Part shown: positions 1-64,000 of the stretch, in pieces
Layout: each line of letters starts with the position of its first letter
How positions within the stretch are numbered: the first letter of the stretch is position 1
IMG/VR virus record: IMGVR_UViG_3300020191_000005
Span: 52,648-116,647 of that record
Length of the DNA: 64,000 bases
Strand: one strand, 5' to 3'
Origin: a virus
Translations under genes and position numbers: made by a program
Notes under the pieces: model-generated
Seen by the model: only the letters and a program-made list of their open reading frames with translations
Told to the model about the DNA's origin: nothing
Databases searched by the model: none

Positions 1-240
1 GGTGGCGGCAATATAGATGGTGTAAGTATTGGTTCGACTAAGCCAGGGTCAGTTATCACTAACAACCTAACAGCAACCGCAGGAACAATAAATAACACTA
101 CAATTGGAGCAGTAACTCCGGCTAATGCAACGTTTGCTTCGGCACAAGTACAAGCAAACCCAACAACAGCTACAACAGTTACTAACAAAAAATATGTAGA
201 CAGTAGGGCATCAGCAATGGCTGTTGCTTTCGGAATGTAG
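1..240 (+). CDS. Tail fibre-like structural protein, C-terminal fragment
   Basis: The first frame is open from the window edge to a TAG stop at 238-240, giving the last 79 residues of a protein whose start lies outside. The fragment is rich in Gly, Asn, Thr and Ala and ends in a helical stretch (NKKYVDSRASAMAVAFGM). Small-residue repeats followed by a short charged helix are typical of the ends of phage fibre or baseplate-associated proteins. It sits directly before a giant virion gene on the same strand, which supports a structural role. The exact fibre type cannot be told from this piece. Confidence 0.6.
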   Translation, partial: GGGNIDGVSIGSTKPGSVITNNLTATAGTINNTTIGAVTPANATFASAQVQANPTTATTVTNKKYVDSRASAMAVAFGM

Positions 241-248
241 GAAAACAG

Positions 249-3200
249 ATGGCAAAGAAAAAAATTGACTCGTATATATTTCAACCAGGAATTCCTATTA
301 GTGAAAATAGATTTCCGTATGCATACAGTCTAATAAAATCAAACATTAACTTTATTGTTGAAGAACTGTCAGCATGGCTTACTGCACAAGTTGCGGCAAA
401 TACAGGTAATCCAGGATCAATATGGTACAACTACACATACAATGATGTACTATGTAGACGAGATACACGATACAATTTAGAAGGTACAGACGGAGCAACC
501 GGCGTACTTTGGGATTTGCGTTATGGCGGAAATTATCAAGCACGTTTCTTAGCAAGTAAGTATTGGATTAATTCAACTCCGCAGATTGATGGTGATAGAG
601 CTCCTGAAATTGCGGCTAAGAACTTTGTTGTTAGTTTAATTAATAACTACATTCTACCACAAGTTCCTTACACAAGTTTACAATCAGAACCACCAGCACA
701 AGTGCAAGTTTATGACAACGGCAGTAACTATGAAACAGGTACTGATGCAAGAATAACAGAACTAATGGGAATCATTACAACTGTTATTGCAGGCGGCTTA
801 GATGTTATTCCTCCACTACAGAGATCACAAATTTCAAGTGTTAAAATTCAAACTCGTGTTCCTGCAAACGATTTATTGTTGATTACAGATTCAACAAACA
901 ACGAAATTTTATATAACTTTAGTGACCCTGATTTAGGTGCGTCAACTGCATTCCAAACAGATGATACTTCACAGTTAACTAAAGGTATTGAAGAAGACTT
1001 TCCAAAGTTCCTTGAAAGAACTGGTACAGTTACTACAGTATACCTAAAGAAAGATACAGATAATAGAGTTTATTCTCCAAAAGCAGTAGCACTATTAGAA
1101 GCAAACTTAGAGTTTTTAAAGAAAGAAACTGTTGCTTGGATTGCAGGTAAAGTTGCGGCAAGTACAAGATTTACTCCAACTGCGGCAACATTTAGTCCAG
1201 CAAGTGGCCAAATGGTTTTAACAATTCCTAGTCATACGTTTTATAGAGGAGATTATATTAGAATTGCTCCTGGTGGTTTAACATTTACTTGTGCTAAAGA
1301 TAATCATGCTACTGAACATGCATATCCAAGAGCAAGTGGTGTGCCTAATGATACAGGAACAGATCCAACTTATAATAAACCAATTTTAATTGAAAGTTCT
1401 ACTACAGACACAGTTACAATTAATGTTGGTATTTCATCTGATACTTCAGATCACATATTTGTATCAGCAACAGCTAATGCAATTTCAGATGTATGGTACA
1501 ACTATACATACAATACTGCTAAGTGTGAAAGAGATATGGGATTTAATATTGAAGGAATTACACACGATATTAAATATTCTGGAAATACAAAAACACATTA
1601 CAATGCTAGTAAGTATTGGGTACAAACTACGCCACAAATTGACGGCGATAGAATGCCAGAAATTTTAGCAAAACATTTTGCTAGAGATGTAATTAACAAT
1701 TACATTTTTTCAAATACACTATACCCAACAGAACAAGTTGGTGCAGGTGCAATTTCACAAAATACTATTTTACAAATTAGTGAATTAAATGTTAGTCAAA
1801 GAGTAACAGAACTATTTGGTGTTATTACAAACGTTATTGAAAACGGATTAAATGTATTACCAATCAAAGAAGAAGTTAAACAATTTTACGATACAGATGA
1901 TATTCAAATCTTTATTGATCAAGGTGATGTTATTACTAGACCACATGACTTTGGTACAGATGCTATTGAACGTATGCGTGTTAGTAACTCAGTATCTATG
2001 CTTGATGCTGACTTTGAATACGGGTTACAGCCCACTAAATGGCAAGCGATTGCTATGCAAAGAGGATATCCAAGTATTTACGAAGTACCAGGTACTGATA
2101 CACAAGTATCATCAGTTGTAACAGATGCATCAGTTGGAACTGATGGTATTGGCCAAAGTAAAATTACTGTAACAACAGTTGGACCACATGGTATTACGGC
2201 AGGTACTCCTATTACAATTAAAGCATTAGAAAATAGTGTTGCTGGAGCAAGTAGAGCAGAAGGATCATTTGTAGTTTCAACTGTTCCAACAGATAATACA
2301 TTTACATTTTTTGCAAAATCAAAAGTTGGTGTTACTAACGGTGAAGTATTATCAACATTCTACACACAATTAAGACAAGCTGGATTTTATACAGGTGCGG
2401 CAATTGGCCAACCACAGTTTAGTATCTTATCACAAGGTGCTGAAGGAACATTTGTCAACCCATTAACGGCGGCAGAAGGTGCAAATATTATTACATGGTC
2501 TGGTGTTGCTCCAGAAGTTGGTTCTCCAGTGGTTAACGAAAGCGGACAAGTATCAACTGTTGGTACATATGGAGCGGCTGATGCTTCACGTTTAGCAGGA
2601 ACATATTCAGTAAGCACAGGTAGTTCCGATAGTATTGCGGCGGATTTAATTGTAGGTACATATACTATTGTTGTTGACGGCACAGGTGCCGCGACAGTTA
2701 CAGCAATTGAAAATCCAGGACGAAATAATGCTCCAGGAGATATTATTACTATTTCAGATGCATCATTAGGAAACGGCGGTGGTGCTGATTGGACTTTTGT
2801 TGTTGCAACGGTTGCTACCGGAGCAGGCATTGCAGTTGGCGCTCAGGTTACAAGTTTAACTGGTGGCGGAGTAGGATTTGAAAACGGTGGTACATTAAAT
2901 ACTTTAGACGTTAGCGGAGATTTTCCAGCAGGCTCTAATGCTATTGATGTTGTTGATGCAACAGGTATTGTACAAGGTGAAGCAATTGATAGAGGTGACG
3001 GAACAGCGATTCATGTTACTACTATTGTAGGAAATACACTTAACTTTGATGGAAATACTACAGCAAACATTGTAGGAAATACAGTTAGTTACACAGGAAT
3101 AACTGGTACTAATTATACATCATTGGGATCAGGCGCAACATTTAATATTGATAGAGGAAATCCTACTTTAGGACAATATACTGTTTCACTACAAACCGCA

Positions 3201-6200
3201 GGTATTAATTTTGAAGCAGGCGATGTATTAATTGTTGACGGACAACAATTAGGTGGTATATCAAATACTAATGATCTTAGAATTACAGTTGATACAGTTG
3301 ACGGTAGTGGTGCAATTTTAACATTTAGCTTTACAGGTTCAGCGTTTGATGGTAATGCAGTATTTACAAATGTAACAGGTACTAATCTTAACGGCTTAGG
3401 TACTGGATTAATTCTTGATGTTACTAGTAGTGCTGGAACTTATACAGCAGTTACAGATAATCCAACATACACTGATTTACCTCCAGAAACCCAAATTGGC
3501 GGAACTGGTGCGGCTTGGGACGTTGTATTAACAAATAACATTTACACAACTACAAAAAATGCAGGCTCACTTGATGCTGGATACACAGTTGGATCAGTTA
3601 TTAGAATTCCAGGTACTGTGTTTGGCGGAGCAAGTCCAACAAACGATTTAGATATTACTGTTGATTCAGTAGATGGCGCTGGTGCAATTTTAACATTCAC
3701 TGATTCAGGAATTGGTGGCGATGCTGTAGCAAACTATTCCGCTGTACCATTTACTACAAGTTCAATTGGTACTGGAGCTGAAATTAACATAGGGTTTACA
3801 GGAAATGTATATACAGTTACCGCTCCTGGTGCAGGATCAGGATACACACAAGGTGAAACTTTACTAGTTCTTGGTTCTGATTTAGGTGGCGCAAGTCCAG
3901 GAAACGATGCAACAGTTACTATCGACAGCGTTGGTGGTAGTGGTGAAATTACAGGAGTTTCAGTTACAGGTACGGCTGTTAATAGTGCAACATTTACTAA
4001 TATTGTATCAGGATTTAATGTCTTTGGTACTGGAGCAACATTTAATGTTACTCAAAACGCTGACACAACTTATACTGTTGTATTAGGTTCAACAGCTGGA
4101 GATAGTTATGCTCAAGGTTCAACACTTACAATACTAGGTTCTAACGTTGGCGGTACATCACCAACCAACGATATTACTATTACAATTACATCAGTAGATG
4201 GCGCAGGAACAATTTTAAGTATTACACATACAGGTACATCAGCGGCTCCTACGCAGGGATTTGCAGTTGGCGACAGAATGTTTATTATAGGAGACACATT
4301 CCCAGGTGGAAGTAGTCCAACTAACGATGCACTCATAGAAGTAACATCTGTAAATTCTGGTGTTATTACCGGATTTACTATTACTGGTACAGGACCAAAT
4401 GCTAACGAAACATATCCAAGTGTAACGTATACATATCCAGCAGGAGCAGGTGTTGGTGCAGACTTCAGTGTTACAAAAACTGCAACAGTTTATGGAGTAA
4501 ACATTACTAATGCAGGCGGCGGTTACTTAGTTGGCGAAACATTTGTAGTAGCAGGTACCGAACTAGGTGGTGCAACTCCAGCAAACGATGCAACAATTAC
4601 TGTACTAACTATTGACAGTGGCGGAGAGATCCTAACTGTAAGTATTTCAGGAACAGGTAATGATGAGGTTGTATACCAAGATATATCACAATCAGCAGGA
4701 CAGATAACAACATTATCTGGTAGTACTGCAACATTTGATATTACAATTAGTAACCAAGTATATTCAGCAGTAGTTAATACTCCAGGAACTGGATACTTTC
4801 CAGATCAAAACATACGTGTTCCGGGTACACAACTAGGTGGCGAAAGCCCAGCAAACGATTTAACAATTAATATTCTTACTACAGATAATAGCGGAACAAG
4901 AACCGGAGAAGGTTCAATTGCTTCAGTATCTACCGCAGGTACAGGACCAAGTGGAGTAGGATCATATGTTGATGTTGGTCCAACACCATTAGGAAACTTT
5001 GGTTCAAATGCAGAATTTACTATTCAAAGAACTAGTAGCAGTTATAGTAATCCAATAATTACAGTTGATGGTGAATCTTATGTAGCTGGTAATAAAATTA
5101 AAGTAGCAGGTACAGAGTTAGGAGGTACATCACCAACTAACGATGCAACAATTACTATTGCTGAAGTAGCAACAGACGGTAGTATTGTTGACGCAAGTAT
5201 TGTAGGAACAGCAGTTGCAGGAGATACAACAGTAACGTATGCAACAGTAACTATGTCAGAATTAATAACTGCTCAAATACCAGCTAGAACATTAATTGGA
5301 TTTGCGGCGTTGGCAACTACAGAAGTTTCATTTGCATCAGCACATGGATTGATTCCAGGAGATGCATTTATTGTTACAGTTAACTCAGACGATGGCGTTA
5401 ACAATCATACACTATTAGAAGGACCGTTCTTTGCACAACAGGTTCCAACTACAACAAGTTTAAGATATCAGTGTAGAGCTCCAGGTACTATTACACAAAC
5501 AGGTGATATTAGTGCAACGCTTTATCCAAGACCAGATAGTTTCTTTGTACACAGACCATATGATGGTGGAGTTATGCTTGGAACAGGAGGACCGCAACAC
5601 GGTGCTCAAGCAATTAGACAGAGTAAAAAATATATTAGATACCAGTCAGGTAAAGGTATTATGTATACCACTGGTGCGTTGTTTGCTCCAAGTTACGATC
5701 TATTAGATGTAACAGCAGACGATCTACTAGCAGGTACTTTCATTACAGTTACAACAGATGACGTTGACCATGGACTACAAGTTGGTGGACAAATTAGATT
5801 AATTGGTATTGAAACTCCAGGATATAATGGAAATTACACAGTAGCAAGTATTGTAAGTGAAAGAACATTTAAAGTTATTTCGCAAATTGCTCCTGCTTCA
5901 TTAACACCAGTATTAAGTACAAGAGCCCAAGTATCATTACTTAACTGGCACGGTGCAACTGTGCGTTCAGGTGCATTTGATGATCAAAACGGAATCTTTA
6001 TGGAGTACGATGGAACAAACTTTAGTGCAGTACAAAGAACTGCTACACTACAGTTAGCAGGTACTGTTGCAATTAATGTTGATTCAAACACATGTACAGG
6101 GTCAGGAACAAGATTTAGAGATCAGTTAAAAGCTGGTGATAGAATTGTTATTAAAGGAATGACACACGTTGTTTCACAGATTACAGCAGATAATGCTATG

Positions 6201-7958
6201 ACAGTAACACCTGACTTTAGAGGTAATTCAAATGCTACTGGTGTGAAATTATGTTTGATTAGTGATAAGAAAACTAAACAAGCTGACTTTAACAAAGACA
6301 CACTAGACGGTCTAGGAAGTAGTGGATATATCATGGACATCAGTAAGATGCAGATGATTGGTATTCAGTACAGTTGGTACGGTGCTGGATTTATTGACTA
6401 CATGCTACGTGGTGATGATGGTAACTTTATTTTCTATCACAGAATGCGTAACTCAAACATTAACACAGAAGCATTTATGCGTACTGGTAACATGCCTGTG
6501 CGTTATGAAGTTACTAACGAAGGTCCAAATGATAGGCTAGCGACGGCAATGGATGCAACACAAAATACAATTCCATTAATTACATCTTCATTCTTCCCAA
6601 CAACTGGTACAGTTATTATTGATAACGAAATGATATCTTATACTGGTGTAACAGGTGATACCCTAACAGGGTGTACTAGAAGTGCTCCACTAACAAACTT
6701 TGCGGCAGGTGCAACAAGAACTTATACAGCAGGTGGTGCTGTACCACATGACGAGCGAACTGGTGTAATTTTGATTAGTAATACAATTACTCCAATCATA
6801 TCACACTGGGGTTCAGCGTTCCTAACAGACGGTGGATTTGATGAAGACCGTGGTTATATTTTCTCATACGCTTCTGCAGGTAACGATATTAGTACATTAA
6901 GAAATACTGTGTTTATGTTAAGACTAGCACCTAGTGTTAGTAACGCTATTGTTGGTGACTTAGGTGAAAGAGAACTACTAAACAGAGCTCAGTTGCTACT
7001 AGAAGGTATTGAAATTACATCAGACGGATATGACAGTTCAAATAATCCAATTACTGGCGGTATTGTTGTTGAAGGAATTTTGAATCCACAAAACTATCCA
7101 ATTAATCCAAATGATGTTGGTTGGTCTGCACTAACTGGTGCGGCGGCTGGTGGACAACCGAGCTTTGCTCAAGTTGCTCCGGGCGGTTCTGTTGTATGGT
7201 CAACTGGTGCTACACAGGTTATTAGAAGTGCAACAGTACAAGGTCCAATGACACAAACTGCTGAATTCTTATACGGTAATAGAAATAGTAGATATCAGTA
7301 TTTGTCAACAGCAGAGTTTGCCGCTTTAAATGGCGAAGTTACAACAGGTGTGCAGGTTACTGCATCAGGTAGTAACGACTATACAAGTAATCCAAGAACT
7401 ATTGAAGAAGTTTATCAAGAACCATGGTACGGTAGAGTACGTTTAAGATTTAATCAAAATATTCTAGTACAAAATGCTGATCCAACAGTAACATTTAGAA
7501 TTGGTGGAGATTTAACTGGTTCTAACTACTTGTTCTTTACAGAAACAACCTGGAACGCAACAGGCGCTATTGCAGGCGACATTGTTGAAGACTCTAAGTT
7601 CTCAGCGGGTACTGCGGTTGCTGGTGTGCAAGAACTATCATTTGGTTCAACAACATATTACAGAGTAACGTTTACACAGAGTTCAAATGCAACGATAACA
7701 GCAGGTGATACGGTAGGGTTCTTATTTGGACAACCACCTTATGCACAGCCAGGTGAAACTGTATTCTCCTTTATTGCAACACCAGGACAATCAAGTTCAT
7801 TATCTCTAAGCTCATTGAAAGAGTTAACTAATACCACACTAGGTGGTAGAGGAACTTATCCAAATGGTCCAGACGTATTAGCAATCAACGTTTATAAAAC
7901 AGGTGGTACAGATACTAAAGCGAACATTATTCTAAGATGGGGTGAAGCTCAGGCTTAA
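249..7958 (+). CDS. Giant virion structural protein (2569 aa), baseplate/fibre type
   Basis: This very long protein has three visible parts. Residues about 25-185 and 280-530 are two diverged copies of one domain, each with WYNYTYN, a Cys-Arg/Glu-Arg-Asp segment and PQIDGDR. Residues about 1000-1660 hold an array of Gly/Thr-rich repeats. The C-terminal third is compact and carries YSWYGAGFIDY and RMRNSNINTEAFMRTGNMPVRYE-like segments, which I recognise from large structural proteins of marine T4-like phages. No membrane or signal segment is seen. The ATG follows the upstream stop by 8 bases with AGGAAA before it. The stop overlaps the convergent gene by 4 bases. A baseplate-wedge or adhesin role is inferred from size, repeats and neighbours. 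Confidence 0.75.
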   Translation: MAKKKIDSYIFQPGIPISENRFPYAYSLIKSNINFIVEELSAWLTAQVAANTGNPGSIWYNYTYNDVLCRRDTRYNLEGTDGATGVLWDLRYGGNYQARFLASKYWINSTPQIDGDRAPEIAAKNFVVSLINNYILPQVPYTSLQSEPPAQVQVYDNGSNYETGTDARITELMGIITTVIAGGLDVIPPLQRSQISSVKIQTRVPANDLLLITDSTNNEILYNFSDPDLGASTAFQTDDTSQLTKGIEEDFPKFLERTGTVTTVYLKKDTDNRVYSPKAVALLEANLEFLKKETVAWIAGKVAASTRFTPTAATFSPASGQMVLTIPSHTFYRGDYIRIAPGGLTFTCAKDNHATEHAYPRASGVPNDTGTDPTYNKPILIESSTTDTVTINVGISSDTSDHIFVSATANAISDVWYNYTYNTAKCERDMGFNIEGITHDIKYSGNTKTHYNASKYWVQTTPQIDGDRMPEILAKHFARDVINNYIFSNTLYPTEQVGAGAISQNTILQISELNVSQRVTELFGVITNVIENGLNVLPIKEEVKQFYDTDDIQIFIDQGDVITRPHDFGTDAIERMRVSNSVSMLDADFEYGLQPTKWQAIAMQRGYPSIYEVPGTDTQVSSVVTDASVGTDGIGQSKITVTTVGPHGITAGTPITIKALENSVAGASRAEGSFVVSTVPTDNTFTFFAKSKVGVTNGEVLSTFYTQLRQAGFYTGAAIGQPQFSILSQGAEGTFVNPLTAAEGANIITWSGVAPEVGSPVVNESGQVSTVGTYGAADASRLAGTYSVSTGSSDSIAADLIVGTYTIVVDGTGAATVTAIENPGRNNAPGDIITISDASLGNGGGADWTFVVATVATGAGIAVGAQVTSLTGGGVGFENGGTLNTLDVSGDFPAGSNAIDVVDATGIVQGEAIDRGDGTAIHVTTIVGNTLNFDGNTTANIVGNTVSYTGITGTNYTSLGSGATFNIDRGNPTLGQYTVSLQTAGINFEAGDVLIVDGQQLGGISNTNDLRITVDTVDGSGAILTFSFTGSAFDGNAVFTNVTGTNLNGLGTGLILDVTSSAGTYTAVTDNPTYTDLPPETQIGGTGAAWDVVLTNNIYTTTKNAGSLDAGYTVGSVIRIPGTVFGGASPTNDLDITVDSVDGAGAILTFTDSGIGGDAVANYSAVPFTTSSIGTGAEINIGFTGNVYTVTAPGAGSGYTQGETLLVLGSDLGGASPGNDATVTIDSVGGSGEITGVSVTGTAVNSATFTNIVSGFNVFGTGATFNVTQNADTTYTVVLGSTAGDSYAQGSTLTILGSNVGGTSPTNDITITITSVDGAGTILSITHTGTSAAPTQGFAVGDRMFIIGDTFPGGSSPTNDALIEVTSVNSGVITGFTITGTGPNANETYPSVTYTYPAGAGVGADFSVTKTATVYGVNITNAGGGYLVGETFVVAGTELGGATPANDATITVLTIDSGGEILTVSISGTGNDEVVYQDISQSAGQITTLSGSTATFDITISNQVYSAVVNTPGTGYFPDQNIRVPGTQLGGESPANDLTINILTTDNSGTRTGEGSIASVSTAGTGPSGVGSYVDVGPTPLGNFGSNAEFTIQRTSSSYSNPIITVDGESYVAGNKIKVAGTELGGTSPTNDATITIAEVATDGSIVDASIVGTAVAGDTTVTYATVTMSELITAQIPARTLIGFAALATTEVSFASAHGLIPGDAFIVTVNSDDGVNNHTLLEGPFFAQQVPTTTSLRYQCRAPGTITQTGDISATLYPRPDSFFVHRPYDGGVMLGTGGPQHGAQAIRQSKKYIRYQSGKGIMYTTGALFAPSYDLLDVTADDLLAGTFITVTTDDVDHGLQVGGQIRLIGIETPGYNGNYTVASIVSERTFKVISQIAPASLTPVLSTRAQVSLLNWHGATVRSGAFDDQNGIFMEYDGTNFSAVQRTATLQLAGTVAINVDSNTCTGSGTRFRDQLKAGDRIVIKGMTHVVSQITADNAMTVTPDFRGNSNATGVKLCLISDKKTKQADFNKDTLDGLGSSGYIMDISKMQMIGIQYSWYGAGFIDYMLRGDDGNFIFYHRMRNSNINTEAFMRTGNMPVRYEVTNEGPNDRLATAMDATQNTIPLITSSFFPTTGTVIIDNEMISYTGVTGDTLTGCTRSAPLTNFAAGATRTYTAGGAVPHDERTGVILISNTITPIISHWGSAFLTDGGFDEDRGYIFSYASAGNDISTLRNTVFMLRLAPSVSNAIVGDLGERELLNRAQLLLEGIEITSDGYDSSNNPITGGIVVEGILNPQNYPINPNDVGWSALTGAAAGGQPSFAQVAPGGSVVWSTGATQVIRSATVQGPMTQTAEFLYGNRNSRYQYLSTAEFAALNGEVTTGVQVTASGSNDYTSNPRTIEEVYQEPWYGRVRLRFNQNILVQNADPTVTFRIGGDLTGSNYLFFTETTWNATGAIAGDIVEDSKFSAGTAVAGVQELSFGSTTYYRVTFTQSSNATITAGDTVGFLFGQPPYAQPGETVFSFIATPGQSSSLSLSSLKELTNTTLGGRGTYPNGPDVLAINVYKTGGTDTKANIILRWGEAQA
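3240..5230 (+). repeat. Eight degenerate repeats inside the giant structural gene
   Basis: The core GG(A/T/E/S)SPxND recurs near 3251, 3628, 3883, 4150, 4306, 4566, 4837 and 5122, each followed by a strand-like ITVxxVDGxGxI and a Thr/Gly-rich stretch. Spacing is mostly 255-285 bases (85-95 residues), with one short (156) and one long (377) unit. The copies have diverged in DNA as well as protein. Stacked beta-rich modules of this kind are common in phage fibres. Confidence 0.8.
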
Positions 7959-7971
7959 CGTACTACGTTAA
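7955..7971. terminator. Perfect palindrome across two convergent stop codons
   Basis: TTAACGTA-C-TACGTTAA is a perfect 8-bp inverted repeat around one base. Its left arm contains the stop codons of both the rightward giant gene and the leftward oxygenase gene. There is no T run, so it may be a weak bidirectional terminator or processing site. Confidence 0.35.
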
Positions 7972-8530
7972 ATGCTATAGTAGTTCGAACAACGTTTTTA
8001 CTACTAGGCATTACTGCATGTTTTAAGTAAGAAGGGAAAAGTAATAACTTGCCCTTTATAGGTTGGAATTCGAATTGTCGGCGGCCGTACTGTGAGTTTT
8101 CGTTATGTGCATATTCAACATATGGATTAGGATTTCTAAAACATAACCCACCAGCGTTTTCATTAGCTCTTACCCAATACACTCCTGATATCTTATTCAT
8201 ACCATGTTCGTGTTCAGTATGTATATCGCCTTCGTGATAGTCTTGTGTCCACCAAGTGTATTGATTAACGTCATGTAAATGTTTAATACTAGATTGTTGT
8301 TGAAATCTATTAACACAATCTTGTATCTCACCAAATAATTCAGGCACATCGTTGATTAGATGTACTACTTTTTTATCTTCAAAGTAATCAGTAGCGTGGG
8401 GAGCATTGTTATCAGGTCTTGGAATTAAAGACAGTCTTGGCACTACAAACTGTTCAACTTCATTTGCAATGCGTTCTGGAACACTATGTTCCAATATAGG
8501 AATAGAAAATAATTCTCTAAAGACTGACAT
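7955..8530 (-). CDS. Putative 2OG-Fe(II) oxygenase
   Basis: This 191-residue protein fits the small phage 2-oxoglutarate/Fe(II) dioxygenase family. The metal site is visible as a His-rich IHTEHEHG segment near residue 100, followed by SGVYWVRA, and a distal His in LLLFPSYLKHAV, with an Arg in RTTIAFNVVR that would bind 2-oxoglutarate. The substrate is unknown. Family members hydroxylate proteins, sugars or small molecules. It is the most downstream gene of the leftward sugar island and its start overlaps the end of the next oxygenase by 14 bases, so the two are translationally coupled. Confidence 0.8.
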   Translation of the reverse strand: MSVFRELFSIPILEHSVPERIANEVEQFVVPRLSLIPRPDNNAPHATDYFEDKKVVHLINDVPELFGEIQDCVNRFQQQSSIKHLHDVNQYTWWTQDYHEGDIHTEHEHGMNKISGVYWVRANENAGGLCFRNPNPYVEYAHNENSQYGRRQFEFQPIKGKLLLFPSYLKHAVMPSSKNVVRTTIAFNVVR

Positions 8531-9104
8531 AGTAATTAAGTTTATTACCTATTTCTTGTAACACAGTTTCTCTAGGTTGTATATTAAATGCAATAGTAAT
8601 ACGAGGATCATCTTGTTCCCAATCACTAGTCATATGTTCAACGCCTTTGCTATTAGTAATAACTAATTGACCATTTTTGTTTTCAACGCTAGTAATTTCT
8701 TCTTCGCCTATATTGCGATATAATGTTTGTGAAGGCTCACTGTGTACACCTAAGTATCCGTGGAAACAATTATCATTATCTCCGTATTCATGACCGTGCC
8801 ATTCTAGTGTACGACCTTTATTAGGCCAATAGTTTAACCAACCAACGATCCAATATTCTAAACTAGTGTCATGCTCGATGTTTTTAAATTCTTCTCTTAT
8901 TGAACGTTGTAGTTCAAACATCCCAGGCATAATACTTGTAAATAAATTATAATACTGACTTACTGCGGTAGGTATTGAAGTATGTTGTGTTTCAAGACTT
9001 AGGTTAGGTATTGCAATTTCGTTTATAATTTGTTGATAAACAAAACTGCAATTATGTTTTAACTGAGATAAATTTAAATCTAAATTAGCCTTGTGGATTT
9101 GCAT
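8517..9104 (-). CDS. Putative 2OG-Fe(II) oxygenase, second of a pair
   Basis: This 195-residue protein looks like a diverged 2OG-Fe(II) oxygenase. WHGHEYGDND near residue 100 offers the first His pair, VEHMTSDW a distal His, and DPRITIAFNIQP the 2-oxoglutarate-binding Arg region seen at the end of this family. It is not a close copy of its neighbour, so the pair is unlikely to be a recent duplication. Both ends overlap neighbours by about 14-20 bases, as in a tight operon with the cupin and heptose genes. The target may be a sugar or virion protein; that is inference. Confidence 0.7.
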   Translation of the reverse strand: MQIHKANLDLNLSQLKHNCSFVYQQIINEIAIPNLSLETQHTSIPTAVSQYYNLFTSIMPGMFELQRSIREEFKNIEHDTSLEYWIVGWLNYWPNKGRTLEWHGHEYGDNDNCFHGYLGVHSEPSQTLYRNIGEEEITSVENKNGQLVITNSKGVEHMTSDWEQDDPRITIAFNIQPRETVLQEIGNKLNYYVSL

Positions 9105-9498
9105 CTGAAGTAGCCTCTGGTTGTACTATAACACCTTGACTATCACCTGGAATAATTCTAAAATTATCTTCAATAGAATCGGGTGTACTTACTTCAGTAA
9201 TACTACTACCCGCTTCAAGTGCTTCTAATTGGTGCGGCATCAATGGTGGATTTCTCCATGTGTCTCCTGGACCTAAAATCTTTTCCATAACTGTAGCTGT
9301 TTGCGTATCAATATAACGCAATTTAAATGATCCAGCATTTACAAACCATGATTCATCTTTTTCTTTATGAAAGTGCATACTAAACTTTGCACCAACCTTT
9401 TCAAAAACCATAATTTTTCCACAATATAAATCATTGGTTGCCCAAATTAATTCATATCCCCAACCTTTATCTACTTTACCACTATGTCTTGCTGGCAT
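9085..9498 (-). CDS. Cupin, sugar-isomerase type
   Basis: This 137-residue protein is a single cupin barrel. Motif 1 is HFHKEKDESWFVNAG (about residues 42-57) with two His and a Glu for metal binding. Motif 2 is PGDTWRNPPLMPHQLEA with the last His. The sequence resembles the cupin of type-II mannose-6-phosphate isomerases. It overlaps the HldD-like gene by 17 bases, so a role in nucleotide-sugar formation or sensing is likely. It could equally be a non-catalytic sugar-binding cupin. Confidence 0.75.
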   Translation of the reverse strand: MPARHSGKVDKGWGYELIWATNDLYCGKIMVFEKVGAKFSMHFHKEKDESWFVNAGSFKLRYIDTQTATVMEKILGPGDTWRNPPLMPHQLEALEAGSSITEVSTPDSIEDNFRIIPGDSQGVIVQPEATSDANPQG

Positions 9499-10300
9499 TT
9501 ACATACTCCTCAATTGTTCTAAAATTATGAACACCTATACTATTAATTAACTTGTTATTGTCTGAACAGGTGTAATACTGGTATTGTCCTTTAAGCTCTT
9601 CTGGCATAGGAATTTCTTCAATTTTAGCATTATACTTTTTGGCATACAGTTCAGCAATATCCATAAATGAACGAGGTGTACCTGTACCAACATTCCATAT
9701 ATCTGTATTGTCAACATCAATAAACTTTTCGATAATTTCACATACATCGCCAACATGAATAAAATCTCTTTCAATTTTATCACTGCCTTCAAACACTTTG
9801 ATAACTCCTGTTTCTTTGGCTTGTTTTTCAAACTTGCCAAATACACTTTGTTGGTCACCTTTGTGTTCTTCACCTGGTCCATATACATTAAAGAATCTAA
9901 AACCTTGTACATTAATCATAAACTCTGGAACTTGCATTACAAATCTATCAAACAAATATTTGCTCCATGCATATGCACTCTGTGGTTGTAGTTTAGAATT
10001 TTCTACAAACGTATCACCATATACACCAGCAGTACTAGCATACATCATTGATGTTCCTTTTTGATCACATAGTTGTAACAAACGCATTGAAAACTCATAG
10101 TTTTGTTCCATAATTTTTTCAATGTCTCGTTCAGTAGTGCTACTAATAGCACCTAAATGGATTACCCTATCATATGGTTCAGGATCAGGAATAACATTAG
10201 GCTTCCATTCAAACCCTTCAACATTGTGTCCTTTATGTTGTAAGTACGATCCAAGATGTTTACCAATAAAACCTTCATGTCCTGTAATTAAAATATTCAT
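9482..10300 (-). CDS. hldD: ADP-heptose 6-epimerase-like SDR protein
   Basis: This 272-residue protein is an extended short-chain dehydrogenase. It opens with the NAD(P)-binding GHEGFIG loop (residues 7-13), has STAGVYG, the catalytic Tyr110-x3-Lys114 (SAYAWSK), and FRFFNVYGPGE and ERDFIHVGDV typical of nucleotide-sugar epimerases. The FNVYGPGEEHKG region and its place beside an HldE-like gene point to ADP-L-glycero-D-manno-heptose 6-epimerase, the last step of ADP-heptose synthesis. It is somewhat shorter than bacterial HldD (about 310). Another nucleotide-sugar epimerase is possible. Its start overlaps the HldE stop. Confidence 0.8.
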   Translation of the reverse strand: MNILITGHEGFIGKHLGSYLQHKGHNVEGFEWKPNVIPDPEPYDRVIHLGAISSTTERDIEKIMEQNYEFSMRLLQLCDQKGTSMMYASTAGVYGDTFVENSKLQPQSAYAWSKYLFDRFVMQVPEFMINVQGFRFFNVYGPGEEHKGDQQSVFGKFEKQAKETGVIKVFEGSDKIERDFIHVGDVCEIIEKFIDVDNTDIWNVGTGTPRSFMDIAELYAKKYNAKIEEIPMPEELKGQYQYYTCSDNNKLINSIGVHNFRTIEEYVNASKT

Positions 10301-11553
10301 TCTGCAACCTCGTTCATTTTGTCTATAAGTTTAGTTGTACTCGCACCGGCAATAGTTGGAAATATAACTACATCAGCTAAATGGTTTCCTACTACTGTGT
10401 CAACTGTATAATCTCCGCCTTTAACAATTATATTGGGCAAGACATTTTGTAAAGTTTCTAATGGAGTATCTTCATCAAATATAATTACCTCATCAATAAA
10501 CCCTAATTCTAACAAAGCGGCTTTACGGGTTTGTTCATCGTTAATGGGTCTAGTTTCGCCTTTTAAACGCTTTACACTTGCATCGCTATTAATGCCCACC
10601 ACGAGGCGCTTTCCAAGCGTGTGTGCGTGTCTTAGTAGCTTTAAATGGCCTATATGTAGTATATCAAACACTCCGTTAGTCCATACAATTCCAGTTGATA
10701 AATCGTTTTTGGTTACAACAGCAACACCACGTTTTTCAACAATACGTGCCGCCCCATAACATGCTAATTTACATGATTCAACTACATCTCTTCCTTGTTC
10801 AATACCATATGCAATGATAGCAAGTACAGTATCACCAGCACCTGTTACGTCAGCAACTTCTCTCACTTCTTCTTTACAATGCCAACTTTCTTGTGCATTA
10901 ATTATATGCATACCGTTAGCACCATCAGTTACAACAAGCCATTCCCAACCATATGTTTGCAAATTTTGTTGAGCATCTCTAATATCAAATTCGCCAAACC
11001 ATTCTACATATTCTTTCATGTTTGGTTTAACCAGGTACGCATTTGTGTAATAACTAGGATGTTGTTTAGGATCTACTAAAACTTTGCATTTACGTTTTAA
11101 TAGTTTTTCTACTGTTTGCTCACGTACTGTACCTTTTGCATAATCACTTACACAAACAATATCGTCAGCAGTTAGTGAATCAAGTAGTCTATGTAAACTA
11201 CTTGTACCTATATATGTTTCTTCACGGTCCCAACGCATAATGTGTTGCCCACCTTGTCCAACTAGTCTAGTTTTAGTTGTTGTGACAGCATGATCAGATG
11301 CAATGTTTGCTTCAATTTTTGTGTTACCAATCATTTCAAGTAGTTTATATCCGTCATCGTCTTGACCGATACTACCATATAATGCAACGTCTCCATTGAT
11401 AGATTTAATATTAAGAGCCAAATTTCCTGCCCCACCAATGCTATATTGTTGGGCTTCTTCAAGTAAAACAGGTACAGGTGCTTCTGGACTTATTCTATTT
11501 GTATTACCCAAAATCCATCGGTCTAACATTATGTCGCCGTAAACTTTAATCAT
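10297..11553 (-). CDS. hldE: Bifunctional heptose-7-phosphate kinase / heptose-1-phosphate adenylyltransferase
   Basis: This 418-residue protein has the two-domain layout of HldE (RfaE). Residues 1-285 are a PfkB/ribokinase fold with VYGDIMLDRW at the start, GGAGNLALN and the anion-hole GAGDT at 238-242. Residues 288-418 are a nucleotidyltransferase with NGVFDILHIGHL (HIGH at 300-303) and a late STTKLI segment. The enzyme phosphorylates D-glycero-D-manno-heptose 7-phosphate and later adenylates the 1-phosphate; the phosphatase (GmhB) and isomerase (GmhA) are not in the window and would come from the host. Bacterial HldE is about 475 residues, so this is a compact version. Confidence 0.9.
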   Translation of the reverse strand: MIKVYGDIMLDRWILGNTNRISPEAPVPVLLEEAQQYSIGGAGNLALNIKSINGDVALYGSIGQDDDGYKLLEMIGNTKIEANIASDHAVTTTKTRLVGQGGQHIMRWDREETYIGTSSLHRLLDSLTADDIVCVSDYAKGTVREQTVEKLLKRKCKVLVDPKQHPSYYTNAYLVKPNMKEYVEWFGEFDIRDAQQNLQTYGWEWLVVTDGANGMHIINAQESWHCKEEVREVADVTGAGDTVLAIIAYGIEQGRDVVESCKLACYGAARIVEKRGVAVVTKNDLSTGIVWTNGVFDILHIGHLKLLRHAHTLGKRLVVGINSDASVKRLKGETRPINDEQTRKAALLELGFIDEVIIFDEDTPLETLQNVLPNIIVKGGDYTVDTVVGNHLADVVIFPTIAGASTTKLIDKMNEVAE

Positions 11554-12000
11554 TTAACTTTCCGATTCTTGTAATAATGATACTAGTTGAAATACTGTTT
11601 GAAGTTTTGTTAAGTTTTGTTTATTTTGGAGTGTGTTACGCAATCCCATATGCAACGGCTTTGGCCAATTTTGAAAACTAACCCATGCATATCCATTATG
11701 TTCATCATTTAGAACAGGGAGAAATTCATCCTTTACAACACACAAGTAAGTATGAAATTGAAATTTATCATCGTTACTTACAAACGTTTCTAACGGTATT
11801 GATTTGATAATTTTTGGAACACTACCAAGTTCTTCTTCAACTTCACGTAGTAGAGCTTTATAAGGGATTTCTTTATCTTCGTTGGTTCCGCCAACAAGAC
11901 CCCAAACATTGTTTTGTTTTGATTGTGTGCGATGTAAGAATAAGAAACGTTGTGTTGTCAACGAATAGAATAATGCACCACTACAAATAATTTGTTCCAT
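11554..12000 (-). CDS. Nudix hydrolase
   Basis: This 148-residue protein contains a Nudix box at residues 38-60, with the REVEEELG core (R-E-x2-E-E-x-G) and the preceding Gly and Glu in place. Nudix enzymes hydrolyse nucleoside diphosphates linked to another group, such as nucleotide sugars. It is the first gene of the leftward heptose island and lies one base from the HldE-like start. A late promoter-like TCTAAATA lies 9 bases before its ATG. Its substrate could be an ADP-sugar, but a housecleaning or NADH/ADP-ribose role cannot be excluded. Confidence 0.85.
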   Translation of the reverse strand: MEQIICSGALFYSLTTQRFLFLHRTQSKQNNVWGLVGGTNEDKEIPYKALLREVEEELGSVPKIIKSIPLETFVSNDDKFQFHTYLCVVKDEFLPVLNDEHNGYAWVSFQNWPKPLHMGLRNTLQNKQNLTKLQTVFQLVSLLQESES

Positions 12001-12009
12001 ACAAGTACT

Positions 12010-12017
12010 TATTTAGA
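12010..12017 (-). promoter_or_regulatory. Late promoter-like TCTAAATA
   Basis: On the minus strand TCTAAATA stands 9 bases before the Nudix ATG, inside the end of the gp15 gene. It fits the xATAAATA-type late promoter seen elsewhere here with one change. Confidence 0.4.
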
Positions 12018-13431
12018 GTACTAAGCGCCAGCTTCCTTTTCGATATTCGCCTTCAAAGGATAGTGTCCATTCTGTACCATCCCATTTGTATTGGATACCT
12101 GAAGTTAAATTGGTTGTGTATGTAACATCAGTTGCTGGGTTATTTTTTGTGCTTGAGTCAAATACTATTTGCCATTGTGTTCCACTCCATTCGATAATGT
12201 CGTTTTCACTAGCAACTAGTGTGTCATTACCACTAGAGTCTTTCCAAGCATCGGCACCATCTGTGTTTGCTGTAGCACCAATATCACCTAATAAAAGTAT
12301 TCTAGTGCCAGCTACTTTTAAGTTAACTGGGTTAACTCTAGTCGGATCAATAATTGCATCAATAGTTCCTTTTTGTGGACTATTTGGTAATCCTAATACT
12401 GTATTAGTTGGAATAGTATCTTCGTCCCAATTAACAATAATTTGTGTTTCGTCTAAGTTGTTAAGTGCAAATGTACCTACAACCGGTGCGGCCAAGTCAA
12501 TTCTATTTAAATATATTTTACTTAATCCTGCGGCATACTCACCAGGTTCAGATTCAAGTACTTCTCTCCAATTAATTTCTCCACTAATTCCATTTTTACC
12601 AAGTTGAACAATAGTGTTAGTAACAATAGCATCATAGCCTGACGCTGTTGTAACTTGAAGATGTATTCTACCATCTGCATCTTTGTTTTTAATAGAGTTG
12701 CCCCAGCTATCATCGTATGCATTAAGTTCTGGCATTGACTGTCCTAAGTCAATAGTTCCTTTAGTTTCATCAAAGATACTCATTATAACATTTGTAATAA
12801 CTCCTAACTTCTTAACCTTAGCAGGAGGACTAATAAAAATAGGTGTTTGAAATCCTAGTGTAGCAACATCAATTTCAGTGTCAACTCCCATAGGAATACT
12901 TCTTGAACTAAAATTAATATTTTCTAAATTAACAACTGATAACGAAGTCCAATCTACATAGTTGTCTGTAGTTTGTATTTCTAAACTTGGATTAAACAAC
13001 ATTAATATCTGTTCTAAAATCTGTAATTTTTGTTCTGTGTTAGTTGACCAAATATCGCAATTAATATTCAACATATAAGGTGTTGGCATTAATCGTTCAA
13101 CAGTATAGTTTGAACCTTGAGTATTTAAATACTCGTTACTGTTTTCATCATAAGTACGTTCTCTAAGATGCACCTTACCTGTATAGGTTGCGTCAGCAGT
13201 TCTTGTACGATCCATTTCCATGCCAGTAACATACACCCCAATGCGTGGCGCACTTGGTATTTTATTTTCACTATTGTCTTTTATAATAGCACCAACTTGT
13301 CTTGTAATGTCTCCATACATGACTGGAATTTGTGTTAAGTTACCTTTGCTATCAGCATAAGAAAAATTACTCAGTAGTCTTACCATTTGAGTAATGTATC
13401 TTCTTATTTGTCCATCATAGAAGTGTTGCAT
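12013..13431 (-). CDS. 15: Tail sheath stabilizer and completion protein, gp15-like
   Basis: This 472-residue protein begins HFYDGQIRRY and contains MPTPYMLNINCDIW followed by KLQILEQILMLFNPSLEI. These match the start and middle of T4 gp15, which caps the tail and joins it to the head neck. T4 gp15 is only 272 residues. The first 280 residues here cover the homologous part; the rest is an extension that ends with two WxGTxW-like units (IIEWSGTQWQIVF and YKWDGTEWTLSF), similar to units in the sheath protein. Its start overlaps the last base of the gp14 gene. Confidence 0.8.
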   Translation of the reverse strand: MQHFYDGQIRRYITQMVRLLSNFSYADSKGNLTQIPVMYGDITRQVGAIIKDNSENKIPSAPRIGVYVTGMEMDRTRTADATYTGKVHLRERTYDENSNEYLNTQGSNYTVERLMPTPYMLNINCDIWSTNTEQKLQILEQILMLFNPSLEIQTTDNYVDWTSLSVVNLENINFSSRSIPMGVDTEIDVATLGFQTPIFISPPAKVKKLGVITNVIMSIFDETKGTIDLGQSMPELNAYDDSWGNSIKNKDADGRIHLQVTTASGYDAIVTNTIVQLGKNGISGEINWREVLESEPGEYAAGLSKIYLNRIDLAAPVVGTFALNNLDETQIIVNWDEDTIPTNTVLGLPNSPQKGTIDAIIDPTRVNPVNLKVAGTRILLLGDIGATANTDGADAWKDSSGNDTLVASENDIIEWSGTQWQIVFDSSTKNNPATDVTYTTNLTSGIQYKWDGTEWTLSFEGEYRKGSWRLVL

Positions 13432-14588
13432 TAATTATCTGCCTTTGGTTTGAGTGCTTTACTCAATGGTTGTCTTTCTGTTACAGTTTCGCCACCAATA
13501 ATATTACTAGTAGTATTGTTAACAAAAGTACCTTTTTGTGTAGCACGTGAATCTGTATTTGTCAATGTCATACGTACATTATCTTCTTGTTTGACCCATC
13601 GACTTCCGTCTTGTCTAAATAATCTATTAGGCATAAAATCTGTCCTTAGGAAATAATCTCCTTCAATTGAATTTGTAGGGAAACTTGCCCCATGTCCAAA
13701 CGCTTCTCCGTTAGGTGGAATACCATCGCCAAGTAAGTAACCTTGATATCCTGTACGTTCTGGAGTTTGATTAATTCTGTCAGCTAATAATTCTTGTGAA
13801 CTAGAATCCAAATCATTCATATCAACTGTAACTAGATCAGGCTTGCCGTCTTTGTTTACAGCTAACGTGTATAAGTTTGTAGTATCGTATCCTGACTTAG
13901 GTGCATCAGCTTCTGCTTGTGCAACTACTGCATTATTAATTTGCATCTCTTTTTCGTATGTACTAAGAACATCACGTAGTGTGTTTGTACTTCCTTCTTC
14001 TGAAGGTAAATCAAGTATTTCTTTAAACTCTTGTGAATCAACAATTTGTTTTAATTTAATTCTGTATAAATGTGGATACCAAGTTTGTGTAAATCCTTCA
14101 GCGGCTCTGTTTACGTCTTCTACAACATAGAAACGTTTTAGTGCTACAGTATAATCATTAAGTGCATATTCGTCTTTTAAATGCGGAAGTTCAATAACAT
14201 CTCCTGGCATAATTTTACGCCCTAGTGTTCTAACACTATAGTTGATTGGAATTGTCATAAACAATGTATCGTTTTGTAAAAATAGACCAAATTGACTCAT
14301 ATCAAAATCAATATCTTGAATATTGTAAATGCCACGTATTGTATAAATGTCTGGATCGTATTTGCGATCTCTATTTTCTAAGAATAACATATCCTGTATG
14401 TTAGTTTCTTTAACAGCATCATAGCGAGGTTGTGCAGGCGTAGCGTCTGCTTCGTCTGGATTTGAAGGGCCTAGATACTTGTGTACAAAGACATCTGTAC
14501 CACCAACTGTAAACATTTCGGTGATTGTTTTGTCTAAGAAATCGTAATCGTTGCCCTTTTCGGGTTTGTATAAACTGAGTCTTGGCAT
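13431..14588 (-). CDS. 14: Neck protein, gp14-like
   Basis: I place the start at the ATG of MPRLSLYKPEKG (385 residues). A longer frame reaches into the divergent gene and its promoter and is not supported. The segment DMLFLENRDRKYD to MSQFGLFLQND parallels the middle of T4 gp14, which with gp13 forms the neck that joins head and tail. The C-terminal part carries a short display-like unit (EGDYFLRTD to FRQDGSRWVK). A minus-strand late promoter lies 8 bases before the ATG, leaving almost no leader. The gene is divergent from gp13 and coupled to gp15. Confidence 0.75.
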   Translation of the reverse strand: MPRLSLYKPEKGNDYDFLDKTITEMFTVGGTDVFVHKYLGPSNPDEADATPAQPRYDAVKETNIQDMLFLENRDRKYDPDIYTIRGIYNIQDIDFDMSQFGLFLQNDTLFMTIPINYSVRTLGRKIMPGDVIELPHLKDEYALNDYTVALKRFYVVEDVNRAAEGFTQTWYPHLYRIKLKQIVDSQEFKEILDLPSEEGSTNTLRDVLSTYEKEMQINNAVVAQAEADAPKSGYDTTNLYTLAVNKDGKPDLVTVDMNDLDSSSQELLADRINQTPERTGYQGYLLGDGIPPNGEAFGHGASFPTNSIEGDYFLRTDFMPNRLFRQDGSRWVKQEDNVRMTLTNTDSRATQKGTFVNNTTSNIIGGETVTERQPLSKALKPKADN

Positions 14589-14596
14589 AGTATAAG

Positions 14597-14604
14597 TATT
14601 TATC
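14597..14604 (-). promoter_or_regulatory. Late promoter GATAAATA for gp14-gp15
   Basis: GATAAATA reads leftward 8 bases before the gp14 ATG and only 5 bases from the rightward CATAAATA of gp13. Confidence 0.65.
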
Positions 14605-14609
14605 GTTAG

Positions 14610-14617
14610 CATAAATA
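14610..14617 (+). promoter_or_regulatory. Late promoter CATAAATA for gp13
   Basis: CATAAATACTAG lies 17 bases before the gp13 ATG, leaving room for a ribosome site GGAG at 14623-14626. Confidence 0.65.
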
Positions 14618-14634
14618 CTAGTGGAGAACAAGAA

Positions 14635-15390
14635 ATGGCATTAAGCACACAAAAACAAGAGGTATTCGATTACGTAAACGCTATGTTAGGCGGTGGTATG
14701 ATCGATGTTGAACTCGACCCTATTCATTATGAAACTGCACTAGAAAAAGCCTTTGGCAAATTTAGACAGCGTAGTGATAACTCAGTAGAAGAGTCATATC
14801 TTTTTATGCCTACTATACTTGATCAAAATGAATATACACTACCGCAAGAAGTAGTTGAGGTGAGAAAATTATTTAGACGCTCAATTGGTTCACGTTCAGG
14901 TGGCGGAGATGGTGGCACATTATTTGAACCATTTAACATGGCATACACAAACACTTATTTGTTATCAAGTTCAAACATGGGCGGACTAGCAACATACGAT
15001 ATGTTCAGTCAATACCAAGAATTAGTAGGACGAATGTTTGGTAGCTTTATTGAATTTAATTGGAATACTACAACTAAAAAATTAACACTACTACAACGCC
15101 CAAGAGCAGAAGAAACATTACTGCTATATGTTTACAATCACAGACCAGATAGTGAATTACTTAATGACTATCTTGCAAAGCAATGGATTAAAGATTATAC
15201 CCTTGCAAGTTGTAAGTATATGCTAGGCGAAGCACGTTCAAAGTTTGCTACTATTGCAGGTCCACAAGGAGGTTCAACTCTGAATGGCGATGCACTAAAA
15301 GCCGAAGCACAAGCTGAAATGGAAAAGCTAGAAGAAGAACTAAGAATGCAAGTAGCAGGCGGCGTAGGCTACGGATTCACAATCGGCTAA
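14635..15390 (+). CDS. 13: Neck protein, gp13-like
   Basis: This 251-residue protein has the layout of T4 gp13: an N-terminal helix (VFDYVNAMLGGGMIDVELDP), a stretch resembling FMPTILDQNEYTLPQEV, and a helical C-terminus after YNHRPDSELLNDYLAKQWIKDYTLA. gp13 and gp14 together form the head-tail connector neck. A late promoter and GGAG ribosome site precede the ATG. The Gly-rich loop RSGGGDGGT near residue 88 is unusual but does not break the fold. Confidence 0.75.
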   Translation: MALSTQKQEVFDYVNAMLGGGMIDVELDPIHYETALEKAFGKFRQRSDNSVEESYLFMPTILDQNEYTLPQEVVEVRKLFRRSIGSRSGGGDGGTLFEPFNMAYTNTYLLSSSNMGGLATYDMFSQYQELVGRMFGSFIEFNWNTTTKKLTLLQRPRAEETLLLYVYNHRPDSELLNDYLAKQWIKDYTLASCKYMLGEARSKFATIAGPQGGSTLNGDALKAEAQAEMEKLEEELRMQVAGGVGYGFTIG

Positions 15391-15397
15391 TAAACAC

Positions 15398-15426
15398 TTG
15401 ACTTCCTGATAAATCTATTGTATAAT
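15398..15426 (+). promoter_or_regulatory. Sigma-70 promoter for the dNMP kinase gene
   Basis: TTGACT and TATAAT are separated by exactly 17 bases. This is a near-consensus host promoter and implies early expression of the kinase among late genes. Confidence 0.8.
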
Positions 15427-15452
15427 AGTTTTAATTTATAAGGAGTTAACCT

Positions 15453-16046
15453 GTGATTATTGGTGTATGTGGTTTAATTGGTAGTGGTAAAGATACTATT
15501 GCTGACTATTTAATTAGTGAGCATAATTTCCAAAAAATATCATTTGCAGATAAACTTAAAGATAGCGTAGGCGTTATGTTTGGGTGGAGCAGAGATATGC
15601 TTGATGGTAAAACAATCGAATCTAGAGAATGGCGTGAGAAAGTAGACGAGTTTTGGTCAAAAGAAACTGGACGTACAATTACTCCTAGACTAGTATTACA
15701 AGAATTTGGTACAGAATGTATGCGTAACGGATTCTATGATGGTATTTGGGTATCTCTAGTAAAACAAAAAATTACTGACAATCCAGATATTAATTGGGTA
15801 TTACCGGATACACGTTTTCCTAATGAAGCAAAAATGCTACATGAAGTAGGCGGACATGTATGGCGTGTAAAACGTGGAGAAGATCCTAAATGGTTTACAG
15901 AGTATCTTGAGTTTGATACAGAGCCTACTGATATTCATCCTAGCGAATGGGCTTGGGCTCATACTAAATTTTCACAAACATTAGAAAACAACGGTACTAT
16001 TGCTGAGCTTAGAAGTCAGGTCGCAGATCACCTTGCTTCCATCTAA
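15453..16046 (+). CDS. 1: Deoxynucleoside monophosphate kinase, gp1-like
   Basis: This 197-residue protein begins with a P-loop GLIGSGKDT (7-15) and contains ISFADKLKD, ITPRLVLQEFGTE and VLPDTRFPNEA, a pattern of T4 gp1 and related dNMP kinases that phosphorylate dTMP, dGMP and hydroxymethyl-dCMP for DNA synthesis. The start is GTG at 15453 with AGGAG at 15441-15445. It has its own sigma-70 promoter, fitting an early nucleotide-metabolism role. Its 3' end overlaps the convergent HNH-like gene by 38 bases. Confidence 0.85.
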   Translation: MIIGVCGLIGSGKDTIADYLISEHNFQKISFADKLKDSVGVMFGWSRDMLDGKTIESREWREKVDEFWSKETGRTITPRLVLQEFGTECMRNGFYDGIWVSLVKQKITDNPDINWVLPDTRFPNEAKMLHEVGGHVWRVKRGEDPKWFTEYLEFDTEPTDIHPSEWAWAHTKFSQTLENNGTIAELRSQVADHLASI

Positions 16047-16347
16047 ATCCTTCTTTGTAAATAATTTTAGTGCAATTAGCACATATTGTTTTTAGATTAC
16101 TAAACCTTATATTATTAAGATCACCGTCAATGTAGTACACTGAAAACTGCTCCGGGTGTTTGCTTTTAAACCCACACTTGTCACATTCTGTTTTCTTTTC
16201 ATACCCTGATTGTTTCCATTTAGAAGCACCGTGTATAGGCTTGCCGTGTCTAGTACATGACTCGCATTTACTTCTATAAAAGGGTTTTCCGTTTTTGTAG
16301 TAGTTTATAGCTACAGGTTTAGTGCCGCATTTACATAAAGGTCTCAT
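16009..16347 (-). CDS. Zinc-finger protein of HNH type, catalytic His replaced
   Basis: From the ATG of MRPLCKCG the protein has 112 residues. It shows four Cys pairs: CKCG, CESC, CDKCGF and CANC. The segment VYYIDGDLNNIRFSNLKTICANC is laid out like an HNH nuclease motif, but Tyr-Tyr stands where active enzymes have His-His. It may be an inactive or altered HNH endonuclease, or a zinc DNA-binding protein. The start is chosen because a late promoter GGTAAATA ends exactly 5 bases before it; an ATG 51 bases upstream would place the promoter inside the gene. Confidence 0.65.
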   Translation of the reverse strand: MRPLCKCGTKPVAINYYKNGKPFYRSKCESCTRHGKPIHGASKWKQSGYEKKTECDKCGFKSKHPEQFSVYYIDGDLNNIRFSNLKTICANCTKIIYKEGFRWKQGDLRPDF

Positions 16348-16352
16348 ATATG

Positions 16353-16360
16353 TATTTACC
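16353..16360 (-). promoter_or_regulatory. Late promoter GGTAAATA, leaderless type
   Basis: The minus-strand GGTAAATA is followed by CATAT and then the ATG of the HNH-like gene, a 5-base gap with no ribosome site. Confidence 0.55.
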
Positions 16361-16415
16361 TGCCCTTTTTGGTCCCTTTTTCTCGGTTGATTATACACCT
16401 ATTTTAGCAAAATGG

Positions 16416-16423
16416 TATAAATA
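16416..16423 (+). promoter_or_regulatory. Late promoter TATAAATA for the sheath gene
   Basis: A perfect T4-type late box TATAAATA lies 34 bases before the gp18 ATG, with AGGAG at 16445-16449 as ribosome site. Confidence 0.75.
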
Positions 16424-16457
16424 ATAGTAACATGCTATATCAACAGGAGAAAATAAA

Positions 16458-19400
16458 ATGGCTTTAGTATCACCAGGAGTACAGGTCAGCGTTATAGACG
16501 AAAGTTTCTATACACCAGCTGAGCCAGGTACAGTACCAATGATTTTTGTTGTTTCCGCACAAGACAAAACGAACGGTGCTGGAACAGGAACAGCCGCAGG
16601 TACAACAGCGGCAAATGCAGGCAAACCATATTTGGTTACCTCACAAAGAGAATTAACAGACTTGTTTGGAGATCCAACTTTCTATACGGACACAAACAAC
16701 AATGCACTACACGGTAGTGAATTAAACGAATACGGGTTACAAGCGGCCTACTCATACTTAGGAGTAGCTAACAGAGCTTATGTAACTAGAGCATCATTAA
16801 ACACTAAAGAACTAATGGCATCTGCTACAGCACCAGCGGCTAATCCAGCAGACGGCACTTATTGGTTTGATACAGCAAATAGTGTGTTTGGTATTTTTGA
16901 ATGGAACGGCGCATCGGCTAGTGTTACTGGCGGACAGAGCTTTACTAACAAAATTCCAACAGTGATTACAGATACAACTAAAGTAACAGGCGGCGCACCA
17001 AAAACTTCTGTTGGCGCAATTGGTGACTACGCTATCGTTGCAACTACAACACTTAACAAGTTATACTACAAAAAATCCGATGGTACATGGGTACAAGTAG
17101 GAACTACAGCATGGATTAGTTCATGGGCAACTGTTACTGGTACGGTTTCCAACGCAACAATTACTAACGGTGCTTCGATGAGCATTAACGGAACTGTAGT
17201 AACTAGTGGCGGAACAGCATTAAGTGATGTTGTAAGTGCTATTGGTTCAGCAGGTATTGCTGGAGTTACTTCAGCAGTAGTTAACAACAAATTAGAGATT
17301 TATTCAACAGGCGTAGACGTTGTATTAGCAACTAACGCTTCAACACTATTAGCAGAGATTGGTTTAACAGCGGCTACTTTTAAAGCACCGAAGTTAAGTA
17401 TTGCTCCGCATACTAGTGTACCTGAATATAAGTCAACTGACACAAGTCCACGTCCAACAGGAAGTATCTGGGTTAAAACTACACAACCTAATTTAGGTGC
17501 TAACTGGAAAGTTAAAATGTGGAACGGCACAACTAGCTTGTGGGAAACTAAGTCAGCTCCAATGTATGCAACACCTGAAGCGGCGTTGTTTGCATTAGAT
17601 AAAGCAGGCGGCGGTAAAAACTTACCTGTAGGCGCAGTTTACATCAAAACTAATAATGATGAAGCAACTGATCCAATTGGTGACTTTAAGATTCACAGAA
17701 GACAAGCAACTGGTAATACTAAAATTATTTCAGATATTATCACAACACAACTAGTAACTGGAACTTATGCTTTTGATATTGCAGAAACTAGTCCAGCAAG
17801 TGCTGTACTAAGTGCGGCAGTTACAGTAAGTGTTACAACAAACGGTAATGCAGATGATGCAGATGATGTTGCAGGAGCAATTAACTCCGCAGGATTAACT
17901 AACGTTGTAGCAAGTGTTGATGCTTCAAACAGAATTGTTATTGAACACAATGACGGTGGTGACATCCACATTACAGATACTAACAGCGGATTAGCTTTAG
18001 CAGGATTTGTAGCTTACAATGGCTCAAATGCGGCAACAGCAACACCAAACTTGTATACAGATGCCGCAGGCAATGCATACGATATGGTTGCTAGTAACTG
18101 GAAATACTTAACATATACTGCAAGTACATTGGCTCCAACAGCATTAACAACTGATGGTGCATTATGGTACAACAGTATTGTTGACGAAGTAGACTTAATG
18201 ATTCATAACGGTACTACATGGGTAGGTTATCAAGATTCAACTGCACCTTTTTATAATGCAGTAAGTGGTGATAAAACAGATCCAGCAGGACCAATTGTTT
18301 CAGCTACTGAGCCAACTAAGCAATCAGATGGAACTGATCTTAAAAATGGCGACATTTGGATTAGTACAGCAGACTTAGAAAATTATCCTAAGATTTACAA
18401 ATACAATGGCACTTCATTGAAGTTCATTGCACTTGATACAGGCGACCAAACTACTGAAGACGGTATTTTGTTTGCTGATGCACGTTATGGCATTTCAGGT
18501 GTTAAAGGTGATACAGCAGGAACTATTGCTGAATTACTAGTAAGTAACTTCTTAGACTTTGACGCTCCAGATCCAGCACTATATCCAAAAGGTATGTTGC
18601 TTTGGAATACTAGACGTTCAGGATTTAACGTTAAGAAATATGTACGTAACTACATTGATACTACAGGACTTAATATTAGATTTAACAACGACGAGTCAAT
18701 GAGTGCATACGCAACTAACAGATGGGTAACTGAATCAGCTAACCAAGAAAATGGTGCAGGCTCTTTTGGTAGAAAAGCTCAACGTAAAGTTGTAGTACAA
18801 GCATTACAAGCAATGGTTAACAGCAATGCTGATATTAGAGATGATAATTCAAGAATCTTTAACTTGATGGCAACACCTGGTTACTCAGAGCTAATTGGTG
18901 AAATGAAAACACTTAACTATGATAGAGGCATTAGTGCATTTGTTGTAGGTGACTTACCGTTTAGATTAACACCAGATGCAACTTCATTGAACGAATATGC
19001 AACTAACGTAAAAGGTGCAGTTGAAGACAATGACGATGGACTTGTAACATACGATGAATACTTAGGTGTGTTTTATCCAAGTTTATTCACAAGTGATAAC
19101 GCAGGTAACAACGTAGTTGTTCCAGCTTCACATGGTATCTTACGCACAATGGCACTAAGCGATCAAGTATCGTTTCCATGGTTTGCTCCAGCAGGAACAA
19201 GACGTGGTGGAATTACAAATGCTTCAAGTGCAGGATACATTACAAGCGAAGGTGAATTCCAAAGCGTAGCACTTAACGAAGGACAGCGTGATACATTGTA
19301 CAGCAATGCTATTAACCCTGTAACGTTCTTAAGTGGTGCAGGACTTGTTAACTTTGGTCAAAAGACAAGAGCTAAAAATGCTAGTGCTTTAGACAGAATC

Positions 19401-19709
19401 AACGTTGCAAGACTAGTAATTTACTTACGTTCACAGTTTAACAAACTTGCTAAACCTTATATCTTTGAGCCAAATGACAAAATCACACGTGATGAGATTA
19501 AAGCACAAGCAGATAGTTTACTATTAGAGTTAGTAGGTCAAAGAGCATTATATGACTTCTTAGTAGTGTGTGATGAATCAAACAACACACCAACTAGAAT
19601 TGATAGAAATGAGCTTTACTTAGATATAGCAATTGAACCAGTGAAAGCTGTGGAGTTTATTTACATTCCATTAAGACTTAAAAACACTGGTGAGATAGCA
19701 GGACTTTAA
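16458..19709 (+). CDS. 18: Tail sheath protein, gp18-like, with large insertion
   Basis: The N-terminus (SPGVQVSVIDESFYTP, then PYLVTSQRELTDLFGDP and YLGVANRAYVTRA) and the C-terminus (FLSGAGLVNFGQKTRAKN, LVIYLRSQFNKLAKPYIFEPND) are those of T4-like contractile sheath proteins. At 1083 residues it is far longer than T4 gp18 (659). The extra sequence lies between about residues 130 and 660 and holds four units of the form G-x-W-x...NGTxxW (near 16849, 17458, 18151 and 18349). These are likely surface-exposed beta domains. A late promoter and AGGAG precede it; gp19 follows. Confidence 0.92.
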   Translation: MALVSPGVQVSVIDESFYTPAEPGTVPMIFVVSAQDKTNGAGTGTAAGTTAANAGKPYLVTSQRELTDLFGDPTFYTDTNNNALHGSELNEYGLQAAYSYLGVANRAYVTRASLNTKELMASATAPAANPADGTYWFDTANSVFGIFEWNGASASVTGGQSFTNKIPTVITDTTKVTGGAPKTSVGAIGDYAIVATTTLNKLYYKKSDGTWVQVGTTAWISSWATVTGTVSNATITNGASMSINGTVVTSGGTALSDVVSAIGSAGIAGVTSAVVNNKLEIYSTGVDVVLATNASTLLAEIGLTAATFKAPKLSIAPHTSVPEYKSTDTSPRPTGSIWVKTTQPNLGANWKVKMWNGTTSLWETKSAPMYATPEAALFALDKAGGGKNLPVGAVYIKTNNDEATDPIGDFKIHRRQATGNTKIISDIITTQLVTGTYAFDIAETSPASAVLSAAVTVSVTTNGNADDADDVAGAINSAGLTNVVASVDASNRIVIEHNDGGDIHITDTNSGLALAGFVAYNGSNAATATPNLYTDAAGNAYDMVASNWKYLTYTASTLAPTALTTDGALWYNSIVDEVDLMIHNGTTWVGYQDSTAPFYNAVSGDKTDPAGPIVSATEPTKQSDGTDLKNGDIWISTADLENYPKIYKYNGTSLKFIALDTGDQTTEDGILFADARYGISGVKGDTAGTIAELLVSNFLDFDAPDPALYPKGMLLWNTRRSGFNVKKYVRNYIDTTGLNIRFNNDESMSAYATNRWVTESANQENGAGSFGRKAQRKVVVQALQAMVNSNADIRDDNSRIFNLMATPGYSELIGEMKTLNYDRGISAFVVGDLPFRLTPDATSLNEYATNVKGAVEDNDDGLVTYDEYLGVFYPSLFTSDNAGNNVVVPASHGILRTMALSDQVSFPWFAPAGTRRGGITNASSAGYITSEGEFQSVALNEGQRDTLYSNAINPVTFLSGAGLVNFGQKTRAKNASALDRINVARLVIYLRSQFNKLAKPYIFEPNDKITRDEIKAQADSLLLELVGQRALYDFLVVCDESNNTPTRIDRNELYLDIAIEPVKAVEFIYIPLRLKNTGEIAGL

Positions 19710-19712
19710 TAT

Positions 19713-19720
19713 GATAAATA
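19713..19720 (+). promoter_or_regulatory. Late promoter GATAAATA for the tail tube gene
   Basis: GATAAATACTAA starts 3 bases after the sheath stop and 22 bases before the gp19 ATG, with GCAGGAG in between. Confidence 0.7.
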
Positions 19721-19742
19721 CTAATAAGCAGGAGATATTATA

Positions 19743-20372
19743 ATGGCAATTTCAACACTAAGCAAAATTACAGTACCTTTGGATTCTAGCTCTTCAGCTA
19801 GTAACCAAGGTTTGTTGATGCCGAAACTACAATACCGCTTTAGAGTGAGTCTTGAAAATTTTGGAGTATCAACACCAACAACAGAACTAACTAAACAGGT
19901 TGTAGACGTAACAAGACCTAACGTAAGTTTTGAACAAATTACAGTAGATGTGTATAACTCACGTGTATACCTAGCAGGTAAACACACTTGGGAACCAATT
20001 ACACTTAACCTACGTGAAGATGTTTCAAACAACGTACAAAAACTTGTTGGCGAGCAACTACAGAAACAATTTGACTTCTTTGAACAAAGTTCGGCGGCGT
20101 CAGGTAGCGATTACAAATTCGTTACAAGAATTGAAATATTAGACGGTGGTAACGGTGCTAATACAGCAAGTGTACTAGAGACATTTGAATTGTATGGTTG
20201 TTACTTAGAGTCAGCAAACTACAATAGCTTGTCTTACTCTACTAACGATCCAGTAACTGTTGCACTAGCGATACGTTATGACAACGCTATCCAAAGCCCA
20301 CAAGGAACAGGCATAGGAACAGCAATCGGACGTACAGTTAACACAGCTATTACAGGCGGCGGCGCTAGTTAA
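19743..20372 (+). CDS. 19: Tail tube protein, gp19-like
   Basis: This 209-residue protein matches the T4 tail tube family: YRFRVSLENFG near the start, QVVDVTRPNVSFEQI, a central DVYNSRVYLAGKHTWEPITL with the strand typical of tube proteins, and FELYGCYLESANYNSLSYS near the end. It polymerises into the inner tube inside the gp18 sheath. The length is close to the family's usual 160-210. It has its own late promoter and is followed by a strong terminator. Confidence 0.9.
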   Translation: MAISTLSKITVPLDSSSSASNQGLLMPKLQYRFRVSLENFGVSTPTTELTKQVVDVTRPNVSFEQITVDVYNSRVYLAGKHTWEPITLNLREDVSNNVQKLVGEQLQKQFDFFEQSSAASGSDYKFVTRIEILDGGNGANTASVLETFELYGCYLESANYNSLSYSTNDPVTVALAIRYDNAIQSPQGTGIGTAIGRTVNTAITGGGAS

Positions 20373-20401
20373 TAACAATAACAATATTTCCTGAAGTATA
20401 T

Positions 20402-20437
20402 AAAAAGGGTGTCTTTAATTAGGCATCCTTTTTTTTT
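20402..20437 (+). terminator. Rho-independent terminator after gp19
   Basis: An A-run and GGGTG pair with CATCC (one G-U) and a run of T residues at 20429-20437, around a short AT-rich loop. It insulates the sheath-tube unit. Confidence 0.75.
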
Positions 20438-20459
20438 ATCTACGCACTTAATTATATTA

Positions 20460-20467
20460 GATAAATA
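20460..20467 (+). promoter_or_regulatory. Late promoter GATAAATA
   Basis: GATAAATATTAG lies 30 bases before the ATG at 20498 and just after the gp19 terminator. Confidence 0.7.
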
Positions 20468-20497
20468 TTAGTATAAGAGTATGAGGAATACGTAAAA

Positions 20498-21856
20498 ATG
20501 GCAAATAAACTTAACGGTTTTTTAAACAACTTAATAAGCGGAGCATTGAGTCCTAAAGGAAACCTAGGCGATGCGGCTCACGCGGCAAGACTTTATGTTG
20601 ATGATGCACATAGATTAAGTCCTAAATCTAAATTTCTTTATCATGTAACATTTAATTTAAATCCAGAAGCTGTAGCATTAATTCCTCAATTAAAAACACA
20701 AGAAATTAATATGCTTGTTAAACAAGTTGACTTACCTAAGTATCAAATTGCAACAACGCTAAAACATCAATACAACCAAAAAAGAAATTTACAAACAAGA
20801 TTAGATTACGATCCAATTAATGTTACATTCCACGATGATAACTATGGTCAGACAACTGCTATGTGGGAAGCATATTATAGATATTATTTTAAAGATGGAA
20901 ACTATGCAAGTGTAGATGGTAGTTCTAATCCTAACACTTCAAACGCGGCCTACAACAGAGGTAATACGTACCAAGGTGAATTGTCAAATAGTTATAGATA
21001 CGGAATGGACAATGATAGTTTCAAACCGTTCTTTGAAAGTATTCAAATTTATCAAATGTCAAGAAAGCGTTATACTTGTTTTACTTTAGTTAATCCAATA
21101 ATTAGTGCTTGGGAACATGATAGTTTAGATAACAGTTCAAGTGATACAGTACAAAATTCAATGACAGTTCAATACGAAACTGTATGGTATGCTAGAGGTC
21201 CAGTTAAAGACGGCATTGCTCCTAAGAGCTTTGGTAGTGCTAGTGGACATTATGATCAAACACCAAGTCCTAATTCATTAGCAGGTGGAGGAACATCAAG
21301 TGTGTTTGGCATTGGCGGCATTGCAGGAGGCATAGCAGATGTCTTTGGAGACATTAGTAGCGGCGCGGCATTTAGTAGTCCGGCAAACTTTTTAGGAACA
21401 GTATTAAAAGCAACTAGCATTACACAAAATGCTAAAAATTTAGGATCAGATGGATTACGCCAAGAAGGATTTGGTATCTTAAAAGACCAAATTGGCAAAG
21501 CTACAGGTATTGATGTTAGTGGCGTTGCAAACGTTGCATTTCCTAAATCAAGTGGACTAGGTGGAGACTTTAGTACTATTGCTACAGTTGCAGGAGTGGC
21601 TGGATTAGCCGGCATTGCTTCTGGAAAAATACCAAACCCACTAAGTAGTGTTACTAACTTCTTAAGTGGTAATAAAGGAGCGGCTGATTCATTAGCTAAA
21701 GCAACAGCATTTAAGAAAAGTCATATTAACAATGGAGGCAGTCCAATACCGCAAATGATAACTGCGGCATACAATGCACAAAGTGAAGCAAACAAAGTTA
21801 AAGCACGATCGGCGGCTATTGCAAATGCTAACGGATCAAGCCTAGACTTTACATAG
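20498..21856 (+). CDS. Tail-tube-like virion structural protein
   Basis: This 452-residue protein has an N-terminal half with features of tube or tube-initiator proteins: SKFLYHVTFNLNPEAV, VKQVDLPKYQIATTLKHQYN, DPINVTFHDDNY and a block ending NSMTVQYETVWYARG. The C-terminal half is Gly/Ala/Ser-rich (IGGIAGGIADVFGDISSG) and probably extended or membrane-interacting. Proteins of this kind follow gp19 in some marine T4-like phages; a role like T4 gp48 or gp54 at the start of the tail tube is possible but unproven. Confidence 0.65.
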   Translation: MANKLNGFLNNLISGALSPKGNLGDAAHAARLYVDDAHRLSPKSKFLYHVTFNLNPEAVALIPQLKTQEINMLVKQVDLPKYQIATTLKHQYNQKRNLQTRLDYDPINVTFHDDNYGQTTAMWEAYYRYYFKDGNYASVDGSSNPNTSNAAYNRGNTYQGELSNSYRYGMDNDSFKPFFESIQIYQMSRKRYTCFTLVNPIISAWEHDSLDNSSSDTVQNSMTVQYETVWYARGPVKDGIAPKSFGSASGHYDQTPSPNSLAGGGTSSVFGIGGIAGGIADVFGDISSGAAFSSPANFLGTVLKATSITQNAKNLGSDGLRQEGFGILKDQIGKATGIDVSGVANVAFPKSSGLGGDFSTIATVAGVAGLAGIASGKIPNPLSSVTNFLSGNKGAADSLAKATAFKKSHINNGGSPIPQMITAAYNAQSEANKVKARSAAIANANGSSLDFT

Positions 21857-21865
21857 GAATAAATT

Positions 21866-22252
21866 ATGCCATCAACGCCAACAAACTTATACGGTAACCT
21901 TCCTGCAAAAACAGGAGATAGTGCTACATCAGTAAAACAATTCTTTGATCAATATTATACAAAACCGTTTGAATTTTCAAGCAATGAAGTTGATGCAACA
22001 GTTGGGTTCTTTGCTAAAAGAGGGTTTGATGAAGTTAGTTCAACTAGTGTTGCTACTATTGTTATGCAACAAGCAAAGATAGACAATGTAAAAATATTTG
22101 AATTATTAGACACTCTAGGAGGGTTTGATGATATACAGTTGAGTACTGTAATTACAGAAATTTTAAATTATAATAGAGCAAAAATTAGTACACTAGGTTA
22201 TAAAGTGGACCAAGCAACTAATAAACTAGAAACTAGAAACATAGTGGTATAA
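21866..22252 (+). CDS. Conserved-type structural protein, unknown role
   Basis: This 128-residue protein is not recognised by family. SVKQFFDQYYTKPFEFSSNE, then EVDATVGFFAKRGFDE, suggest an N-terminal helix-turn-helix layout followed by an alpha-helical C-terminus. It lies in the late operon between a tube-like protein and the gp4-like head completion gene, spaced 9 and 4 bases, so it is probably a virion or assembly protein. Confidence 0.5.
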   Translation: MPSTPTNLYGNLPAKTGDSATSVKQFFDQYYTKPFEFSSNEVDATVGFFAKRGFDEVSSTSVATIVMQQAKIDNVKIFELLDTLGGFDDIQLSTVITEILNYNRAKISTLGYKVDQATNKLETRNIVV

Positions 22253-22256
22253 TGCT

Positions 22257-22694
22257 ATGGGTAAGTTTGCTCAAGGTCGCTATTCATTAAAGTTTCCTGA
22301 AAAATACTTAGGTACAAAAACACCATTGTATAGAAGTAGTTGGGAATTTGCATTTATGAAATTCTGTGACGAAAGTCCTAGTGTTAGTAAATGGGCAAGT
22401 GAGAGTGTTAAAATTCCATATAGAAATCCATTAACAGGCAAGCACACAGTTTATGTTCCAGACTTCTTAATACAGTACAGCGATAAAAATGGTAGACCAC
22501 ATGTTGAACTAATTGAAGTTAAGCCTGATAACCAAACTATGAAAGAGAATGTTGGACGTGATAAATGGCGTCAAGCACAGTATATCCAAAATGTTGCCAA
22601 ATGGGAAGCCGCAAGAGCATGGTGTAAACAGAAGAAAATATTCTTTAGGGTTATAACCGAAAAAGACATTTTCCACTCAGGCAAGAGAAAATAG
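22257..22694 (+). CDS. 4: Head completion protein, gp4-like nuclease fold
   Basis: This 145-residue protein fits the T4 gp4 (gp50) head completion family. SLKFPEKYLGTKTPLYRSSWE opens it; VPDFLIQY and ELIEVKP form a PD-(D/E)xK-like active site (Asp, Glu-x-Lys). gp4 is required to finish filled heads before tail joining. The length matches T4 gp4 (150). A late promoter begins immediately after its stop. Confidence 0.85.
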   Translation: MGKFAQGRYSLKFPEKYLGTKTPLYRSSWEFAFMKFCDESPSVSKWASESVKIPYRNPLTGKHTVYVPDFLIQYSDKNGRPHVELIEVKPDNQTMKENVGRDKWRQAQYIQNVAKWEAARAWCKQKKIFFRVITEKDIFHSGKRK

Positions 22695-22702
22695 GATAAA
22701 TA
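22695..22702 (+). promoter_or_regulatory. Late promoter GATAAATA for gp16
   Basis: GATAAATAATAG begins on the base after the gp4 stop, 26 bases before the terminase small subunit ATG. Confidence 0.7.
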
Positions 22703-22728
22703 ATAGTAGTATATAATGGAAAACCAAA

Positions 22729-23217
22729 ATGACTAAAAAACTAGAAGAATTACTCAATTTGCCTGAAAGCCAAGAGATTATTCAAGAAGAAAAGTCAAAG
22801 TCTAACAATGTAGTTAAAGCAAGTACTGACGAAGACTTTAGAGACATTGCAGAGCTTGATAAGATTACTGCGGCATTACCAGCTGTAAAAGGTCTAGGAG
22901 AATTAGCAGATAAAGAACTCAACGAGATTGCACTAAAAGCTACTACAGCATATGACGACTTAATGGATTTAGGCATGAACGTGGAGGCAAGGTATAGTGG
23001 CAGAGTATTTGAAGTGGCTGGAGGAATGCTTAAAACGGCTCTCGATGCCAAAGTTGCGAAACTAGATAAAAAATTAAAAATGATCGACTTGCAACTTAAA
23101 AAAGAAAAGCAAGACAAAGACAGTGGATTTGAAGATTCAGGACTTGTAAATGGCGAAGGTTACGTAGTAACAGACCGTAATAGTTTGCTTGAAAAATTGA
23201 AAAACATGGATAAATAA
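22729..23217 (+). CDS. 16: Terminase small subunit, gp16-like
   Basis: The 162-residue protein has the length and helical coiled-coil character of T4 gp16 (164). A central amphipathic block runs from LGELADKELNEIALKATTAYDDLM to LDKKLKMIDLQLKKEKQ, and the tail GYVVTDRNSLLEKLKNM resembles the gp16 C-terminus that meets gp17. gp16 forms rings that recognise the DNA and stimulate the large subunit. The large subunit is three genes downstream. Family assignment is by position and architecture more than by motif. Confidence 0.7.
   Translation: MTKKLEELLNLPESQEIIQEEKSKSNNVVKASTDEDFRDIAELDKITAALPAVKGLGELADKELNEIALKATTAYDDLMDLGMNVEARYSGRVFEVAGGMLKTALDAKVAKLDKKLKMIDLQLKKEKQDKDSGFEDSGLVNGEGYVVTDRNSLLEKLKNMDK
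23209..23216 (+). promoter_or_regulatory. Late promoter GATAAATA overlapping the gp16 stop
   Basis: GATAAATA is formed by the last codons of gp16 (Asp-Lys-stop) and lies 18 bases before the ATG at 23235, with AAGGAAC as ribosome site. Confidence 0.6.
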
Positions 23218-23234
23218 ACATATAAGGAACTGAT

Positions 23235-23801
23235 ATGAAGACATTTGCAGATTATTTAACAGAGTCTAAAAAGACTTATAAATTTAAAATTGGTATTGCC
23301 GGAGAGCTACCTGAAGGGTGCATGGACACCATGGAAACTGCACTACAGAAGTTTGGCGTTATTAACATGACTGATTGCAAACGTACACCAATTACAGAAC
23401 GTCCATTAGATTTTCCTCAATTACAAAATACAGAAGTTAACTATTGCGAAGCTGAATTAGCATATCCAACTATTGCACCAGTAGTAGCAGAATACCTAAC
23501 ACAAACATGCGGACTACCAGAGTCACATTTAATTGTAAGAAATTTAGATGCTCCACAAGAACAGTATCAAGATGCAGAATACAATAAAGTTTACGAGCCA
23601 AATTTAGGAAGCGATTTACCAGAATCAGATCCAGCAGTTCACAAGACAGTAACAGGCGAAAGAATTATGGGACTATTAGCAGAGTTAGAACAAGCACGTA
23701 AAGAAAGAGAAAACGATCCAATTGGATCTGTTGCAGTTAACAAAGAACAAATTCAAGATATGGGCGAACCAGGTAACACTAGCCCTATGGGGAGCAAATA
23801 A
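23235..23801 (+). CDS. Conserved virion-associated protein, unknown function
   Basis: This 188-residue protein opens KTFADYLTESKKTYKFKIGIAGELP and contains RTPITERPLDFPQLQNTEV, a pattern I know from marine T4-like phages but without assigned function. The N-terminal LTESKK resembles the short peptides of scaffold- or head-associated proteins. It lies in the packaging operon between the two terminase subunits and ends in an acidic, flexible tail. A head or packaging role is inferred from position only. Confidence 0.6.
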   Translation: MKTFADYLTESKKTYKFKIGIAGELPEGCMDTMETALQKFGVINMTDCKRTPITERPLDFPQLQNTEVNYCEAELAYPTIAPVVAEYLTQTCGLPESHLIVRNLDAPQEQYQDAEYNKVYEPNLGSDLPESDPAVHKTVTGERIMGLLAELEQARKERENDPIGSVAVNKEQIQDMGEPGNTSPMGSK

Positions 23802-23802
23802 C

Positions 23803-24384
23803 ATGAAACTAGAAGACATTTATAAAAAAATTGATGCACTTAACGAAGCGGCATCAATGAATATTTCATTAACAGGTGATAGTCCACAAGAAGTAGGCGA
23901 ACTGTTTAAGGTATTAGGCGATAAAGATATTAATCCAGCACCGGCACCAAGTTTAGGTATGCGTGGTGACATTGAGAAATCAATGGCGGCAATTAAAGGA
24001 TTAGACGAGCCTATGGGACCACCAAGCGACATGGATGATCTTAAACCTGGAATGCAAAAAGCACCATGCAAGATTTGTGGCAAGCAACATATTGGTGCAA
24101 GTAGTTGTAATGATAGTGTTGAAGCAGAAGATTATGACAATAGCCCAGATGAGCAACACCAAGATACTAAGTACATGACTAAAGATTTAAGTGGTGGACT
24201 TAACAAACAAAAAGGTTCTTACCCAGCAACAGCTGGAGGTGACAATCCAATGTCACTTGAAGATGAGATTAAAGAAGAACTAAAAAACAAATATGCCGAA
24301 CTAATGGGCGAAGGTAAATGTCCAGAATGTGGTAAAAATACCAAGAAGAAGCTAATGGCTTGTTCAAGTTGCGGCTGTAGTTAA
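23803..24384 (+). CDS. Hypothetical protein with C-terminal zinc ribbon
   Basis: Starting at ATG 23803 (one base after the upstream stop) the protein has 193 residues. It begins with a helix (LEDIYKKIDALNEA), has an internal CKICGKQHIGASSC, and ends with CPECGKNTKKKLMACSSCGC, which forms a classical zinc ribbon. The middle is acidic and probably disordered. It is followed by a strong terminator before gp17. I do not recognise the family; a DNA- or protein-binding role in packaging is possible. An upstream ATG overlapping the previous gene has no ribosome site. Confidence 0.6.
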   Translation: MKLEDIYKKIDALNEAASMNISLTGDSPQEVGELFKVLGDKDINPAPAPSLGMRGDIEKSMAAIKGLDEPMGPPSDMDDLKPGMQKAPCKICGKQHIGASSCNDSVEAEDYDNSPDEQHQDTKYMTKDLSGGLNKQKGSYPATAGGDNPMSLEDEIKEELKNKYAELMGEGKCPECGKNTKKKLMACSSCGCS

Positions 24385-24413
24385 GAATAATAATAAAGTT
24401 AAAACGTCAAACT

Positions 24414-24441
24414 CAATACCCGCTCCGGCGGGTATTTTTTT
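24414..24441 (+). terminator. Strong rho-independent terminator before gp17
   Basis: ATACCCGC and GCGGGTAT form a perfect 8-bp stem around TCCG, followed by seven T residues. Outer ACTCA and TGAGT extend the stem. Confidence 0.9.
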
Positions 24442-24442
24442 G

Positions 24443-24450
24443 AGTAAATA
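24443..24450 (+). promoter_or_regulatory. Late promoter AGTAAATA, leaderless type
   Basis: AGTAAATA is followed by ATAGT and the gp17 ATG, a 5-base gap. The terminator ends just upstream, so gp17 must be transcribed from here. Confidence 0.65.
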
Positions 24451-24455
24451 ATAGT

Positions 24456-26045
24456 ATGGCAACAAAGAGTTTAGATGGTGTCTTAACAAAAAAGGCACAT
24501 ACCAGAGATACATATACTGAGGCGCAGATTGAAGACCTACGCAGATGCATGGATCCAAAAGATGGATACTTGTACTTTGCTAAGAAGTTTGCATTCATTC
24601 AGCACCCTGTAAAAGGTAAATTATTATTTGATCCGTTTGCATATCAAGAACGGTTACTACAGAGTTATCACGACTTCCGTTTTAATATTAATATGTTACC
24701 AAGACAAACTGGTAAAACTACTACTGCCGCAATTTACTTGTGTTGGTATGCTATGTTCCATCCAGATCAAACTATTCTAATTGCCGCACACAAATACACA
24801 GGCGCACAGGAAATTATGCAACGTATTAGATACGTGTACGAAATGTGTGCTGATCATATTAGAGCAGGAGTAACAAACTACAACAAAGGTAGTATGGAAT
24901 TTGAAAACGGTTCACGTATTGTAAGTGCTACTACAACAGGAAACACAGGACGTGGTATGTCCATATCATTACTATACTGTGACGAGTTTGCATTTGTTAA
25001 TCCTAATATTGCAGAAGAATTTTGGACATCAATATCACCTACACTAGCAACAGGTGGTAGAGCTATTATTACAAGTACACCTAACTCAGACGAAGATACG
25101 TTTGCTATTATTTGGAAAGAGTCTGCAGATAAGTTTGACGAACACGGTAACGAATCAGATATTGGTAAGAATGGCTTTCATGGATTTACATGTAGTTGGG
25201 ACGAACATCCTGACAGAGATGAAGAATGGAGGAAGAATGAAATTGGTCGTATTGGTGAAGAAAAGTTTCGCCGTGAGTATGGTTGCGAATTTTTAATCTA
25301 TGATGAAACACTTATTAATAGTATTAAGTTAGCATCAATGGAAGGCAAAGATCCAATACTTAACATGGGCCAAACACGTTGGTATAAAAAACCAACAGGG
25401 GACAATAGTTACGTTGTTGCACTTGATCCTAGTATGGGTACAGGTGGCGACTTTGCCGCAATACAAGTATTTGAAGTACCAAGCTATAAGCAAGTAGCAG
25501 AGTGGAGACACAATGAAACTGCTATACCAGGACAAATTAGAGTTTTAAAAGATATATGTGATTACATTAAAGAATGTTGTAATAACAACGGATCAAATAT
25601 ATATTGGAGTGTAGAGAACAATAGTATTGGAGAAGGTGCATTAATTGTTATTAGAGATCTTGGAGAAGAGAATATACCAGGGCTACTTACAAGTGAGCCT
25701 ATGCGTAAAGGACATGTACGCAAGTTCCGTAAAGGATTTAACACAACACACAGTACAAAAATTAGTGCTTGTAGTCGTTTAAAGACTATGATTGAGAACG
25801 ATAAACTAGAAGTAAACAGTAAAGTATTACTATCAGAGCTTAAAGGATTTGTAGCAAGTGGTAGTAGTTATAAAGCAAAACCCGGAGAAACGGACGATTT
25901 AGTTAGTGCAACACTACTAAGTATGCGTATAATTGCAGTATTAAAAGACTGGGATCCAAGAGTGTACGAATCGTTTAATCAAGCAGAAGCGGCCGAAGAT
26001 TACGAACCGCCCATGCCTATATTCGTTTCGACTAATATGAGATAA
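24456..26045 (+). CDS. 17: Terminase large subunit, gp17-like
   Basis: This 529-residue protein has the packaging motor layout. The ATPase domain carries Walker A PRQTGKTT (82-89) and Walker B LLYCDEFAF with Asp-Glu at 176-177. The C-terminal RNase H-like nuclease domain shows the first acidic residue in VVALDPSMGTGGDF and later acidic sites in WSVENNSIGEGA and GETDDLVSA. It packages and cuts concatemeric DNA. T4 gp17 is 610 residues. Transcription starts from a leaderless-type late promoter just after a strong terminator. Confidence 0.95.
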   Translation: MATKSLDGVLTKKAHTRDTYTEAQIEDLRRCMDPKDGYLYFAKKFAFIQHPVKGKLLFDPFAYQERLLQSYHDFRFNINMLPRQTGKTTTAAIYLCWYAMFHPDQTILIAAHKYTGAQEIMQRIRYVYEMCADHIRAGVTNYNKGSMEFENGSRIVSATTTGNTGRGMSISLLYCDEFAFVNPNIAEEFWTSISPTLATGGRAIITSTPNSDEDTFAIIWKESADKFDEHGNESDIGKNGFHGFTCSWDEHPDRDEEWRKNEIGRIGEEKFRREYGCEFLIYDETLINSIKLASMEGKDPILNMGQTRWYKKPTGDNSYVVALDPSMGTGGDFAAIQVFEVPSYKQVAEWRHNETAIPGQIRVLKDICDYIKECCNNNGSNIYWSVENNSIGEGALIVIRDLGEENIPGLLTSEPMRKGHVRKFRKGFNTTHSTKISACSRLKTMIENDKLEVNSKVLLSELKGFVASGSSYKAKPGETDDLVSATLLSMRIIAVLKDWDPRVYESFNQAEAAEDYEPPMPIFVSTNMR

Positions 26046-26048
26046 ATA
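26041..26048 (+). promoter_or_regulatory. Late promoter GATAAATA, leaderless type
   Basis: GATAAATA is followed by TTAAC and the ATG at 26054, again a 5-base gap. It overlaps the end of gp17. Confidence 0.65.
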
Positions 26049-26053
26049 TTAAC

Positions 26054-27886
26054 ATGAGCAACTTAGAACCAGTGTCAGAAAAACTATTCGCTAAAATTAG
26101 AGGCAGATTTCCATCTGTAACAATTGGTGATGAAATGGGTACAGTAACAGACGAGCCTAAATTAGCAAAGTATTTTGACTTTGACTATAAAGAAGGCAAT
26201 AATGTACTTGGAAAAGTTAGTATTACACTAGATGAAAAATCAGGCATTACTGTATTATATAATCAAGACTTTATGGCTGAAGCTGGAGAAGCTGAAAAAA
26301 ACAATTGGTATAACTTTTTAAAAGAAATTAGAATTTTTTCTAAAAAACATATGCTAAACTTTGATACAAGAGATATTACTAAAAGTAATCTTGATAAACG
26401 AGATTACGCACACTTAACAAAAACTGCCGGAGAAACACAAATGAGTGAGTCAAACATGTACGGTACGAGTAGAACAAGTTTCGAAAATATCGATACTGCT
26501 CGCTTAGTACTTAAACACACCAAACCAGTAAACTTAGAAGTTCCTGGATCAAGAACACAAAATGTACACAGTATGTATATTGAAAGTGAAGCTGGCGAAA
26601 GATTTAAATATCCGTTCAGACATTTAAATGGTGCAAGAGCAATGGCAAGACATGTTGCCGAAGGCGGAAATCAATACGACGAGTTTGGTAAACATATTGT
26701 TGAGATGTCAACAGAATTAAACAAACTACGCAAGTTTAAAACTTACATGAACCGTTCAAGCGTAATGGCAGAAGGCTTAAAAGGTTATATGGAAGCCGTA
26801 GATGTAAGACTAGAAAATATTAAAACAGAAGTAATGAAACTACAACGTAGTGCGTATTACAAAGAAGCATTTGAAAACTTTACTCCAGTAGTAAATGAAA
26901 ATGTTCCAGAAGACGTTGCAGAAAATTGGATTGACCAATTAACTATTAGATCTTTTAACGAAGAATTAAAAGATGTATTTCCATATGTATACAGGTTAGT
27001 AAGTGAAGTAACAACGGCAAAAGAAGTATCGCCAGAAGACTTTGTTACAGAAACTGAAGTAGAGGCAGAAGTAGAAGTTTCAGAAGTACAAACTCCAGAA
27101 ATGGAATTTGAAAGGGCGTTAGATTCAATCGTAGGAGAGGAAGACAATGCATTAATTGACGGTGACGAAGAAGCACAAGCGGCCGCGGTTAAACAAATTA
27201 ATGGCTTAATGGCTCAACATTTTCCTGCCGGAATAAACGGCACGAATGCAATCGAAAGCATGAAGGGCATTATAGATGACCCAATGCTACTAGACATGTT
27301 CAAAAAAGTTGGACAAAAAGATGCAGATACATGTGTCCGTCCATTAGTAATGAAATACTTAAAAGGAAAAAATCCAAGTATATTAACAAAAATTGATACA
27401 GGTGATCTTGAAACAGAATCACAGTATACACCAACTAAAGACAAAGATGACTACGATGCTAAACAAAAAGCATTACAAGATTTACAAATAGATCCGGAGA
27501 CATCAAAAGATCCAGAACTTAAAAAAGAACTAATGAAGCGTAAAGCATCATTAGAAAAAGATGCTGACAAATATGAAGATGACGATACTATGGATGTCAA
27601 AATCAATAGTAAAGGTCAAATGATGAAAGCTGATACTCCGGACGACATGGACGGAGAAGAACAAGATACAAGAACAGCAGGTGAGAAGTTAGAAGAGCTA
27701 GTTAAAAGTTATTATGACTACACAACTAACAACTTTCCAAAAGGCGAGCAGGCAGTAGTAACTGCATGTGAAAAAGAATTTGGTGAAGAAAGCGTACCAG
27801 TAGCTGAGAAGATGATTGCAAGATTAGTGCAAGGAAAAGATGGTGAGATGGAAAGAATCAAATCACTAGCAGGCATTAATAACTAA
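26054..27886 (+). CDS. Large conserved structural or head-associated protein, unknown
   Basis: This 610-residue protein is acidic and mainly helical. A central segment MNRSSVMAEGLKGYMEAVDVRLENI and YKEAFENF is familiar from uncharacterised proteins next to terminase in marine T4-like phages. The C-terminal 250 residues are Asp/Glu/Lys-rich, with DPETSKDPELKKELMKRKAS, and probably disordered. No enzyme motif or membrane segment is visible. The start rests on the leaderless promoter geometry. A virion role is inferred from late expression. Confidence 0.6.
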   Translation: MSNLEPVSEKLFAKIRGRFPSVTIGDEMGTVTDEPKLAKYFDFDYKEGNNVLGKVSITLDEKSGITVLYNQDFMAEAGEAEKNNWYNFLKEIRIFSKKHMLNFDTRDITKSNLDKRDYAHLTKTAGETQMSESNMYGTSRTSFENIDTARLVLKHTKPVNLEVPGSRTQNVHSMYIESEAGERFKYPFRHLNGARAMARHVAEGGNQYDEFGKHIVEMSTELNKLRKFKTYMNRSSVMAEGLKGYMEAVDVRLENIKTEVMKLQRSAYYKEAFENFTPVVNENVPEDVAENWIDQLTIRSFNEELKDVFPYVYRLVSEVTTAKEVSPEDFVTETEVEAEVEVSEVQTPEMEFERALDSIVGEEDNALIDGDEEAQAAAVKQINGLMAQHFPAGINGTNAIESMKGIIDDPMLLDMFKKVGQKDADTCVRPLVMKYLKGKNPSILTKIDTGDLETESQYTPTKDKDDYDAKQKALQDLQIDPETSKDPELKKELMKRKASLEKDADKYEDDDTMDVKINSKGQMMKADTPDDMDGEEQDTRTAGEKLEELVKSYYDYTTNNFPKGEQAVVTACEKEFGEESVPVAEKMIARLVQGKDGEMERIKSLAGINN

Positions 27887-27912
27887 GAATCACTTTTTTG
27901 GCAACCTAGTGG

Positions 27913-27946
27913 TTGACTTTACTAAGTAACTGTAGTAGTATATAAC
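27913..27946 (+). promoter_or_regulatory. Sigma-70 promoter for gp32
   Basis: TTGACT at 27913-27918 is followed after 17 bases by TAGTAT and, overlapping, TATAAC. It reads into a structured leader of about 75 bases. Confidence 0.6.
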
Positions 27947-27995
27947 ATGTGCTACTACAAACAGGCACAGCGGAATGTTCCGCATTAAAGCACAT
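27947..27995 (+). promoter_or_regulatory. Structured leader of the gp32 mRNA
   Basis: ATGTGCT (27947-27953) can pair with AGCACAT (27989-27995), enclosing a second inverted repeat GCGGA-ATGT-TCCGC at 27970-27983. The ribosome site AGGAGG follows at 28010-28015. T4 gp32 represses its own translation by binding a folded leader, so an analogous operator is plausible. Confidence 0.5.
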
Positions 27996-28022
27996 AGGCT
28001 TAACATATAGGAGGCAATAACT

Positions 28023-28997
28023 ATGGCAACATTAGCAGAGATCAGAGCTAAACTTAAAGAACAAGAGTCACGCACAGGTGGTTCTAATAACAACAGCGGC
28101 GGCGATAACGCAATTTACCCATTTTGGAATTTGAAGGAAGGACAGACTGCAACAGTTCGTTTCTTACCTGATGGTGACGAAAATAATACATTTTTCTGGC
28201 AAGAACGTTTGATGATCAAACTTCCATTTGCTGGAATTAAAGGCGAGACAGACTCTCGTCCAGTACAGGTACAAGTACCATGTATGGAAATGTATGGGGA
28301 AACTTGTCCAGTACTTTCAGAAGTACGTGGCTGGTTTAAAGATCCAAAGTTAGAGGATATGGGTCGTAAGTATTGGAAAAAGCGTTCATACGTATTCCAA
28401 GGCTTCGTAACTGATAATCCACTTTCAGAGGATACAACACCTGAAAACCCAATCAGACGTTTCATTATTGGTCCACAAATCTTCCAAATTATTAAGGGAG
28501 CATTAATGGATCCAGATATGAACGAACTACCTACAGACTACACAGCAGGTGTAGACTTTAGAATCGCTAAAACATCCAAAGGTGGATATGCTGATTACTC
28601 AACATCAAACTGGGCTCGTAGAGAGCGTCCGTTAGATGAAGCTGAGTATAAGGCTATCGAAGACCACGGCTTGTTTAACATGACAGACTACTTGCCTAAG
28701 AAACCTGAAGCAGTAGCAGTTGAAGTTATCAAGAAAATGTTTGAAGCATCAGTAGATGGTGAAGCATACGACATGGAAGCATTTGGTCAATACTTTAGAC
28801 CAGCAGGCGTAAGAGCGGCAACTGGTGATCCAGTTAAAGCAACTACACCAACTCCAGCGGCACCAGCAGTAGCACCAGCAGAGGCTCCAGCAGAGGCTCC
28901 AGTAGCTGATGCAGTAGCACCTACGGCAACTGAAGCGGCAGGCGATGGCAACAAAGCAGAAGACATCCTAGCGATGATCAGAAGCCGCCAAAGCTAG
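28023..28997 (+). CDS. 32: Single-stranded DNA-binding protein, gp32-like
   Basis: The protein (324 residues) has the layout of T4 gp32. A short basic N-terminus (RAKLKEQESR) would give cooperativity. The OB-fold core includes WNLKEGQTATVRFLPDGD, FVTDNPLSEDTTPENPIRRF and WARRERPLDEAE. The tail after residue 255 is Ala/Pro/Glu-rich with an acidic end for partner binding. The zinc site is reduced; only Cys in VPCMEMYGETCPV are left. It coats ssDNA in replication and recombination, next to UvsX and UvsY. Confidence 0.9.
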   Translation: MATLAEIRAKLKEQESRTGGSNNNSGGDNAIYPFWNLKEGQTATVRFLPDGDENNTFFWQERLMIKLPFAGIKGETDSRPVQVQVPCMEMYGETCPVLSEVRGWFKDPKLEDMGRKYWKKRSYVFQGFVTDNPLSEDTTPENPIRRFIIGPQIFQIIKGALMDPDMNELPTDYTAGVDFRIAKTSKGGYADYSTSNWARRERPLDEAEYKAIEDHGLFNMTDYLPKKPEAVAVEVIKKMFEASVDGEAYDMEAFGQYFRPAGVRAATGDPVKATTPTPAAPAVAPAEAPAEAPVADAVAPTATEAAGDGNKAEDILAMIRSRQS

Positions 28998-29010
28998 TTT
29001 AATACTGAGC

Positions 29011-29035
29011 GGGTGTAGTAGTTTATGCTACACCC
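29011..29035 (+). terminator. Hairpin between gp32 and uvsX
   Basis: GGGTGTAG and CTACACCC form a perfect 8-bp stem with a 9-base loop. Only a weak T-rich stretch follows, so it may attenuate rather than end transcription or protect the gp32 mRNA end. Confidence 0.55.
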
Positions 29036-29063
29036 TATTCAGACAATCTGATAAGGAGATACA

Positions 29064-30161
29064 ATGGCTAATAAAGCATTTGACGTTTCTAAGTTTCGTA
29101 AAAACTTAACTAAATCGATCACAGGCATGAGTAGTGGGTTTAATGACCCTACGGATTGGATTAGTACAGGTAACTATGCCTTAAACTATCTTATTAGTGG
29201 CGACTTCCACAAAGGTGTTCCACTAGGTAAGGTAACTGTTTTTGCAGGAGAATCTGGTGCAGGTAAATCATATATCTGTGCAGGTAATATTGTAAAGGCG
29301 GCACAAGATCAAGGTATCTTTGTAGTTCTAATTGACTCAGAGAACGCACTTGATGAAAGTTGGTTGAAAGCTCTTGATGTAGATACATCAGAAGACAAAC
29401 TACTAAAACTTAACATGTCAATGATTGATGACGTTGCTAAAACTATTAGTACGTTTATGATTGACTACAAAGCAATGCCAGAGGAAGAACGTCCTAAGAT
29501 TTTGTTTGTAGTTGATAGTTTGGGTATGTTGCTAACACCTACAGATGTTGATCAGTTTAACAAAGGTGATATGAAAGGTGATATGGGTCGTAAGCCTAAA
29601 GCACTAACATCACTTGTACGTAATACTGTTAACATGATTGGTAGTTGTAACGTAGGATTAGTTTGTACTAATCATACATATGCATCACAGGATATGTTTG
29701 ACCCAGATGACAAGATCAGTGGTGGACAAGGTTTTATCTATGCATCAAGTATTGTTGTTGCAATGAAAAAACTAAAGCTAAAAGAAGACCTTGACGGTAA
29801 TAAAATTAGCGAAGTGCGTGGTATTAGAGCAGGTTGTAAAGTAATGAAAACTCGTTATGCAAAACCGTTCGAAGGCGTACAAGTTAAGATTCCTTATGAA
29901 ACAGGTATGAATCCTTACAGTGGATTGGTTGACTTGTTTGAGAAAAAAGGATTACTTGTCAAAGACGGAAATAGACTAAAGTACACTGATTCTAAAGGTA
30001 ATGAAGTAAAAGAATATCGTAAAGTGTGGGAAGCAGGCGGTGACGCTCTTGACACAATTATGATGGACTGGAATAACATTGCAGAAGCAGTAGACATGGT
30101 TGAAGAATCAGTAGTCGAAACTGAAGTCAAAACTGAAGTCGAAACACAACCAACTGAATAA
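29064..30161 (+). CDS. uvsX: RecA-like recombinase UvsX
   Basis: This 365-residue protein has the RecA/UvsX core: Walker A GESGAGKS (62-69), an acidic Walker B region in ILFVVDSLGML, and the loop GQGFIYASSIVVAMKK. It catalyses strand exchange and recombination-dependent replication with UvsY and gp32. The length is close to T4 UvsX (391). The C-terminus is a Val/Glu/Thr-rich acidic tail. The ribosome site AAGGAG precedes the ATG. Confidence 0.95.
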   Translation: MANKAFDVSKFRKNLTKSITGMSSGFNDPTDWISTGNYALNYLISGDFHKGVPLGKVTVFAGESGAGKSYICAGNIVKAAQDQGIFVVLIDSENALDESWLKALDVDTSEDKLLKLNMSMIDDVAKTISTFMIDYKAMPEEERPKILFVVDSLGMLLTPTDVDQFNKGDMKGDMGRKPKALTSLVRNTVNMIGSCNVGLVCTNHTYASQDMFDPDDKISGGQGFIYASSIVVAMKKLKLKEDLDGNKISEVRGIRAGCKVMKTRYAKPFEGVQVKIPYETGMNPYSGLVDLFEKKGLLVKDGNRLKYTDSKGNEVKEYRKVWEAGGDALDTIMMDWNNIAEAVDMVEESVVETEVKTEVETQPTE

Positions 30162-30190
30162 CTATAGCAGTATTAACTAAGGAGATTACA

Positions 30191-30424
30191 TTGGATACAG
30201 GTTCAAATATTATAGAAGTGTGGCAAGTGTTTAAAGAATATTTAGACAAAAAGCACATTGAAACTGTTGCTGAAAAGTTTGTTGATTTATGTGCTGATCT
30301 AGGTACTAGTGATGAAGCATTTAGAGAAGCATTAGGATCTGACAGCAACTTAGATAAAGCTATTGGTTATTATTTAGAAGAAGACGTTGACGAAGATTCG
30401 TACGATAACGAGGACGATTACTGA
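30191..30424 (+). CDS. Small acidic protein between uvsX and uvsY
   Basis: A TTG start at 30191 follows AAGGAG by a good distance, giving 77 residues. The N-terminal half is helical (VWQVFKEYLDKKHIETVAEKFVDLCADLG) and the C-terminal half strongly acidic (EEDVDEDSYDNEDDY). I do not recognise a family; small acidic proteins at this place occur in related phages. It overlaps the next gene by one base, so it may take part in recombination. Confidence 0.6.
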   Translation: MDTGSNIIEVWQVFKEYLDKKHIETVAEKFVDLCADLGTSDEAFREALGSDSNLDKAIGYYLEEDVDEDSYDNEDDY

Positions 30425-30879
30425 TGGGATGGTATTCTGATATAGCTCGAGACATTAGTAACATTCCTAATGCTATCAACTACTATGAAGATCAATTAGT
30501 AGAAGCTAGAAAGGAATGTAAGATTAAAGGCAATGTTGAACGTGCATCAGCTGAGATGCCGGGTGTTGTTGAACAACGATTTAATCAACTACAAGAACTT
30601 GAAGCAATATTAGAATACCTAAACATCGAATTGCGTAGGTTACGTAGTTCGTTCTTTAAGAAATATCTTGAAAGTTACCCGCGAGCATTGTCAAGTCGAG
30701 ACGTTGAAAAATATGTAGACGGTGAAGCTGACGTTGTTGACTACGAAAAGATTATCAATGAGTTTGCACTAATGCGTAACAAATGGCTAGGAGTTTGTAA
30801 GGGCCTAGACCAAAAACAATGGCAACTTACTAATATTGTAAAACTAAGAGTAGCTGGCATGGAAGATGCTAGTATATAA
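30424..30879 (+). CDS. uvsY: Recombination mediator, UvsY-like
   Basis: This 151-residue helical protein resembles the UvsY of marine T4-like phages. It has a helical core (VEQRFNQLQELEAILEYLNI) and a conserved end (FALMRNKWLGVCKGLDQKQW, then NIVKLRVAGMEDA). UvsY loads UvsX on gp32-coated ssDNA. T4 UvsY is 137 residues. The place directly after uvsX and gp32 supports the call more than sequence identity does. Confidence 0.7.
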   Translation: MGWYSDIARDISNIPNAINYYEDQLVEARKECKIKGNVERASAEMPGVVEQRFNQLQELEAILEYLNIELRRLRSSFFKKYLESYPRALSSRDVEKYVDGEADVVDYEKIINEFALMRNKWLGVCKGLDQKQWQLTNIVKLRVAGMEDASI

Positions 30880-30901
30880 CACACAGGACTAAAATACGAA
30901 T

Positions 30902-31486
30902 ATGAATTATCAATTACCAGGGGAAAGAAAAGCGATTGAGAAGTGGGACACACTTCCAGGCGATATCAACTTTGTATTACGAGAAGGTGATGAAGTTGGT
31001 GATGATGGCGGCTGTGCATTAGGTGGTGCATGGGTTAAGAAAACTAGCCAAGAACTTTTTGGAAATAAAAAAGTTGTTATCTTTGGATTACCAGGAGCGT
31101 TTACGCCAACCTGTAGTTCAGAACAACTACCAGCATACGAAAAAATGTACGAACAATTTAAAGCAGAAGGTGTCGATGAAGTTTATTGTGTAAGCGTTAA
31201 CGATGCATTTGTAATGAATGCTTGGGCAAAAGAATTAGGTTGTACTAAAGTTAAATTACTAGCAGATGGTAATGCAGACTTTACACATGCTATTGGTATG
31301 CTTTGTAATAAAAGAGATAAAGGCTTTGCAAATAGATCATGGAGATATGCTATGTATGTTGAGAACATGATTGTTAGCGAAAGTTTTATTGAAGAAGGCT
31401 ATAACAACGAAGGAACAGATAATGATCCTTACGAAATGTCAACACCTGAAAATGTAAACCAATATATACAAACTTTAAATCGTTAA
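30902..31486 (+). CDS. Peroxiredoxin (Prx5/AhpC-TSA type)
   Basis: This 194-residue protein carries the peroxidatic motif PGAFTPTCS with Cys71, followed by LPAYEKMYEQFKAEGVDEVYCVSVNDAFVMNAW, which is diagnostic for the Prx5 group. It would reduce hydrogen peroxide or organic peroxides in the infected cell with host thiols. No signal peptide is seen. It follows uvsY by 22 bases and precedes a late promoter. Phage peroxiredoxins are uncommon; it is likely an acquired auxiliary metabolic gene. Confidence 0.9.
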   Translation: MNYQLPGERKAIEKWDTLPGDINFVLREGDEVGDDGGCALGGAWVKKTSQELFGNKKVVIFGLPGAFTPTCSSEQLPAYEKMYEQFKAEGVDEVYCVSVNDAFVMNAWAKELGCTKVKLLADGNADFTHAIGMLCNKRDKGFANRSWRYAMYVENMIVSESFIEEGYNNEGTDNDPYEMSTPENVNQYIQTLNR

Positions 31487-31488
31487 AG

Positions 31489-31496
31489 TTTAAATA
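31489..31496 (+). promoter_or_regulatory. Late promoter TTTAAATA, leaderless type
   Basis: TTTAAATA, then CTAGT, then the ATG at 31502. The same block with CTAGT recurs at 54400. It heads the glycosylation cluster. Confidence 0.6.
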
Positions 31497-31501
31497 CTAG
31501 T

Positions 31502-32266
31502 ATGAGACACGTACTAGTAACAGGTGGCTTTGATCCACTACATTCAGGACACATTAACTATTTTAAGGCCGCAAAACAATTAGGTGATAAACTAATTGTT
31601 GGATTAAATTCAGATGAATGGCTGACTCGAAAAAAGGGTCGGCCATTTATGCCTTTTAAAGAACGTCTTGCTATCATTAAAGAACTAGCTATTGTAGATA
31701 AAGTTATCAGTTTTGATGACAGCGATGATAGTGCATGTGGTGCAATATTTCTTACTATGTCAACTACCACAGGCAAAATTATATTTGCTAACGGTGGCGA
31801 TAGAACAAACACTACAACTCCTGAGTATGCTACATACGGTGATCATCCGAGTGTAGAATTTGCATTTGGAATTGGCGGCGAAAACAAAGCTAACAGTAGT
31901 AGTTGGATACTAGACGAGTGGAAAACACAAAAGACACAACGTGACTGGGGCTACTGGCGTGTACTTGATGACAAACCAGAAAAAGGTTACAAAGTAAAAG
32001 AGCTTGTAATTTATCCAGGGAAAGCACTAAGTAATCAAAAACATTTTAAACGTAGTGAACAATGGAATATATTAGAAGGCGAAGTTAAAATGGTAACTGA
32101 ATGGGACGGCCGCACTGAGATTGCTTACCTAACGCCATCGAGTAGACCATATGAAATTAATAAAGAAGTTTGGCATTTACCAAGTAACCCAGGAACTGAA
32201 AATGCACATATATTAGAAATACAATGCGGCGAACAATGTGTTGAAGAAGATATAGAAAGGCGCTAA
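31502..32266 (+). CDS. Nucleotidyltransferase-cupin fusion
   Basis: The N-terminal half (about 1-130) is a cytidylyltransferase-like domain with GGFDPLHSGHINY (HxGH at 14-17), KLIVGLNSDEWL and RKKGRPFMPF, as in glycerol-3-phosphate cytidylyltransferase and the HldE C-domain. The C-terminal part (about 165-254) is a cupin with KHFKRSEQWNILEGEVKMV, like the isomerase half of ManC enzymes. The fusion suggests synthesis of a nucleotide sugar whose precursor is bound or isomerised by the cupin. The typical ISTTxL end of the first domain is not evident, so activity is uncertain. The stop overlaps the next start. Confidence 0.75.
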   Translation: MRHVLVTGGFDPLHSGHINYFKAAKQLGDKLIVGLNSDEWLTRKKGRPFMPFKERLAIIKELAIVDKVISFDDSDDSACGAIFLTMSTTTGKIIFANGGDRTNTTTPEYATYGDHPSVEFAFGIGGENKANSSSWILDEWKTQKTQRDWGYWRVLDDKPEKGYKVKELVIYPGKALSNQKHFKRSEQWNILEGEVKMVTEWDGRTEIAYLTPSSRPYEINKEVWHLPSNPGTENAHILEIQCGEQCVEEDIERR

Positions 32267-32940
32267 TGGAGTTTATTCCAACTAAAAAAGAGCTTCGTAT
32301 AGTAGAAGAAGTTGCTCCGTATACAATGACAAGCGGAAAACGTATAACGCAAACTATACGGGCTGTAAGAGACCTTGATGCTAATAATATTCCAGGTGAT
32401 ATTGTTGAGTGTGGAGTGTGGAAAGGCGGACAAATTATTAGTGCTTGGTTAGCTAATGATAAAACAAAAAGAAACTTTTGGCTGTTTGATACATTTGAAG
32501 GTATGACTGAGCCAACTGTACATGATCATAAAGTAAATGAACTAAACGCTGTGTCACATGCAAGATTTAGCCGAAAAGCAAAGAACGGATTTGATCAGTG
32601 GTGTAGAGCAGAAATTGGAGAAGTTAGTGAAAACGTATTTAAATATATTCCTCCACATCAATGCAATTTTATTAAAGGTCCTTGTGAACAAACACTATTA
32701 GACCCAAACAATATACCCAAAAGTATTGCATTACTACGGTTGGATACTGATTGGTATGAAAGCACACTACAAGAAATATTAACACTATGGCCACGTTTAA
32801 ATGTAGGTGGGTATATGGTATTGGACGACTATCATAGTTGGCGCGGCAGTAAAAAAGCCTTTCATGAGGCGTTTGGAGACTCTCTCGAGATACATACTAT
32901 TGATAGGTCGGCAGTATACGTAAGGAAAACTAAACAATGA
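32266..32940 (+). CDS. TylF/MycF-type O-methyltransferase
   Basis: This 224-residue protein fits the TylF family of SAM-dependent sugar O-methyltransferases: PGDIVECGVWKGG forms the SAM-binding loop, LFDTFEGM the acidic strand end, and LLRLDTDWYESTL with VLDDYHSWRGSKKAF the metal and catalytic region. Members methylate sugar hydroxyls in antibiotics and surface glycans. It overlaps both neighbours by a few bases inside the glycosyltransferase cluster, so capping or modifying a glycan is the likely role. Confidence 0.85.
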   Translation: MEFIPTKKELRIVEEVAPYTMTSGKRITQTIRAVRDLDANNIPGDIVECGVWKGGQIISAWLANDKTKRNFWLFDTFEGMTEPTVHDHKVNELNAVSHARFSRKAKNGFDQWCRAEIGEVSENVFKYIPPHQCNFIKGPCEQTLLDPNNIPKSIALLRLDTDWYESTLQEILTLWPRLNVGGYMVLDDYHSWRGSKKAFHEAFGDSLEIHTIDRSAVYVRKTKQ

Positions 32941-33614
32941 ATAAAGTATTTGTAGGATACGATCCAAGAGAAGACATTGCTTATCAAGTATGTAAGCACA
33001 GTATTGAACAACATAGTTCTAATGTAAATGTGCAACCATTAAGACAAAGCGAACTACGAAGTGCAGGGTGGTATAATCGTCCTGTTGATAAACTAGCAAG
33101 TACTGAATTTACATTTACACGATTCTTAGTACCAGAACTTGCAAACTTTAAAGGCTGGGCTGTGTTTATGGATTGTGATATGATCCTTACTACAGACATA
33201 CAAGAGTTATTTGATCAAGCAGACGACAAGTATGCTGTTATGTGTGTGCAACACGATTATAAAGTAACAGAAGATACAAAGATGGACGGACAAAAACAAA
33301 CAGTCTATCCACGTAAGAATTGGAGTTCAATGGTACTATGGAACTGCGGACATCCAAGTAATGCTATAGTAACACAAGACATGGTAAATGAGCCAGAACT
33401 TAATGGTGCACACTTTCATAGATTTAGTTGGCTCAAAGACGAAGAGATTGGTGAACTAGATCATACTTGGAACTACCTAGTAGGAGTGTATAATGATATT
33501 GAAAAGCCTAAACTTATTCATTATACAGAAGGAGGCCCGTGGTTTGAAAATTACAGAAACTGTGAATTTGCTCAATTATGGAAAGACAATTTATTTCAAA
33601 TGATGGACAGATAA
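32937..33614 (+). CDS. GT-A fold glycosyltransferase
   Basis: This 225-residue protein begins KVFVGYDPREDIAYQVCKHSI and contains FTRFLVPELANFKGWAVFMDCDMI. The DCD is the metal- and nucleotide-sugar-binding DxD motif. The pattern YDPRE plus DxD is common in GT8-like and related enzymes. It probably moves a sugar from a nucleotide donor to a glycan. ATGA overlap links it to the upstream methyltransferase. Confidence 0.8.
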   Translation: MNKVFVGYDPREDIAYQVCKHSIEQHSSNVNVQPLRQSELRSAGWYNRPVDKLASTEFTFTRFLVPELANFKGWAVFMDCDMILTTDIQELFDQADDKYAVMCVQHDYKVTEDTKMDGQKQTVYPRKNWSSMVLWNCGHPSNAIVTQDMVNEPELNGAHFHRFSWLKDEEIGELDHTWNYLVGVYNDIEKPKLIHYTEGGPWFENYRNCEFAQLWKDNLFQMMDR

Positions 33615-33615
33615 C

Positions 33616-34623
33616 ATGGAACATGACATGGAACAAAATATAGGCGAATGGGATACACGAGTGATTAGACCGCATTTAAAAGAAATGATCGATAAGATCT
33701 TACACAGCGTTGCATTAGGAGAACAGAGATTTGCAGTTGAAGCCGTTGCAGAAGTTTTCCAAGAAGTAAAAAACCCTCCGTTAATTTGTGTAGACAGTGG
33801 AATTAAAAAAGTAGAAAAGAAAGTCAAAGGGTCATTTGGACTTATTGATTCTTTTGTAATGGGCATGGCATTAGGTAGTGGCGGTAAGTATATTCGTGCC
33901 GACGATGTTGATTGGGACGACGACACTCCATTATTAGTTAGAGGACTAGGCAAACAAAAACTAATTAAGATGTGCATCGAGCGAGGTAGAGATTTTTACT
34001 TTATGGATACAGGGTATGTAGGCAACAACCCAAGTACACGTAATCCAAACGGTAAAAAAACTTATCATAGAATTGTAAAAAATGCATTACAAAATTTACA
34101 CATGCCTGATAGAGAGAAACCAGAATCGGATAAATGGTATGGAGGCGGCCGTTGGAATTCATTAGCAATTCCGTTTAAAGATGCAACACCAGGACGTAAG
34201 ATTTTAGTTGTTCCTCCTAGTGAAAAGGTAATGAAATACTTTGATCAAGATCTAGAACAATGGATTGATCAAACTATTGCTACCATTAGAAAGAACACTT
34301 CAAGACCAGTACAACTACGTAAGAAGCCAAGTAGAGAAGATCGTGTTAGTGTTAATACAATGGAACAAGCACTTGCAGATGACGTACATTGTCTAGTAAC
34401 ATATAATAGTATTGCCGCACTTGAAGCAATGATATACGGCAAACCTGCTGTAGTGTTAGGACCAAATTGTGCTCAAGACATTTGCGAAACTAGTTTAAAA
34501 AGAATTGAATTTGCAGAACATCCAGGAAGGAAACAGTTAACTTATTTGTGTAGATACCTAGCCAACAATCAATTTACATACGACGAAATGTTAAGTGGAT
34601 ATGCCTGGAGCATAGTAAAATGA
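33616..34623 (+). CDS. GT-B-like glycan synthesis protein, paralogue 1
   Basis: This 335-residue protein resembles capsule/KDO-type GT-B glycosyltransferases. The C-terminal half has KILVVPPSEKV, an RKKPSREDR segment and CLVTYNSIAALEAMIYGKPAVV, the last being the typical donor-binding 'SxxxxEAxxxGxPxV' motif. The N-terminal half is unique, with SFGLIDSFVMGMALGSGG. Two further genes downstream share the C-terminal motif. The substrate is unknown. The stop overlaps the next start by 4 bases. Confidence 0.65.
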   Translation: MEHDMEQNIGEWDTRVIRPHLKEMIDKILHSVALGEQRFAVEAVAEVFQEVKNPPLICVDSGIKKVEKKVKGSFGLIDSFVMGMALGSGGKYIRADDVDWDDDTPLLVRGLGKQKLIKMCIERGRDFYFMDTGYVGNNPSTRNPNGKKTYHRIVKNALQNLHMPDREKPESDKWYGGGRWNSLAIPFKDATPGRKILVVPPSEKVMKYFDQDLEQWIDQTIATIRKNTSRPVQLRKKPSREDRVSVNTMEQALADDVHCLVTYNSIAALEAMIYGKPAVVLGPNCAQDICETSLKRIEFAEHPGRKQLTYLCRYLANNQFTYDEMLSGYAWSIVK

Positions 34624-35549
34624 GAGTTATAGGATACACTAAAGTTATTCCTCCAGGGAAATCACTTAAAGCAAATAAGCCTAATCATAAAATAGATATT
34701 ATTAAAAATTTTATATCCGGAGTTAGAGTAAGTGGTGACAATGGATTAGTATATGACGGCTTTGATGTAATGCAATGCGATGTAGCAGTAATGCAAGGTT
34801 GGATGCACGAAAACAGTCAAGCAGTACCGCATATCAATTTACGTAGAAGTATTGCTAGTAACACAGCTAACAAAAGATTTATTACAGCAGATGCTAATTT
34901 ATTTTTGTTTAAAGCAAAAACAAACGAACCTCATCATTATTTAAGATATAGTTTTGACGGAGTATTTGCTAATACCGCAGAGTATTGCAACGATGAATAC
35001 GGTGACACGCAATGGGAAAAGATTCAACGTGACCTAGGTGTTAAATTGAAACCTTGGAACTATAACGATAGAGAAAATATTTTATTGTGCTTACAACGTA
35101 ATGGCGGCTGGAGTATGAAGGGTAAAGATGTTGTAACATGGGCTAATACTAAAATTGCAGAAATTAGACAGTATACTAATAAGCCTATTGTTATCAGACC
35201 ACACCCTGGAGATAAAAAAGCACCTGAGTATGTAAAAAATATTGTAGGTAATAATATTAGAATTAGTTTTGCAAAAGACATCACACAAGACTTAGCAACT
35301 GCACATTGTTCTATTGTGTACAATAGTAGTCCAGGCGTAGCTAGTATCATAGAGGGTGTTCCAGTTATATGTGAAGATTGGCAAGCAAGTCAAGTACAAG
35401 AAGTATGCTTTCAAAGAATAGATGCATTACAAAAATTAAGACCTTTTGATAGAGAACAGTGGGTTAGAAAAATTGCACAATGCCATTGGAGTTTTGCAGA
35501 CTTACGTAGCGGCGAAGCATGGGAATGGATGAGGAAATACGTAAAATGA
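34620..35549 (+). CDS. GT-B-like glycan synthesis protein, paralogue 2
   Basis: This 309-residue protein has RPHPGDKKAPEYVKN followed by CSIVYNSSPGVASIIEGVPV, the same donor-site layout as its neighbours. The N-terminal half includes MQCDVAVMQGWMHENS and FLFKAKTNEPHHYLRYSFDG. A basic RPHP near the middle would bind the donor phosphate. It is translationally coupled on both sides (4-base overlaps). It is probably cytoplasmic; no membrane segment is seen. Confidence 0.7.
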   Translation: MRVIGYTKVIPPGKSLKANKPNHKIDIIKNFISGVRVSGDNGLVYDGFDVMQCDVAVMQGWMHENSQAVPHINLRRSIASNTANKRFITADANLFLFKAKTNEPHHYLRYSFDGVFANTAEYCNDEYGDTQWEKIQRDLGVKLKPWNYNDRENILLCLQRNGGWSMKGKDVVTWANTKIAEIRQYTNKPIVIRPHPGDKKAPEYVKNIVGNNIRISFAKDITQDLATAHCSIVYNSSPGVASIIEGVPVICEDWQASQVQEVCFQRIDALQKLRPFDREQWVRKIAQCHWSFADLRSGEAWEWMRKYVK

Positions 35550-36361
35550 GAATAACCTGTATAACTACATTTCACCAACCAGGACTAGAACAATATGGAC
35601 AACGTCTTATTGATAGTTGGGCTAAAAATGTACACCCAGCTGTACACTTACGAGTGTATGCAGAGGATTGTATTCCTGTTGTTCCGCCAGGTGCAAATAT
35701 TCAAGTTGTTGATGCTAAACAAGCATTACCAAAACTTAATGCATTTAAAGAACGTCATAAAGACGATCCAAAAGCACACGGCAAATGTCCGTGGCCTGCT
35801 AGACGTCCAAGAGATCATCACAAAGAATTTAAATGGGACGCAGTACGTTTTGCAAACAAAACATACGCAGTATTTGAAGCCGCTAAAGATCCTGATACAG
35901 ATATCTTAGTTTGGATTGACGGCGACACATTTGTACACAGTCCTATTACTTACGGACAATTTAGAAACTTAGTACCTGCATCACAATGGCTACACTACTT
36001 AGGTAGAAACAAAAAATGGCCTGAATGTGGTTGGTACGGACTTACACTTAGAACTCCTGGATGCGATGCATTTTTAAAAGAGTTTGAAAGAGTTTATGAA
36101 GAAGCAGATGATGGAATCTTTAAAATGGAAGAGTGGCATGACAGCTATGTATTTGATCAAGTATTAAAAAAGATTAGAATACAATACCCTAATATTAAAG
36201 ACTTCAGTGGCCATCTTATAAATGGCGAAGGGCATCCACTAATCAACTGCGAACTTGGAGCATGGTTTGATCACTTAAAAGGTGTAAGAAAATCAGAAGG
36301 TCGAAGTAGAAAGAAAGACTTACTAGAACCTCGAAGCGAGTCTTATTGGAATGAAGTTTAG
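35546..36361 (+). CDS. GT-A-like glycosyltransferase
   Basis: From the ATG overlapping the previous stop (ATGA) the protein has 271 residues. It starts RITCITTFHQPGLEQYGQRL and has DILVWIDGDTFVHSP with the DGD metal site near residue 125. LRTPGCDAFLKEFERVY and ECGWYG are typical of small phage glycosyltransferases. A start 27 bases upstream is open but would overlap more. The end overlaps paralogue 3. Confidence 0.7.
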   Translation: MRITCITTFHQPGLEQYGQRLIDSWAKNVHPAVHLRVYAEDCIPVVPPGANIQVVDAKQALPKLNAFKERHKDDPKAHGKCPWPARRPRDHHKEFKWDAVRFANKTYAVFEAAKDPDTDILVWIDGDTFVHSPITYGQFRNLVPASQWLHYLGRNKKWPECGWYGLTLRTPGCDAFLKEFERVYEEADDGIFKMEEWHDSYVFDQVLKKIRIQYPNIKDFSGHLINGEGHPLINCELGAWFDHLKGVRKSEGRSRKKDLLEPRSESYWNEV

Positions 36362-37202
36362 TTTATTTACAGACTATGGCGCACTTAATAGTAAACCGGT
36401 GTTTGACTCTTTTGCAACTAGTTTGCACAATAGTGGCCATACCGTTAGTTTTAATGAGTGGGATTGCGATGTTGCTGTTATATGGAGTGTGCTTTGGTTT
36501 GGTCGAATGGCTGGAAACCAAAAAGTTTGGGAACACTTCCAAGCAATAAACAAACCTGTAATAGCATTAGAAGTTGGTGGAATAAATAGAGGCGTAACGT
36601 GGAAAGTAGGTCTCAATGGAATCAATCGTGATGCTTATTTTGGGGATAGTGGTAATAATAATGCTCGTAGCAATGCTCTTGGGCTATTACTAAAACCTTG
36701 GCGCACCGACGGCGAGTACATTTTAATATGCGGACAGCATGATAAGAGTTTACAATGGCAAGGTATGCCAAGCATGAGTAATTGGCTAATGCAAACTATT
36801 AGTGAAGTACGTAAACACACAGACCGTCCTATTATATTTCGACCACACCCAAGACGTCCATTACCGCATATAGAAAAAGAATTTAAAAACGTATACAGAC
36901 AAGATCCACAACATGTCAAAGACACCTATGATGATTTTGATATGGGATTTAATAATGTATGGGCTACTATCAGTTATTCGAGCAACCCGGGTATACATAG
37001 TATCATCGAGGGTGTGCCTGCTTTTGTTAGTACCCACAGTCTTGCTTATCCTGTAGGCAATGACATTGATTTCTTACATGATATTGAACAGCCCGTAATG
37101 CCAGATAGAACACAATGGCTAAACGATTACGCTCACACTGAATGGACTTTGGATGAAATAGCTCAAGGGTTACCATTAAAGAACTTGACTTCTGAACTAT
37201 AA
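36351..37202 (+). CDS. GT-B-like glycan synthesis protein, paralogue 3
   Basis: This 283-residue protein carries RPHPRRPLPHIEKEFKN and WATISYSSNPGIHSIIEGVPAFV, closely matching paralogue 2 at the donor site. The N-terminal half has NEWDCDVAVIWSVLWFGRM, parallel to CDVAVMQGWM of paralogue 2. The three probably arose by duplication. A sigma-70 promoter for the next gene lies in its last codons. Confidence 0.7.
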   Translation: MKFSLFTDYGALNSKPVFDSFATSLHNSGHTVSFNEWDCDVAVIWSVLWFGRMAGNQKVWEHFQAINKPVIALEVGGINRGVTWKVGLNGINRDAYFGDSGNNNARSNALGLLLKPWRTDGEYILICGQHDKSLQWQGMPSMSNWLMQTISEVRKHTDRPIIFRPHPRRPLPHIEKEFKNVYRQDPQHVKDTYDDFDMGFNNVWATISYSSNPGIHSIIEGVPAFVSTHSLAYPVGNDIDFLHDIEQPVMPDRTQWLNDYAHTEWTLDEIAQGLPLKNLTSEL

Positions 37203-37213
37203 TCAAGTATAAT
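37185..37213 (+). promoter_or_regulatory. Sigma-70 promoter before the uvsW operon
   Basis: TTGACT and TATAAT are spaced by exactly 17 bases. The ATG at 37220 is only 6 bases after the -10 box, so the mRNA would have almost no leader. Confidence 0.8.
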
Positions 37214-37219
37214 ATACAC

Positions 37220-38524
37220 ATGCTTAGAAAAGAACCAATCGACATTGCTGACCTTACCGTTGAAGACTGCTTAGAACTAGTTGCTGGCATCAGTAACTTT
37301 AAGTTTAGTCGTAACAAAGAGTTAGCAGACTTACACTCATTTACGTTGCATGACGACAACCATAAGATTATGTTTAGTATTGCTAAACAATGTTTTAGAG
37401 GTACTGCACTCACGCCTAAGCAACACGAGCTTGTTAAAAAGCTATTAGTAGAGTACTACGCACCACAGTTTACAAAGCATAACATTGAACTTAAGAACCA
37501 TTTAGATAATTTAAGAACTCCGTTAAGAGAGATAGACAGTTCGCATTGGGTTAAAATACAAGAAGTTACATATGATAATGTAAAACAGCAAATGCTTGTT
37601 ATTAGATTTCCGTTTAATAAAAAAGTTATTAATAGATTAGAAGAATTAAAAAACGGTAATAACAAAGATTATTTCTATGAAAAACACAAACACTTCTTTC
37701 CGTTAACTGAAAAATATGTTTGGAAGGTTGTAAATATTGCTAATAAGTTTCCTGCTAAGTTTGATATTTCTAACGAAGTTCAAGAAATATACAATGAGCT
37801 TAAAGTTATGGATACTAATGTTCACAAATTCCTCCCTGGCATTAAAGATTATAAATTTATTAATTACAACGAACTTGGCATTACTGAATGTACAAAAGAT
37901 CTAGGACAACCAAATGTTAACAACCTCTATCAATATTTTGACCGTAAAGGTCTTTATGGTCTCGAATACTTTGATGACGTTGATGTCACAGAAAGTTTTA
38001 GAATTAATAACTGTGATACACTAGCAGTTAAGATTGCTAATAGAAGTAATCTTCAAATTTGTGTTAACAGTGATACATGGAACAGAGATCAACTTTGTTC
38101 TGCATTACAACAACTAGATAGGTTTCCGTTATTGGTAGTGTTAGATACACAAACTTGTTTAGATAATATAATTGAATTACACAATTCATTTGTAAATTTT
38201 ATTCCAAAAGAACAAATGAGTGTTATGTTTAGATTGGACAACAAAGAATTAGATTATGCTAAGGAATTTAACCAATTCGTCCATGATAAGGGATTAAATA
38301 ATTATGTTGACAATAAAACTAAAGTAGTGTATATTAGTAGTAATAAAGTTCCTAAGCCGTTATTTAAAAGTAATTGGAAACCAATAACATCGTTGTCTAT
38401 AACAAGGCAACCTTTGAACCTTATTAATGAATGGATATGCGGAATTGATCTAACAATGACATATGATGTTGGATCAATAGTAGCACCTTATAATAGATGG
38501 CAAGTTAAAGTAGAGAATATATGA
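37220..38524 (+). CDS. Conserved-type protein upstream of uvsW, unknown
   Basis: This 434-residue protein is not recognised. It begins RKEPIDIADLTVEDCLELV and is Lys/Asn-rich with no clear nucleotide-binding motif. The middle has HFFPLTEKYVWKVVN and the end an alternating hydrophobic/charged pattern (FPLLVVLDTQTCLDNIIELHN) that could be a Rossmann-like domain. It overlaps uvsW by 4 bases and shares its sigma-70 promoter, so a role in recombination or replication is likely. Confidence 0.55.
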   Translation: MLRKEPIDIADLTVEDCLELVAGISNFKFSRNKELADLHSFTLHDDNHKIMFSIAKQCFRGTALTPKQHELVKKLLVEYYAPQFTKHNIELKNHLDNLRTPLREIDSSHWVKIQEVTYDNVKQQMLVIRFPFNKKVINRLEELKNGNNKDYFYEKHKHFFPLTEKYVWKVVNIANKFPAKFDISNEVQEIYNELKVMDTNVHKFLPGIKDYKFINYNELGITECTKDLGQPNVNNLYQYFDRKGLYGLEYFDDVDVTESFRINNCDTLAVKIANRSNLQICVNSDTWNRDQLCSALQQLDRFPLLVVLDTQTCLDNIIELHNSFVNFIPKEQMSVMFRLDNKELDYAKEFNQFVHDKGLNNYVDNKTKVVYISSNKVPKPLFKSNWKPITSLSITRQPLNLINEWICGIDLTMTYDVGSIVAPYNRWQVKVENI

Positions 38525-39984
38525 CAAGTTGTAGAATTGTAATTCAAGATGAAGTAAACGTAAAAGTTGAAAACTTGCCTGTTGAAAATCGCAGAAAGAT
38601 TGCTAACAAGTTAAAGTTTCAAGTTCCTTATGCACGTTACTTGCCTCAATATAAACTAGGACGTTGGGACGGAACTGTTGCGTTCTTTGGTATTGGTGGT
38701 ACAGGATATGTTAACCATTTAGATACTATTGTTAACAGTCTTGTAGAGCAAGGTGTTGAAATATCTGAGATTGTAGACAACAGAGCAAAACACGATTTAA
38801 CATTTACAGCAATTAATGAACGCTATTGGGCAGACCAAGGTGTATGTTGGCCTGAAGGACATATGGCCGCAGGCGAAGAAATTATTCTACGTGATTATCA
38901 AGTTGAAACTGTTAACGGATTTTTAAATAATCCACAAGCATTACAAGAAGTTGCAACTGGAGCAGGTAAAACAATTATTACTGCAACACTATCACACCTA
39001 ATGGAAAAGTTAGGTCGGACGTTGGTTATTGTTCCTAACAAGAGTCTTGTTACACAAACAGAAGAAGATTATGTTAACTGCGGATTAGACGTAGGTGTTT
39101 ACTTTGGTGATAGAAAAGAATTAGGCAAGACACATACTATTTGTACTTGGCAAAGTCTAAACATACTAGATAAGAAAAGTAAAAACTATGACGATGTACT
39201 AACACTTGCAGAATTTTTAGATGGCGTACAAACAATTATTATTGACGAAGTACACCAAGCAAAAGCAGAAGTGCTTAAAAAATTACTTACACAAAATTTA
39301 AAACATGCACCTATACGTTGGGGCTTAACTGGAACAGTACCTAAAGAACAGTTTGAGTTTCAAAGTATCTTAGCAAGTATAGGGCCAGTCATTGGCAACA
39401 TTAGTGCAAAAGAATTACAAGACAAGGGCGTACTATCAAACTGTCATGTTAACATTGTACAAATGATTGACATTAAAAGTTTTGCAGGCTATCCAGAAGA
39501 ATTAAAGTTTCTAGTAACAGATGCAGAAAGAATAAAATACATAGGCAAATTATTAAACACAGTTTCACAATCAGGCAATACACTTATTCTAGTTGATAGA
39601 ATTAGTGCAGGAGAAATGTTACAGGAAATTATTCCTGATAGCGTGTTTGTTAAAGGTGATATGAAATTAAAAGATAGAAAGGAACAGTATGACGAAGTTA
39701 AAGAAGCAACTAATAAGGTTATTATTGCAACGTACGGGGTTGCCGCTGTTGGTATTAATATCCCTAGGATCTTTAACCTTGTTCTTATTGAGCCTGGCAA
39801 GTCTTTTGTAAGAGTAATTCAAAGTATAGGCAGAGGTGTTCGTAAGGCAGAAGATAAAGACTTTGTGCAAATTTGGGATATAACTAGCACATGTAAATAC
39901 GCAAAAAGGCATTTAACATCAAGAAAGAAGTTTTACAAAGAAGCACAGTATCCATTTACTATAGAGAAAGTGGATTGGAATTAA
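38521..39984 (+). CDS. uvsW: RNA-DNA and DNA helicase UvsW
   Basis: This 487-residue protein is a superfamily 2 helicase with an N-terminal DNA-binding domain (YARYLPQYKLGRWDG). Motif I is ATGAGKT (145-151), motif II IIIDEVHQ, motif III LTGTVP, and motif VI SIGRGVRK. T4 UvsW unwinds R-loops and branched DNA and shuts off origin replication in favour of recombination-driven replication. The length matches T4 UvsW (503). Confidence 0.93.
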   Translation: MTSCRIVIQDEVNVKVENLPVENRRKIANKLKFQVPYARYLPQYKLGRWDGTVAFFGIGGTGYVNHLDTIVNSLVEQGVEISEIVDNRAKHDLTFTAINERYWADQGVCWPEGHMAAGEEIILRDYQVETVNGFLNNPQALQEVATGAGKTIITATLSHLMEKLGRTLVIVPNKSLVTQTEEDYVNCGLDVGVYFGDRKELGKTHTICTWQSLNILDKKSKNYDDVLTLAEFLDGVQTIIIDEVHQAKAEVLKKLLTQNLKHAPIRWGLTGTVPKEQFEFQSILASIGPVIGNISAKELQDKGVLSNCHVNIVQMIDIKSFAGYPEELKFLVTDAERIKYIGKLLNTVSQSGNTLILVDRISAGEMLQEIIPDSVFVKGDMKLKDRKEQYDEVKEATNKVIIATYGVAAVGINIPRIFNLVLIEPGKSFVRVIQSIGRGVRKAEDKDFVQIWDITSTCKYAKRHLTSRKKFYKEAQYPFTIEKVDWN

Positions 39985-40006
39985 TTATGAAAACAAAGGA
40001 AAATAA

Positions 40007-40513
40007 ATGAGAATATTAACATTAGATAACGAATGTTATAAACTCGAGCATCTACCTGACGAATTAACTGACGATATTAGATTTGCGGTTTTGGATAATA
40101 GTAATCCAAAAGAACCTGACTTCTTTTATGTTCCTTTGATTTTTTTGGAGTCATTTAACTCACCTGCTATGGTAATGGAAATTGGAGGCAAAGAAATTAC
40201 TATGCCTATCGATTGGCATCTAGCAGTTGGTGACAGTGGCGGTGCTGGAGATATTGAAGTACTACCATTAACAAGTTTAAACGATAGAGGCTTTGAAGCC
40301 TTCTTGTTTAATCCGTTAACTAGTACAATGATGAATTGGGGTGAAGTAAAAATTACCAATTTTTACAATGATGTAAAATGGTATTTCCCTAAAATGAAAA
40401 ATGGACAACTATTAGGTGTACCTTTAACTGACGGTGATAACCCACAATGTGCATGGTTTGTAAAAGACATTAGTAGACAAAGTGAAGTAATTGATTATGG
40501 GATTCTTATCTAA
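40007..40513 (+). CDS. Conserved-type protein downstream of uvsW
   Basis: This 168-residue protein opens RILTLDNECYKLEHLPDELTDDIRF and contains FFYVPLIFLESFNSPA and VLPLTSLNDRGFEAF, segments I associate with an uncharacterised protein of marine T4-like phages. AAAGG lies before the ATG. It has no recognisable motif and is acidic. Its end overlaps the next start. Confidence 0.6.
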   Translation: MRILTLDNECYKLEHLPDELTDDIRFAVLDNSNPKEPDFFYVPLIFLESFNSPAMVMEIGGKEITMPIDWHLAVGDSGGAGDIEVLPLTSLNDRGFEAFLFNPLTSTMMNWGEVKITNFYNDVKWYFPKMKNGQLLGVPLTDGDNPQCAWFVKDISRQSEVIDYGILI

Positions 40514-41216
40514 AAGTATTAAAGTAGACGTATACACAAACCAACAATATGCGTATGATCAATGTAAACCGCAGTTGGCTAAGAAGTATATTCCTGAATG
40601 GTGGAAAGGGTTACCAGCAAGTAGACCCACACACCAAGCCTACTATAACGACTTACCGATAAGTTCAATGAAACAATGTCCTGCAATTAATGACATATTA
40701 AAAGCAGGTATTATTTTCCCTAGTTGGTGTGAACTACACATGCGGGTAAACGAACATGGAGAAAAGGAAGTAAGAGTCTTTCCTGATTTTATTCCTGCAA
40801 TACCGCATGACGAACGTGACTTTGATTTTCATAAACCCGGACTTGCACATGTTAAGTTAGGATCACCTTGGTTTATTAAAGAGACTACAGGTGTAAAGTG
40901 GGTATGGATTAAAACAGACTGGCATACTAAGAATCCATTAGCGTATTGGGGAGTTCCGGGTATTACAGAGTATAAGTATCAACATAGTGTATTAAATAAT
41001 ATTATGGTACCGTATAACAGTGAAGTTAAGATTCAAGTTGGTGATCCTTGGTTACAATTAATTCCAATGAGTGAAAAACCTATTGATCTTAATGTCCACT
41101 TAGTAGACGCTGAAACTATGAATAATTTAAATACAGTTAATATTTCCTCAGTAGGGAGTTATTTAAAAACCATACGCAATATAAGTAAGCAAAGGAAGTT
41201 AGATGAAAACAATTAG
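40497..41216 (+). CDS. Trp-rich protein, paralogue A
   Basis: From ATG 40497 the protein has 239 residues. It shares with the gene at 45770 the order P-x-W-(W/F)-K, C-P-A-(I/V)-x-D-(I/V)-L, a central (F/L)PSWCxL/IPLWCDY, HF/PF-H-K, W-F/M-x-(K/R)-T, and a late LxQLIP/AQVIPF. The pattern of beta strands and Pro/Trp turns suggests a jelly-roll or cupin-like fold. No clear metal triad is visible. It is coupled to the methyltransferase downstream. A TTG two codons earlier is possible. Confidence 0.55.
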   Translation: MGFLSKSIKVDVYTNQQYAYDQCKPQLAKKYIPEWWKGLPASRPTHQAYYNDLPISSMKQCPAINDILKAGIIFPSWCELHMRVNEHGEKEVRVFPDFIPAIPHDERDFDFHKPGLAHVKLGSPWFIKETTGVKWVWIKTDWHTKNPLAYWGVPGITEYKYQHSVLNNIMVPYNSEVKIQVGDPWLQLIPMSEKPIDLNVHLVDAETMNNLNTVNISSVGSYLKTIRNISKQRKLDENN

Positions 41217-41769
41217 TGAAGAGTACGCTCGTCAGTTAGCACAACTACATGATGAAAAAGCAAGTTTTGGTGATGCTAAAGGATTGAAAGCAATTGAAAA
41301 ATGGATTAAGGAATTTAAACCAGAATCTATTTTAGATTATGGATGTGGCAAAGGCGGTGTTGTACTAGCACTTAAAGAAGCCTATCCAGAAATTAATGCA
41401 ATTGGATGGGATCCGGGAATGCCAGATTTTAACATTCCTGATAATAAAAAGCCAGCTGATATGCTTATTAGTACAGATGTATTAGAACATATCGAACCTT
41501 TCTTTTTAGATGACGTATTAAAAGATATTCACAACTTGTTTCAGAAAAATGCATTCCTTATTATTGCAACTAGCCCTGCTAAGAAATTTTTGCCAGACGG
41601 ACGTAATGCACATTTAATTGTAGAAACTCCAGGTTGGTGGAAAGAAAAGATTGAAACTAATATGCCAGGCGTAAAAATTATACATCATGAGTTCTTTGAG
41701 AAAACAAGAACAGACAAGCGTGGTGGCGTACATGAAAATAACAAATACATAGTAGTGTTAGGAAAATAA
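41203..41769 (+). CDS. SAM-dependent methyltransferase
   Basis: This 188-residue protein has SILDYGCGKGGVVLALKEAYP (motif I), AIGWDPGM (motif II) and ADMLISTDVLEHIEP (motif IV with post-I elements), a class I methyltransferase. It may modify sugars or small molecules; nothing points to DNA. It overlaps the upstream gene by 14 bases and is followed one base later by a second methyltransferase-like gene. Confidence 0.8.
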   Translation: MKTISEEYARQLAQLHDEKASFGDAKGLKAIEKWIKEFKPESILDYGCGKGGVVLALKEAYPEINAIGWDPGMPDFNIPDNKKPADMLISTDVLEHIEPFFLDDVLKDIHNLFQKNAFLIIATSPAKKFLPDGRNAHLIVETPGWWKEKIETNMPGVKIIHHEFFEKTRTDKRGGVHENNKYIVVLGK

Positions 41770-41770
41770 T

Positions 41771-42490
41771 ATGAGCTTTACTAATTTAATTACAGAAGCT
41801 ATTGATTCCGTATACGACGATATCAAAGCAAACAAAACTCCTACAGTCTGTGAGATGGGTAATCAACGTTTAAAGAATAATAAGTCACGAGCTAAAATTT
41901 TTAATGCACGTGGTATTCATAAACATGCTAACACAACTAAAGAATACTTTGAAGCATTAGGCTTTGGAAGATATCTTGCTATTGATGTTAACACAGAAAA
42001 AGATGCTATTGCAATGGATCTTAATTTGGATTGCAAACAAGCATATAATTTTACTGAGCAGTTTGACCTAGTAACTAACAACGGCACAGGCGAACATGTA
42101 TTCAATCAGTACACAGTATTTAAAAACATACACGACATGACCAAAGTAGGTGGATATATGATCCATGTGCTTCCTTTTTATCGTTGGGTTGATCACGGCT
42201 TTTATAGCTTTCATCCTAACTTATTTTTCTGTCTAGCACATCAAAACGATTATGAAATGCATGGTGTATGGATTGGCACTAGTGACGGTGCTCACATTGA
42301 AAAGCTAGGACAAAAGTTATCACGTGACAAAGGTTACAGAGGTAAGTTTGGATTAGATCAATGGGAAAGAGATCCTATGGTTGTTGCTATTATGAAACGC
42401 AAAACTGATGCAGAATTTGAGATGCCACAGCAACACTTGTATGCAGGTGATAATATATCTAGCGATGAGATTGCGAACCGTTACAAATGA
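41771..42490 (+). CDS. Methyltransferase-like protein
   Basis: This 239-residue protein has a Rossmann-like pattern: TVCEMGNQRL, YLAIDVNTEKDAIAMDLN, FDLVTNNGTGEHVFNQY and MTKVGGYMIHVLPFY. The acidic residue in AIDVN would bind SAM ribose. Motif I is weak (EMGNQ rather than DxGxG), so cofactor binding is uncertain. It overlaps the oxygenase gene by 4 bases. The pair of methyltransferases may act on one substrate. Confidence 0.65.
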   Translation: MSFTNLITEAIDSVYDDIKANKTPTVCEMGNQRLKNNKSRAKIFNARGIHKHANTTKEYFEALGFGRYLAIDVNTEKDAIAMDLNLDCKQAYNFTEQFDLVTNNGTGEHVFNQYTVFKNIHDMTKVGGYMIHVLPFYRWVDHGFYSFHPNLFFCLAHQNDYEMHGVWIGTSDGAHIEKLGQKLSRDKGYRGKFGLDQWERDPMVVAIMKRKTDAEFEMPQQHLYAGDNISSDEIANRYK

Positions 42491-43257
42491 ACCAATATAG
42501 TGTATTACAAAACTTTAAACCAGAAAACTTAAGAATGGATCCTTTTCCTTATGTTGTAATTGAGGAAGTGCTACCTTGGGACTTGTATGAAAAGTTAGAA
42601 GCAGAGTATCCAGAAACATTTATTTCTAAAGGCGAAACAACCGGCTTTGGAACTGCACGTTATTTAGATCATGACTTTGATAAATCCGCAGTAGTAAGTC
42701 AAGCATGGCAAGAATTTAGTGCATATGCAACTAGTAGAGAATTTAAAGACGAAGTTATTAGAGTATTTAGACCAGGTCTTGAACAACACTACCCACCGGG
42801 ACAGTTTTGCCCTGAAGGTTTATACACCAAGTATATACGTAGTGATGTTGCACCAAGACGTGCTCCTAAGAGCGGATCAATAAGAATGGAAATGCAGTTT
42901 GTTATGAATGCAATAGATAACATACAAATTAGAACTCCACATGTTGATCAAAGTAAAGAATTGTTTGCATGTCTATTTTATTTTAAGAAGCCTGAAGATA
43001 AAAATACTGATGGCGGACTAAATGTATATAGAAATGTAGCAGGCAAGCAATGGCGTAGAATAACAGGACGTGAAGCAGTAGCAGACGATATTGAAGTAGT
43101 TGAACATGTACCTTACAAGCGTAACACTATGGTTATGTTTTTAAACACAGTGAATAGTTTACATGGAGTAACTCCGCGTGATAATCCAAATACTATTAGA
43201 CGGTATGTAAACATTGATGCACATGTACAAGAGAAATTATTTAAATTCGTTGATTAG
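42487..43257 (+). CDS. 2OG-Fe(II) oxygenase, prolyl-hydroxylase-like
   Basis: This 256-residue protein has a metal triad laid out as HVDQSKELFACLFYFKKPED (His-x-Asp), then NTVNSLHGVTP (distal His) and an Arg in IRRYVNID. GGLNVYRN lies between, as in the P4H and PhyH-like groups. It may hydroxylate a peptide, sugar or lipid. It follows two methyltransferases in an overlapping operon. Confidence 0.8.
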   Translation: MNQYSVLQNFKPENLRMDPFPYVVIEEVLPWDLYEKLEAEYPETFISKGETTGFGTARYLDHDFDKSAVVSQAWQEFSAYATSREFKDEVIRVFRPGLEQHYPPGQFCPEGLYTKYIRSDVAPRRAPKSGSIRMEMQFVMNAIDNIQIRTPHVDQSKELFACLFYFKKPEDKNTDGGLNVYRNVAGKQWRRITGREAVADDIEVVEHVPYKRNTMVMFLNTVNSLHGVTPRDNPNTIRRYVNIDAHVQEKLFKFVD

Positions 43258-43266
43258 GAGATAATT

Positions 43267-43617
43267 ATGAAAGCAGGCAAAATTTGGGGTCAAACAGAAT
43301 TGATCCATGCGAACGGTGTATTAGAATTTCATCGTATCGAATATAAAGCAGGATACAAATGTTCAGAACATGAACATCAATATAAATGGAACGGATTCTT
43401 TGTTGAATCGGGCAAGATGCTTGTTCGTGTTTGGCAAGATGATCAAGGACTAGTTGATGAAACTATTCTTGAAGCTGGAGACTTTACACAAGTGAAGCCA
43501 GGAAAGATTCACCAGTTTGAAGGTTTAGAAGACGGAGTCGCTTTTGAACTATACTGGGCAGAATTTAATCACGATGACATTGTTCGTCGTACTAGCGGCT
43601 CAACTGTAAAAAAATAA
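43267..43617 (+). CDS. Small cupin
   Basis: This 116-residue protein is one cupin barrel: EHEHQYKWNGFFVESGKMLVR (motif 1) and PGKIHQFEGLED (motif 2). Two His and the final His are kept. AGGAG precedes the ATG. It lies between an oxygenase and a small basic protein. Function is probably a metal-dependent isomerase or a sugar binder. Confidence 0.75.
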   Translation: MKAGKIWGQTELIHANGVLEFHRIEYKAGYKCSEHEHQYKWNGFFVESGKMLVRVWQDDQGLVDETILEAGDFTQVKPGKIHQFEGLEDGVAFELYWAEFNHDDIVRRTSGSTVKK

Positions 43618-43628
43618 GGAGATATATT

Positions 43629-43814
43629 ATGGGAATGTGGGATTCAATTAAAAAGACAACAAGTAAAATAACTAAATCAATTATGCCTAACCCTACTGAG
43701 GTTGGTGAGATTGTTGCGGCAGAACAAAAGAAGCCAGTGCCAAAGCCAAAGCCTAAGAGTACAAAACCTAAGAATACAGCAGGCACAGTAAAAGTAAAAC
43801 CCAAGAAGAAATAA
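43629..43814 (+). CDS. Small basic Lys/Pro-rich protein
   Basis: An AAGGAG ribosome site 7-10 bases before the ATG supports this 61-residue gene. The first 35 residues are helical (WDSIKKTTSKITKSIM); the rest is KKPVPKPKPKSTKPKN-like. It is highly positive, so it probably binds nucleic acid or acidic membrane. No family is recognised. Confidence 0.65.
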   Translation: MGMWDSIKKTTSKITKSIMPNPTEVGEIVAAEQKKPVPKPKPKSTKPKNTAGTVKVKPKKK

Positions 43815-43825
43815 TCTTGACTAAG

Positions 43826-44083
43826 ATGCTTCCAGGTGAAGCACTGATATATGAGCGTAGCGATGGTATTGTCTACGCTCGTTATCGTGACCCTCCACAC
43901 AATAAGATTCCTCGTTGGATTATTGGTGGTGATTCTGACGCAATCAAAAAGCATGAAGGACGCCTGGACTTTGAAGAATATTTGGATATGGTTGATTGCG
44001 CCAAAACAAATTATACACTCAAAAAACAACTTGACAAAGCACTTATAATATGGTATACTATACGTAATGAAACAGAAAAATAA
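43826..44083 (+). CDS. Small conserved-type protein
   Basis: From ATG 43826 the protein has 85 residues and begins LPGEALIYERSDGIVYARYRDPPHNKIPRW, a pattern I have seen in marine T4-like phages. A TTG nine bases upstream is an alternative start. The function is unknown. Its last 50 bases hold a sigma-70 promoter for the following gene, and the two genes overlap by 17 bases. Confidence 0.6.
   Translation: MLPGEALIYERSDGIVYARYRDPPHNKIPRWIIGGDSDAIKKHEGRLDFEEYLDMVDCAKTNYTLKKQLDKALIIWYTIRNETEK
44031..44059 (+). promoter_or_regulatory. Sigma-70 promoter inside the preceding gene
   Basis: TTGACA and TATACT with a 17-base spacer; the next ATG at 44067 is 7 bases downstream, so a near-leaderless mRNA results. 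Confidence 0.75.
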
Positions 44084-44534
44084 ACTACCTTTAAGTGAGA
44101 TCTTTATGGCTTTGGATATGGATGCCAAAGGTGCATATAAAGAATGGACTGAAGAAGAGCGTAAAGAATTAAACTTTTGGTTGCTTAATCGTTATGCAAG
44201 TAGTGTAAGCGGATCACAAGACGCAAAAGAATGGGCAGTTATTGCCACTAATGAATATTATAACAAGAATTGGAATGTACTAGGAACAAGACATCCACAG
44301 CTACAATGGCAACTGTTGTGTGCAACACATAACGCAACACGTAAAAGCAGACACCATCAATGGTTAGGATTAAAACAAAAAGGCTCTGATAACAAGGCTG
44401 TTAAGTTTCTTAAAGAAATGTTTCCTAATATGAAAATAGACGAGGTAGAATTACTTGCTAGAATATCTACAACAAAAGAACTTAAAGAGCTTGCCGAGCA
44501 ACACGGGATGGATAAAAAAGATGTCAAAGTCTAA
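44067..44534 (+). CDS. Hypothetical helical protein
   Basis: This 155-residue protein is mostly helical and Trp/Lys-rich (MALDMDAKGAYKEWTEEERKE, WLLNRYASS, LQWQLLCATHN). RKSRHHQWLGLK and the C-terminal KELKELAEQHGMDKKD suggest nucleic-acid binding. It has its own early promoter and is followed by an overlapping zinc-finger gene. I do not recognise the family. Confidence 0.55.
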   Translation: MKQKNKLPLSEIFMALDMDAKGAYKEWTEEERKELNFWLLNRYASSVSGSQDAKEWAVIATNEYYNKNWNVLGTRHPQLQWQLLCATHNATRKSRHHQWLGLKQKGSDNKAVKFLKEMFPNMKIDEVELLARISTTKELKELAEQHGMDKKDVKV

Positions 44535-45210
44535 CGAAGGATTTGAATGTCCATACTGTAAAGTATCGTACACAAGAGAAAAAACTCTTGCAGTACATAT
44601 GTGTGAAAAGAAACGTAGAGCTTTACAAAAAGACGAGAAACGTGTACAACTAGGGTACTTAACGTTTAATAGATTTTATAAACTATGTCAACGCTTTGAT
44701 GGTGTTAAAACATATGAACAGTTTTGCAATAGTCAGTACTACAATGCATTTGTAAAATTTGGTAGCTTTGTTAGTAACGTAAGACCGTTATACCCAGAGA
44801 AGTATATTGACTATGTAGTTACAAGCGGAGTTAAACTAGACCATTGGTGTAGAGAAGAACTATATGAAAAGTATGCACTTGATCTTATTCGTAAGGAAGG
44901 TGTTGAAACTGCTCTTGAACGTAGTGTTAAAAACATGATGGAATGGGGTGACGACAACGAAGCTAGGTGGCAAGACTACTTTAACTATGTAAGTTTAAAT
45001 AGAGTATGTCAAGATATAGTAGACGGCAAAGTAAGTCCGTGGTTGATATTAAATTGCAAGTCTGGTAAAGAGATGGTGTCTAAAATGAATGATGAACAAT
45101 TACAAATTGTATATGCTATTCTTGATCCAAGTCATTGGAGTACACGATTTAAAAGAAGTCCAGTAGATGTTGAACTAGTAAAAGAAATTGTAAAGAAAGC
45201 AGGATTATAA
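44521..45210 (+). CDS. C2H2-type zinc-finger protein
   Basis: From ATG 44521 the protein has 229 residues. The N-terminus carries CPYCKVSYTREKTLAVHMCEKK, close to a C2H2/C2HC finger, followed by helical sequence (YEQFCNSQYYNAFVKFGSFV) and a C-terminal VELVKEIVKKAGL helix. An upstream ATG in the same frame lies inside the preceding gene and lacks a ribosome site. It probably binds nucleic acid. It is followed three bases later by the DnaE-like gene. Confidence 0.6.
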   Translation: MSKSNEGFECPYCKVSYTREKTLAVHMCEKKRRALQKDEKRVQLGYLTFNRFYKLCQRFDGVKTYEQFCNSQYYNAFVKFGSFVSNVRPLYPEKYIDYVVTSGVKLDHWCREELYEKYALDLIRKEGVETALERSVKNMMEWGDDNEARWQDYFNYVSLNRVCQDIVDGKVSPWLILNCKSGKEMVSKMNDEQLQIVYAILDPSHWSTRFKRSPVDVELVKEIVKKAGL

Positions 45211-45213
45211 TAT

Positions 45214-45786
45214 ATGCCAGATATTGATATTGACTTTGCAGACAGACAAATTATACTCGATAAATTAAAACATCGTGTAGCAAAGTTAAACACAGGTAAA
45301 AAGCATAACACAGGAATTTACGCAACTGAGATTCCACATAATCCTATTGACTTATTAAGCACAGTTGATCACGACACAGCAGAAGAAAGAGGATACTTTA
45401 AATTAGACTTTTTAAATGTATCAATCTATGACGAAGTAAAAAACGAAGAACATCTAAACGAACTAATGGAAAGGAAACCACTATGGCAACTTCTGGAACA
45501 CGAAGACTTCAGCGAAAAAGTCTTTCATCTAAACGGGCACAGCAGTCTATTAAAAGTCTTGAAGCCCAGCTCGGTATTAGAATTGGCGGCGACACTAGCG
45601 ATAATAAGACCAGCGAAGAGACATCTAGCGAACAAGAGTTGGGAAGAGATACACAAGGAAGTGTGGACAAAGCCAACTGATGGAGCATACTACTTTAAGA
45701 AAGCACACGCAGTAGCTTACGCACATGCTATTATTGTTCACATGAACTTATTGTGCGAAAGGATTAAACATGACAACGAAGATTAA
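45214..45786 (+). CDS. Miniature DnaE-like protein (Pol III alpha fragment-like)
   Basis: This 190-residue protein shows, in correct order, short motifs of the bacterial replicative polymerase DnaE: PDIDIDF (2-8) as in the palm site, GYFKLDFLN (60-68) like VKFDFLGL, VFHLNGHSSLLKVLKP with LAATLAIIRPAKR (103-136) like the VFQLES...ALYRPGP block, and KKAHAVAYA (162-170) like NKSHAxAYA. DnaE itself is about 1100 residues, so large parts including the PHP and beta-binding domains are absent. It may be a decoy, a replication cofactor or a degenerate enzyme. It lies two genes upstream of the primase and contains an embedded frame. Confidence 0.65.
   Translation: MPDIDIDFADRQIILDKLKHRVAKLNTGKKHNTGIYATEIPHNPIDLLSTVDHDTAEERGYFKLDFLNVSIYDEVKNEEHLNELMERKPLWQLLEHEDFSEKVFHLNGHSSLLKVLKPSSVLELAATLAIIRPAKRHLANKSWEEIHKEVWTKPTDGAYYFKKAHAVAYAHAIIVHMNLLCERIKHDNED
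45483..45680 (+). CDS. Possible overprinted small gene inside the DnaE-like gene
   Basis: A 65-codon frame in the +2 register relative to the host gene starts at ATG 45483 with AAAGGA and 7 bases of spacing. The product has a basic helix (TSGTRRLQRKSLSSKRAQQ), a short SIKSLEAQLGIRIGG and an acidic Ser/Thr tail. By hand count about half of the host-frame third positions here are G or C, against about a quarter in the preceding part, while this frame looks more like normal phage codons. Function unknown; it could still be chance. Confidence 0.4.
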   Translation: MATSGTRRLQRKSLSSKRAQQSIKSLEAQLGIRIGGDTSDNKTSEETSSEQELGRDTQGSVDKAN

Positions 45787-46489
45787 ATTTTTCACAGGGT
45801 ACGAAGAACTAGAACAAACATTACCAGTATTGCCTGCATCAAAGTTTTGGCCTGAATGGTTTAAAAATCAAAGAGCTAATACAGATGACAGTAAAGAATA
45901 TCGTAGAGAGTCAAGCACCTTAAGACGTTGTCCGGCTGTACTTGACGTACTAGGTATGGGTTATATTATTCCATTGTGGTGTGATTATAAAGTAACACAA
46001 GTTAAAAACATGCAAGGTACTGAAGTACGTTATGCGACTCCGCCTAACGTTTCAAGTATGTTTACTGCACAGCTTCATCCAGAAGAACAAATGGACAACT
46101 ATCCATTTCATAAAGATAGTTACAGAGGCGCATTTAAGTTTATGAATCCTTGGATGTTAAGAACTCCTCCTGGATATAGTTCATTAATTATAACTCCTAC
46201 ATATTCAAAAAATGATAACTTAGAAGTAATGCATGGAGTAGTTGATACAGATATCTATCATGAACTACACGTCAATACAATTTTTACTGCACCTATTGAC
46301 AAAGAAATTACATTTGAGAGAGGAATGCCTTTAGCTCAAGTTATTCCTTTTAAGCGTGAAACATTTGAAATGGAGACGGCGGTTGGCGATTATCGAAGCT
46401 CACATAGTAAGATTACGCAATTCATACATAACAGCCTGTTTAAGGCTCAGCACTATAGACCAAAACTTTTAACTAAACGCTACAAGTAG
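45770..46489 (+). CDS. Trp-rich protein, paralogue B
   Basis: This 239-residue protein is a diverged relative of the product at 40497. Matching segments are LPASKFWPEWFKNQR, RRCPAVLDVLGMG, IIPLWCDYKV, FMNPWMLRTPPGYSSLIITP and MPLAQVIPFKRE. Alternating strands with PPGYS and an AQVIPF end suggest a jelly-roll. It could be a sugar- or ligand-binding protein. The start overlaps the DnaE-like stop by 17 bases; a convergent gene ends three bases after it. Confidence 0.6.
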   Translation: MTTKIKFFTGYEELEQTLPVLPASKFWPEWFKNQRANTDDSKEYRRESSTLRRCPAVLDVLGMGYIIPLWCDYKVTQVKNMQGTEVRYATPPNVSSMFTAQLHPEEQMDNYPFHKDSYRGAFKFMNPWMLRTPPGYSSLIITPTYSKNDNLEVMHGVVDTDIYHELHVNTIFTAPIDKEITFERGMPLAQVIPFKRETFEMETAVGDYRSSHSKITQFIHNSLFKAQHYRPKLLTKRYK

Positions 46490-46491
46490 AT

Positions 46492-46860
46492 TTATTTGGG
46501 TTTACGTACTAGTTGAACACTCTTACGTTTTACTCTTTTAATTGCTAAGTTTCCTAAGTTTACAACCGGTCCTACTGTTACTTTTACATCTTTAGTATTC
46601 ATTGTCATTAGACAATGTCTAAATGCAGGAAACTCTTTCGGTAGAAAGATACTGATCGGTATTGTTCGATTACTTTCAAACCACCATGCTTCTCCAAGAT
46701 CGAGAAATGCTTTTTTTGATTCGTCTGTATTCAATGCGGTATAAACATACATGCTTGTTACATAATTATCCTGGTTGTTAATGATACCAACATACTCGTT
46801 GCCACCATACTGTACGATGCTTAAGAACGGGAAGTTAGTTTCGATATCTTTTAGTAACAT
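46492..46860 (-). CDS. Small leftward hypothetical protein
   Basis: This 122-residue protein lies alone on the minus strand between two rightward genes, 2 bases from its convergent neighbour. It has SIVQYGGNEYVGIINNQDN near the start, a central WWFESNRTIPISIFLPKEF and a very basic end (IKRVKRKSVQLVRKPK). The first part resembles an Sm- or SH3-like small barrel, so RNA or protein binding is possible. No known family is assigned. Confidence 0.6.
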   Translation of the reverse strand: MLLKDIETNFPFLSIVQYGGNEYVGIINNQDNYVTSMYVYTALNTDESKKAFLDLGEAWWFESNRTIPISIFLPKEFPAFRHCLMTMNTKDVKVTVGPVVNLGNLAIKRVKRKSVQLVRKPK

Positions 46861-46877
46861 TGTTTCTCTTTAAGTTG

Positions 46878-46885
46878 AATAAATA
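46878..46885 (+). promoter_or_regulatory. Late promoter AATAAATA, leaderless type
   Basis: AATAAATA is followed by TGTAT and the ATG at 46891, a 5-base gap. This spacing decides between two in-frame ATGs. Confidence 0.6.
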
Positions 46886-46890
46886 TGTAT

Positions 46891-47682
46891 ATGTCCCAAT
46901 TAACATACAGATATTTAGCAAGTAATAGAGTTGGCCTAGTTGCGGATTTGGCTAATAACATAACGGAGTATAGACCAGTGTACCAGAGAACCCTACAAAT
47001 ATATCGAGGTATTGATAACACAATATCTTTTGAGATTAAAAATTCAGATCAAAAACCTGTAAGCATACTTAATACTTACACACCTAAGCTAATGGCATTC
47101 GATGAAAACAATGTATTAATTCTAGAGAAGACTGGTACCATCCTAGAAACAAGTACACCGTCAAAGAAAGGTCAGTTCTCTATACTAATTACTGCTAATG
47201 ATTTGTTAGATGTTAAACAACAGTATGTAAGTTATAATGTATTCTTAACTAAGGACAGCGACAATACTAACGTAGTAACATATGCTGATAGTCACTTTGG
47301 TGTTAAAGGCACTATAATGATTAGCTCAGAAGCATTTCCAGGACCAAGTGCAACGTACAGTATTGATACGTTTACTGAAACTAATCCAAGCACAGGGAAT
47401 TATGTTAGTGAAGCAATTACTGCTGAAGCAACACGTAATGGTAATTCAGCACTACACACAGCGGCAGTTTACTCAACAAACTTTACAGGTGATATAGAAA
47501 TACAAGGCACGTTAGATAACCAAGTTACTAATGGAACACCGTGGGGTACTATTGCAACCGTAAGTTTAGCCAACGAAACACAACCAAAATATGTAAACTT
47601 TAACGGAGTTTACTCACACTTAAGAATAGCATATACTACTCCGGGATCGGGTACATTGGATAAAATTCTAGTAAGAAACTAG
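46891..47682 (+). CDS. Virion structural protein, baseplate or fibre type
   Basis: From ATG 46891 (chosen by promoter spacing) the protein has 263 residues. TYRYLASNRVGLVADLANN opens it, and a Ser/Thr-rich beta segment with TPKLMAFDENNVLILEKTG and FTGDIEIQGTLDNQVTNGTPW follows. The C-terminus YSHLRIAYTTPGSGTLDKI looks like an adhesin or discoidin-like strand set. Late transcription supports a structural role. A second ATG two codons upstream would overlap the promoter. Confidence 0.65.
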   Translation: MSQLTYRYLASNRVGLVADLANNITEYRPVYQRTLQIYRGIDNTISFEIKNSDQKPVSILNTYTPKLMAFDENNVLILEKTGTILETSTPSKKGQFSILITANDLLDVKQQYVSYNVFLTKDSDNTNVVTYADSHFGVKGTIMISSEAFPGPSATYSIDTFTETNPSTGNYVSEAITAEATRNGNSALHTAAVYSTNFTGDIEIQGTLDNQVTNGTPWGTIATVSLANETQPKYVNFNGVYSHLRIAYTTPGSGTLDKILVRN

Positions 47683-47711
47683 TTGACTTTTATCTAGACT
47701 TATAGTATAAT
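47683..47711 (+). promoter_or_regulatory. Sigma-70 promoter for primase
   Basis: TTGACT follows the upstream stop at once; TATAAT is 17 bases later. The primase ATG is 6 bases downstream. Confidence 0.85.
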
Positions 47712-47717
47712 AATACT

Positions 47718-48701
47718 ATGAGCGGAATCGTACACGAAACTATATTAGCACACTTGCCTGCGAAGCGTAAAACTACACCAAGTGGTTGGACCAGCTTCAA
47801 TGCTCCTTGTTGCGTACACAATGGTACAGGTGCTGATACTAGACAACGTGGTGGACTAATCCAAAATGCAGAAGAAGGTGTAAGCTATCATTGTTTCAAT
47901 TGTGGCTACACAGCAAGTTGGAATAAAGGTAGACGTATTACCTACAAGATGAAAAAGTTCTTGCAATGGATTAACGTTAGCGATGATGCTATTAATAAAC
48001 TATCCCTAGCAGTATTACAATTTGAATCCGACGAAGCTCTACAAGCAATAACACGTATGCCAGAGTTTAAGACAGTAGAACTGCCAGAAGGTGCAAAGCC
48101 AATAAGCGAATATACTGATACTACTGACGCTCATTTAATTAAAGTATTAGAGTATATGAAGTCAAGACAGTTGTACTTAGAAGACTACAACTTTCATTGG
48201 ACACCTAAGATTGGATACAGAGATAGATTAATAGTTCCGTTTTATTTTAACAATCAAATAGTAGGATACACAGCAAGGAAAGTTACTGATGGTGCTCCAA
48301 AATATATGAGTGAGCAACAGCCTGGTTATGTGTTTAATATGGATCAACAAGACTATCGTAGACAGTTTGTTATTGTAGTTGAAGGACCTATGGATGCTAT
48401 TGGCATAGAAGGACTAGCACTACTAGGTAGCGAAGTCAAAGATCAACAGCACCTACTCATCAAGTCGTTAAATAAGCAAGTAATACTAGTTCCAGATAGA
48501 GATGAAGCAGGACATAAACTAATTGATCAAGCAATAGAATTTGGTTGGAGTGTTAGTATGCCGGACTGGGATCAAGACATTAATGATGTGAACGATGCAA
48601 TTACAAAGTATGGAAGAATATATACACTACATCAAATTGTAACACATTCAGAAAGCTCATCATTAAAGATTAAACTTAGGAGTAAAAAATGGTTTGGTTA
48701 A
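47718..48701 (+). CDS. 61: DNA primase, gp61-like
   Basis: This 327-residue protein has an N-terminal zinc site (Cys31-Cys32-x-His34 and YHCFNCGY, Cys59 and Cys62), a central core and a Toprim domain with VVEGPMDAIG (Glu222) and VPDRDEAG. It makes RNA primers on the lagging strand together with the gp41 helicase, encoded further downstream. T4 gp61 is 342 residues. It has a strong early promoter. Confidence 0.9.
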   Translation: MSGIVHETILAHLPAKRKTTPSGWTSFNAPCCVHNGTGADTRQRGGLIQNAEEGVSYHCFNCGYTASWNKGRRITYKMKKFLQWINVSDDAINKLSLAVLQFESDEALQAITRMPEFKTVELPEGAKPISEYTDTTDAHLIKVLEYMKSRQLYLEDYNFHWTPKIGYRDRLIVPFYFNNQIVGYTARKVTDGAPKYMSEQQPGYVFNMDQQDYRRQFVIVVEGPMDAIGIEGLALLGSEVKDQQHLLIKSLNKQVILVPDRDEAGHKLIDQAIEFGWSVSMPDWDQDINDVNDAITKYGRIYTLHQIVTHSESSSLKIKLRSKKWFG

Positions 48702-48811
48702 AAGACAAGTTACTATCTCCAATTAGATGGTACAAGAAATGGCAGAAGAATAGAAAATTTAAACAGAGGATTAAGGAACTTCAAAAGAAAGATCCTTTCA
48801 TTTACAAATAA
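48689..48811 (+). CDS. Tiny basic protein ending DPFIYK
   Basis: A 40-residue gene overlaps the primase end by 13 bases, with TTAGGAG before its ATG. The sequence is Trp- and Lys/Arg-rich (VWLKDKLLSPIRWYKKWQKN) and ends RIKELQKKDPFIYK. I recognise the ending from small uncharacterised proteins of marine T4-like phages. Its stop overlaps the next ATG (TAATG). It is probably translated with the primase; an amphipathic membrane or nucleic acid-binding peptide is possible. Confidence 0.7.
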   Translation: MVWLKDKLLSPIRWYKKWQKNRKFKQRIKELQKKDPFIYK

Positions 48812-49476
48812 TGGATTATGAATTAATTAGACCTTTTGGTCCTACTATCTATCGTAGCACTATGAGTAGCGAACTAATGACATTGCTACATAAGTGTGCA
48901 ACGTGGACACGTGATGTAAAAGAAAACGTGGGCAGTGATCTAGCAGGTAACATTGATGACCAACTACAAGCAATTATGGATCCTGATCAACAACAGGAGT
49001 TTATGAAGTTAGTAAGTAAGCATTTAGCTACATACATGCAAACAGATTGGGATCATAGACAAACACATATGATTAACCCATCAACTGAAACACCTGACTT
49101 TGCAAGTATGAATTTTAATTTAAACACTGGACCGTGGATTAACTTTCAAAAGGCAAATGAATTTAATCCTATGCACAGTCACTCAGGAATGATTAGTGCA
49201 ATATTATATATTGATGTGCCAGAAGTAATTGCAGAAGAAGCAAATGATAATTTAAGAAGTAATATGCGTTGCCCAGGGCAATTAGAATTCTTTTATGGTT
49301 CTGACGTGTTAGGCGTTAACGGAACACATAAAGTAATACCAAAGACCGGAGACATACTATTGTTTAATGCAGGACTAAAGCATAGTGTGTATCCATTTAA
49401 AAGCGATGTTGAACGAATAAGCATGAGCTTTAACGTATGGAACGTTGAGCCAAATCATAACCAAGGAGAAGAATAG
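48811..49476 (+). CDS. 2OG-Fe(II) oxygenase
   Basis: This 221-residue protein has FNPMHSHSGMISAILYIDVP (His-x-His), followed by LEFFYGSD, then GDILLFNAGLKHSVYPF with the distal His and RISMSFNVW with the 2-oxoglutarate Arg. It belongs with the small phage oxygenases seen at 7955. The substrate is unknown. It is coupled to ClpP downstream (1 base apart). Confidence 0.85.
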   Translation: MDYELIRPFGPTIYRSTMSSELMTLLHKCATWTRDVKENVGSDLAGNIDDQLQAIMDPDQQQEFMKLVSKHLATYMQTDWDHRQTHMINPSTETPDFASMNFNLNTGPWINFQKANEFNPMHSHSGMISAILYIDVPEVIAEEANDNLRSNMRCPGQLEFFYGSDVLGVNGTHKVIPKTGDILLFNAGLKHSVYPFKSDVERISMSFNVWNVEPNHNQGEE

Positions 49477-50061
49477 ATGTTAGTACCAATGGTAGTAGAA
49501 TCTACAAGCAAAGGCGAAAGAGCATATGACATTTACAGTCGACTACTAAAAGATAGAATTGTAATGTTAAATGGTCCAGTAGACGATCATAGTGCAAACG
49601 TTGTAGTAGCACAAATGCTTTTCTTAGAAAGTCAAGCACCAGAAAAAACAATTAACTTTTATATTAACAGCCCAGGCGGTGTTATTACTAGTGGCATGGC
49701 TATCTATGATACTATGCAATATATTAAAAGTGATGTTAGCACAATAGTATTAGGACAAGCATGTAGCATGGGATCATTCCTTGCACAAGCAGGCACACCA
49801 GGTAAGCGTATCCTATTACCAAATGCACGTACAATGATTCATCAGCCAAGCGGCGGTGCTTCGGGTATGGCAAGTGATATTGAAATACGTTACAAAGAGA
49901 TTCAATACCTAAAAGAGAATCTAACTGACTTGTATGTTAAGCACAACTCAGCAGGCAAGACACGAGAAGACTTTATGAAAGACATGGATCGTGATTACTT
50001 TATGAGTGCCGAAGAAGCAGTTGCATACGGACTTGCAGATAAGATCTCGGAGAAAAGATAA
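49477..50061 (+). CDS. clpP: ClpP-type serine protease
   Basis: This 194-residue protein is a full-length ClpP. The catalytic triad is in its usual places: Ser97 in GQACSMGS, His122 in MIHQPSGG and Asp171 in [19 protein letters not shown] and the handle helix [15 protein letters not shown] are kept. There is no propeptide. The protein assembles into a barrel fed by host ClpX or ClpA. It may turn over host or viral proteins. No unfoldase gene lies nearby. Confidence 0.95.
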
Positions 50062-51072
50062 ATGATTATTTGGGGTATGGTTGGTAACAGTCACGATGCT
50101 AGTTTAGCAGTCTTTGAGAAAGGACCGTTTGACGATCTACAATGTCTGTGGGCTAGTCTTGCAAAAGACTTTAGTGACGTACCAGGAGATCCTAAACACA
50201 GTGACGAACAAATTGCAATGGCACGTAAACTATACGGCGAGCCAGACAAAGTTGTTTGGTACGAACTACCATACCTTAAATCATTTAGACAATGGCGAGC
50301 AGGACAAGGCACAGTACGTGAAGTGCTTATGGAAAACAATATCACAAACTATCTAAAACAATGGGACATCAAATGCCCTGTTAGGTTTGCTAAACATCAT
50401 ACTAGTCATGCCGCATATGGATTCTACACACAAGCAGAACCGAATGCAGTTGTAATGTGTTTAGACTCTATTGGTGAGTTTGAAACATTTACTATTTGGC
50501 ATAGTGATAAGAATCGTAAACTTAAAAAAGTTTACAGTCAAGGATATCCACACAGCATTGGATTGTTCTATAGTGCAATGACACAACGTATGGGCCTTGT
50601 AGCAAACAGAGATGAGTATCTAGTATCACAAATGGGTAATGACATTGCTACGTCAGAAAATTTAGAATTGATCAATCACATGGTTGATACATTCATTGAT
50701 GGACCATTAGATGGTAGTGTACCAGGTGTCAAGTTTAAACACAATCTACACCGTGGTGCTAGTTGGTACAAGTCAGACCTAACCACTGAATATGATATGA
50801 AAAGACTTGCTAATGCAACACAGTTTGTATTTGAATTGATTATTAAAAGTCAAAGTACTTGGTGTAAAAATAATCTTCAAAGTCGAAATTTAATTCTCAC
50901 AGGCGGATGTGCATTAAATAGAGATGCAGTAAATAGAATCAAACAAGATTGGAATTCAATTTACGTACCGCCAAACCCAGGTGATCCTGGAAGTTGTATT
51001 GGTGCAGTACTTGCATTGGAGAAACGAACGATTGACTTTGATCCAACAATGTGGTATAATAGTAAAGCATAA
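50062..51072 (+). CDS. Carbamoyltransferase Kae1-like domain (NodU/TobZ family)
   Basis: This 336-residue protein matches the N-terminal domain of O-carbamoyltransferases: WGMVGNSHDASLAVF at the start, VRFAKHHTSHAAYGFYTQ with metal-binding His residues, MCLDSIGEF, and GGCALNRDAVNRI plus VPPNPGDPGSCIGAVL at the end. The full enzymes are about 570-600 residues; the C-terminal YrdC-related domain that makes carbamoyl-AMP is missing. It may work with a host partner or catalyse only transfer. It starts on the base after the clpP stop. Confidence 0.85.
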   Translation: MIIWGMVGNSHDASLAVFEKGPFDDLQCLWASLAKDFSDVPGDPKHSDEQIAMARKLYGEPDKVVWYELPYLKSFRQWRAGQGTVREVLMENNITNYLKQWDIKCPVRFAKHHTSHAAYGFYTQAEPNAVVMCLDSIGEFETFTIWHSDKNRKLKKVYSQGYPHSIGLFYSAMTQRMGLVANRDEYLVSQMGNDIATSENLELINHMVDTFIDGPLDGSVPGVKFKHNLHRGASWYKSDLTTEYDMKRLANATQFVFELIIKSQSTWCKNNLQSRNLILTGGCALNRDAVNRIKQDWNSIYVPPNPGDPGSCIGAVLALEKRTIDFDPTMWYNSKA

Positions 51073-51087
51073 CAAAGGAATAACTGC

Positions 51088-52527
51088 GTGAAACAAAATA
51101 CTGATTACGGATTTGATATCCAAAAAACATATTTAGAAATTATGTTAAGCGATGCACAAACATTTGTGCGTTGTCAGGGTATCTTTGATCCAGAAAGTTT
51201 TGACCGTAATCTACAAGCAGGTGCTACATTTATTAGAGACTTTGTTGCAGAACACAACACACTTCCTACAGAACAAATTGTTAATAGTGCATGTCCAGGT
51301 ACTAATTTAAAAATTCCAACAGGACTTAATGAACAACACTATGATTGGTTATTGAATGACTTTGAAACATTTAGTAGGCACAAAGCATTAGAGAAAGCAA
51401 TTTTAACAAGTGCTGACTTGATTGAAAAAGGTGAGTATGGTCAGTGCGAGAGTCTAGTCAAAGAAGCAGTACAGATTGGATTACAAAAAGACTTAGGTAT
51501 TGACTACTTTAAAGATCCTAAAGGTAGACTGCTAGGACTAAAAGACAACAACGGACAAGTAAGCACAGGCTGGGAAGCACTAGACAAGAAACTGTTTGGT
51601 GGCTTTAACAAAGGCGAGCTTAATATATTTGCAGGTGGATCAGGTGCAGGTAAGAGTTTGTTCTTGGCTAACCTAGGAGTTAACTGGGCAACACAAGGTA
51701 TGAATGTTGTGTATCTAAGTTTAGAACTTAGTGAAGCACTAGTAAGTATGCGTATTGACAGTATGATGACTGAGATACCTAGCAGAGAAATATTTAAAGA
51801 TCTTGACGGTGTTGAAATGAAAGTCAAGATGATGGGCAAGAAATCAGGTGCATTACAAGTCAAGTATATGCCAAGTGGTAAGACAACCAATGATGTAAGA
51901 AGTTATATCAAAGAGTATGAAGTTAAAACAGGACGCAAAGTAGACGTACTATTGATTGACTATTTGGATTTGCTTATGCCAATAGGACAAAAGATTAGTG
52001 CAGAGAACTTGTATGTTAAAGACAAATATGTAAGTGAAGAACTACGTAACTTGGCAATGGAACTGGGTTGTATTTTTGTTACAGCATCGCAGTTGAATAG
52101 ATCAAGTGTAGAAGAAATTGAATTTGATCACAGTCACATCAGTGGTGGACTTAGTAAGATTCAAACTGCTGATAACGTGATTGGTATCTTTACAAGTAGA
52201 GCTATGCGTGAACGTGGTAGATATCAAATACAGCTAATGAAGACACGTTCATCAAGTGGTGTAGGTGCAAAGATTGATCTAGAGTTTGACATTGATTGTT
52301 TGCGTATTAGAAACTTAGATGAGGATGATGACGGCAGTGGTTATGGTGCGGCTCCGCAGAGTAGTATTATGGACAGTCTAAAACGTAACACTAATGTTAC
52401 CACAGACAAAGAACCAGACACACCAAAAGAACCCAACGAAGGTGCTCCAATAGGCAAAGTAAGAGCACAAACAGACAGTACTAAACTTAGAAGCTTCCTT
52501 GCTAATCTAGGTGATGACGATGAGTAG
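51088..52527 (+). CDS. 41: Replicative helicase, gp41-like (DnaB type)
   Basis: This 479-residue protein is a DnaB-type helicase. The N-terminal helical domain precedes Walker A GGSGAGKS (183-190). Later are VVYLSLELSE, the Walker B LLIDYLDLLMP, the arginine-finger region ASQLNRSS and an LMKTRSSSG segment. It unwinds the fork and associates with gp61. The start is GTG at 51088 after AAAGGAA. The C-terminal 60 residues are acidic and disordered. Confidence 0.93.
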   Translation: MKQNTDYGFDIQKTYLEIMLSDAQTFVRCQGIFDPESFDRNLQAGATFIRDFVAEHNTLPTEQIVNSACPGTNLKIPTGLNEQHYDWLLNDFETFSRHKALEKAILTSADLIEKGEYGQCESLVKEAVQIGLQKDLGIDYFKDPKGRLLGLKDNNGQVSTGWEALDKKLFGGFNKGELNIFAGGSGAGKSLFLANLGVNWATQGMNVVYLSLELSEALVSMRIDSMMTEIPSREIFKDLDGVEMKVKMMGKKSGALQVKYMPSGKTTNDVRSYIKEYEVKTGRKVDVLLIDYLDLLMPIGQKISAENLYVKDKYVSEELRNLAMELGCIFVTASQLNRSSVEEIEFDHSHISGGLSKIQTADNVIGIFTSRAMRERGRYQIQLMKTRSSSGVGAKIDLEFDIDCLRIRNLDEDDDGSGYGAAPQSSIMDSLKRNTNVTTDKEPDTPKEPNEGAPIGKVRAQTDSTKLRSFLANLGDDDE

Positions 52528-53284
52528 AAAGATTTATTTCTTTGGCGACAGCTTTACAGTAGACTACGAAACAGATTGGACTTGGACAAGACAACTTGCA
52601 GAGAAACTGCATGTGGACGGATTAGTCAATCACAGTATGGTAGGTACCAGCAATGACTGGATACTAATGAAGCTACGTGAATGTATTCCAACACTAACTG
52701 CCAATGATGTAGTTGTAGTAGTTACTACAAGTTTATATCGTCATTGGTTCATCAAAGACTTTCCAGAACTATCAAACTATATGATCGGCAACTGGTCACA
52801 GATGGCCGCAAAAGAACACATCGATCAAGATGTAATTGATAGTGTACAAGGTTATGCTGTAAATCTACAACGCAACGACATTGATCAGTTTAGATTTGAA
52901 ACACAGGTAGCATGGTTAAAGGGTGTACAAACAACTGTAGGTTGTAGTCTGTTGTTGATACCGGGTTTTGAAATGCCCATTGACTTTAAAGGATTGGTTA
53001 GAGTACACGGTGATATGACCAATACACTAAGCAACAATGAATTCGTTACACTAGAACAAAGAGACTTATGGTACCGACGAGGCATTGACACTCGCTACAA
53101 TCATATGATTCGTGACAACCATGACTCGCTATCAGACAAGTGTGTCAACAGCATACTCACAGGAAATGATTTGGATCTAACTGACGGATTCAAAATACAT
53201 CAGCTACACAGCGATGACAAAGACACACACAAACAAATTGGACCTAAACTAGTAGAACTAAACAAACAGCTATACGGGAGTTAA
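52520..53284 (+). CDS. SGNH-hydrolase-like protein
   Basis: From ATG 52520 the protein has 254 residues. It begins KIYFFGDSFTVDY, matching block I of SGNH/GDSL hydrolases (Ser in GDSF). MVGTSNDWILM resembles block II/III (Gly, Asn). A late HxxH-like stretch (FKIHQLHSDDKDTHKQ) could supply the catalytic His. Such enzymes remove acetyl groups from sugars or lipids. Two in-frame starts lie 6 and 9 bases upstream. It overlaps the helicase stop by 8 bases. Confidence 0.65.
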   Translation: MSRKIYFFGDSFTVDYETDWTWTRQLAEKLHVDGLVNHSMVGTSNDWILMKLRECIPTLTANDVVVVVTTSLYRHWFIKDFPELSNYMIGNWSQMAAKEHIDQDVIDSVQGYAVNLQRNDIDQFRFETQVAWLKGVQTTVGCSLLLIPGFEMPIDFKGLVRVHGDMTNTLSNNEFVTLEQRDLWYRRGIDTRYNHMIRDNHDSLSDKCVNSILTGNDLDLTDGFKIHQLHSDDKDTHKQIGPKLVELNKQLYGS

Positions 53285-53285
53285 T

Positions 53286-53630
53286 ATGCAAGTACATATC
53301 AAAGACATCGGTGGTGAAATTGTAAAAGAAGACGATCGCTACATAGTCAAAGACAATACAAGTCTACGTAACCTAGCATTGAGCAGTACGTTTCTTACAG
53401 CAGGTAAGAGTACTACAGGACATGCACACGTAGGACAAGAAGAAGTATACTACTTTGTAGAAGGTGTAGGTGAAATGGAATTGATTTCAACCAACGGAGA
53501 ACGCACACTAGAGACTGTTGGTCCTGGAAGCGTGGTACTAATTCAAGATGGTTACTTTCATAGAGTACACAACACAGGCGACTATGGCTTGTACTTTGTG
53601 TGCGTATTTGACGGCACACGAAAGATCTAA
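53286..53630 (+). CDS. Cupin
   Basis: This 114-residue single-domain cupin has GHAHVGQEEVYYFVEGVGEM (motif 1, two His and a Glu) and PGSVVLIQDGYFHRVHN (motif 2). GGGAG precedes the ATG by 6 bases. It resembles sugar-phosphate isomerase cupins. It follows the SGNH-like gene by one base, so both could act on the same carbohydrate. Confidence 0.8.
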   Translation: MQVHIKDIGGEIVKEDDRYIVKDNTSLRNLALSSTFLTAGKSTTGHAHVGQEEVYYFVEGVGEMELISTNGERTLETVGPGSVVLIQDGYFHRVHNTGDYGLYFVCVFDGTRKI

Positions 53631-53635
53631 TTTAA

Positions 53636-54346
53636 ATGTATTCAATGATCCCTATGACTGCGGATGAAATCCGTGACCTACTAGAACAAACTACTTTGGA
53701 TAATTTACAAATTGAATTAGAAAGTAGAATTGGTCCTAATCGCAAAGATCTAGAAAAGGGTCGCCCTTTTCAAATTGCAAAAGAAGCATGGGAGTATGCT
53801 CTTGCAGATGCACTAGAATGGAAAGGTGGTAAGTGGGTAGGTCATGGAAACAATCCTGAAGACGTTCGTGTACACGACCATGTGCATTATGATGTAAAAG
53901 GACTTAGTGGATCATGGACTGGAACCAGCAGTGAAGCAAGTATTAAACAAAGTTTAAAAACTGAATTTCGAATTGATGAAAACTTTCAAAAAGAAAATAG
54001 TCAAGAACTTTGGAACAGTACTGTGGACCCGTGGATTAAAAAAGTGTTTGACAAAGACAACTATTACATTAGTGTGTTTTGGCGGCACAATAAAGATTTA
54101 AATATTAGGTTGGTTATGTTTCGAATAGATGCAGGTACTATGCCCAACTACGATAGCACACAATGCTGTTTTAATCCTAGTGGAACCACAATGAATATTC
54201 TAAACATTGCAGATCCAACACATGCTAAAATTTATGTACTAAAAAGTAAAAAACGCATGGAACTACGCATCAAGGGAAAATTCTTTAATGATGCTCATTG
54301 GTATGTGCCAGTATACGATTTTACCCAAACTCCCATTGTAGAGTAA
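53636..54346 (+). CDS. Hypothetical protein, possibly nuclease-like
   Basis: This 236-residue protein is not recognised. It has a helical N-terminus (TADEIRDLLEQTTLDNLQIELES), a central VHDHVHYDVKGLSG and a late YVLKSKKRMELRIKG strand set. The HYDVKG segment after an upstream acidic region could be read as a PD-(D/E)xK active site, but this is weak. An ATG nine bases downstream is an alternative start: TTTAAATG lies 6 bases before it. Confidence 0.5.
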   Translation: MYSMIPMTADEIRDLLEQTTLDNLQIELESRIGPNRKDLEKGRPFQIAKEAWEYALADALEWKGGKWVGHGNNPEDVRVHDHVHYDVKGLSGSWTGTSSEASIKQSLKTEFRIDENFQKENSQELWNSTVDPWIKKVFDKDNYYISVFWRHNKDLNIRLVMFRIDAGTMPNYDSTQCCFNPSGTTMNILNIADPTHAKIYVLKSKKRMELRIKGKFFNDAHWYVPVYDFTQTPIVE

Positions 54347-54399
54347 AAAAAAATTGATCAAAAAAAATTTCACAAGTACTTGGTGTTTTTGCCACGAAG

Positions 54400-54407
54400 T
54401 TTAAATA
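54400..54407 (+). promoter_or_regulatory. Late promoter TTTAAATA, leaderless type
   Basis: TTTAAATA, CTAGT, ATG: the same arrangement and the same 5-base linker as at 31489. Confidence 0.6.
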
Positions 54408-54412
54408 CTAGT

Positions 54413-54871
54413 ATGCTTAGACTACAAGGACATGGATTCAAACACTATGGCAGTGAATGGCCTGACATAGAACAAGAAGTTGAATGGCACTTTCAAGAAG
54501 CCACAAAGACCAACGGACATCCTGTACGCATTGAGTTTGTACATAGTGCTCTAACAGTTACAGCTAGTTTGGATCAGCTACAGTGGATAGACGAACTCAA
54601 AGAACACTACGGTGTAGTTGTAGAGCTGAGTCACACACAAGATCAAACACTTCCCCCAAACAGTCTAACACCAGACTATGACGTATACTTGGACAGGGTG
54701 ATATTTTGGATAGCCAACAATCCTGAATGGCGTGATCATGCACAGGTCTACAAGGACATGCTCAACAGTTTGGGAGATGCGCCATTGCCCACACAACTAA
54801 TACCCAACCAGGACAAGCATCCAGAACTTGCACATTGGTTTGCATGTGCAGACAAAGCCGCGAAGCGGTAA
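54413..54871 (+). CDS. Hypothetical late protein
   Basis: From the ATG at 54413 (set by promoter spacing) the protein has 152 residues. It opens LRLQGHGFKHYGSEWPDIEQE and has a compact alpha/beta pattern (VRIEFVHSALTVTASLDQLQWIDELKEHYG), ending in LAHWFACADKAAKR. No family is recognised. It is the last rightward gene before the leftward blocks, and its codons are richer in G and C than those of earlier genes. Confidence 0.55.
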   Translation: MLRLQGHGFKHYGSEWPDIEQEVEWHFQEATKTNGHPVRIEFVHSALTVTASLDQLQWIDELKEHYGVVVELSHTQDQTLPPNSLTPDYDVYLDRVIFWIANNPEWRDHAQVYKDMLNSLGDAPLPTQLIPNQDKHPELAHWFACADKAAKR

Positions 54872-55119
54872 AGCCATTTAGAGCCTTTAGGCGATCGCGG
54901 TAATTTTAGAGCACGAAGTGCAGTACGCAAAATTTTATCCACCTCTTAAATCACAATGTAAACCTCTTTCGTGGGTGTTTTTTACCATGCATTTACGGTG
55001 TCTGTAGTGTGCCTAAATCCAGCCTAAATGGCTCTTATTTTGCACTTAAGGTGTTTTAGGGTACACATACTGCTCAGACGTGGAAACAAGCGTATAACGC
55101 TGTTTAAATGCGTTTAAAC
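54872..55119. repeat. Gene-free stretch with inverted repeats between convergent genes
   Basis: No convincing gene is seen. AGCCATTTAGAGCCTTTAGGC near 54872-54893 is nearly complementary to a TGCCTAAAT and AGCCTAAATGGCT block near 55014-55032. Two local hairpins follow: AGCGT-ATA-ACGCT (55089-55101) and GTTTAAA-TGCG-TTTAAAC (55102-55119). The last ends next to the stop of the leftward gene and may be a bidirectional terminator. Confidence 0.45.
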
Positions 55120-55341
55120 CTAGTGATCGTATAGGGTCTTAGTGTTGCTATTAATGTACACAGGCTTGCAGTAAGCAGTTATTCTATGCTCTGCAGGTAC
55201 TAGGTGTTTGCTACCATAATTGCCGTATTGACGTGGTACACGTGCCGCATAGTATTGGCATACATCTATGCTACGAAAATACATTGGATTTGGTTGTGGA
55301 ACGTCAGCTATGAGCACCATCAACATGAACGCATGTAGCAT
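55120..55341 (-). CDS. Small secreted or membrane-anchored protein
   Basis: This 73-residue protein starts on the base after the stop of the upstream gene. The N-terminus (LHAFMLMVLIADVPQ) looks like a signal peptide or anchor, followed by NPMYFRSIDVCQYYAARV and two Cys. The mature part would be periplasmic, possibly disulphide-bonded. I recall similar small proteins with NPMYF-type starts in marine T4-like phages, without function. Its pairing with a membrane protein suggests a late envelope role such as lysis. Confidence 0.6.
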   Translation of the reverse strand: MLHAFMLMVLIADVPQPNPMYFRSIDVCQYYAARVPRQYGNYGSKHLVPAEHRITAYCKPVYINSNTKTLYDH

Positions 55342-55824
55342 TTACCAGCGTCCTTGCCCTAGACCCACAGCGTATACAATACCGCCGATGACAACACACA
55401 TCGCTATGATCATAGCCCCTATGGTCACAGCTTCAATAAACGCTCGTTGACGTTGTTCTTGTGCGTATACAGTAGCTTCTCGCTTGGCACGTATCTTACG
55501 CCTCATCTGTACTAGTTCATCCCATGTGCCCCAGCCATAACGCATGTTGAGCATCTGCTGTAGTTCTTTTTCTTGTTCTGCTATTTTCTTTTCGTGTACT
55601 AGTAGTGCTAGTGCTTCTTCCTCTACACTACCTGCGGCAAACAGTTTTTTAAACAATGGTGGGTTCTTGGCCTGCTGTTGTGCATGTCTAAAGTCACTCA
55701 CACTAGTATACCACTTGCCCATTTGACCAAGTGTGTTCTCTAGTTCTTGTCCTGCATGTACAAACTTCTTAACAGTATTGAATGCAGTGGTAGCCGCCGC
55801 TATGGCTGTGAACGGATCGATAAT
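55342..55824 (-). CDS. Coiled-coil protein with C-terminal membrane helix, apparent ATT start
   Basis: The frame is open from 55836 and no ATG, GTG or TTG occurs before the Met at 55722. Starting at ATT (55824) gives 160 residues beginning IIDPFTAIAAATTAFNTVKK, which looks like a true N-terminus, and AGGGGG lies 8 bases upstream. A helical middle (EKKIAEQEKELQQML) and a C-terminal membrane helix (TIGAMIIAMCVVIGGIVYAV) follow. NPPLFKKLFAAGSVEEEAL is familiar from marine T4-like phages. A start at 55722 would give 126 residues and lacks a ribosome site. Confidence 0.65.
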   Translation of the reverse strand: MIDPFTAIAAATTAFNTVKKFVHAGQELENTLGQMGKWYTSVSDFRHAQQQAKNPPLFKKLFAAGSVEEEALALLVHEKKIAEQEKELQQMLNMRYGWGTWDELVQMRRKIRAKREATVYAQEQRQRAFIEAVTIGAMIIAMCVVIGGIVYAVGLGQGRW

Positions 55825-55868
55825 TGACTTAGCCCCCTAAATAGATTACCCTGACTGTGTACTAGTAG

Positions 55869-55876
55869 TATTTAAA
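55869..55876 (-). promoter_or_regulatory. Late promoter TTTAAATA, leftward
   Basis: TTTAAATA reads leftward 44 bases before the proposed ATT start and gives a leader of roughly 35 bases containing AGGGGG. Confidence 0.6.
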
Positions 55877-55968
55877 CCTGTGTGCGTATCATTATGTATA
55901 CACTTAACAACACACACATTGACACTTGCATGTGTAGCGACTATACTAGTACTACACGCGAGGCACTC

Positions 55969-56154
55969 TTAGCGTATGCTATTGAGTTTGTCCTTGATGC
56001 TAGTAGTAGCTGTACGAGTAGTAGTAGTCGTATGACTGCTAGTGTGTGCAGTAGTATGACTAGTGTATAACCCTGGGTGTTCAGCTTTGAACTGTGCTAT
56101 ACGCAGTTTGATAGCTAGTACACGGTCTTCTAGTGTGGGAACGTCCTTGTGCAT
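55969..56154 (-). CDS. Small late protein with His/Thr/Ser-rich tail
   Basis: This 61-residue protein has a helical N-terminus (KDVPTLEDRVLAIKLRIAQFKAE) followed by a low-complexity His/Thr/Ser run (about residues 32-51) and a short charged end (SIKDKLNSIR). A late promoter AATAAATA with a 5-base gap precedes the ATG, which supports both start and late expression. Function unknown. Confidence 0.6.
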   Translation of the reverse strand: MHKDVPTLEDRVLAIKLRIAQFKAEHPGLYTSHTTAHTSSHTTTTTRTATTSIKDKLNSIR

Positions 56155-56159
56155 ACATG

Positions 56160-56167
56160 TATTTATT
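56160..56167 (-). promoter_or_regulatory. Late promoter AATAAATA, leaderless type, leftward
   Basis: AATAAATA, CATGT, ATG on the minus strand: again 5 bases between box and start codon. Confidence 0.6.
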
Positions 56168-56353
56168 TTCCGAAATGGGTCCTGCAGGGTAAAAAATTAG
56201 ATTACAAAAAAATAAGGTGAAGTACTTTTCAAAGTTGGGTGGTGGAATTAGACCATGCATGTGCTGTGTAAGTGTTTGAAAATATTATATATATGCCCCC
56301 CGGCCGAAATTATTTTTTATTTTTTTCTTATGCCTCCAGGGGTCAAAAGAAAA

Positions 56354-56378
56354 GGAGAACCGTTTCCGATCCTCCTTC
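56354..56378 (-). terminator. Probable terminator of the leftward early region
   Basis: On the minus strand GGAGG and CTCC pair around ATCGGAAACGGTT, followed by TTTTCTTTT. It stands in a gene-free stretch (56168-56417) that separates early from late leftward genes. The stretch also holds a GGGGGGC run near 56294 and T-rich tracts. Confidence 0.55.
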
Positions 56379-56417
56379 TGTGACTTGATGGAGTGTCACG
56401 CTCCTCAGAGGCTAGGA

Positions 56418-56537
56418 CTAATCTCTAAAGCCTTCACCCTTGAACAAGTGCTCTAGCCTATGTGCTAAGACTAGTACTGCTAGCCGTAGTAGGCTAGTCT
56501 CTGCATATGTGCCTGCTGGTACGTGTAGTGTATACAT
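56418..56537 (-). CDS. Small early protein (39 aa)
   Basis: GGGAGG stands 5 bases before the ATG at 56537. The 39-residue product (start YTLHVPAGTYAETSLLRLAV, then LVLAHRLEHLFKGEGFRD) is a plausible compact helix-rich protein. It follows the upstream gene by 11 bases and would share its transcript. No family is recognised. Confidence 0.6.
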   Translation of the reverse strand: MYTLHVPAGTYAETSLLRLAVLVLAHRLEHLFKGEGFRD

Positions 56538-56548
56538 TGTGACCTCCC

Positions 56549-56932
56549 TTAGTCTGCTCTGCTACCCATGTATGCTTTAAACCCTGCACCTCGCAGTACC
56601 TCAGCATAGGCCTGTGCCCCTGCTTCTTTAACGTCCATGCTCTGACCAGCATAGCCTGTGCAGTTCCACAGTTGATAAGCCTTGCCTGTCCAGTCCTTAC
56701 GAAAGCCCATGCTCTCTATTACTCTACGTTCTAGCTTACCCAACCTAGTGTTGCCCTTGTGCTCTGGGTGTATAGTAACCCAAGCAAAGCCACAGTACAT
56801 TGGCTCACCATACTCATTGCCACCTGTGTTGGCTGTCCACTCTGCTAGGAACTTGGCCTGTGCACCTTCAGCGGCCTTACGTGCTGTGTCTACTAATAGT
56901 TCTGTGTCTGTTGTTTGTGTTGTTGTTTGCAT
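56549..56932 (-). CDS. Early hypothetical protein
   Basis: This 127-residue protein has an Ala/Thr-rich helical start (TELLVDTARKAAEGAQAKFLAEW) and a compact middle (GFAWVTIHPEHKGNTRLGKLERRVIE, MGFRKDWTGKAYQLWNCTG) that seems a small alpha/beta fold. The leader is AGCGAGGGCAAT before ATG. Its own sigma-70 promoter is present. I do not recognise a family. Confidence 0.65.
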   Translation of the reverse strand: MQTTTQTTDTELLVDTARKAAEGAQAKFLAEWTANTGGNEYGEPMYCGFAWVTIHPEHKGNTRLGKLERRVIESMGFRKDWTGKAYQLWNCTGYAGQSMDVKEAGAQAYAEVLRGAGFKAYMGSRAD

Positions 56933-56963
56933 ATTGCCCTCGCTTTGTTTAGTTTATACTATT

Positions 56964-56992
56964 ATAATACATTCAGTTGAGCCAAAGGTCAA
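56964..56992 (-). promoter_or_regulatory. Early sigma-70 promoter
   Basis: TTGACC-17-TATTAT, reading leftward into the gene at 56932. Confidence 0.75.
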
Positions 56993-57009
56993 CCAAAAAA
57001 TACACAACT

Positions 57010-57339
57010 CTAAGTTGTGTATCGTTCTCCTGTTATGATGTTTACCATCTCTACACCCTCGCCCATAGCGGCTCTAGCTTCGCTTCGTTCTTCAGCAATC
57101 TGTTCTGCACTACGTTGACTCTGTGCTACACGGTACTCTGCAATTGATTTGGTTGTGTACAAGTCTCTGGCAAACGCTGTGATCTCTACACAGTCTGCAT
57201 CAACCAGGCCTTCATAGTGTAGTTCTCGCATAGCATCGTCCATAAGCGGACGGAACTCACCTGAATCAAACCTCCAACCAGCCGCGCCATCTTGGAAGTG
57301 TACTTCACCAGCGTTCCATTTGTCTGTGATATAACTCAT
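57010..57339 (-). CDS. Early hypothetical protein
   Basis: This 109-residue protein begins SYITDKWNAGEVHFQDGAAG and is helical and acidic later (YRVAQSQRSAEQIAEERSEA). The leader is GAGGGTACGC before ATG, a variant of the GAGGGCA motif. Nothing points to a particular function. Confidence 0.65.
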   Translation of the reverse strand: MSYITDKWNAGEVHFQDGAAGWRFDSGEFRPLMDDAMRELHYEGLVDADCVEITAFARDLYTTKSIAEYRVAQSQRSAEQIAEERSEARAAMGEGVEMVNIITGERYTT

Positions 57340-57371
57340 TGCGTACCCTCTTCTTTATTGTTTATACTTAC

Positions 57372-57400
57372 AGTATACAGTCTGCAATCCAATATGTCAA
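57372..57400 (-). promoter_or_regulatory. Early sigma-70 promoter
   Basis: TTGACA-17-TATACT before the gene at 57339. Confidence 0.8.
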
Positions 57401-57450
57401 CCAAAATCAGCAGGTTTTTTTCATTTATTTTATGGAGTTTTTGTCAAGGT

Positions 57451-57487
57451 GAACCCCTGCATAGCGAGGGCACACTAGCAGGGGTTC
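57451..57487 (-). ncRNA. Hairpin H1 whose loop is complementary to the early leaders
   Basis: GAACCCCTGC and GCAGGGGTTC form a perfect 10-bp stem around 17 bases. Read leftward, the loop holds TGCCCTCGCT, the exact complement of AGCGAGGGCA in the leader of the 56932 gene and of GAGGGCA in most early leaders. It lies 31 bases after the ATPase stop. It may end or stabilise that transcript, or act as an antisense element. Confidence 0.5.
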
Positions 57488-57517
57488 GGTACAGTACAGA
57501 GCCAGGGTTGAGGGCTA

Positions 57518-58522
57518 TTAGGCTCGTTGCAGTACTGTATTCTCAGCCATTGCTTCCCAGTTGTCTGGAAAGGCTTTAGCGAGATCGGCCACCTTAAGCA
57601 CAGTCCTTAGACTAAGCTCTCGGAGATTCTTTTTGTTGATGTCGATGAAGTCTACCACTCGTTCGTGTGTTTCTTCATCTAGTGCATGTTTAGCTAACAT
57701 GCCATCACCTACGATTTGTTTGATACGCAACATCTTCTCACGTTCGCTGTCAATGGTAAGATCGATATAGTGGCATCTACTTTCAATTGCCGCTAGGTGA
57801 TCTCTCATCTTCTTGCTCTTAACGTTTTCAAACTTGATGTTGGTAATGAATATGCATGAGCCTTTGAACTCGAAGCTGTCCGGCACACCTTCGTTACGCA
57901 ACTTGAAACTGTCTGTGTTCCAATGTATACGTCTTGAAGCTTTCGAATCCAGTGCGGCTTTTAAGATGTTTAAACTCAGGTCTTCTTGTAGGATTGAGTC
58001 ACAGTCATCAAACACTAGCACATTGTCTTTGTCTGCATAGTTGAACAGTTTACAGTAGAGACCAATTGCACTCATAGCACCCTTGACTACCTGATACTTG
58101 GCAGGTCGTTCACCTAACGTTGCGATCATGTCATGCTTGCCTAGCACTTTCTCTACACCAAAACTCTTGCCCACACCTGGAGGGCCTGTTACGATCATTG
58201 CACGTACATCGCCTTTCTTACATGCTTTGGTCATGTCTTCTAGGATCTGGAAACGTTCTCTAAGACGCTCAATGGTCTCTTCATCTGTTTCTTCACGTAC
58301 AGTTGTCTTCTTTTTAGTAACAGCATAGTCATCACTGCTGTTAACTTTGATCTTGATGTTACGGTCTGGGAAGCCAGCCATTGCTGATCCATCCACTGTT
58401 ACGTAACCACCTTGGCTACCTACTTTGAACTCTTCCACCATTGGAAAGACCATGCCCGCAAGTTCTACGTCTTTGCCACGGATCTTGTACGTGCCGCTTT
58501 TAATTTCAATTTGTGTTGTCAT
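57518..58522 (-). CDS. AAA+ ATPase
   Basis: This 334-residue protein has Walker A GPPGVGKS (113-120), Walker B VLVFDDCDS (168-176), a sensor 1-like SCIFITNIKFEN and a C-terminal helical lid. The first 80 residues form a separate, beta-rich domain. Such ATPases occur in many marine phages; the partner is unknown. It may remodel a DNA or protein complex. The leader is GAGAGGGTTAAC. It is the largest gene of the early block. Confidence 0.85.
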   Translation of the reverse strand: MTTQIEIKSGTYKIRGKDVELAGMVFPMVEEFKVGSQGGYVTVDGSAMAGFPDRNIKIKVNSSDDYAVTKKKTTVREETDEETIERLRERFQILEDMTKACKKGDVRAMIVTGPPGVGKSFGVEKVLGKHDMIATLGERPAKYQVVKGAMSAIGLYCKLFNYADKDNVLVFDDCDSILQEDLSLNILKAALDSKASRRIHWNTDSFKLRNEGVPDSFEFKGSCIFITNIKFENVKSKKMRDHLAAIESRCHYIDLTIDSEREKMLRIKQIVGDGMLAKHALDEETHERVVDFIDINKKNLRELSLRTVLKVADLAKAFPDNWEAMAENTVLQRA

Positions 58523-58569
58523 GTTAACCCTCTCAGTTGTGTGTGTTAGTGTGCCCTTATTGTTCTTAT

Positions 58570-58598
58570 ACTATAGCATCACATGCTACAGTTGTCAA
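58570..58598 (-). promoter_or_regulatory. Early sigma-70 promoter with dyad spacer
   Basis: TTGACA-17-TATAGT; the spacer and -10 box form ACTATAGCAT-CAC-ATGCTAcAGT on the plus strand, an inverted repeat with one mismatch. Confidence 0.8.
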
Positions 58599-58605
58599 CC
58601 TCTAA

Positions 58606-58824
58606 TTATTCAAAATCTTCTGTTTCTCTGCCCTGAGCAAAGTCCATCAAGTCAGCCGCCAATGCCGCGGCCTGTGCTCGTGTCAATTGCAATGAGTCAA
58701 AGAACTCTGTGCCTACAGGTTGACGCTTCTTGGTTGTGACCTGGACGCATACTCCGCGGTCCACACCACCAGCGAACCTTGTCAATGATACGCCCTGTGC
58801 GTGTGATTTCAAATCTGTTGCCAT
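58606..58824 (-). CDS. Small early hypothetical protein
   Basis: This 72-residue protein has a beta-rich first part (VSLTRFAGGVDRGVCVQVTTKK) and a helical end (LTRAQAAALAADLMDFAQGR). The pattern is like small phage proteins that bind a partner through the helix. The leader is GAGAGGGCAAA. Unknown function. Confidence 0.6.
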   Translation of the reverse strand: MATDLKSHAQGVSLTRFAGGVDRGVCVQVTTKKRQPVGTEFFDSLQLTRAQAAALAADLMDFAQGRETEDFE

Positions 58825-58856
58825 TTTGCCCTCTCTTCTTTATTGTTTATACTTAC

Positions 58857-58885
58857 AGTATACAATCAAACGTTCTGAATGTCAA
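58857..58885 (-). promoter_or_regulatory. Early sigma-70 promoter
   Basis: TTGACA-17-TATACT; it overlaps the last codons of the upstream gene. Confidence 0.8.
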
Positions 58886-59138
58886 GTTCTTTTTTGCTGA
58901 ACTTTGCAACTAATTCTCTGTCGCTATCGCTTAGATCACTCATTCGCGGTCCAAACAGCACACCAATTTTGGTAAGCATTCCGCCTACATGGGTGAGCTG
59001 ATTCAGTGTGGCCAGCTGAGCATCTTTGAGATGACCCAGTCCATTAGCAACACCGTAGAACTCTGAATAGTCCATCATCGCACGACCAATGTCGGCTAGT
59101 TTTGCGTTCTGCTTGGTAACTTCATATTGATTGTTCAT
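58866..59138 (-). CDS. Small early hypothetical protein
   Basis: This 90-residue protein is fully helical (NAKLADIGRAMMDYSEFYGV, then LNQLTHVGGMLTKIGVLFG and RELVAKFSKKELDIQNV). It may be an oligomeric helical bundle. The leader is ATGAGGGCACT. The last codons hold the -35 of the next promoter. Unknown function. Confidence 0.6.
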   Translation of the reverse strand: MNNQYEVTKQNAKLADIGRAMMDYSEFYGVANGLGHLKDAQLATLNQLTHVGGMLTKIGVLFGPRMSDLSDSDRELVAKFSKKELDIQNV

Positions 59139-59165
59139 AGTGCCCTCATTTGTTATTATGTTTAT

Positions 59166-59194
59166 ACTATAGCACCAAAAGGTGCAGTTGTCAA
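59166..59194 (-). promoter_or_regulatory. Early sigma-70 promoter with dyad spacer
   Basis: TTGACA-17-TATAGT; the spacer contains GCACC-AAAA-GGTGC. Confidence 0.8.
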
Positions 59195-59201
59195 CCCCTA
59201 A

Positions 59202-59390
59202 TTAATCTAAATCACAGTCCCAATAGGTGCCATCGAATGTAGCACTCAACGCTCCTCCTGGATAGTCCTTGTGCTCGAACAAGATGTATGGTGCGCCGTT
59301 GTAAGAGTCAATCTTCTGTGTGTGGATGTTGACTTCATCTAGCTTGAGGAAACGTTCACCTTCAAGTCCTGTTGTGTGTACTCTAATCAT
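59202..59390 (-). CDS. Small early hypothetical protein
   Basis: This 62-residue protein is beta-rich (IRVHTTGLEGERFLKLDEV, ILFEHKDYPGGALSATFDG) and could be a small barrel. The leader is GGAGGGCATCCA. It is the gene just downstream of the tRNA pair. Unknown function. Confidence 0.6.
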   Translation of the reverse strand: MIRVHTTGLEGERFLKLDEVNIHTQKIDSYNGAPYILFEHKDYPGGALSATFDGTYWDCDLD

Positions 59391-59423
59391 TGGATGCCCT
59401 CCGTTTGTTCTAACTATACATAT

Positions 59424-59452
59424 ACTATAACACCAATTGGATCACTTGTCAA
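59424..59452 (-). promoter_or_regulatory. Early sigma-70 promoter
   Basis: TTGACA-17-TATAGT, with the palindrome CCAATTGG in the spacer. Confidence 0.8.
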
Positions 59453-59467
59453 CCATTTTATTTCCCT

Positions 59468-59508
59468 GCCCGGGGAAGTCTTACATGAGGGCGGTTGCTC
59501 CCCCGGGC
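59468..59508 (-). ncRNA. Hairpin H2 downstream of the tRNAs
   Basis: GCCCGGGG and CCCCGGGC form an 8-bp GC stem around a 25-base loop. Read leftward, the loop carries GCCCTCAT, complementary to ATGAGGGC in the leaders at 59138 and 61826. It lies 12 bases past the tRNA-Leu CCA and probably ends or trims the tRNA transcript. Confidence 0.5.
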
Positions 59509-59520
59509 GGTACTTACCTT

Positions 59521-59608
59521 TGGTACTCGCGGGCGGACTCGAACCGCCACGGCCATTACAGCCTCCGGATTTTAAGTCCGGTATGTCTACCAATTCCATC
59601 ACGCGAGC
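59521..59608 (-). tRNA. tRNA-Leu (UAA anticodon)
   Basis: The minus strand folds into a class II tRNA: GCTCGCG acceptor paired with CGCGAGT, a D arm, the anticodon stem CCGGA/TCCGG around CTTAAAA with anticodon TAA, a long variable arm and a GGTTCGAGTCC T arm. CCA is encoded. It reads TTA, one of the commonest Leu codons of the phage genes. Confidence 0.95.
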
Positions 59609-59613
59609 ATTGT

Positions 59614-59690
59614 TGGCCTGCCCTGTAGGATTCGAACCTACGACCTACAGCTTAGAAGGCTGTTGCTCTATCCAGCTGAGCTAAGGGCAG
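59614..59690 (-). tRNA. tRNA-Arg (UCU anticodon)
   Basis: The minus strand gives CTGCCCT paired with AGGGCAG, a D arm, the anticodon stem ACAGC/GCTGT around CTTCTAA with anticodon TCT, and a GTAGGTTCGAATCCTAC T arm. The discriminator is G and CCA is encoded. It reads AGA, the dominant Arg codon in the virion genes here. It is 5 bases upstream of tRNA-Leu. Confidence 0.95.
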
Positions 59691-59740
59691 TAACTAAAAT
59701 GATTTGATTTGATCCTCTTCTGATCTTCTTATGATGTCTT

Positions 59741-59769
59741 ACTATAACACAACCAAGGACGGTTGTCAA
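59741..59769 (-). promoter_or_regulatory. Sigma-70 promoter for the two tRNAs
   Basis: TTGACA-17-TATAGT lies about 50 bases upstream of tRNA-Arg. The spacer has the dyad ACAACC-N6-GGTTGT. Confidence 0.8.
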
Positions 59770-59788
59770 CCTCTAAATGAAAATTTAT

Positions 59789-59879
59789 GAAGTAAGCTGG
59801 CCGAGCCTTGGTACGCAACGTTCGGGCTCTGGTTTAATGCAACGTGAACTAGTATTAACCATTCACAACCAGCTTCTTC
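59789..59879. ncRNA. Candidate three-way-junction RNA
   Basis: Outer arms GAAGTAAGCTGG (59789-59800) and CCAGCTTCTTC (59869-59879) pair with one bulge. Inside are GAGCC/GGCTC (59803-59807 with 59825-59829) and GTGAA/TTCAC (59844-59848 with 59862-59866), leaving short linkers. The fold would be possible on either strand; leftward readthrough from 60253 would transcribe it. No coding frame with a ribosome site is seen here. Confidence 0.4.
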
Positions 59880-59913
59880 AAAGGAAGGCTCTTAGTCAGT
59901 GCCTCCCCTATTG

Positions 59914-59933
59914 GACTGCAATACTATGCAGTC
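59914..59933 (-). terminator. Hairpin at the end of the 59924 gene
   Basis: GACTGCA and TGCAGTC form a perfect 7-bp stem with 6-base loop covering the stop codon. No T run follows, so it may stabilise the mRNA end. Confidence 0.4.
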
Positions 59934-60253
59934 TCTAGCTCTACCTCAATGGTCTCTGCTTCAGCTACAGGCTGTGCCGGTGCTGTTGGAGTCGCATCAA
60001 GTTTGATGTTTCTTACAACGAACTCATTGATCGCAGACTGTTGTGCTTCTGTCTGGAACTCTGCATGAGTTGACAAGAACTTACATACATCTGCCTTGTT
60101 CATTGCTGATGGCAGTTCTACGATTTTGATGTCCTCGTGTTGATTCTTTACAAGGATCTTGAATCTACTCACATAGTCATTCGCGAACCTTACTTTTGTT
60201 TTGCCGTTGTTGTTTGACGTGCCGGCTACCGTGTACAGTTTAGTGGTACTCAT
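59924..60253 (-). CDS. Early hypothetical protein
   Basis: This 109-residue protein has a beta-rich first half (KVRFANDYVSRFKILVKNQH, IKIVELPSAMNKADVCKFL) and an Ala/Pro/Glu-rich tail. Its leader is AGGAGGCCAAC, a standard ribosome site rather than GAGGGCA, which makes it an exception in this block. Unknown function. Confidence 0.65.
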   Translation of the reverse strand: MSTTKLYTVAGTSNNNGKTKVRFANDYVSRFKILVKNQHEDIKIVELPSAMNKADVCKFLSTHAEFQTEAQQSAINEFVVRNIKLDATPTAPAQPVAEAETIEVELETA

Positions 60254-60291
60254 TGTTGGCCTCCTATTGTTTGCCTATTCATACTCAAGTT

Positions 60292-60320
60292 ATAATAACA
60301 TCTAATGGTGAGTATGTCAA
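60292..60320 (-). promoter_or_regulatory. Early sigma-70 promoter
   Basis: TTGACA-17-TATTAT before the gene at 60253. Confidence 0.75.
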
Positions 60321-60323
60321 CCA

Positions 60324-60518
60324 TTATTTGTTGAAACCACCACCCCTTGCAGGATCAAAGATGTCTTTGGTCATAACAACCAATTCTTCTTCTACACCTG
60401 GAGCGGTAATCTTAGATACATTTCGGAACGCATTCGCGGTCTTCAACATATCTTTTGGAGTCATTGTACCACAAGCGGTCAAGCTCATAGCACAAAGGAC
60501 TACCAAAATCGTTTTCAT
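60324..60518 (-). CDS. Small lipoprotein
   Basis: This 64-residue protein has a lipoprotein signal peptide: KT, a hydrophobic ILVVLCAMS stretch and the lipobox LTAC with Cys16. The mature part is about 48 residues (GTMTPKDMLKTANAFRNVSK and so on). It would sit in a membrane facing the periplasm. It overlaps the upstream gene stop by one base. Early phage lipoproteins can block superinfection; that role is inferred. Confidence 0.8.
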   Translation of the reverse strand: MKTILVVLCAMSLTACGTMTPKDMLKTANAFRNVSKITAPGVEEELVVMTKDIFDPARGGGFNK

Positions 60519-60742
60519 TAGGCTACCAAACCTTCAATCCAAGCCTGGGGTACAACCCTACCTACGTCTTTGCCACCTAGGTACTTGTTGATCTGTTTGC
60601 TAGTGGTTACGCTGAACTTGGTGTCTGTTCTAAACGCACCCTGCTCACAGTAGCCTGCAACCGGAGTCTCATAGCTGAACATGATGCTCTTGCCGTTAAC
60701 TTCGATCTCTGTCATATTTGAACCAATGTTTTTAAGTTTCAT
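60518..60742 (-). CDS. Small early hypothetical protein
   Basis: This 74-residue protein has a beta-rich start (TEIEVNGKSIMFSYETPVAG) and TKFSVTTSKQINKYLGG. The pattern is that of a small conserved phage protein of unknown role. The leader is ACGAGGGCAAT. A start at the second Met is possible but lacks a ribosome site. It is transcribed with the lipoprotein. Confidence 0.65.
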   Translation of the reverse strand: MKLKNIGSNMTEIEVNGKSIMFSYETPVAGYCEQGAFRTDTKFSVTTSKQINKYLGGKDVGRVVPQAWIEGLVA

Positions 60743-60773
60743 ATTGCCCTCGTTTCCTAATTGTTATACTTAC

Positions 60774-60802
60774 AGTATACACTCAATTTAATTGAATGTC
60801 AA
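60774..60802 (-). promoter_or_regulatory. Early sigma-70 promoter with dyad spacer
   Basis: TTGACA-17-TATACT; the spacer contains TCAATT-T-AATTGA. Confidence 0.8.
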
Positions 60803-60811
60803 CCATTTATT

Positions 60812-60976
60812 TTAATTAATCATTACCAAAATGCTACCCCAAATCCATGCACAGATGAACAGGAACGCTACGAATCCCAAACAGATCACAGCGAACTTGA
60901 ACCCTGCTTCGATGATTGCGGGTGCGAATTTAAAGATAAGATATGCTACAGCGATGAATCCAATTACTTCCAACAT
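60812..60976 (-). CDS. Small membrane protein (54 aa)
   Basis: AGGAG lies 7 bases before the ATG at 60976. The 54-residue product is nearly all hydrophobic with two membrane segments (VIGFIAVAYLIFKFAPAII and FAVICLGFVAFLFICAWIWG). It starts one base after the stop of the upstream membrane protein, so the two are co-translated. No family is recognised. An envelope role early in infection is likely. Confidence 0.75.
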   Translation of the reverse strand: MLEVIGFIAVAYLIFKFAPAIIEAGFKFAVICLGFVAFLFICAWIWGSILVMIN

Positions 60977-60977
60977 C

Positions 60978-61178
60978 CTATTGCTCCTGGCTGTTGCTGA
61001 TTAAGACCATTGCACCAAACAGCACCATGGTAAAACCTACACCTGCTACCATTAGCATCTCACCTAAGGTGTTGGCCGTGTCCATACAAGCACCATCACA
61101 GTCGTTGGCTGAACCTGCCATTGCCATCAGTCCAACTGCTATCAATAGTCCGGAAATTGTGTTAATCGTTGTTTTCAT
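60978..61178 (-). CDS. Small membrane protein (66 aa)
   Basis: This 66-residue protein has two hydrophobic segments (ISGLLIAVGLMAMAGS and MLMVAGVGFTMVLFGAMVLI) joined by a short loop with two Cys (NDCDGACMDTA). It probably forms a hairpin in the inner membrane with the Cys loop outside, or a cleaved signal plus anchor. The leader is AGAGGGCAAA. Confidence 0.75.
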   Translation of the reverse strand: MKTTINTISGLLIAVGLMAMAGSANDCDGACMDTANTLGEMLMVAGVGFTMVLFGAMVLISNSQEQ

Positions 61179-61208
61179 TTTGCCCTCTTTGTTTGTTATT
61201 GTTCTTAT

Positions 61209-61237
61209 ATAATAGCACCAAGTTAACCAAAAGTCAA
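61209..61237 (-). promoter_or_regulatory. Early sigma-70 promoter
   Basis: TTGACT-17-TATTAT before the two membrane protein genes. Confidence 0.75.
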
Positions 61238-61244
61238 CCCCTAA

Positions 61245-61451
61245 TTACATATTATATTTGGCCCAGTATTCGCCCCAAGCCTCGCTGATTGCTTCCTCAA
61301 CGCACTCTCCTTCGGAACTACCCTGTAGTAGATCCACGTGCGGAGTCATTGCTTCAACGAATTCATCCAAGCTCTCGCACTCTCCAGCCTTGTCGTTGGC
61401 TATGTCCCAGAACTTGTTTACGTTGTCTTCTATTAGATTATACATGCCCAT
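61245..61451 (-). CDS. Small acidic early protein
   Basis: This 68-residue protein is acidic and helical (NLIEDNVNKFWDIANDKAGE, LDEFVEAMTPHVDLLQG, VEEAISEAWGEYWAKY). The leader is GGAGGGCAACTAG. It could be an inhibitor that binds a basic partner; this is inference. Unknown family. Confidence 0.6.
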   Translation of the reverse strand: MGMYNLIEDNVNKFWDIANDKAGECESLDEFVEAMTPHVDLLQGSSEGECVEEAISEAWGEYWAKYNM

Positions 61452-61477
61452 CTAGTTGCCCTCCTTATTATGTTTAT

Positions 61478-61506
61478 ATAATAGCACCTCTTTATCCAAA
61501 TGTCAA
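61478..61506 (-). promoter_or_regulatory. Early sigma-70 promoter
   Basis: TTGACA-17-TATTAT; its -35 overlaps the stop of the upstream gene. Confidence 0.75.
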
Positions 61507-61826
61507 CCATTATTTTCCAGGGCCTGTTGCACACATTCTTCAGCTCGATTGTCGAACCCACCAATGTGCCAACGGTACTGCCCCATAGGCGTGCTTGATT
61601 CTTTCCAGTCATAGATGGTTGCGTAGACGTAGTCCCAATCGTCCTCGTCCTCTGCATCGTCCTCTAGAACCTTGAATTCAAGTGTCCATTCTGCGGTGGT
61701 CTTATCACCAGCGGCTGTTGGCTCACCAAACTTGGCCACGATATCCTCATAAGTGGTTGTCACATAGCCTGCGAGGCTTGAACCACTCTGCCATGTTGCA
61801 TCTGTTTCTATGTCTAAAATTTTCAT
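61503..61826 (-). CDS. Early acidic hypothetical protein
   Basis: This 107-residue protein begins KILDIETDATWQSGSSLAGY and has a strongly acidic middle (LEDDAEDEDDWDYVYATIYD), followed by YRWHIGGFDNRAEECVQQAL. The leader is ATGAGGGCACA. It may be a DNA-mimic or partner-binding protein; the fold is unknown. Confidence 0.6.
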   Translation of the reverse strand: MKILDIETDATWQSGSSLAGYVTTTYEDIVAKFGEPTAAGDKTTAEWTLEFKVLEDDAEDEDDWDYVYATIYDWKESSTPMGQYRWHIGGFDNRAEECVQQALENNG

Positions 61827-61854
61827 TGTGCCCTCATTTCCTTATTGTGTTTAT

Positions 61855-61883
61855 ATAATAGCATCATCCAATCCAATTGTCAA
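61855..61883 (-). promoter_or_regulatory. Early sigma-70 promoter
   Basis: TTGACA-17-TATTAT before the gene at 61826. Confidence 0.75.
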
Positions 61884-61886
61884 CCC

Positions 61887-62543
61887 CTATTTTTTGAACG
61901 TATGATTGCCCACAACGGCTGTGGTTTTATAGCTGTCTGCCCAATGCGGATCAACTAGGTTGTGATTATAGTAGTGAGTGGCCCCACCAGTGTTGTCCTT
62001 GATGATGTAATCACCCTGAGCCAGTGTGGCTATCGCAATACGTACTGATTCTCTCCAAGCTCTAGCATTGCCTTCGATGGTCTCTCCTGTGCGTTCCATG
62101 TTGGCCCATATCACATCTTTGACCCCATCACAGTACCAACTGAACTGACATCTGTGCTTTCGTGGGTAATACACTCGCTGGTTGTCCGGAAGGTCCTTGA
62201 TCTTCTTGGTCTTCCATGATTCCCTCACAGGCCCCTGCTGTACCACACCACAGTAGGTACTCGGCCATCTGCTGTCCTCTACTCTATTACGTGTGACGTT
62301 GGCCACTGCTATCTTGGCCTTAAAGCTCTCGCCTCGTGCTTCAAAGTAGATGTTCTCTGCTAGACAAGTGATCGCAGGATGTGTGTGGTTCTCTGCGTTC
62401 TGATCGTTCAGCTCTTGGAATAGTATGGTCTTGGCTTGATCTGTTAGCTCTGCCGCGTGATCGAATGATGTCAGCTTCTCTGCCCCTGCGGCCGCCGTAT
62501 GCAAACATGCCAAGATCGCTGTTGCTATAATAGTCTTTTTCAT
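61887..62543 (-). CDS. Cell wall hydrolase, SleB/CwlJ (Hydrolase_2) type
   Basis: This 218-residue protein has a signal peptide (KKTIIATAILACLHTAAAGA) and a Hydrolase_2 domain with CLAENIYFEARGE (Glu68), VANVTRNRV and CQFSWYCDG. Family members are lytic transglycosylase-like amidases or muramidases that cut peptidoglycan. It would be exported by the host Sec system. It has an early promoter, so it may act as a timed endolysin, or aid later wall remodelling rather than final lysis. Confidence 0.85.
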   Translation of the reverse strand: MKKTIIATAILACLHTAAAGAEKLTSFDHAAELTDQAKTILFQELNDQNAENHTHPAITCLAENIYFEARGESFKAKIAVANVTRNRVEDSRWPSTYCGVVQQGPVRESWKTKKIKDLPDNQRVYYPRKHRCQFSWYCDGVKDVIWANMERTGETIEGNARAWRESVRIAIATLAQGDYIIKDNTGGATHYYNHNLVDPHWADSYKTTAVVGNHTFKK

Positions 62544-62566
62544 ATTGCCCTCCTAATTATATTAAC

Positions 62567-62595
62567 ACTATAGCACCAAAATGCTATAGTGTCAA
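62567..62595 (-). promoter_or_regulatory. Early sigma-70 promoter with perfect dyad
   Basis: TTGACA-17-TATAGT; CACTATAGCA-N6-TGCTATAGTG is a perfect 10-bp inverted repeat that covers the -10 box and most of the spacer. Confidence 0.8.
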
Positions 62596-62609
62596 CCATT
62601 TTTTTTATG

Positions 62610-62873
62610 CTATGCTTCCATAGAGGCCATGCCGTTTTGTTGCATACCTTGCTCTGTAAATTGCACCTCATAGCCAAGTGCTTTGCTAATTGCGGCCTCA
62701 AAGCCACTGTCTGTGTAGATCTCCCACGTTGTATCGTGTACTACGTCGATCATCTTGTAGTCCTCATCCTCGTACACAGCGATGTCTGAGACTGAGACAG
62801 TTTGCGGACCCTCATAGCCCCAAATGCTGTCCCCTGCAAGTTGTACTGCGAACGGAAATTTAATGTTTTGCAT
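62610..62873 (-). CDS. Early hypothetical protein
   Basis: This 87-residue protein has a beta-rich start (NIKFPFAVQLAGDSIWGYEG, VSVSDIAVYEDED) and a helical C-terminal part (DSGFEAAISKALGYEVQF). The leader is AGAGGGCAAACT. The fold may be a small alpha/beta domain. Unknown function. Confidence 0.6.
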   Translation of the reverse strand: MQNIKFPFAVQLAGDSIWGYEGPQTVSVSDIAVYEDEDYKMIDVVHDTTWEIYTDSGFEAAISKALGYEVQFTEQGMQQNGMASMEA

Positions 62874-62909
62874 AGTTTGCCCTCTTTGCGTTGTTTAGTT
62901 TATAGTTAC

Positions 62910-62938
62910 ACTATAGCACCAAAATAGTCTAAGGTCAA
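62910..62938 (-). promoter_or_regulatory. Early sigma-70 promoter
   Basis: TTGACC-17-TATAGT before the gene at 62873. Confidence 0.75.
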
Positions 62939-62972
62939 CCATTTTTTACCAAAAAAAATCTAATTATTTTGG

Positions 62973-63001
62973 TTGACATCTCGTCCAAAATATGTTATAA
63001 T
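62973..63001 (+). promoter_or_regulatory. Rightward sigma-70 promoter in the leftward block
   Basis: TTGACA-17-TATAAT is the best consensus promoter of the region and points against all neighbouring genes. No coding frame follows. Confidence 0.8.
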
Positions 63002-63007
63002 AAACTA

Positions 63008-63117
63008 CGCTCCCGATGGGCGAAGGCTCAGGTGTTGCACAAATGCCACAGATAAATGCTAGGCCTTTCTATGAGGGCGCCTAGCTCTCCCGCCTTAGTT
63101 GTATATAGGTCTAAGGC
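63008..63117 (+). ncRNA. Candidate small RNA with GAGGGC-bearing hairpin H3
   Basis: Downstream of the rightward promoter lie two hairpins: GCTAGGC/GCCTAGC (63058-63064 with 63079-63085) whose loop ends in ATGAGGGC, and GCCTTAG/CTAAGGC (63092-63098 with 63111-63117). No start codon with ribosome site is present. The loop copies the early leader motif, so the RNA could titrate a leader-binding protein, or the leftward transcript of this segment could be antisense. Confidence 0.4.
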
Positions 63118-63150
63118 CTAACCGGGTTTCCACTCCCTACCTGTCCACGT

Positions 63151-63588
63151 CTAAGCCATCTCAGGCTCAGCCAATTTGACGTACTCCTCTTGATAGTGGC
63201 TTCTCTCGCCACCCAGCTCCATCTTATAGCTCTGAGCCTTGCCCTTGTAGCCGGGAGTCCAATAGTCCTCTGCAGGCACCCAACGGCTCGCATAGTAGGC
63301 CCCATCTGCCTCACGGTATATAGTCCAGGGAGTCTCCCAGTCCTCACACACAGCCTCTCCCTCGTCCACGAAACTCCAATCTAACACATACTCCTCAGAG
63401 TAGTCAGAAGCATACTCGATCAACTCACGCAGATCATCAATGTTCTCAGGTCTAAGATTGGGATCCTCGATGGCCATAACAAAGGTCTCTCCACCTTTGA
63501 ACTTCCAATACTGCGGACACTCACCCTGGCCGTCCCAGTCATGTGCGCCATAGTTCTCTTTGTATTGTGTGTGGATCGCTAATTTCAT
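63151..63588 (-). CDS. Early hypothetical protein of conserved type
   Basis: This 145-residue protein begins KLAIHTQYKENYGAHDWDGQ and has ECPQYWKFKGGETFVMAIED, a pattern I associate with uncharacterised proteins of several phage groups. It is acidic and Trp/Tyr-rich; no catalytic motif is evident. The leader is AGAGGGCATAG. Its promoter lies back-to-back with the rightward promoter at 63698. Confidence 0.65.
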   Translation of the reverse strand: MKLAIHTQYKENYGAHDWDGQGECPQYWKFKGGETFVMAIEDPNLRPENIDDLRELIEYASDYSEEYVLDWSFVDEGEAVCEDWETPWTIYREADGAYYASRWVPAEDYWTPGYKGKAQSYKMELGGERSHYQEEYVKLAEPEMA

Positions 63589-63623
63589 TTTCTATGCCCT
63601 CTCTAATTCCTTATTGTCTTTAC

Positions 63624-63652
63624 AGTATACCATCTCTGAATCCAAATGTCAA
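63624..63652 (-). promoter_or_regulatory. Early sigma-70 promoter
   Basis: TTGACA-17-TATACT before the gene at 63588. Confidence 0.8.
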
Positions 63653-63697
63653 CCATTATTTTACCAAAAAATAATTTTATTTTAGGGGTTTTTTTGG

Positions 63698-63726
63698 TTG
63701 ACTTTAGGTGCCTTTGGCCATATACT
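63698..63726 (+). promoter_or_regulatory. Rightward sigma-70 promoter at the right end
   Basis: TTGACT-17-TATACT. Transcription would run out of the window through sequence without a gene start. Confidence 0.8.
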
Positions 63727-63732
63727 ATAAGA

Positions 63733-64000
63733 ACAATAAGGGCAAGGAGGTAGAGGGAAGTTCAACATAGAGGATCGCAGATAGATCCACCCGCCGGGAA
63801 CGTAATTGGAAACATTGATACCGGAGTTCAATTCACCCTACACGACCTGATTTCCGCACCCTTGTAACCCCTTGAAATCATTGAACTTTTTTGAAAGGCC
63901 ATACTAGAGGCCCCTGGCCCCACCTAACCTCTTGATATCATTGGAGAAAGTCAGGTCGACACCATTAGACCTCAGATCTGGCTTTGACCACCACCTTTCT
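63733..64000 (+). ncRNA. Non-coding leader or RNA with long-range pairing
   Basis: No frame with a ribosome site is seen; the AGGAGG at 63746 is followed by stops. GACCTGA (63844-63850) can pair with TCAGGTC (63951-63957), enclosing two copies of CTTGA(A/T)ATCATTG exactly 60 bases apart (63871 and 63931). GGATC/GATCC forms a small hairpin near 63772. It could be a long 5' leader, a structured RNA or an origin-like segment. It continues past the window. Confidence 0.35.

Follow-up and report, generated by a model that had tools for sequence, protein, structure and literature searches.

A putative split Pol III alpha subunit of a T4-like, probably jumbo, phage and a candidate gene overprinted on its fingers-coding region

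Introduction

The locus described here raises the question of what a protein of only 190 residues, bearing motifs of bacterial Pol III alpha (DnaE), does in a T4-type phage. The window, i.e., the whole stretch of DNA analyzed, comprises 64,000 nucleotides (positions 52,648 to 116,647 of IMG/VR record IMGVR_UViG_3300020191_000005). The original prediction, made from the letters and open reading frames of the window, regarded the protein as a DnaE remnant next to primase that could act as a decoy for the host clamp or replisome or as a replication cofactor. A split minimal Pol III alpha has been described in group 2.2 jumbo phages, of which Atu_ph07 is an example, for which joint action with the family B enzyme, in one-strand synthesis or repair, was suggested (Iyer et al., 2021; PMC7824862). 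Another study places PF07733 in 51.9% of one marine jumbo phage cluster (PMC9123017). The best overall explanation of the locus, with a probability of about 0.75, is that the 190-residue protein is one subunit of such a split enzyme and that its gene harbors a nested, overprinted gene.

Sequence and fold of piece B

The gene of interest, designated piece B, and its motifs are located as follows.

45214–45786, + strand: piece B, 190 aa, putative C-terminal subunit (rest of the palm and the fingers) of a split minimal Pol III alpha
45217–45237, + strand: PDIDIDF, palm metal-binding Asp residues; D3, D5, and D7 invariant; corresponds to E. coli DnaE from about residue 398
45400–45414, + strand: KLDFL, with the third palm Asp, D65; K63 and D65 invariant
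45607–45621, + strand: RPAKR, fingers motif; R132, P133, and K135 invariant
45694–45723, + strand: FKKAHAVAYA, fingers motif; aligned to YGFNKSHSAAYAL, E. coli DnaE 752–767

The ORF opens with ATG, and the four motif blocks that had been picked out of its 190 residues are indeed present in the order found in Pol III alpha. The proposed homology to DnaE was borne out by profile search, with E 8.8e-58 to PHROG 11778 (“DNA polymerase”) and E 2.1e-6 to PHROG 405. As a single sequence, the protein matched only Pfam PF17657 (E 0.049, under the curated cut-off), and a phmmer search of the PDB with it gave no match; the significance of the assignment therefore derives from family profiles and fold, not from single-sequence searches. 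Relatives of piece B were found in 63 phage records, every one at less than 60% identity, and at least 551 were present among the 600 candidate stretches listed from IMG/VR. An alignment of 60 members, including that of the window, showed D3, D5, D7, K63, D65, R132, P133, K135, F161, K162, and H165 to be invariant, the metal-binding Asp residues thus being retained down to 35% identity to the window protein.

Structural modeling from the 60 aligned members gave a model with pLDDT 87.9, which aligned, as had been anticipated, to the palm and fingers of DnaE. The first ten entries in VIA-align were all Pol III alpha (Z 9.4–6.8, the next entry having Z 3.4), of which six exceeded 8, the value below which Z may reflect a common arrangement alone. 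For example, model residues 2–187 superposed on residues 401–784 of the E. coli protein (2hnh). Pol III alpha also occupied the first 13 rows of a Foldseek search, yet the matches were weak (E 0.021 or worse). The family profile detected Pol III alpha chains in the PDB from E 0.0012 up; the best chain was matched in four in-order blocks, each non-significant singly, and the same search returned one unrelated protein at E 0.037. Taken together, a chance resemblance of piece B to Pol III alpha is ruled out.

Piece B is devoid of the PHP and C-terminal Pol III domains, and its structural match extends no further than about residue 784 of the E. coli protein. The clamp-binding motif of Pol III alpha sits in the C-terminal region. 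The idea of a decoy for the host clamp accordingly lost its footing, as the modeled match ends before that region.

Piece A and the split enzyme

The half that piece B lacks was found elsewhere. Pfam PF07733 detected a second short gene, designated piece A, in all eight named jumbo phages searched, which are a subset of the 63 records having a piece B relative; Atu_ph07 is among the phages found here to carry both. PHROG 11127 corresponded to piece A in all four jumbo phages scanned. The piece A profile aligned to E. coli DnaE residues 320–393 and included the GRGS motif, after which the gene stops; in 80 of 80 viral-contig loci piece A was a separate short ORF ending within about 8 residues of an EFLK-type motif. 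With the end of A at DnaE residue 393 and the alignment of B beginning at residue 398, the two genes meet at a single position in the palm. Profile comparison with a single-chain phage DnaE gave a probability of 91.2 for piece A and only a weak one, 14.5, for piece B.

The two genes are not neighbors. The piece B pattern was not found in the 80 piece A loci, which extended up to 8.5 kb, and the flanking genes of these loci gave only scattered matches (7 of 80 loci) to the window and the piece B loci. On a larger scale, piece B was present in 8 of 15 A-bearing contigs, including seven of the eight longer than 200 kb; the 359-kb A-bearing contig G017 had no piece B at E 0.01.

Piece B is thus almost certainly half of a split Pol III alpha. 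The term “remnant” is not supported: related genomes encode the absent N-terminal half as a gene of its own, and the metal-binding Asp residues are invariant. Both a lone remnant and a decoy were set aside, given the retention of the partner half and the catalytic residues. The small size of piece B (190 aa) and the possession of a family B polymerase by related phages would suit an inactive protein serving as a decoy or scaffold by binding a protein of the host replisome; such a role is nevertheless quite improbable, considering the invariance of the Asp residues in 60 members to 35% identity, the partner half kept in related genomes, and the end of the structural match near residue 784.

In this T4-like and probably jumbo phage, piece B very probably serves as the C-terminal subunit of a minimal Pol III alpha made of two polypeptides. 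Sequence and fold show that A carries GRGS and B the metal-binding Asp residues and fingers; the two would meet at the break to restore one nucleotidyltransferase core. The anatomy supports a single A + B core well, and catalytic activity of the pair is somewhat more probable than not. Possible tasks of such a core, next to the family B polymerase of the phage, are repair, gap filling, or one-strand synthesis. The proposal of a replication cofactor came close to the reading of a split minimal polymerase given by Iyer et al. (2021; PMC7824862).

The assembled pair could instead transfer nucleotides in some way other than templated DNA polymerization, for instance in end addition or priming. There are only 58 residues between D7 and D65, leaving little room for a thumb, and all seven annotated jumbo phage loci viewed have a primase and/or helicase annotation no more than about 3 kb away; against this, the fingers motifs are conserved, and we consider this alternative doubtful.

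Genomic context and the clade of the window

Two replication genes lie downstream of piece B.

47718–48701, + strand: primase-like gene, PHROG 47 (E 4.1e-37), 1.9 kb downstream of piece B
51088–52527, + strand: DnaB-like helicase, PHROG 19 (E 1.9e-71)

The placement of piece B “next to primase” was hence right in kind. The T4-type assignment also held, as a gp32-type SSB, UvsX, a UvsW-like helicase (assigned by position and PHROG), the DnaB-like helicase, a tail sheath protein, and a head protease are present. The tail sheath protein (16458–19709, PHROG 10581) is very long, with 1083 aa. The genes at 40491–41216 and 45770–46489 both belong to PHROG 7084 (E 1.1e-20 and 5e-46), forming two copies of one unknown family; the latter, which follows piece B, also matches Pfam DUF6065. 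One gene past piece B, a minus-strand gene of 122 aa is located at 46492–46860; all seven annotated jumbo phage loci viewed have a minus-strand gene of comparable length, there immediately after piece B.

The co-residence of piece B with a family B polymerase was borne out in related phages: PF00136 was detected in all eight named jumbo phages and in two ∼236-kb contigs of the window's own clade. In the window's own record, which is incomplete at 116,647 b, neither piece A nor a family B polymerase was found. Among eight IMG/VR contigs searched, the polymerase was detected in G030, G031, and G019 and in none of the other five.

Piece A was found in 2 of 21 clade records searched, including that of the window; these two were G030 and G031, the other 19 being fragments. 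The notion that the clade lacks piece A was overturned by these larger contigs, in which A was detected at 7.9e-60 and 3.2e-63. In G030, piece B is located near 61.2 kb, piece A at 183.1 kb, and the gene of the family B polymerase at 210.8 kb; in G031, the respective positions are near 232.6 kb, at 5.9 kb, and at 36.5 kb. If the two share one gene order, the distance from B to A would be 122 kb in one direction and 227 kb in the opposite one, and the genome would probably be near 349 kb. On this map, all 19 A-less records end short of A. Their lack of A is consistent with a fragment effect and with, without proving, the presence of piece A in the window's phage. Searches with two piece A queries, A2 in 15 clade records and A4 in 14, gave the same three weak matches alone, all to a longer single-chain DnaE.

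At least four clade contigs also encode a single-chain minimal DnaE (L186, L187, L188, and L347, on G009, G008, G014, and G033, respectively), located some 6 to 8 kb downstream of piece B; the end of the L074 locus holds the beginning of such a gene. The single-chain DnaE of L347 has 551 aa and matches PF07733 (E 1.2e-42) and PF17657 (E 5.5e-16), with no PHP match at E 0.01.

An open +2 frame within piece B

A second reading frame, of which the original prediction made no mention, is nested in the fingers-coding region of piece B.

45472–45475, + strand: AGGA, Shine-Dalgarno-like, 7 nt upstream of the nested start
45483–45680, + strand (frame +2): nested ORF, candidate overprinted gene inside the piece B fingers region, 65 aa

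In frame +2, an uninterrupted stretch of 60 codons or longer was found in 77 of 80 relatives (4.4 expected from synonymous permutation) and in 51 of 53 divergent representatives, defined by less than 85% nucleotide identity, against 3.0 expected from synonymous shuffles that preserve protein and codon usage. The other frames of the 53 representatives gave 0 (0.3 expected), 4 (4.9), 10 (13.2), and 16 (10.3), the last being an antisense frame modestly over the null. Fifteen neighboring genes of the same loci had no long +2 frame, save one with 2 (0.9 expected); these controls excluded homologues with internal stops or below 70% coverage, and n ranged from 2 to 52, being 2 or 3 in four of the 15 genes. 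In frame +1, one neighbor had 10 (5.2 expected) and another 6 (2.6 expected).

The distribution of the open frame was evaluated on 168 distinct coding sequences, obtained from 239 loci after omission of four without a parsed piece B (L032, L325, L338, and L340) and merging of identical sequences. Of the 104 distinct clade sequences, 97 had at least 49 open codons counted from the conserved start position, and 92 had a recognised start followed by at least 55. The corresponding feature (start plus at least 55 codons) occurred in 6 of 45 sequences of the L189-like set, all within a 14-row group adjoining the clade; none of the 19 other piece B sequences had 55 codons and one had 50, which is no excess over the null. 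The base of the 104-row clade received an SH-aLRT value of 99 in a quick tree without bootstrap, on which the label “open” denotes 45 codons with no specific start codon required.

These data bear on the view that the open frame simply follows from codon usage or from the sequence of the encoded polymerase piece. A conserved frame-0 protein in an AT-rich gene, together with the one modestly high antisense frame (16 of 53 against 10.3), could lend it color. It is, however, extremely improbable, as synonymous shuffles yield just 3.0 of 53, the 15 neighboring genes are flat in +2, and start plus 55 open codons are missing in 39 of 45 and 19 of 19 piece B genes outside the clade.

Early stops cut the nested frame in clade members L061, L062, L068, L220, L221, L235, and L242, and a profile search of these loci found no nested copy elsewhere. 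The nested gene thus appears to have been lost at times in the clade.

Start and ribosome-binding signals of the nested ORF

Among 80 open representatives, 60 had AGGA, GGAG, or GAGG at −16 to −5, where synonymous shuffles predict 28.2, and 78 had ATG or GTG at the nested start (63.5 expected); this open set includes sister-group members and L083. A Shine-Dalgarno core occurred in just 3 of 44 closed representatives. Four codons upstream of the reference Trp, Arg is encoded by AGG in 24 of 33 cases (6% elsewhere) and Lys by AAG in 32 of 38 (37% elsewhere). The start and Shine-Dalgarno signals are thus conserved through the choice among synonymous codons of the polymerase frame. In the clade, the fingers-coding stretch would therefore also carry, as this evolutionary signal suggests, a +2-frame gene with its own Shine-Dalgarno and ATG, predicted to yield a product of about 65 aa.

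Production of the nested ORF by frameshifting was not favored, given the conservation of its own start codon and Shine-Dalgarno. With respect to an RNA element, an Rfam scan of 44500–46600 gave no match, and inverted repeats were not found in 45100–45900.

Constraint on the nested product

Third-base T was depleted inside the overlap in a residue-specific manner. Where it would create a stop in the nested frame, its frequency was 0.009 against 0.436 outside, a figure that is partly by construction as open genes had been chosen; the other third-base T figures are not so affected. The frequency was 0.09 inside against 0.594 outside where Cys would result, 0.256 against 0.487 for Tyr, 0.216 against 0.404 for Phe, and 0.218 against 0.286 for Trp, with no depletion for Ser (0.418 against 0.412) or Leu (0.5 against 0.334).

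Differences at fourfold sites in 31 independent pairs were 0.325 inside the overlap and 0.328 outside; as these rates are unreduced, the constraint is loose, leaving much of the sequence free to drift. Along the gene, synonymous differences were 0.24–0.28 at codons −12 to +24 and 0.27 at codons 48 to 60, compared with 0.29–0.39 in the six preceding blocks; between +24 and 48 they were 0.35 and 0.44, the block at codons 36 to 48 showing the highest value overall (0.438). Synonymous codon diversity was 0.77 inside and 0.82 outside. In the window, codon usage of the polymerase frame in the overlap was unusual (−0.28; first percentile of the chunks of ten other genes, 0.13), and the +2 ORF scored −0.10, over the median (−0.42) and under the 95th percentile (−0.07) of off-frame chunks.

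The predicted nested protein is rich in Ser, Thr, and Arg and has a basic N-terminal half, with a mean net charge of +4.75 in the first 30 residues and −0.55 in the remainder. Its model was of low confidence (pLDDT 56.5), with a helix at residues 3–36.

The +2 frame could be kept open for the act of translation alone, coupling or damping expression of piece B or the next gene, with a functionless peptide. The unreduced fourfold-site rates and the low-confidence model would agree with this; the avoidance of Cys, Tyr, and Phe and not of Ser and Leu, and the lowered synonymous differences at codons −12 to +24 relative to the blocks before, do not, and we hold it to be improbable. The nested ORF is likely translated into a product that matters. 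That product may assist the polymerase, counter host defences or take over the host, or act as a translational device. That it is a new subunit of the split polymerase or a factor in its assembly, born within the polymerase gene itself and encoded by the same mRNA as the subunit it serves, seems unlikely.

Origin of the nested ORF

A profile of the nested protein searched against ORFs of the collected loci gave 174 hits, of which 115 were frame +2 of a parsed piece B; loci with a parsed piece B gave no hit outside that frame. The other 59 belonged to duplicate or unparsed loci, at positions fitting the same place. The nested protein had no family in a PHROG search and no match by tblastn against the phage collection at E 10, and Pfam searches with three members gave a sub-threshold BRX_N match (E 0.015) in one alone. 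Distant jumbo phages also have the polymerase frame, which is hence the older one. The nested gene would then have been born by overprinting of the polymerase frame. No report of an overlapping gene in a split Pol III alpha was found in the literature searched, the coverage of which is incomplete, and the nested ORF of this clade appears to be a so far unreported small gene.

If real, it would represent a clear case of a protein that arose by overprinting of a polymerase gene in a phage whose genome has room to spare, and the availability of dozens of divergent copies and of relatives without it would make gene birth and loss traceable and testable. Standard gene tables can overlook such nested genes.

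Comparison with known systems

The split polymerase itself is already known, and the window adds a member. We know of no C-family core smaller than that of the split minimal Pol III alpha; in the literature found, this enzyme has so far only been predicted. The clade of the window broadens the range of the split enzyme, with the break point and catalytic residues kept. Piece B shares with bacterial DnaE/Pol III alpha (2hnh, 2hpi, and 5lew) the palm Asp motifs and the fingers, in the same order and fold, and differs from it in being split and much shorter, with 190 model residues against about 384 of E. coli, no PHP part, and nothing past about residue 784. Unlike the group 2.2 split enzyme, the clade of the window is known from IMG/VR contigs alone, and the nested +2 ORF has no mention in the accessible parts of the paper describing that enzyme (PMC7824862). 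As in overprinted viral genes generally, judging from the accessible text of PMC8227390, a younger frame would lie over an older, wider-spread one; the difference is that the overprinted frame here is a polymerase subunit gene, in a phage genome of probably ∼350 kb.
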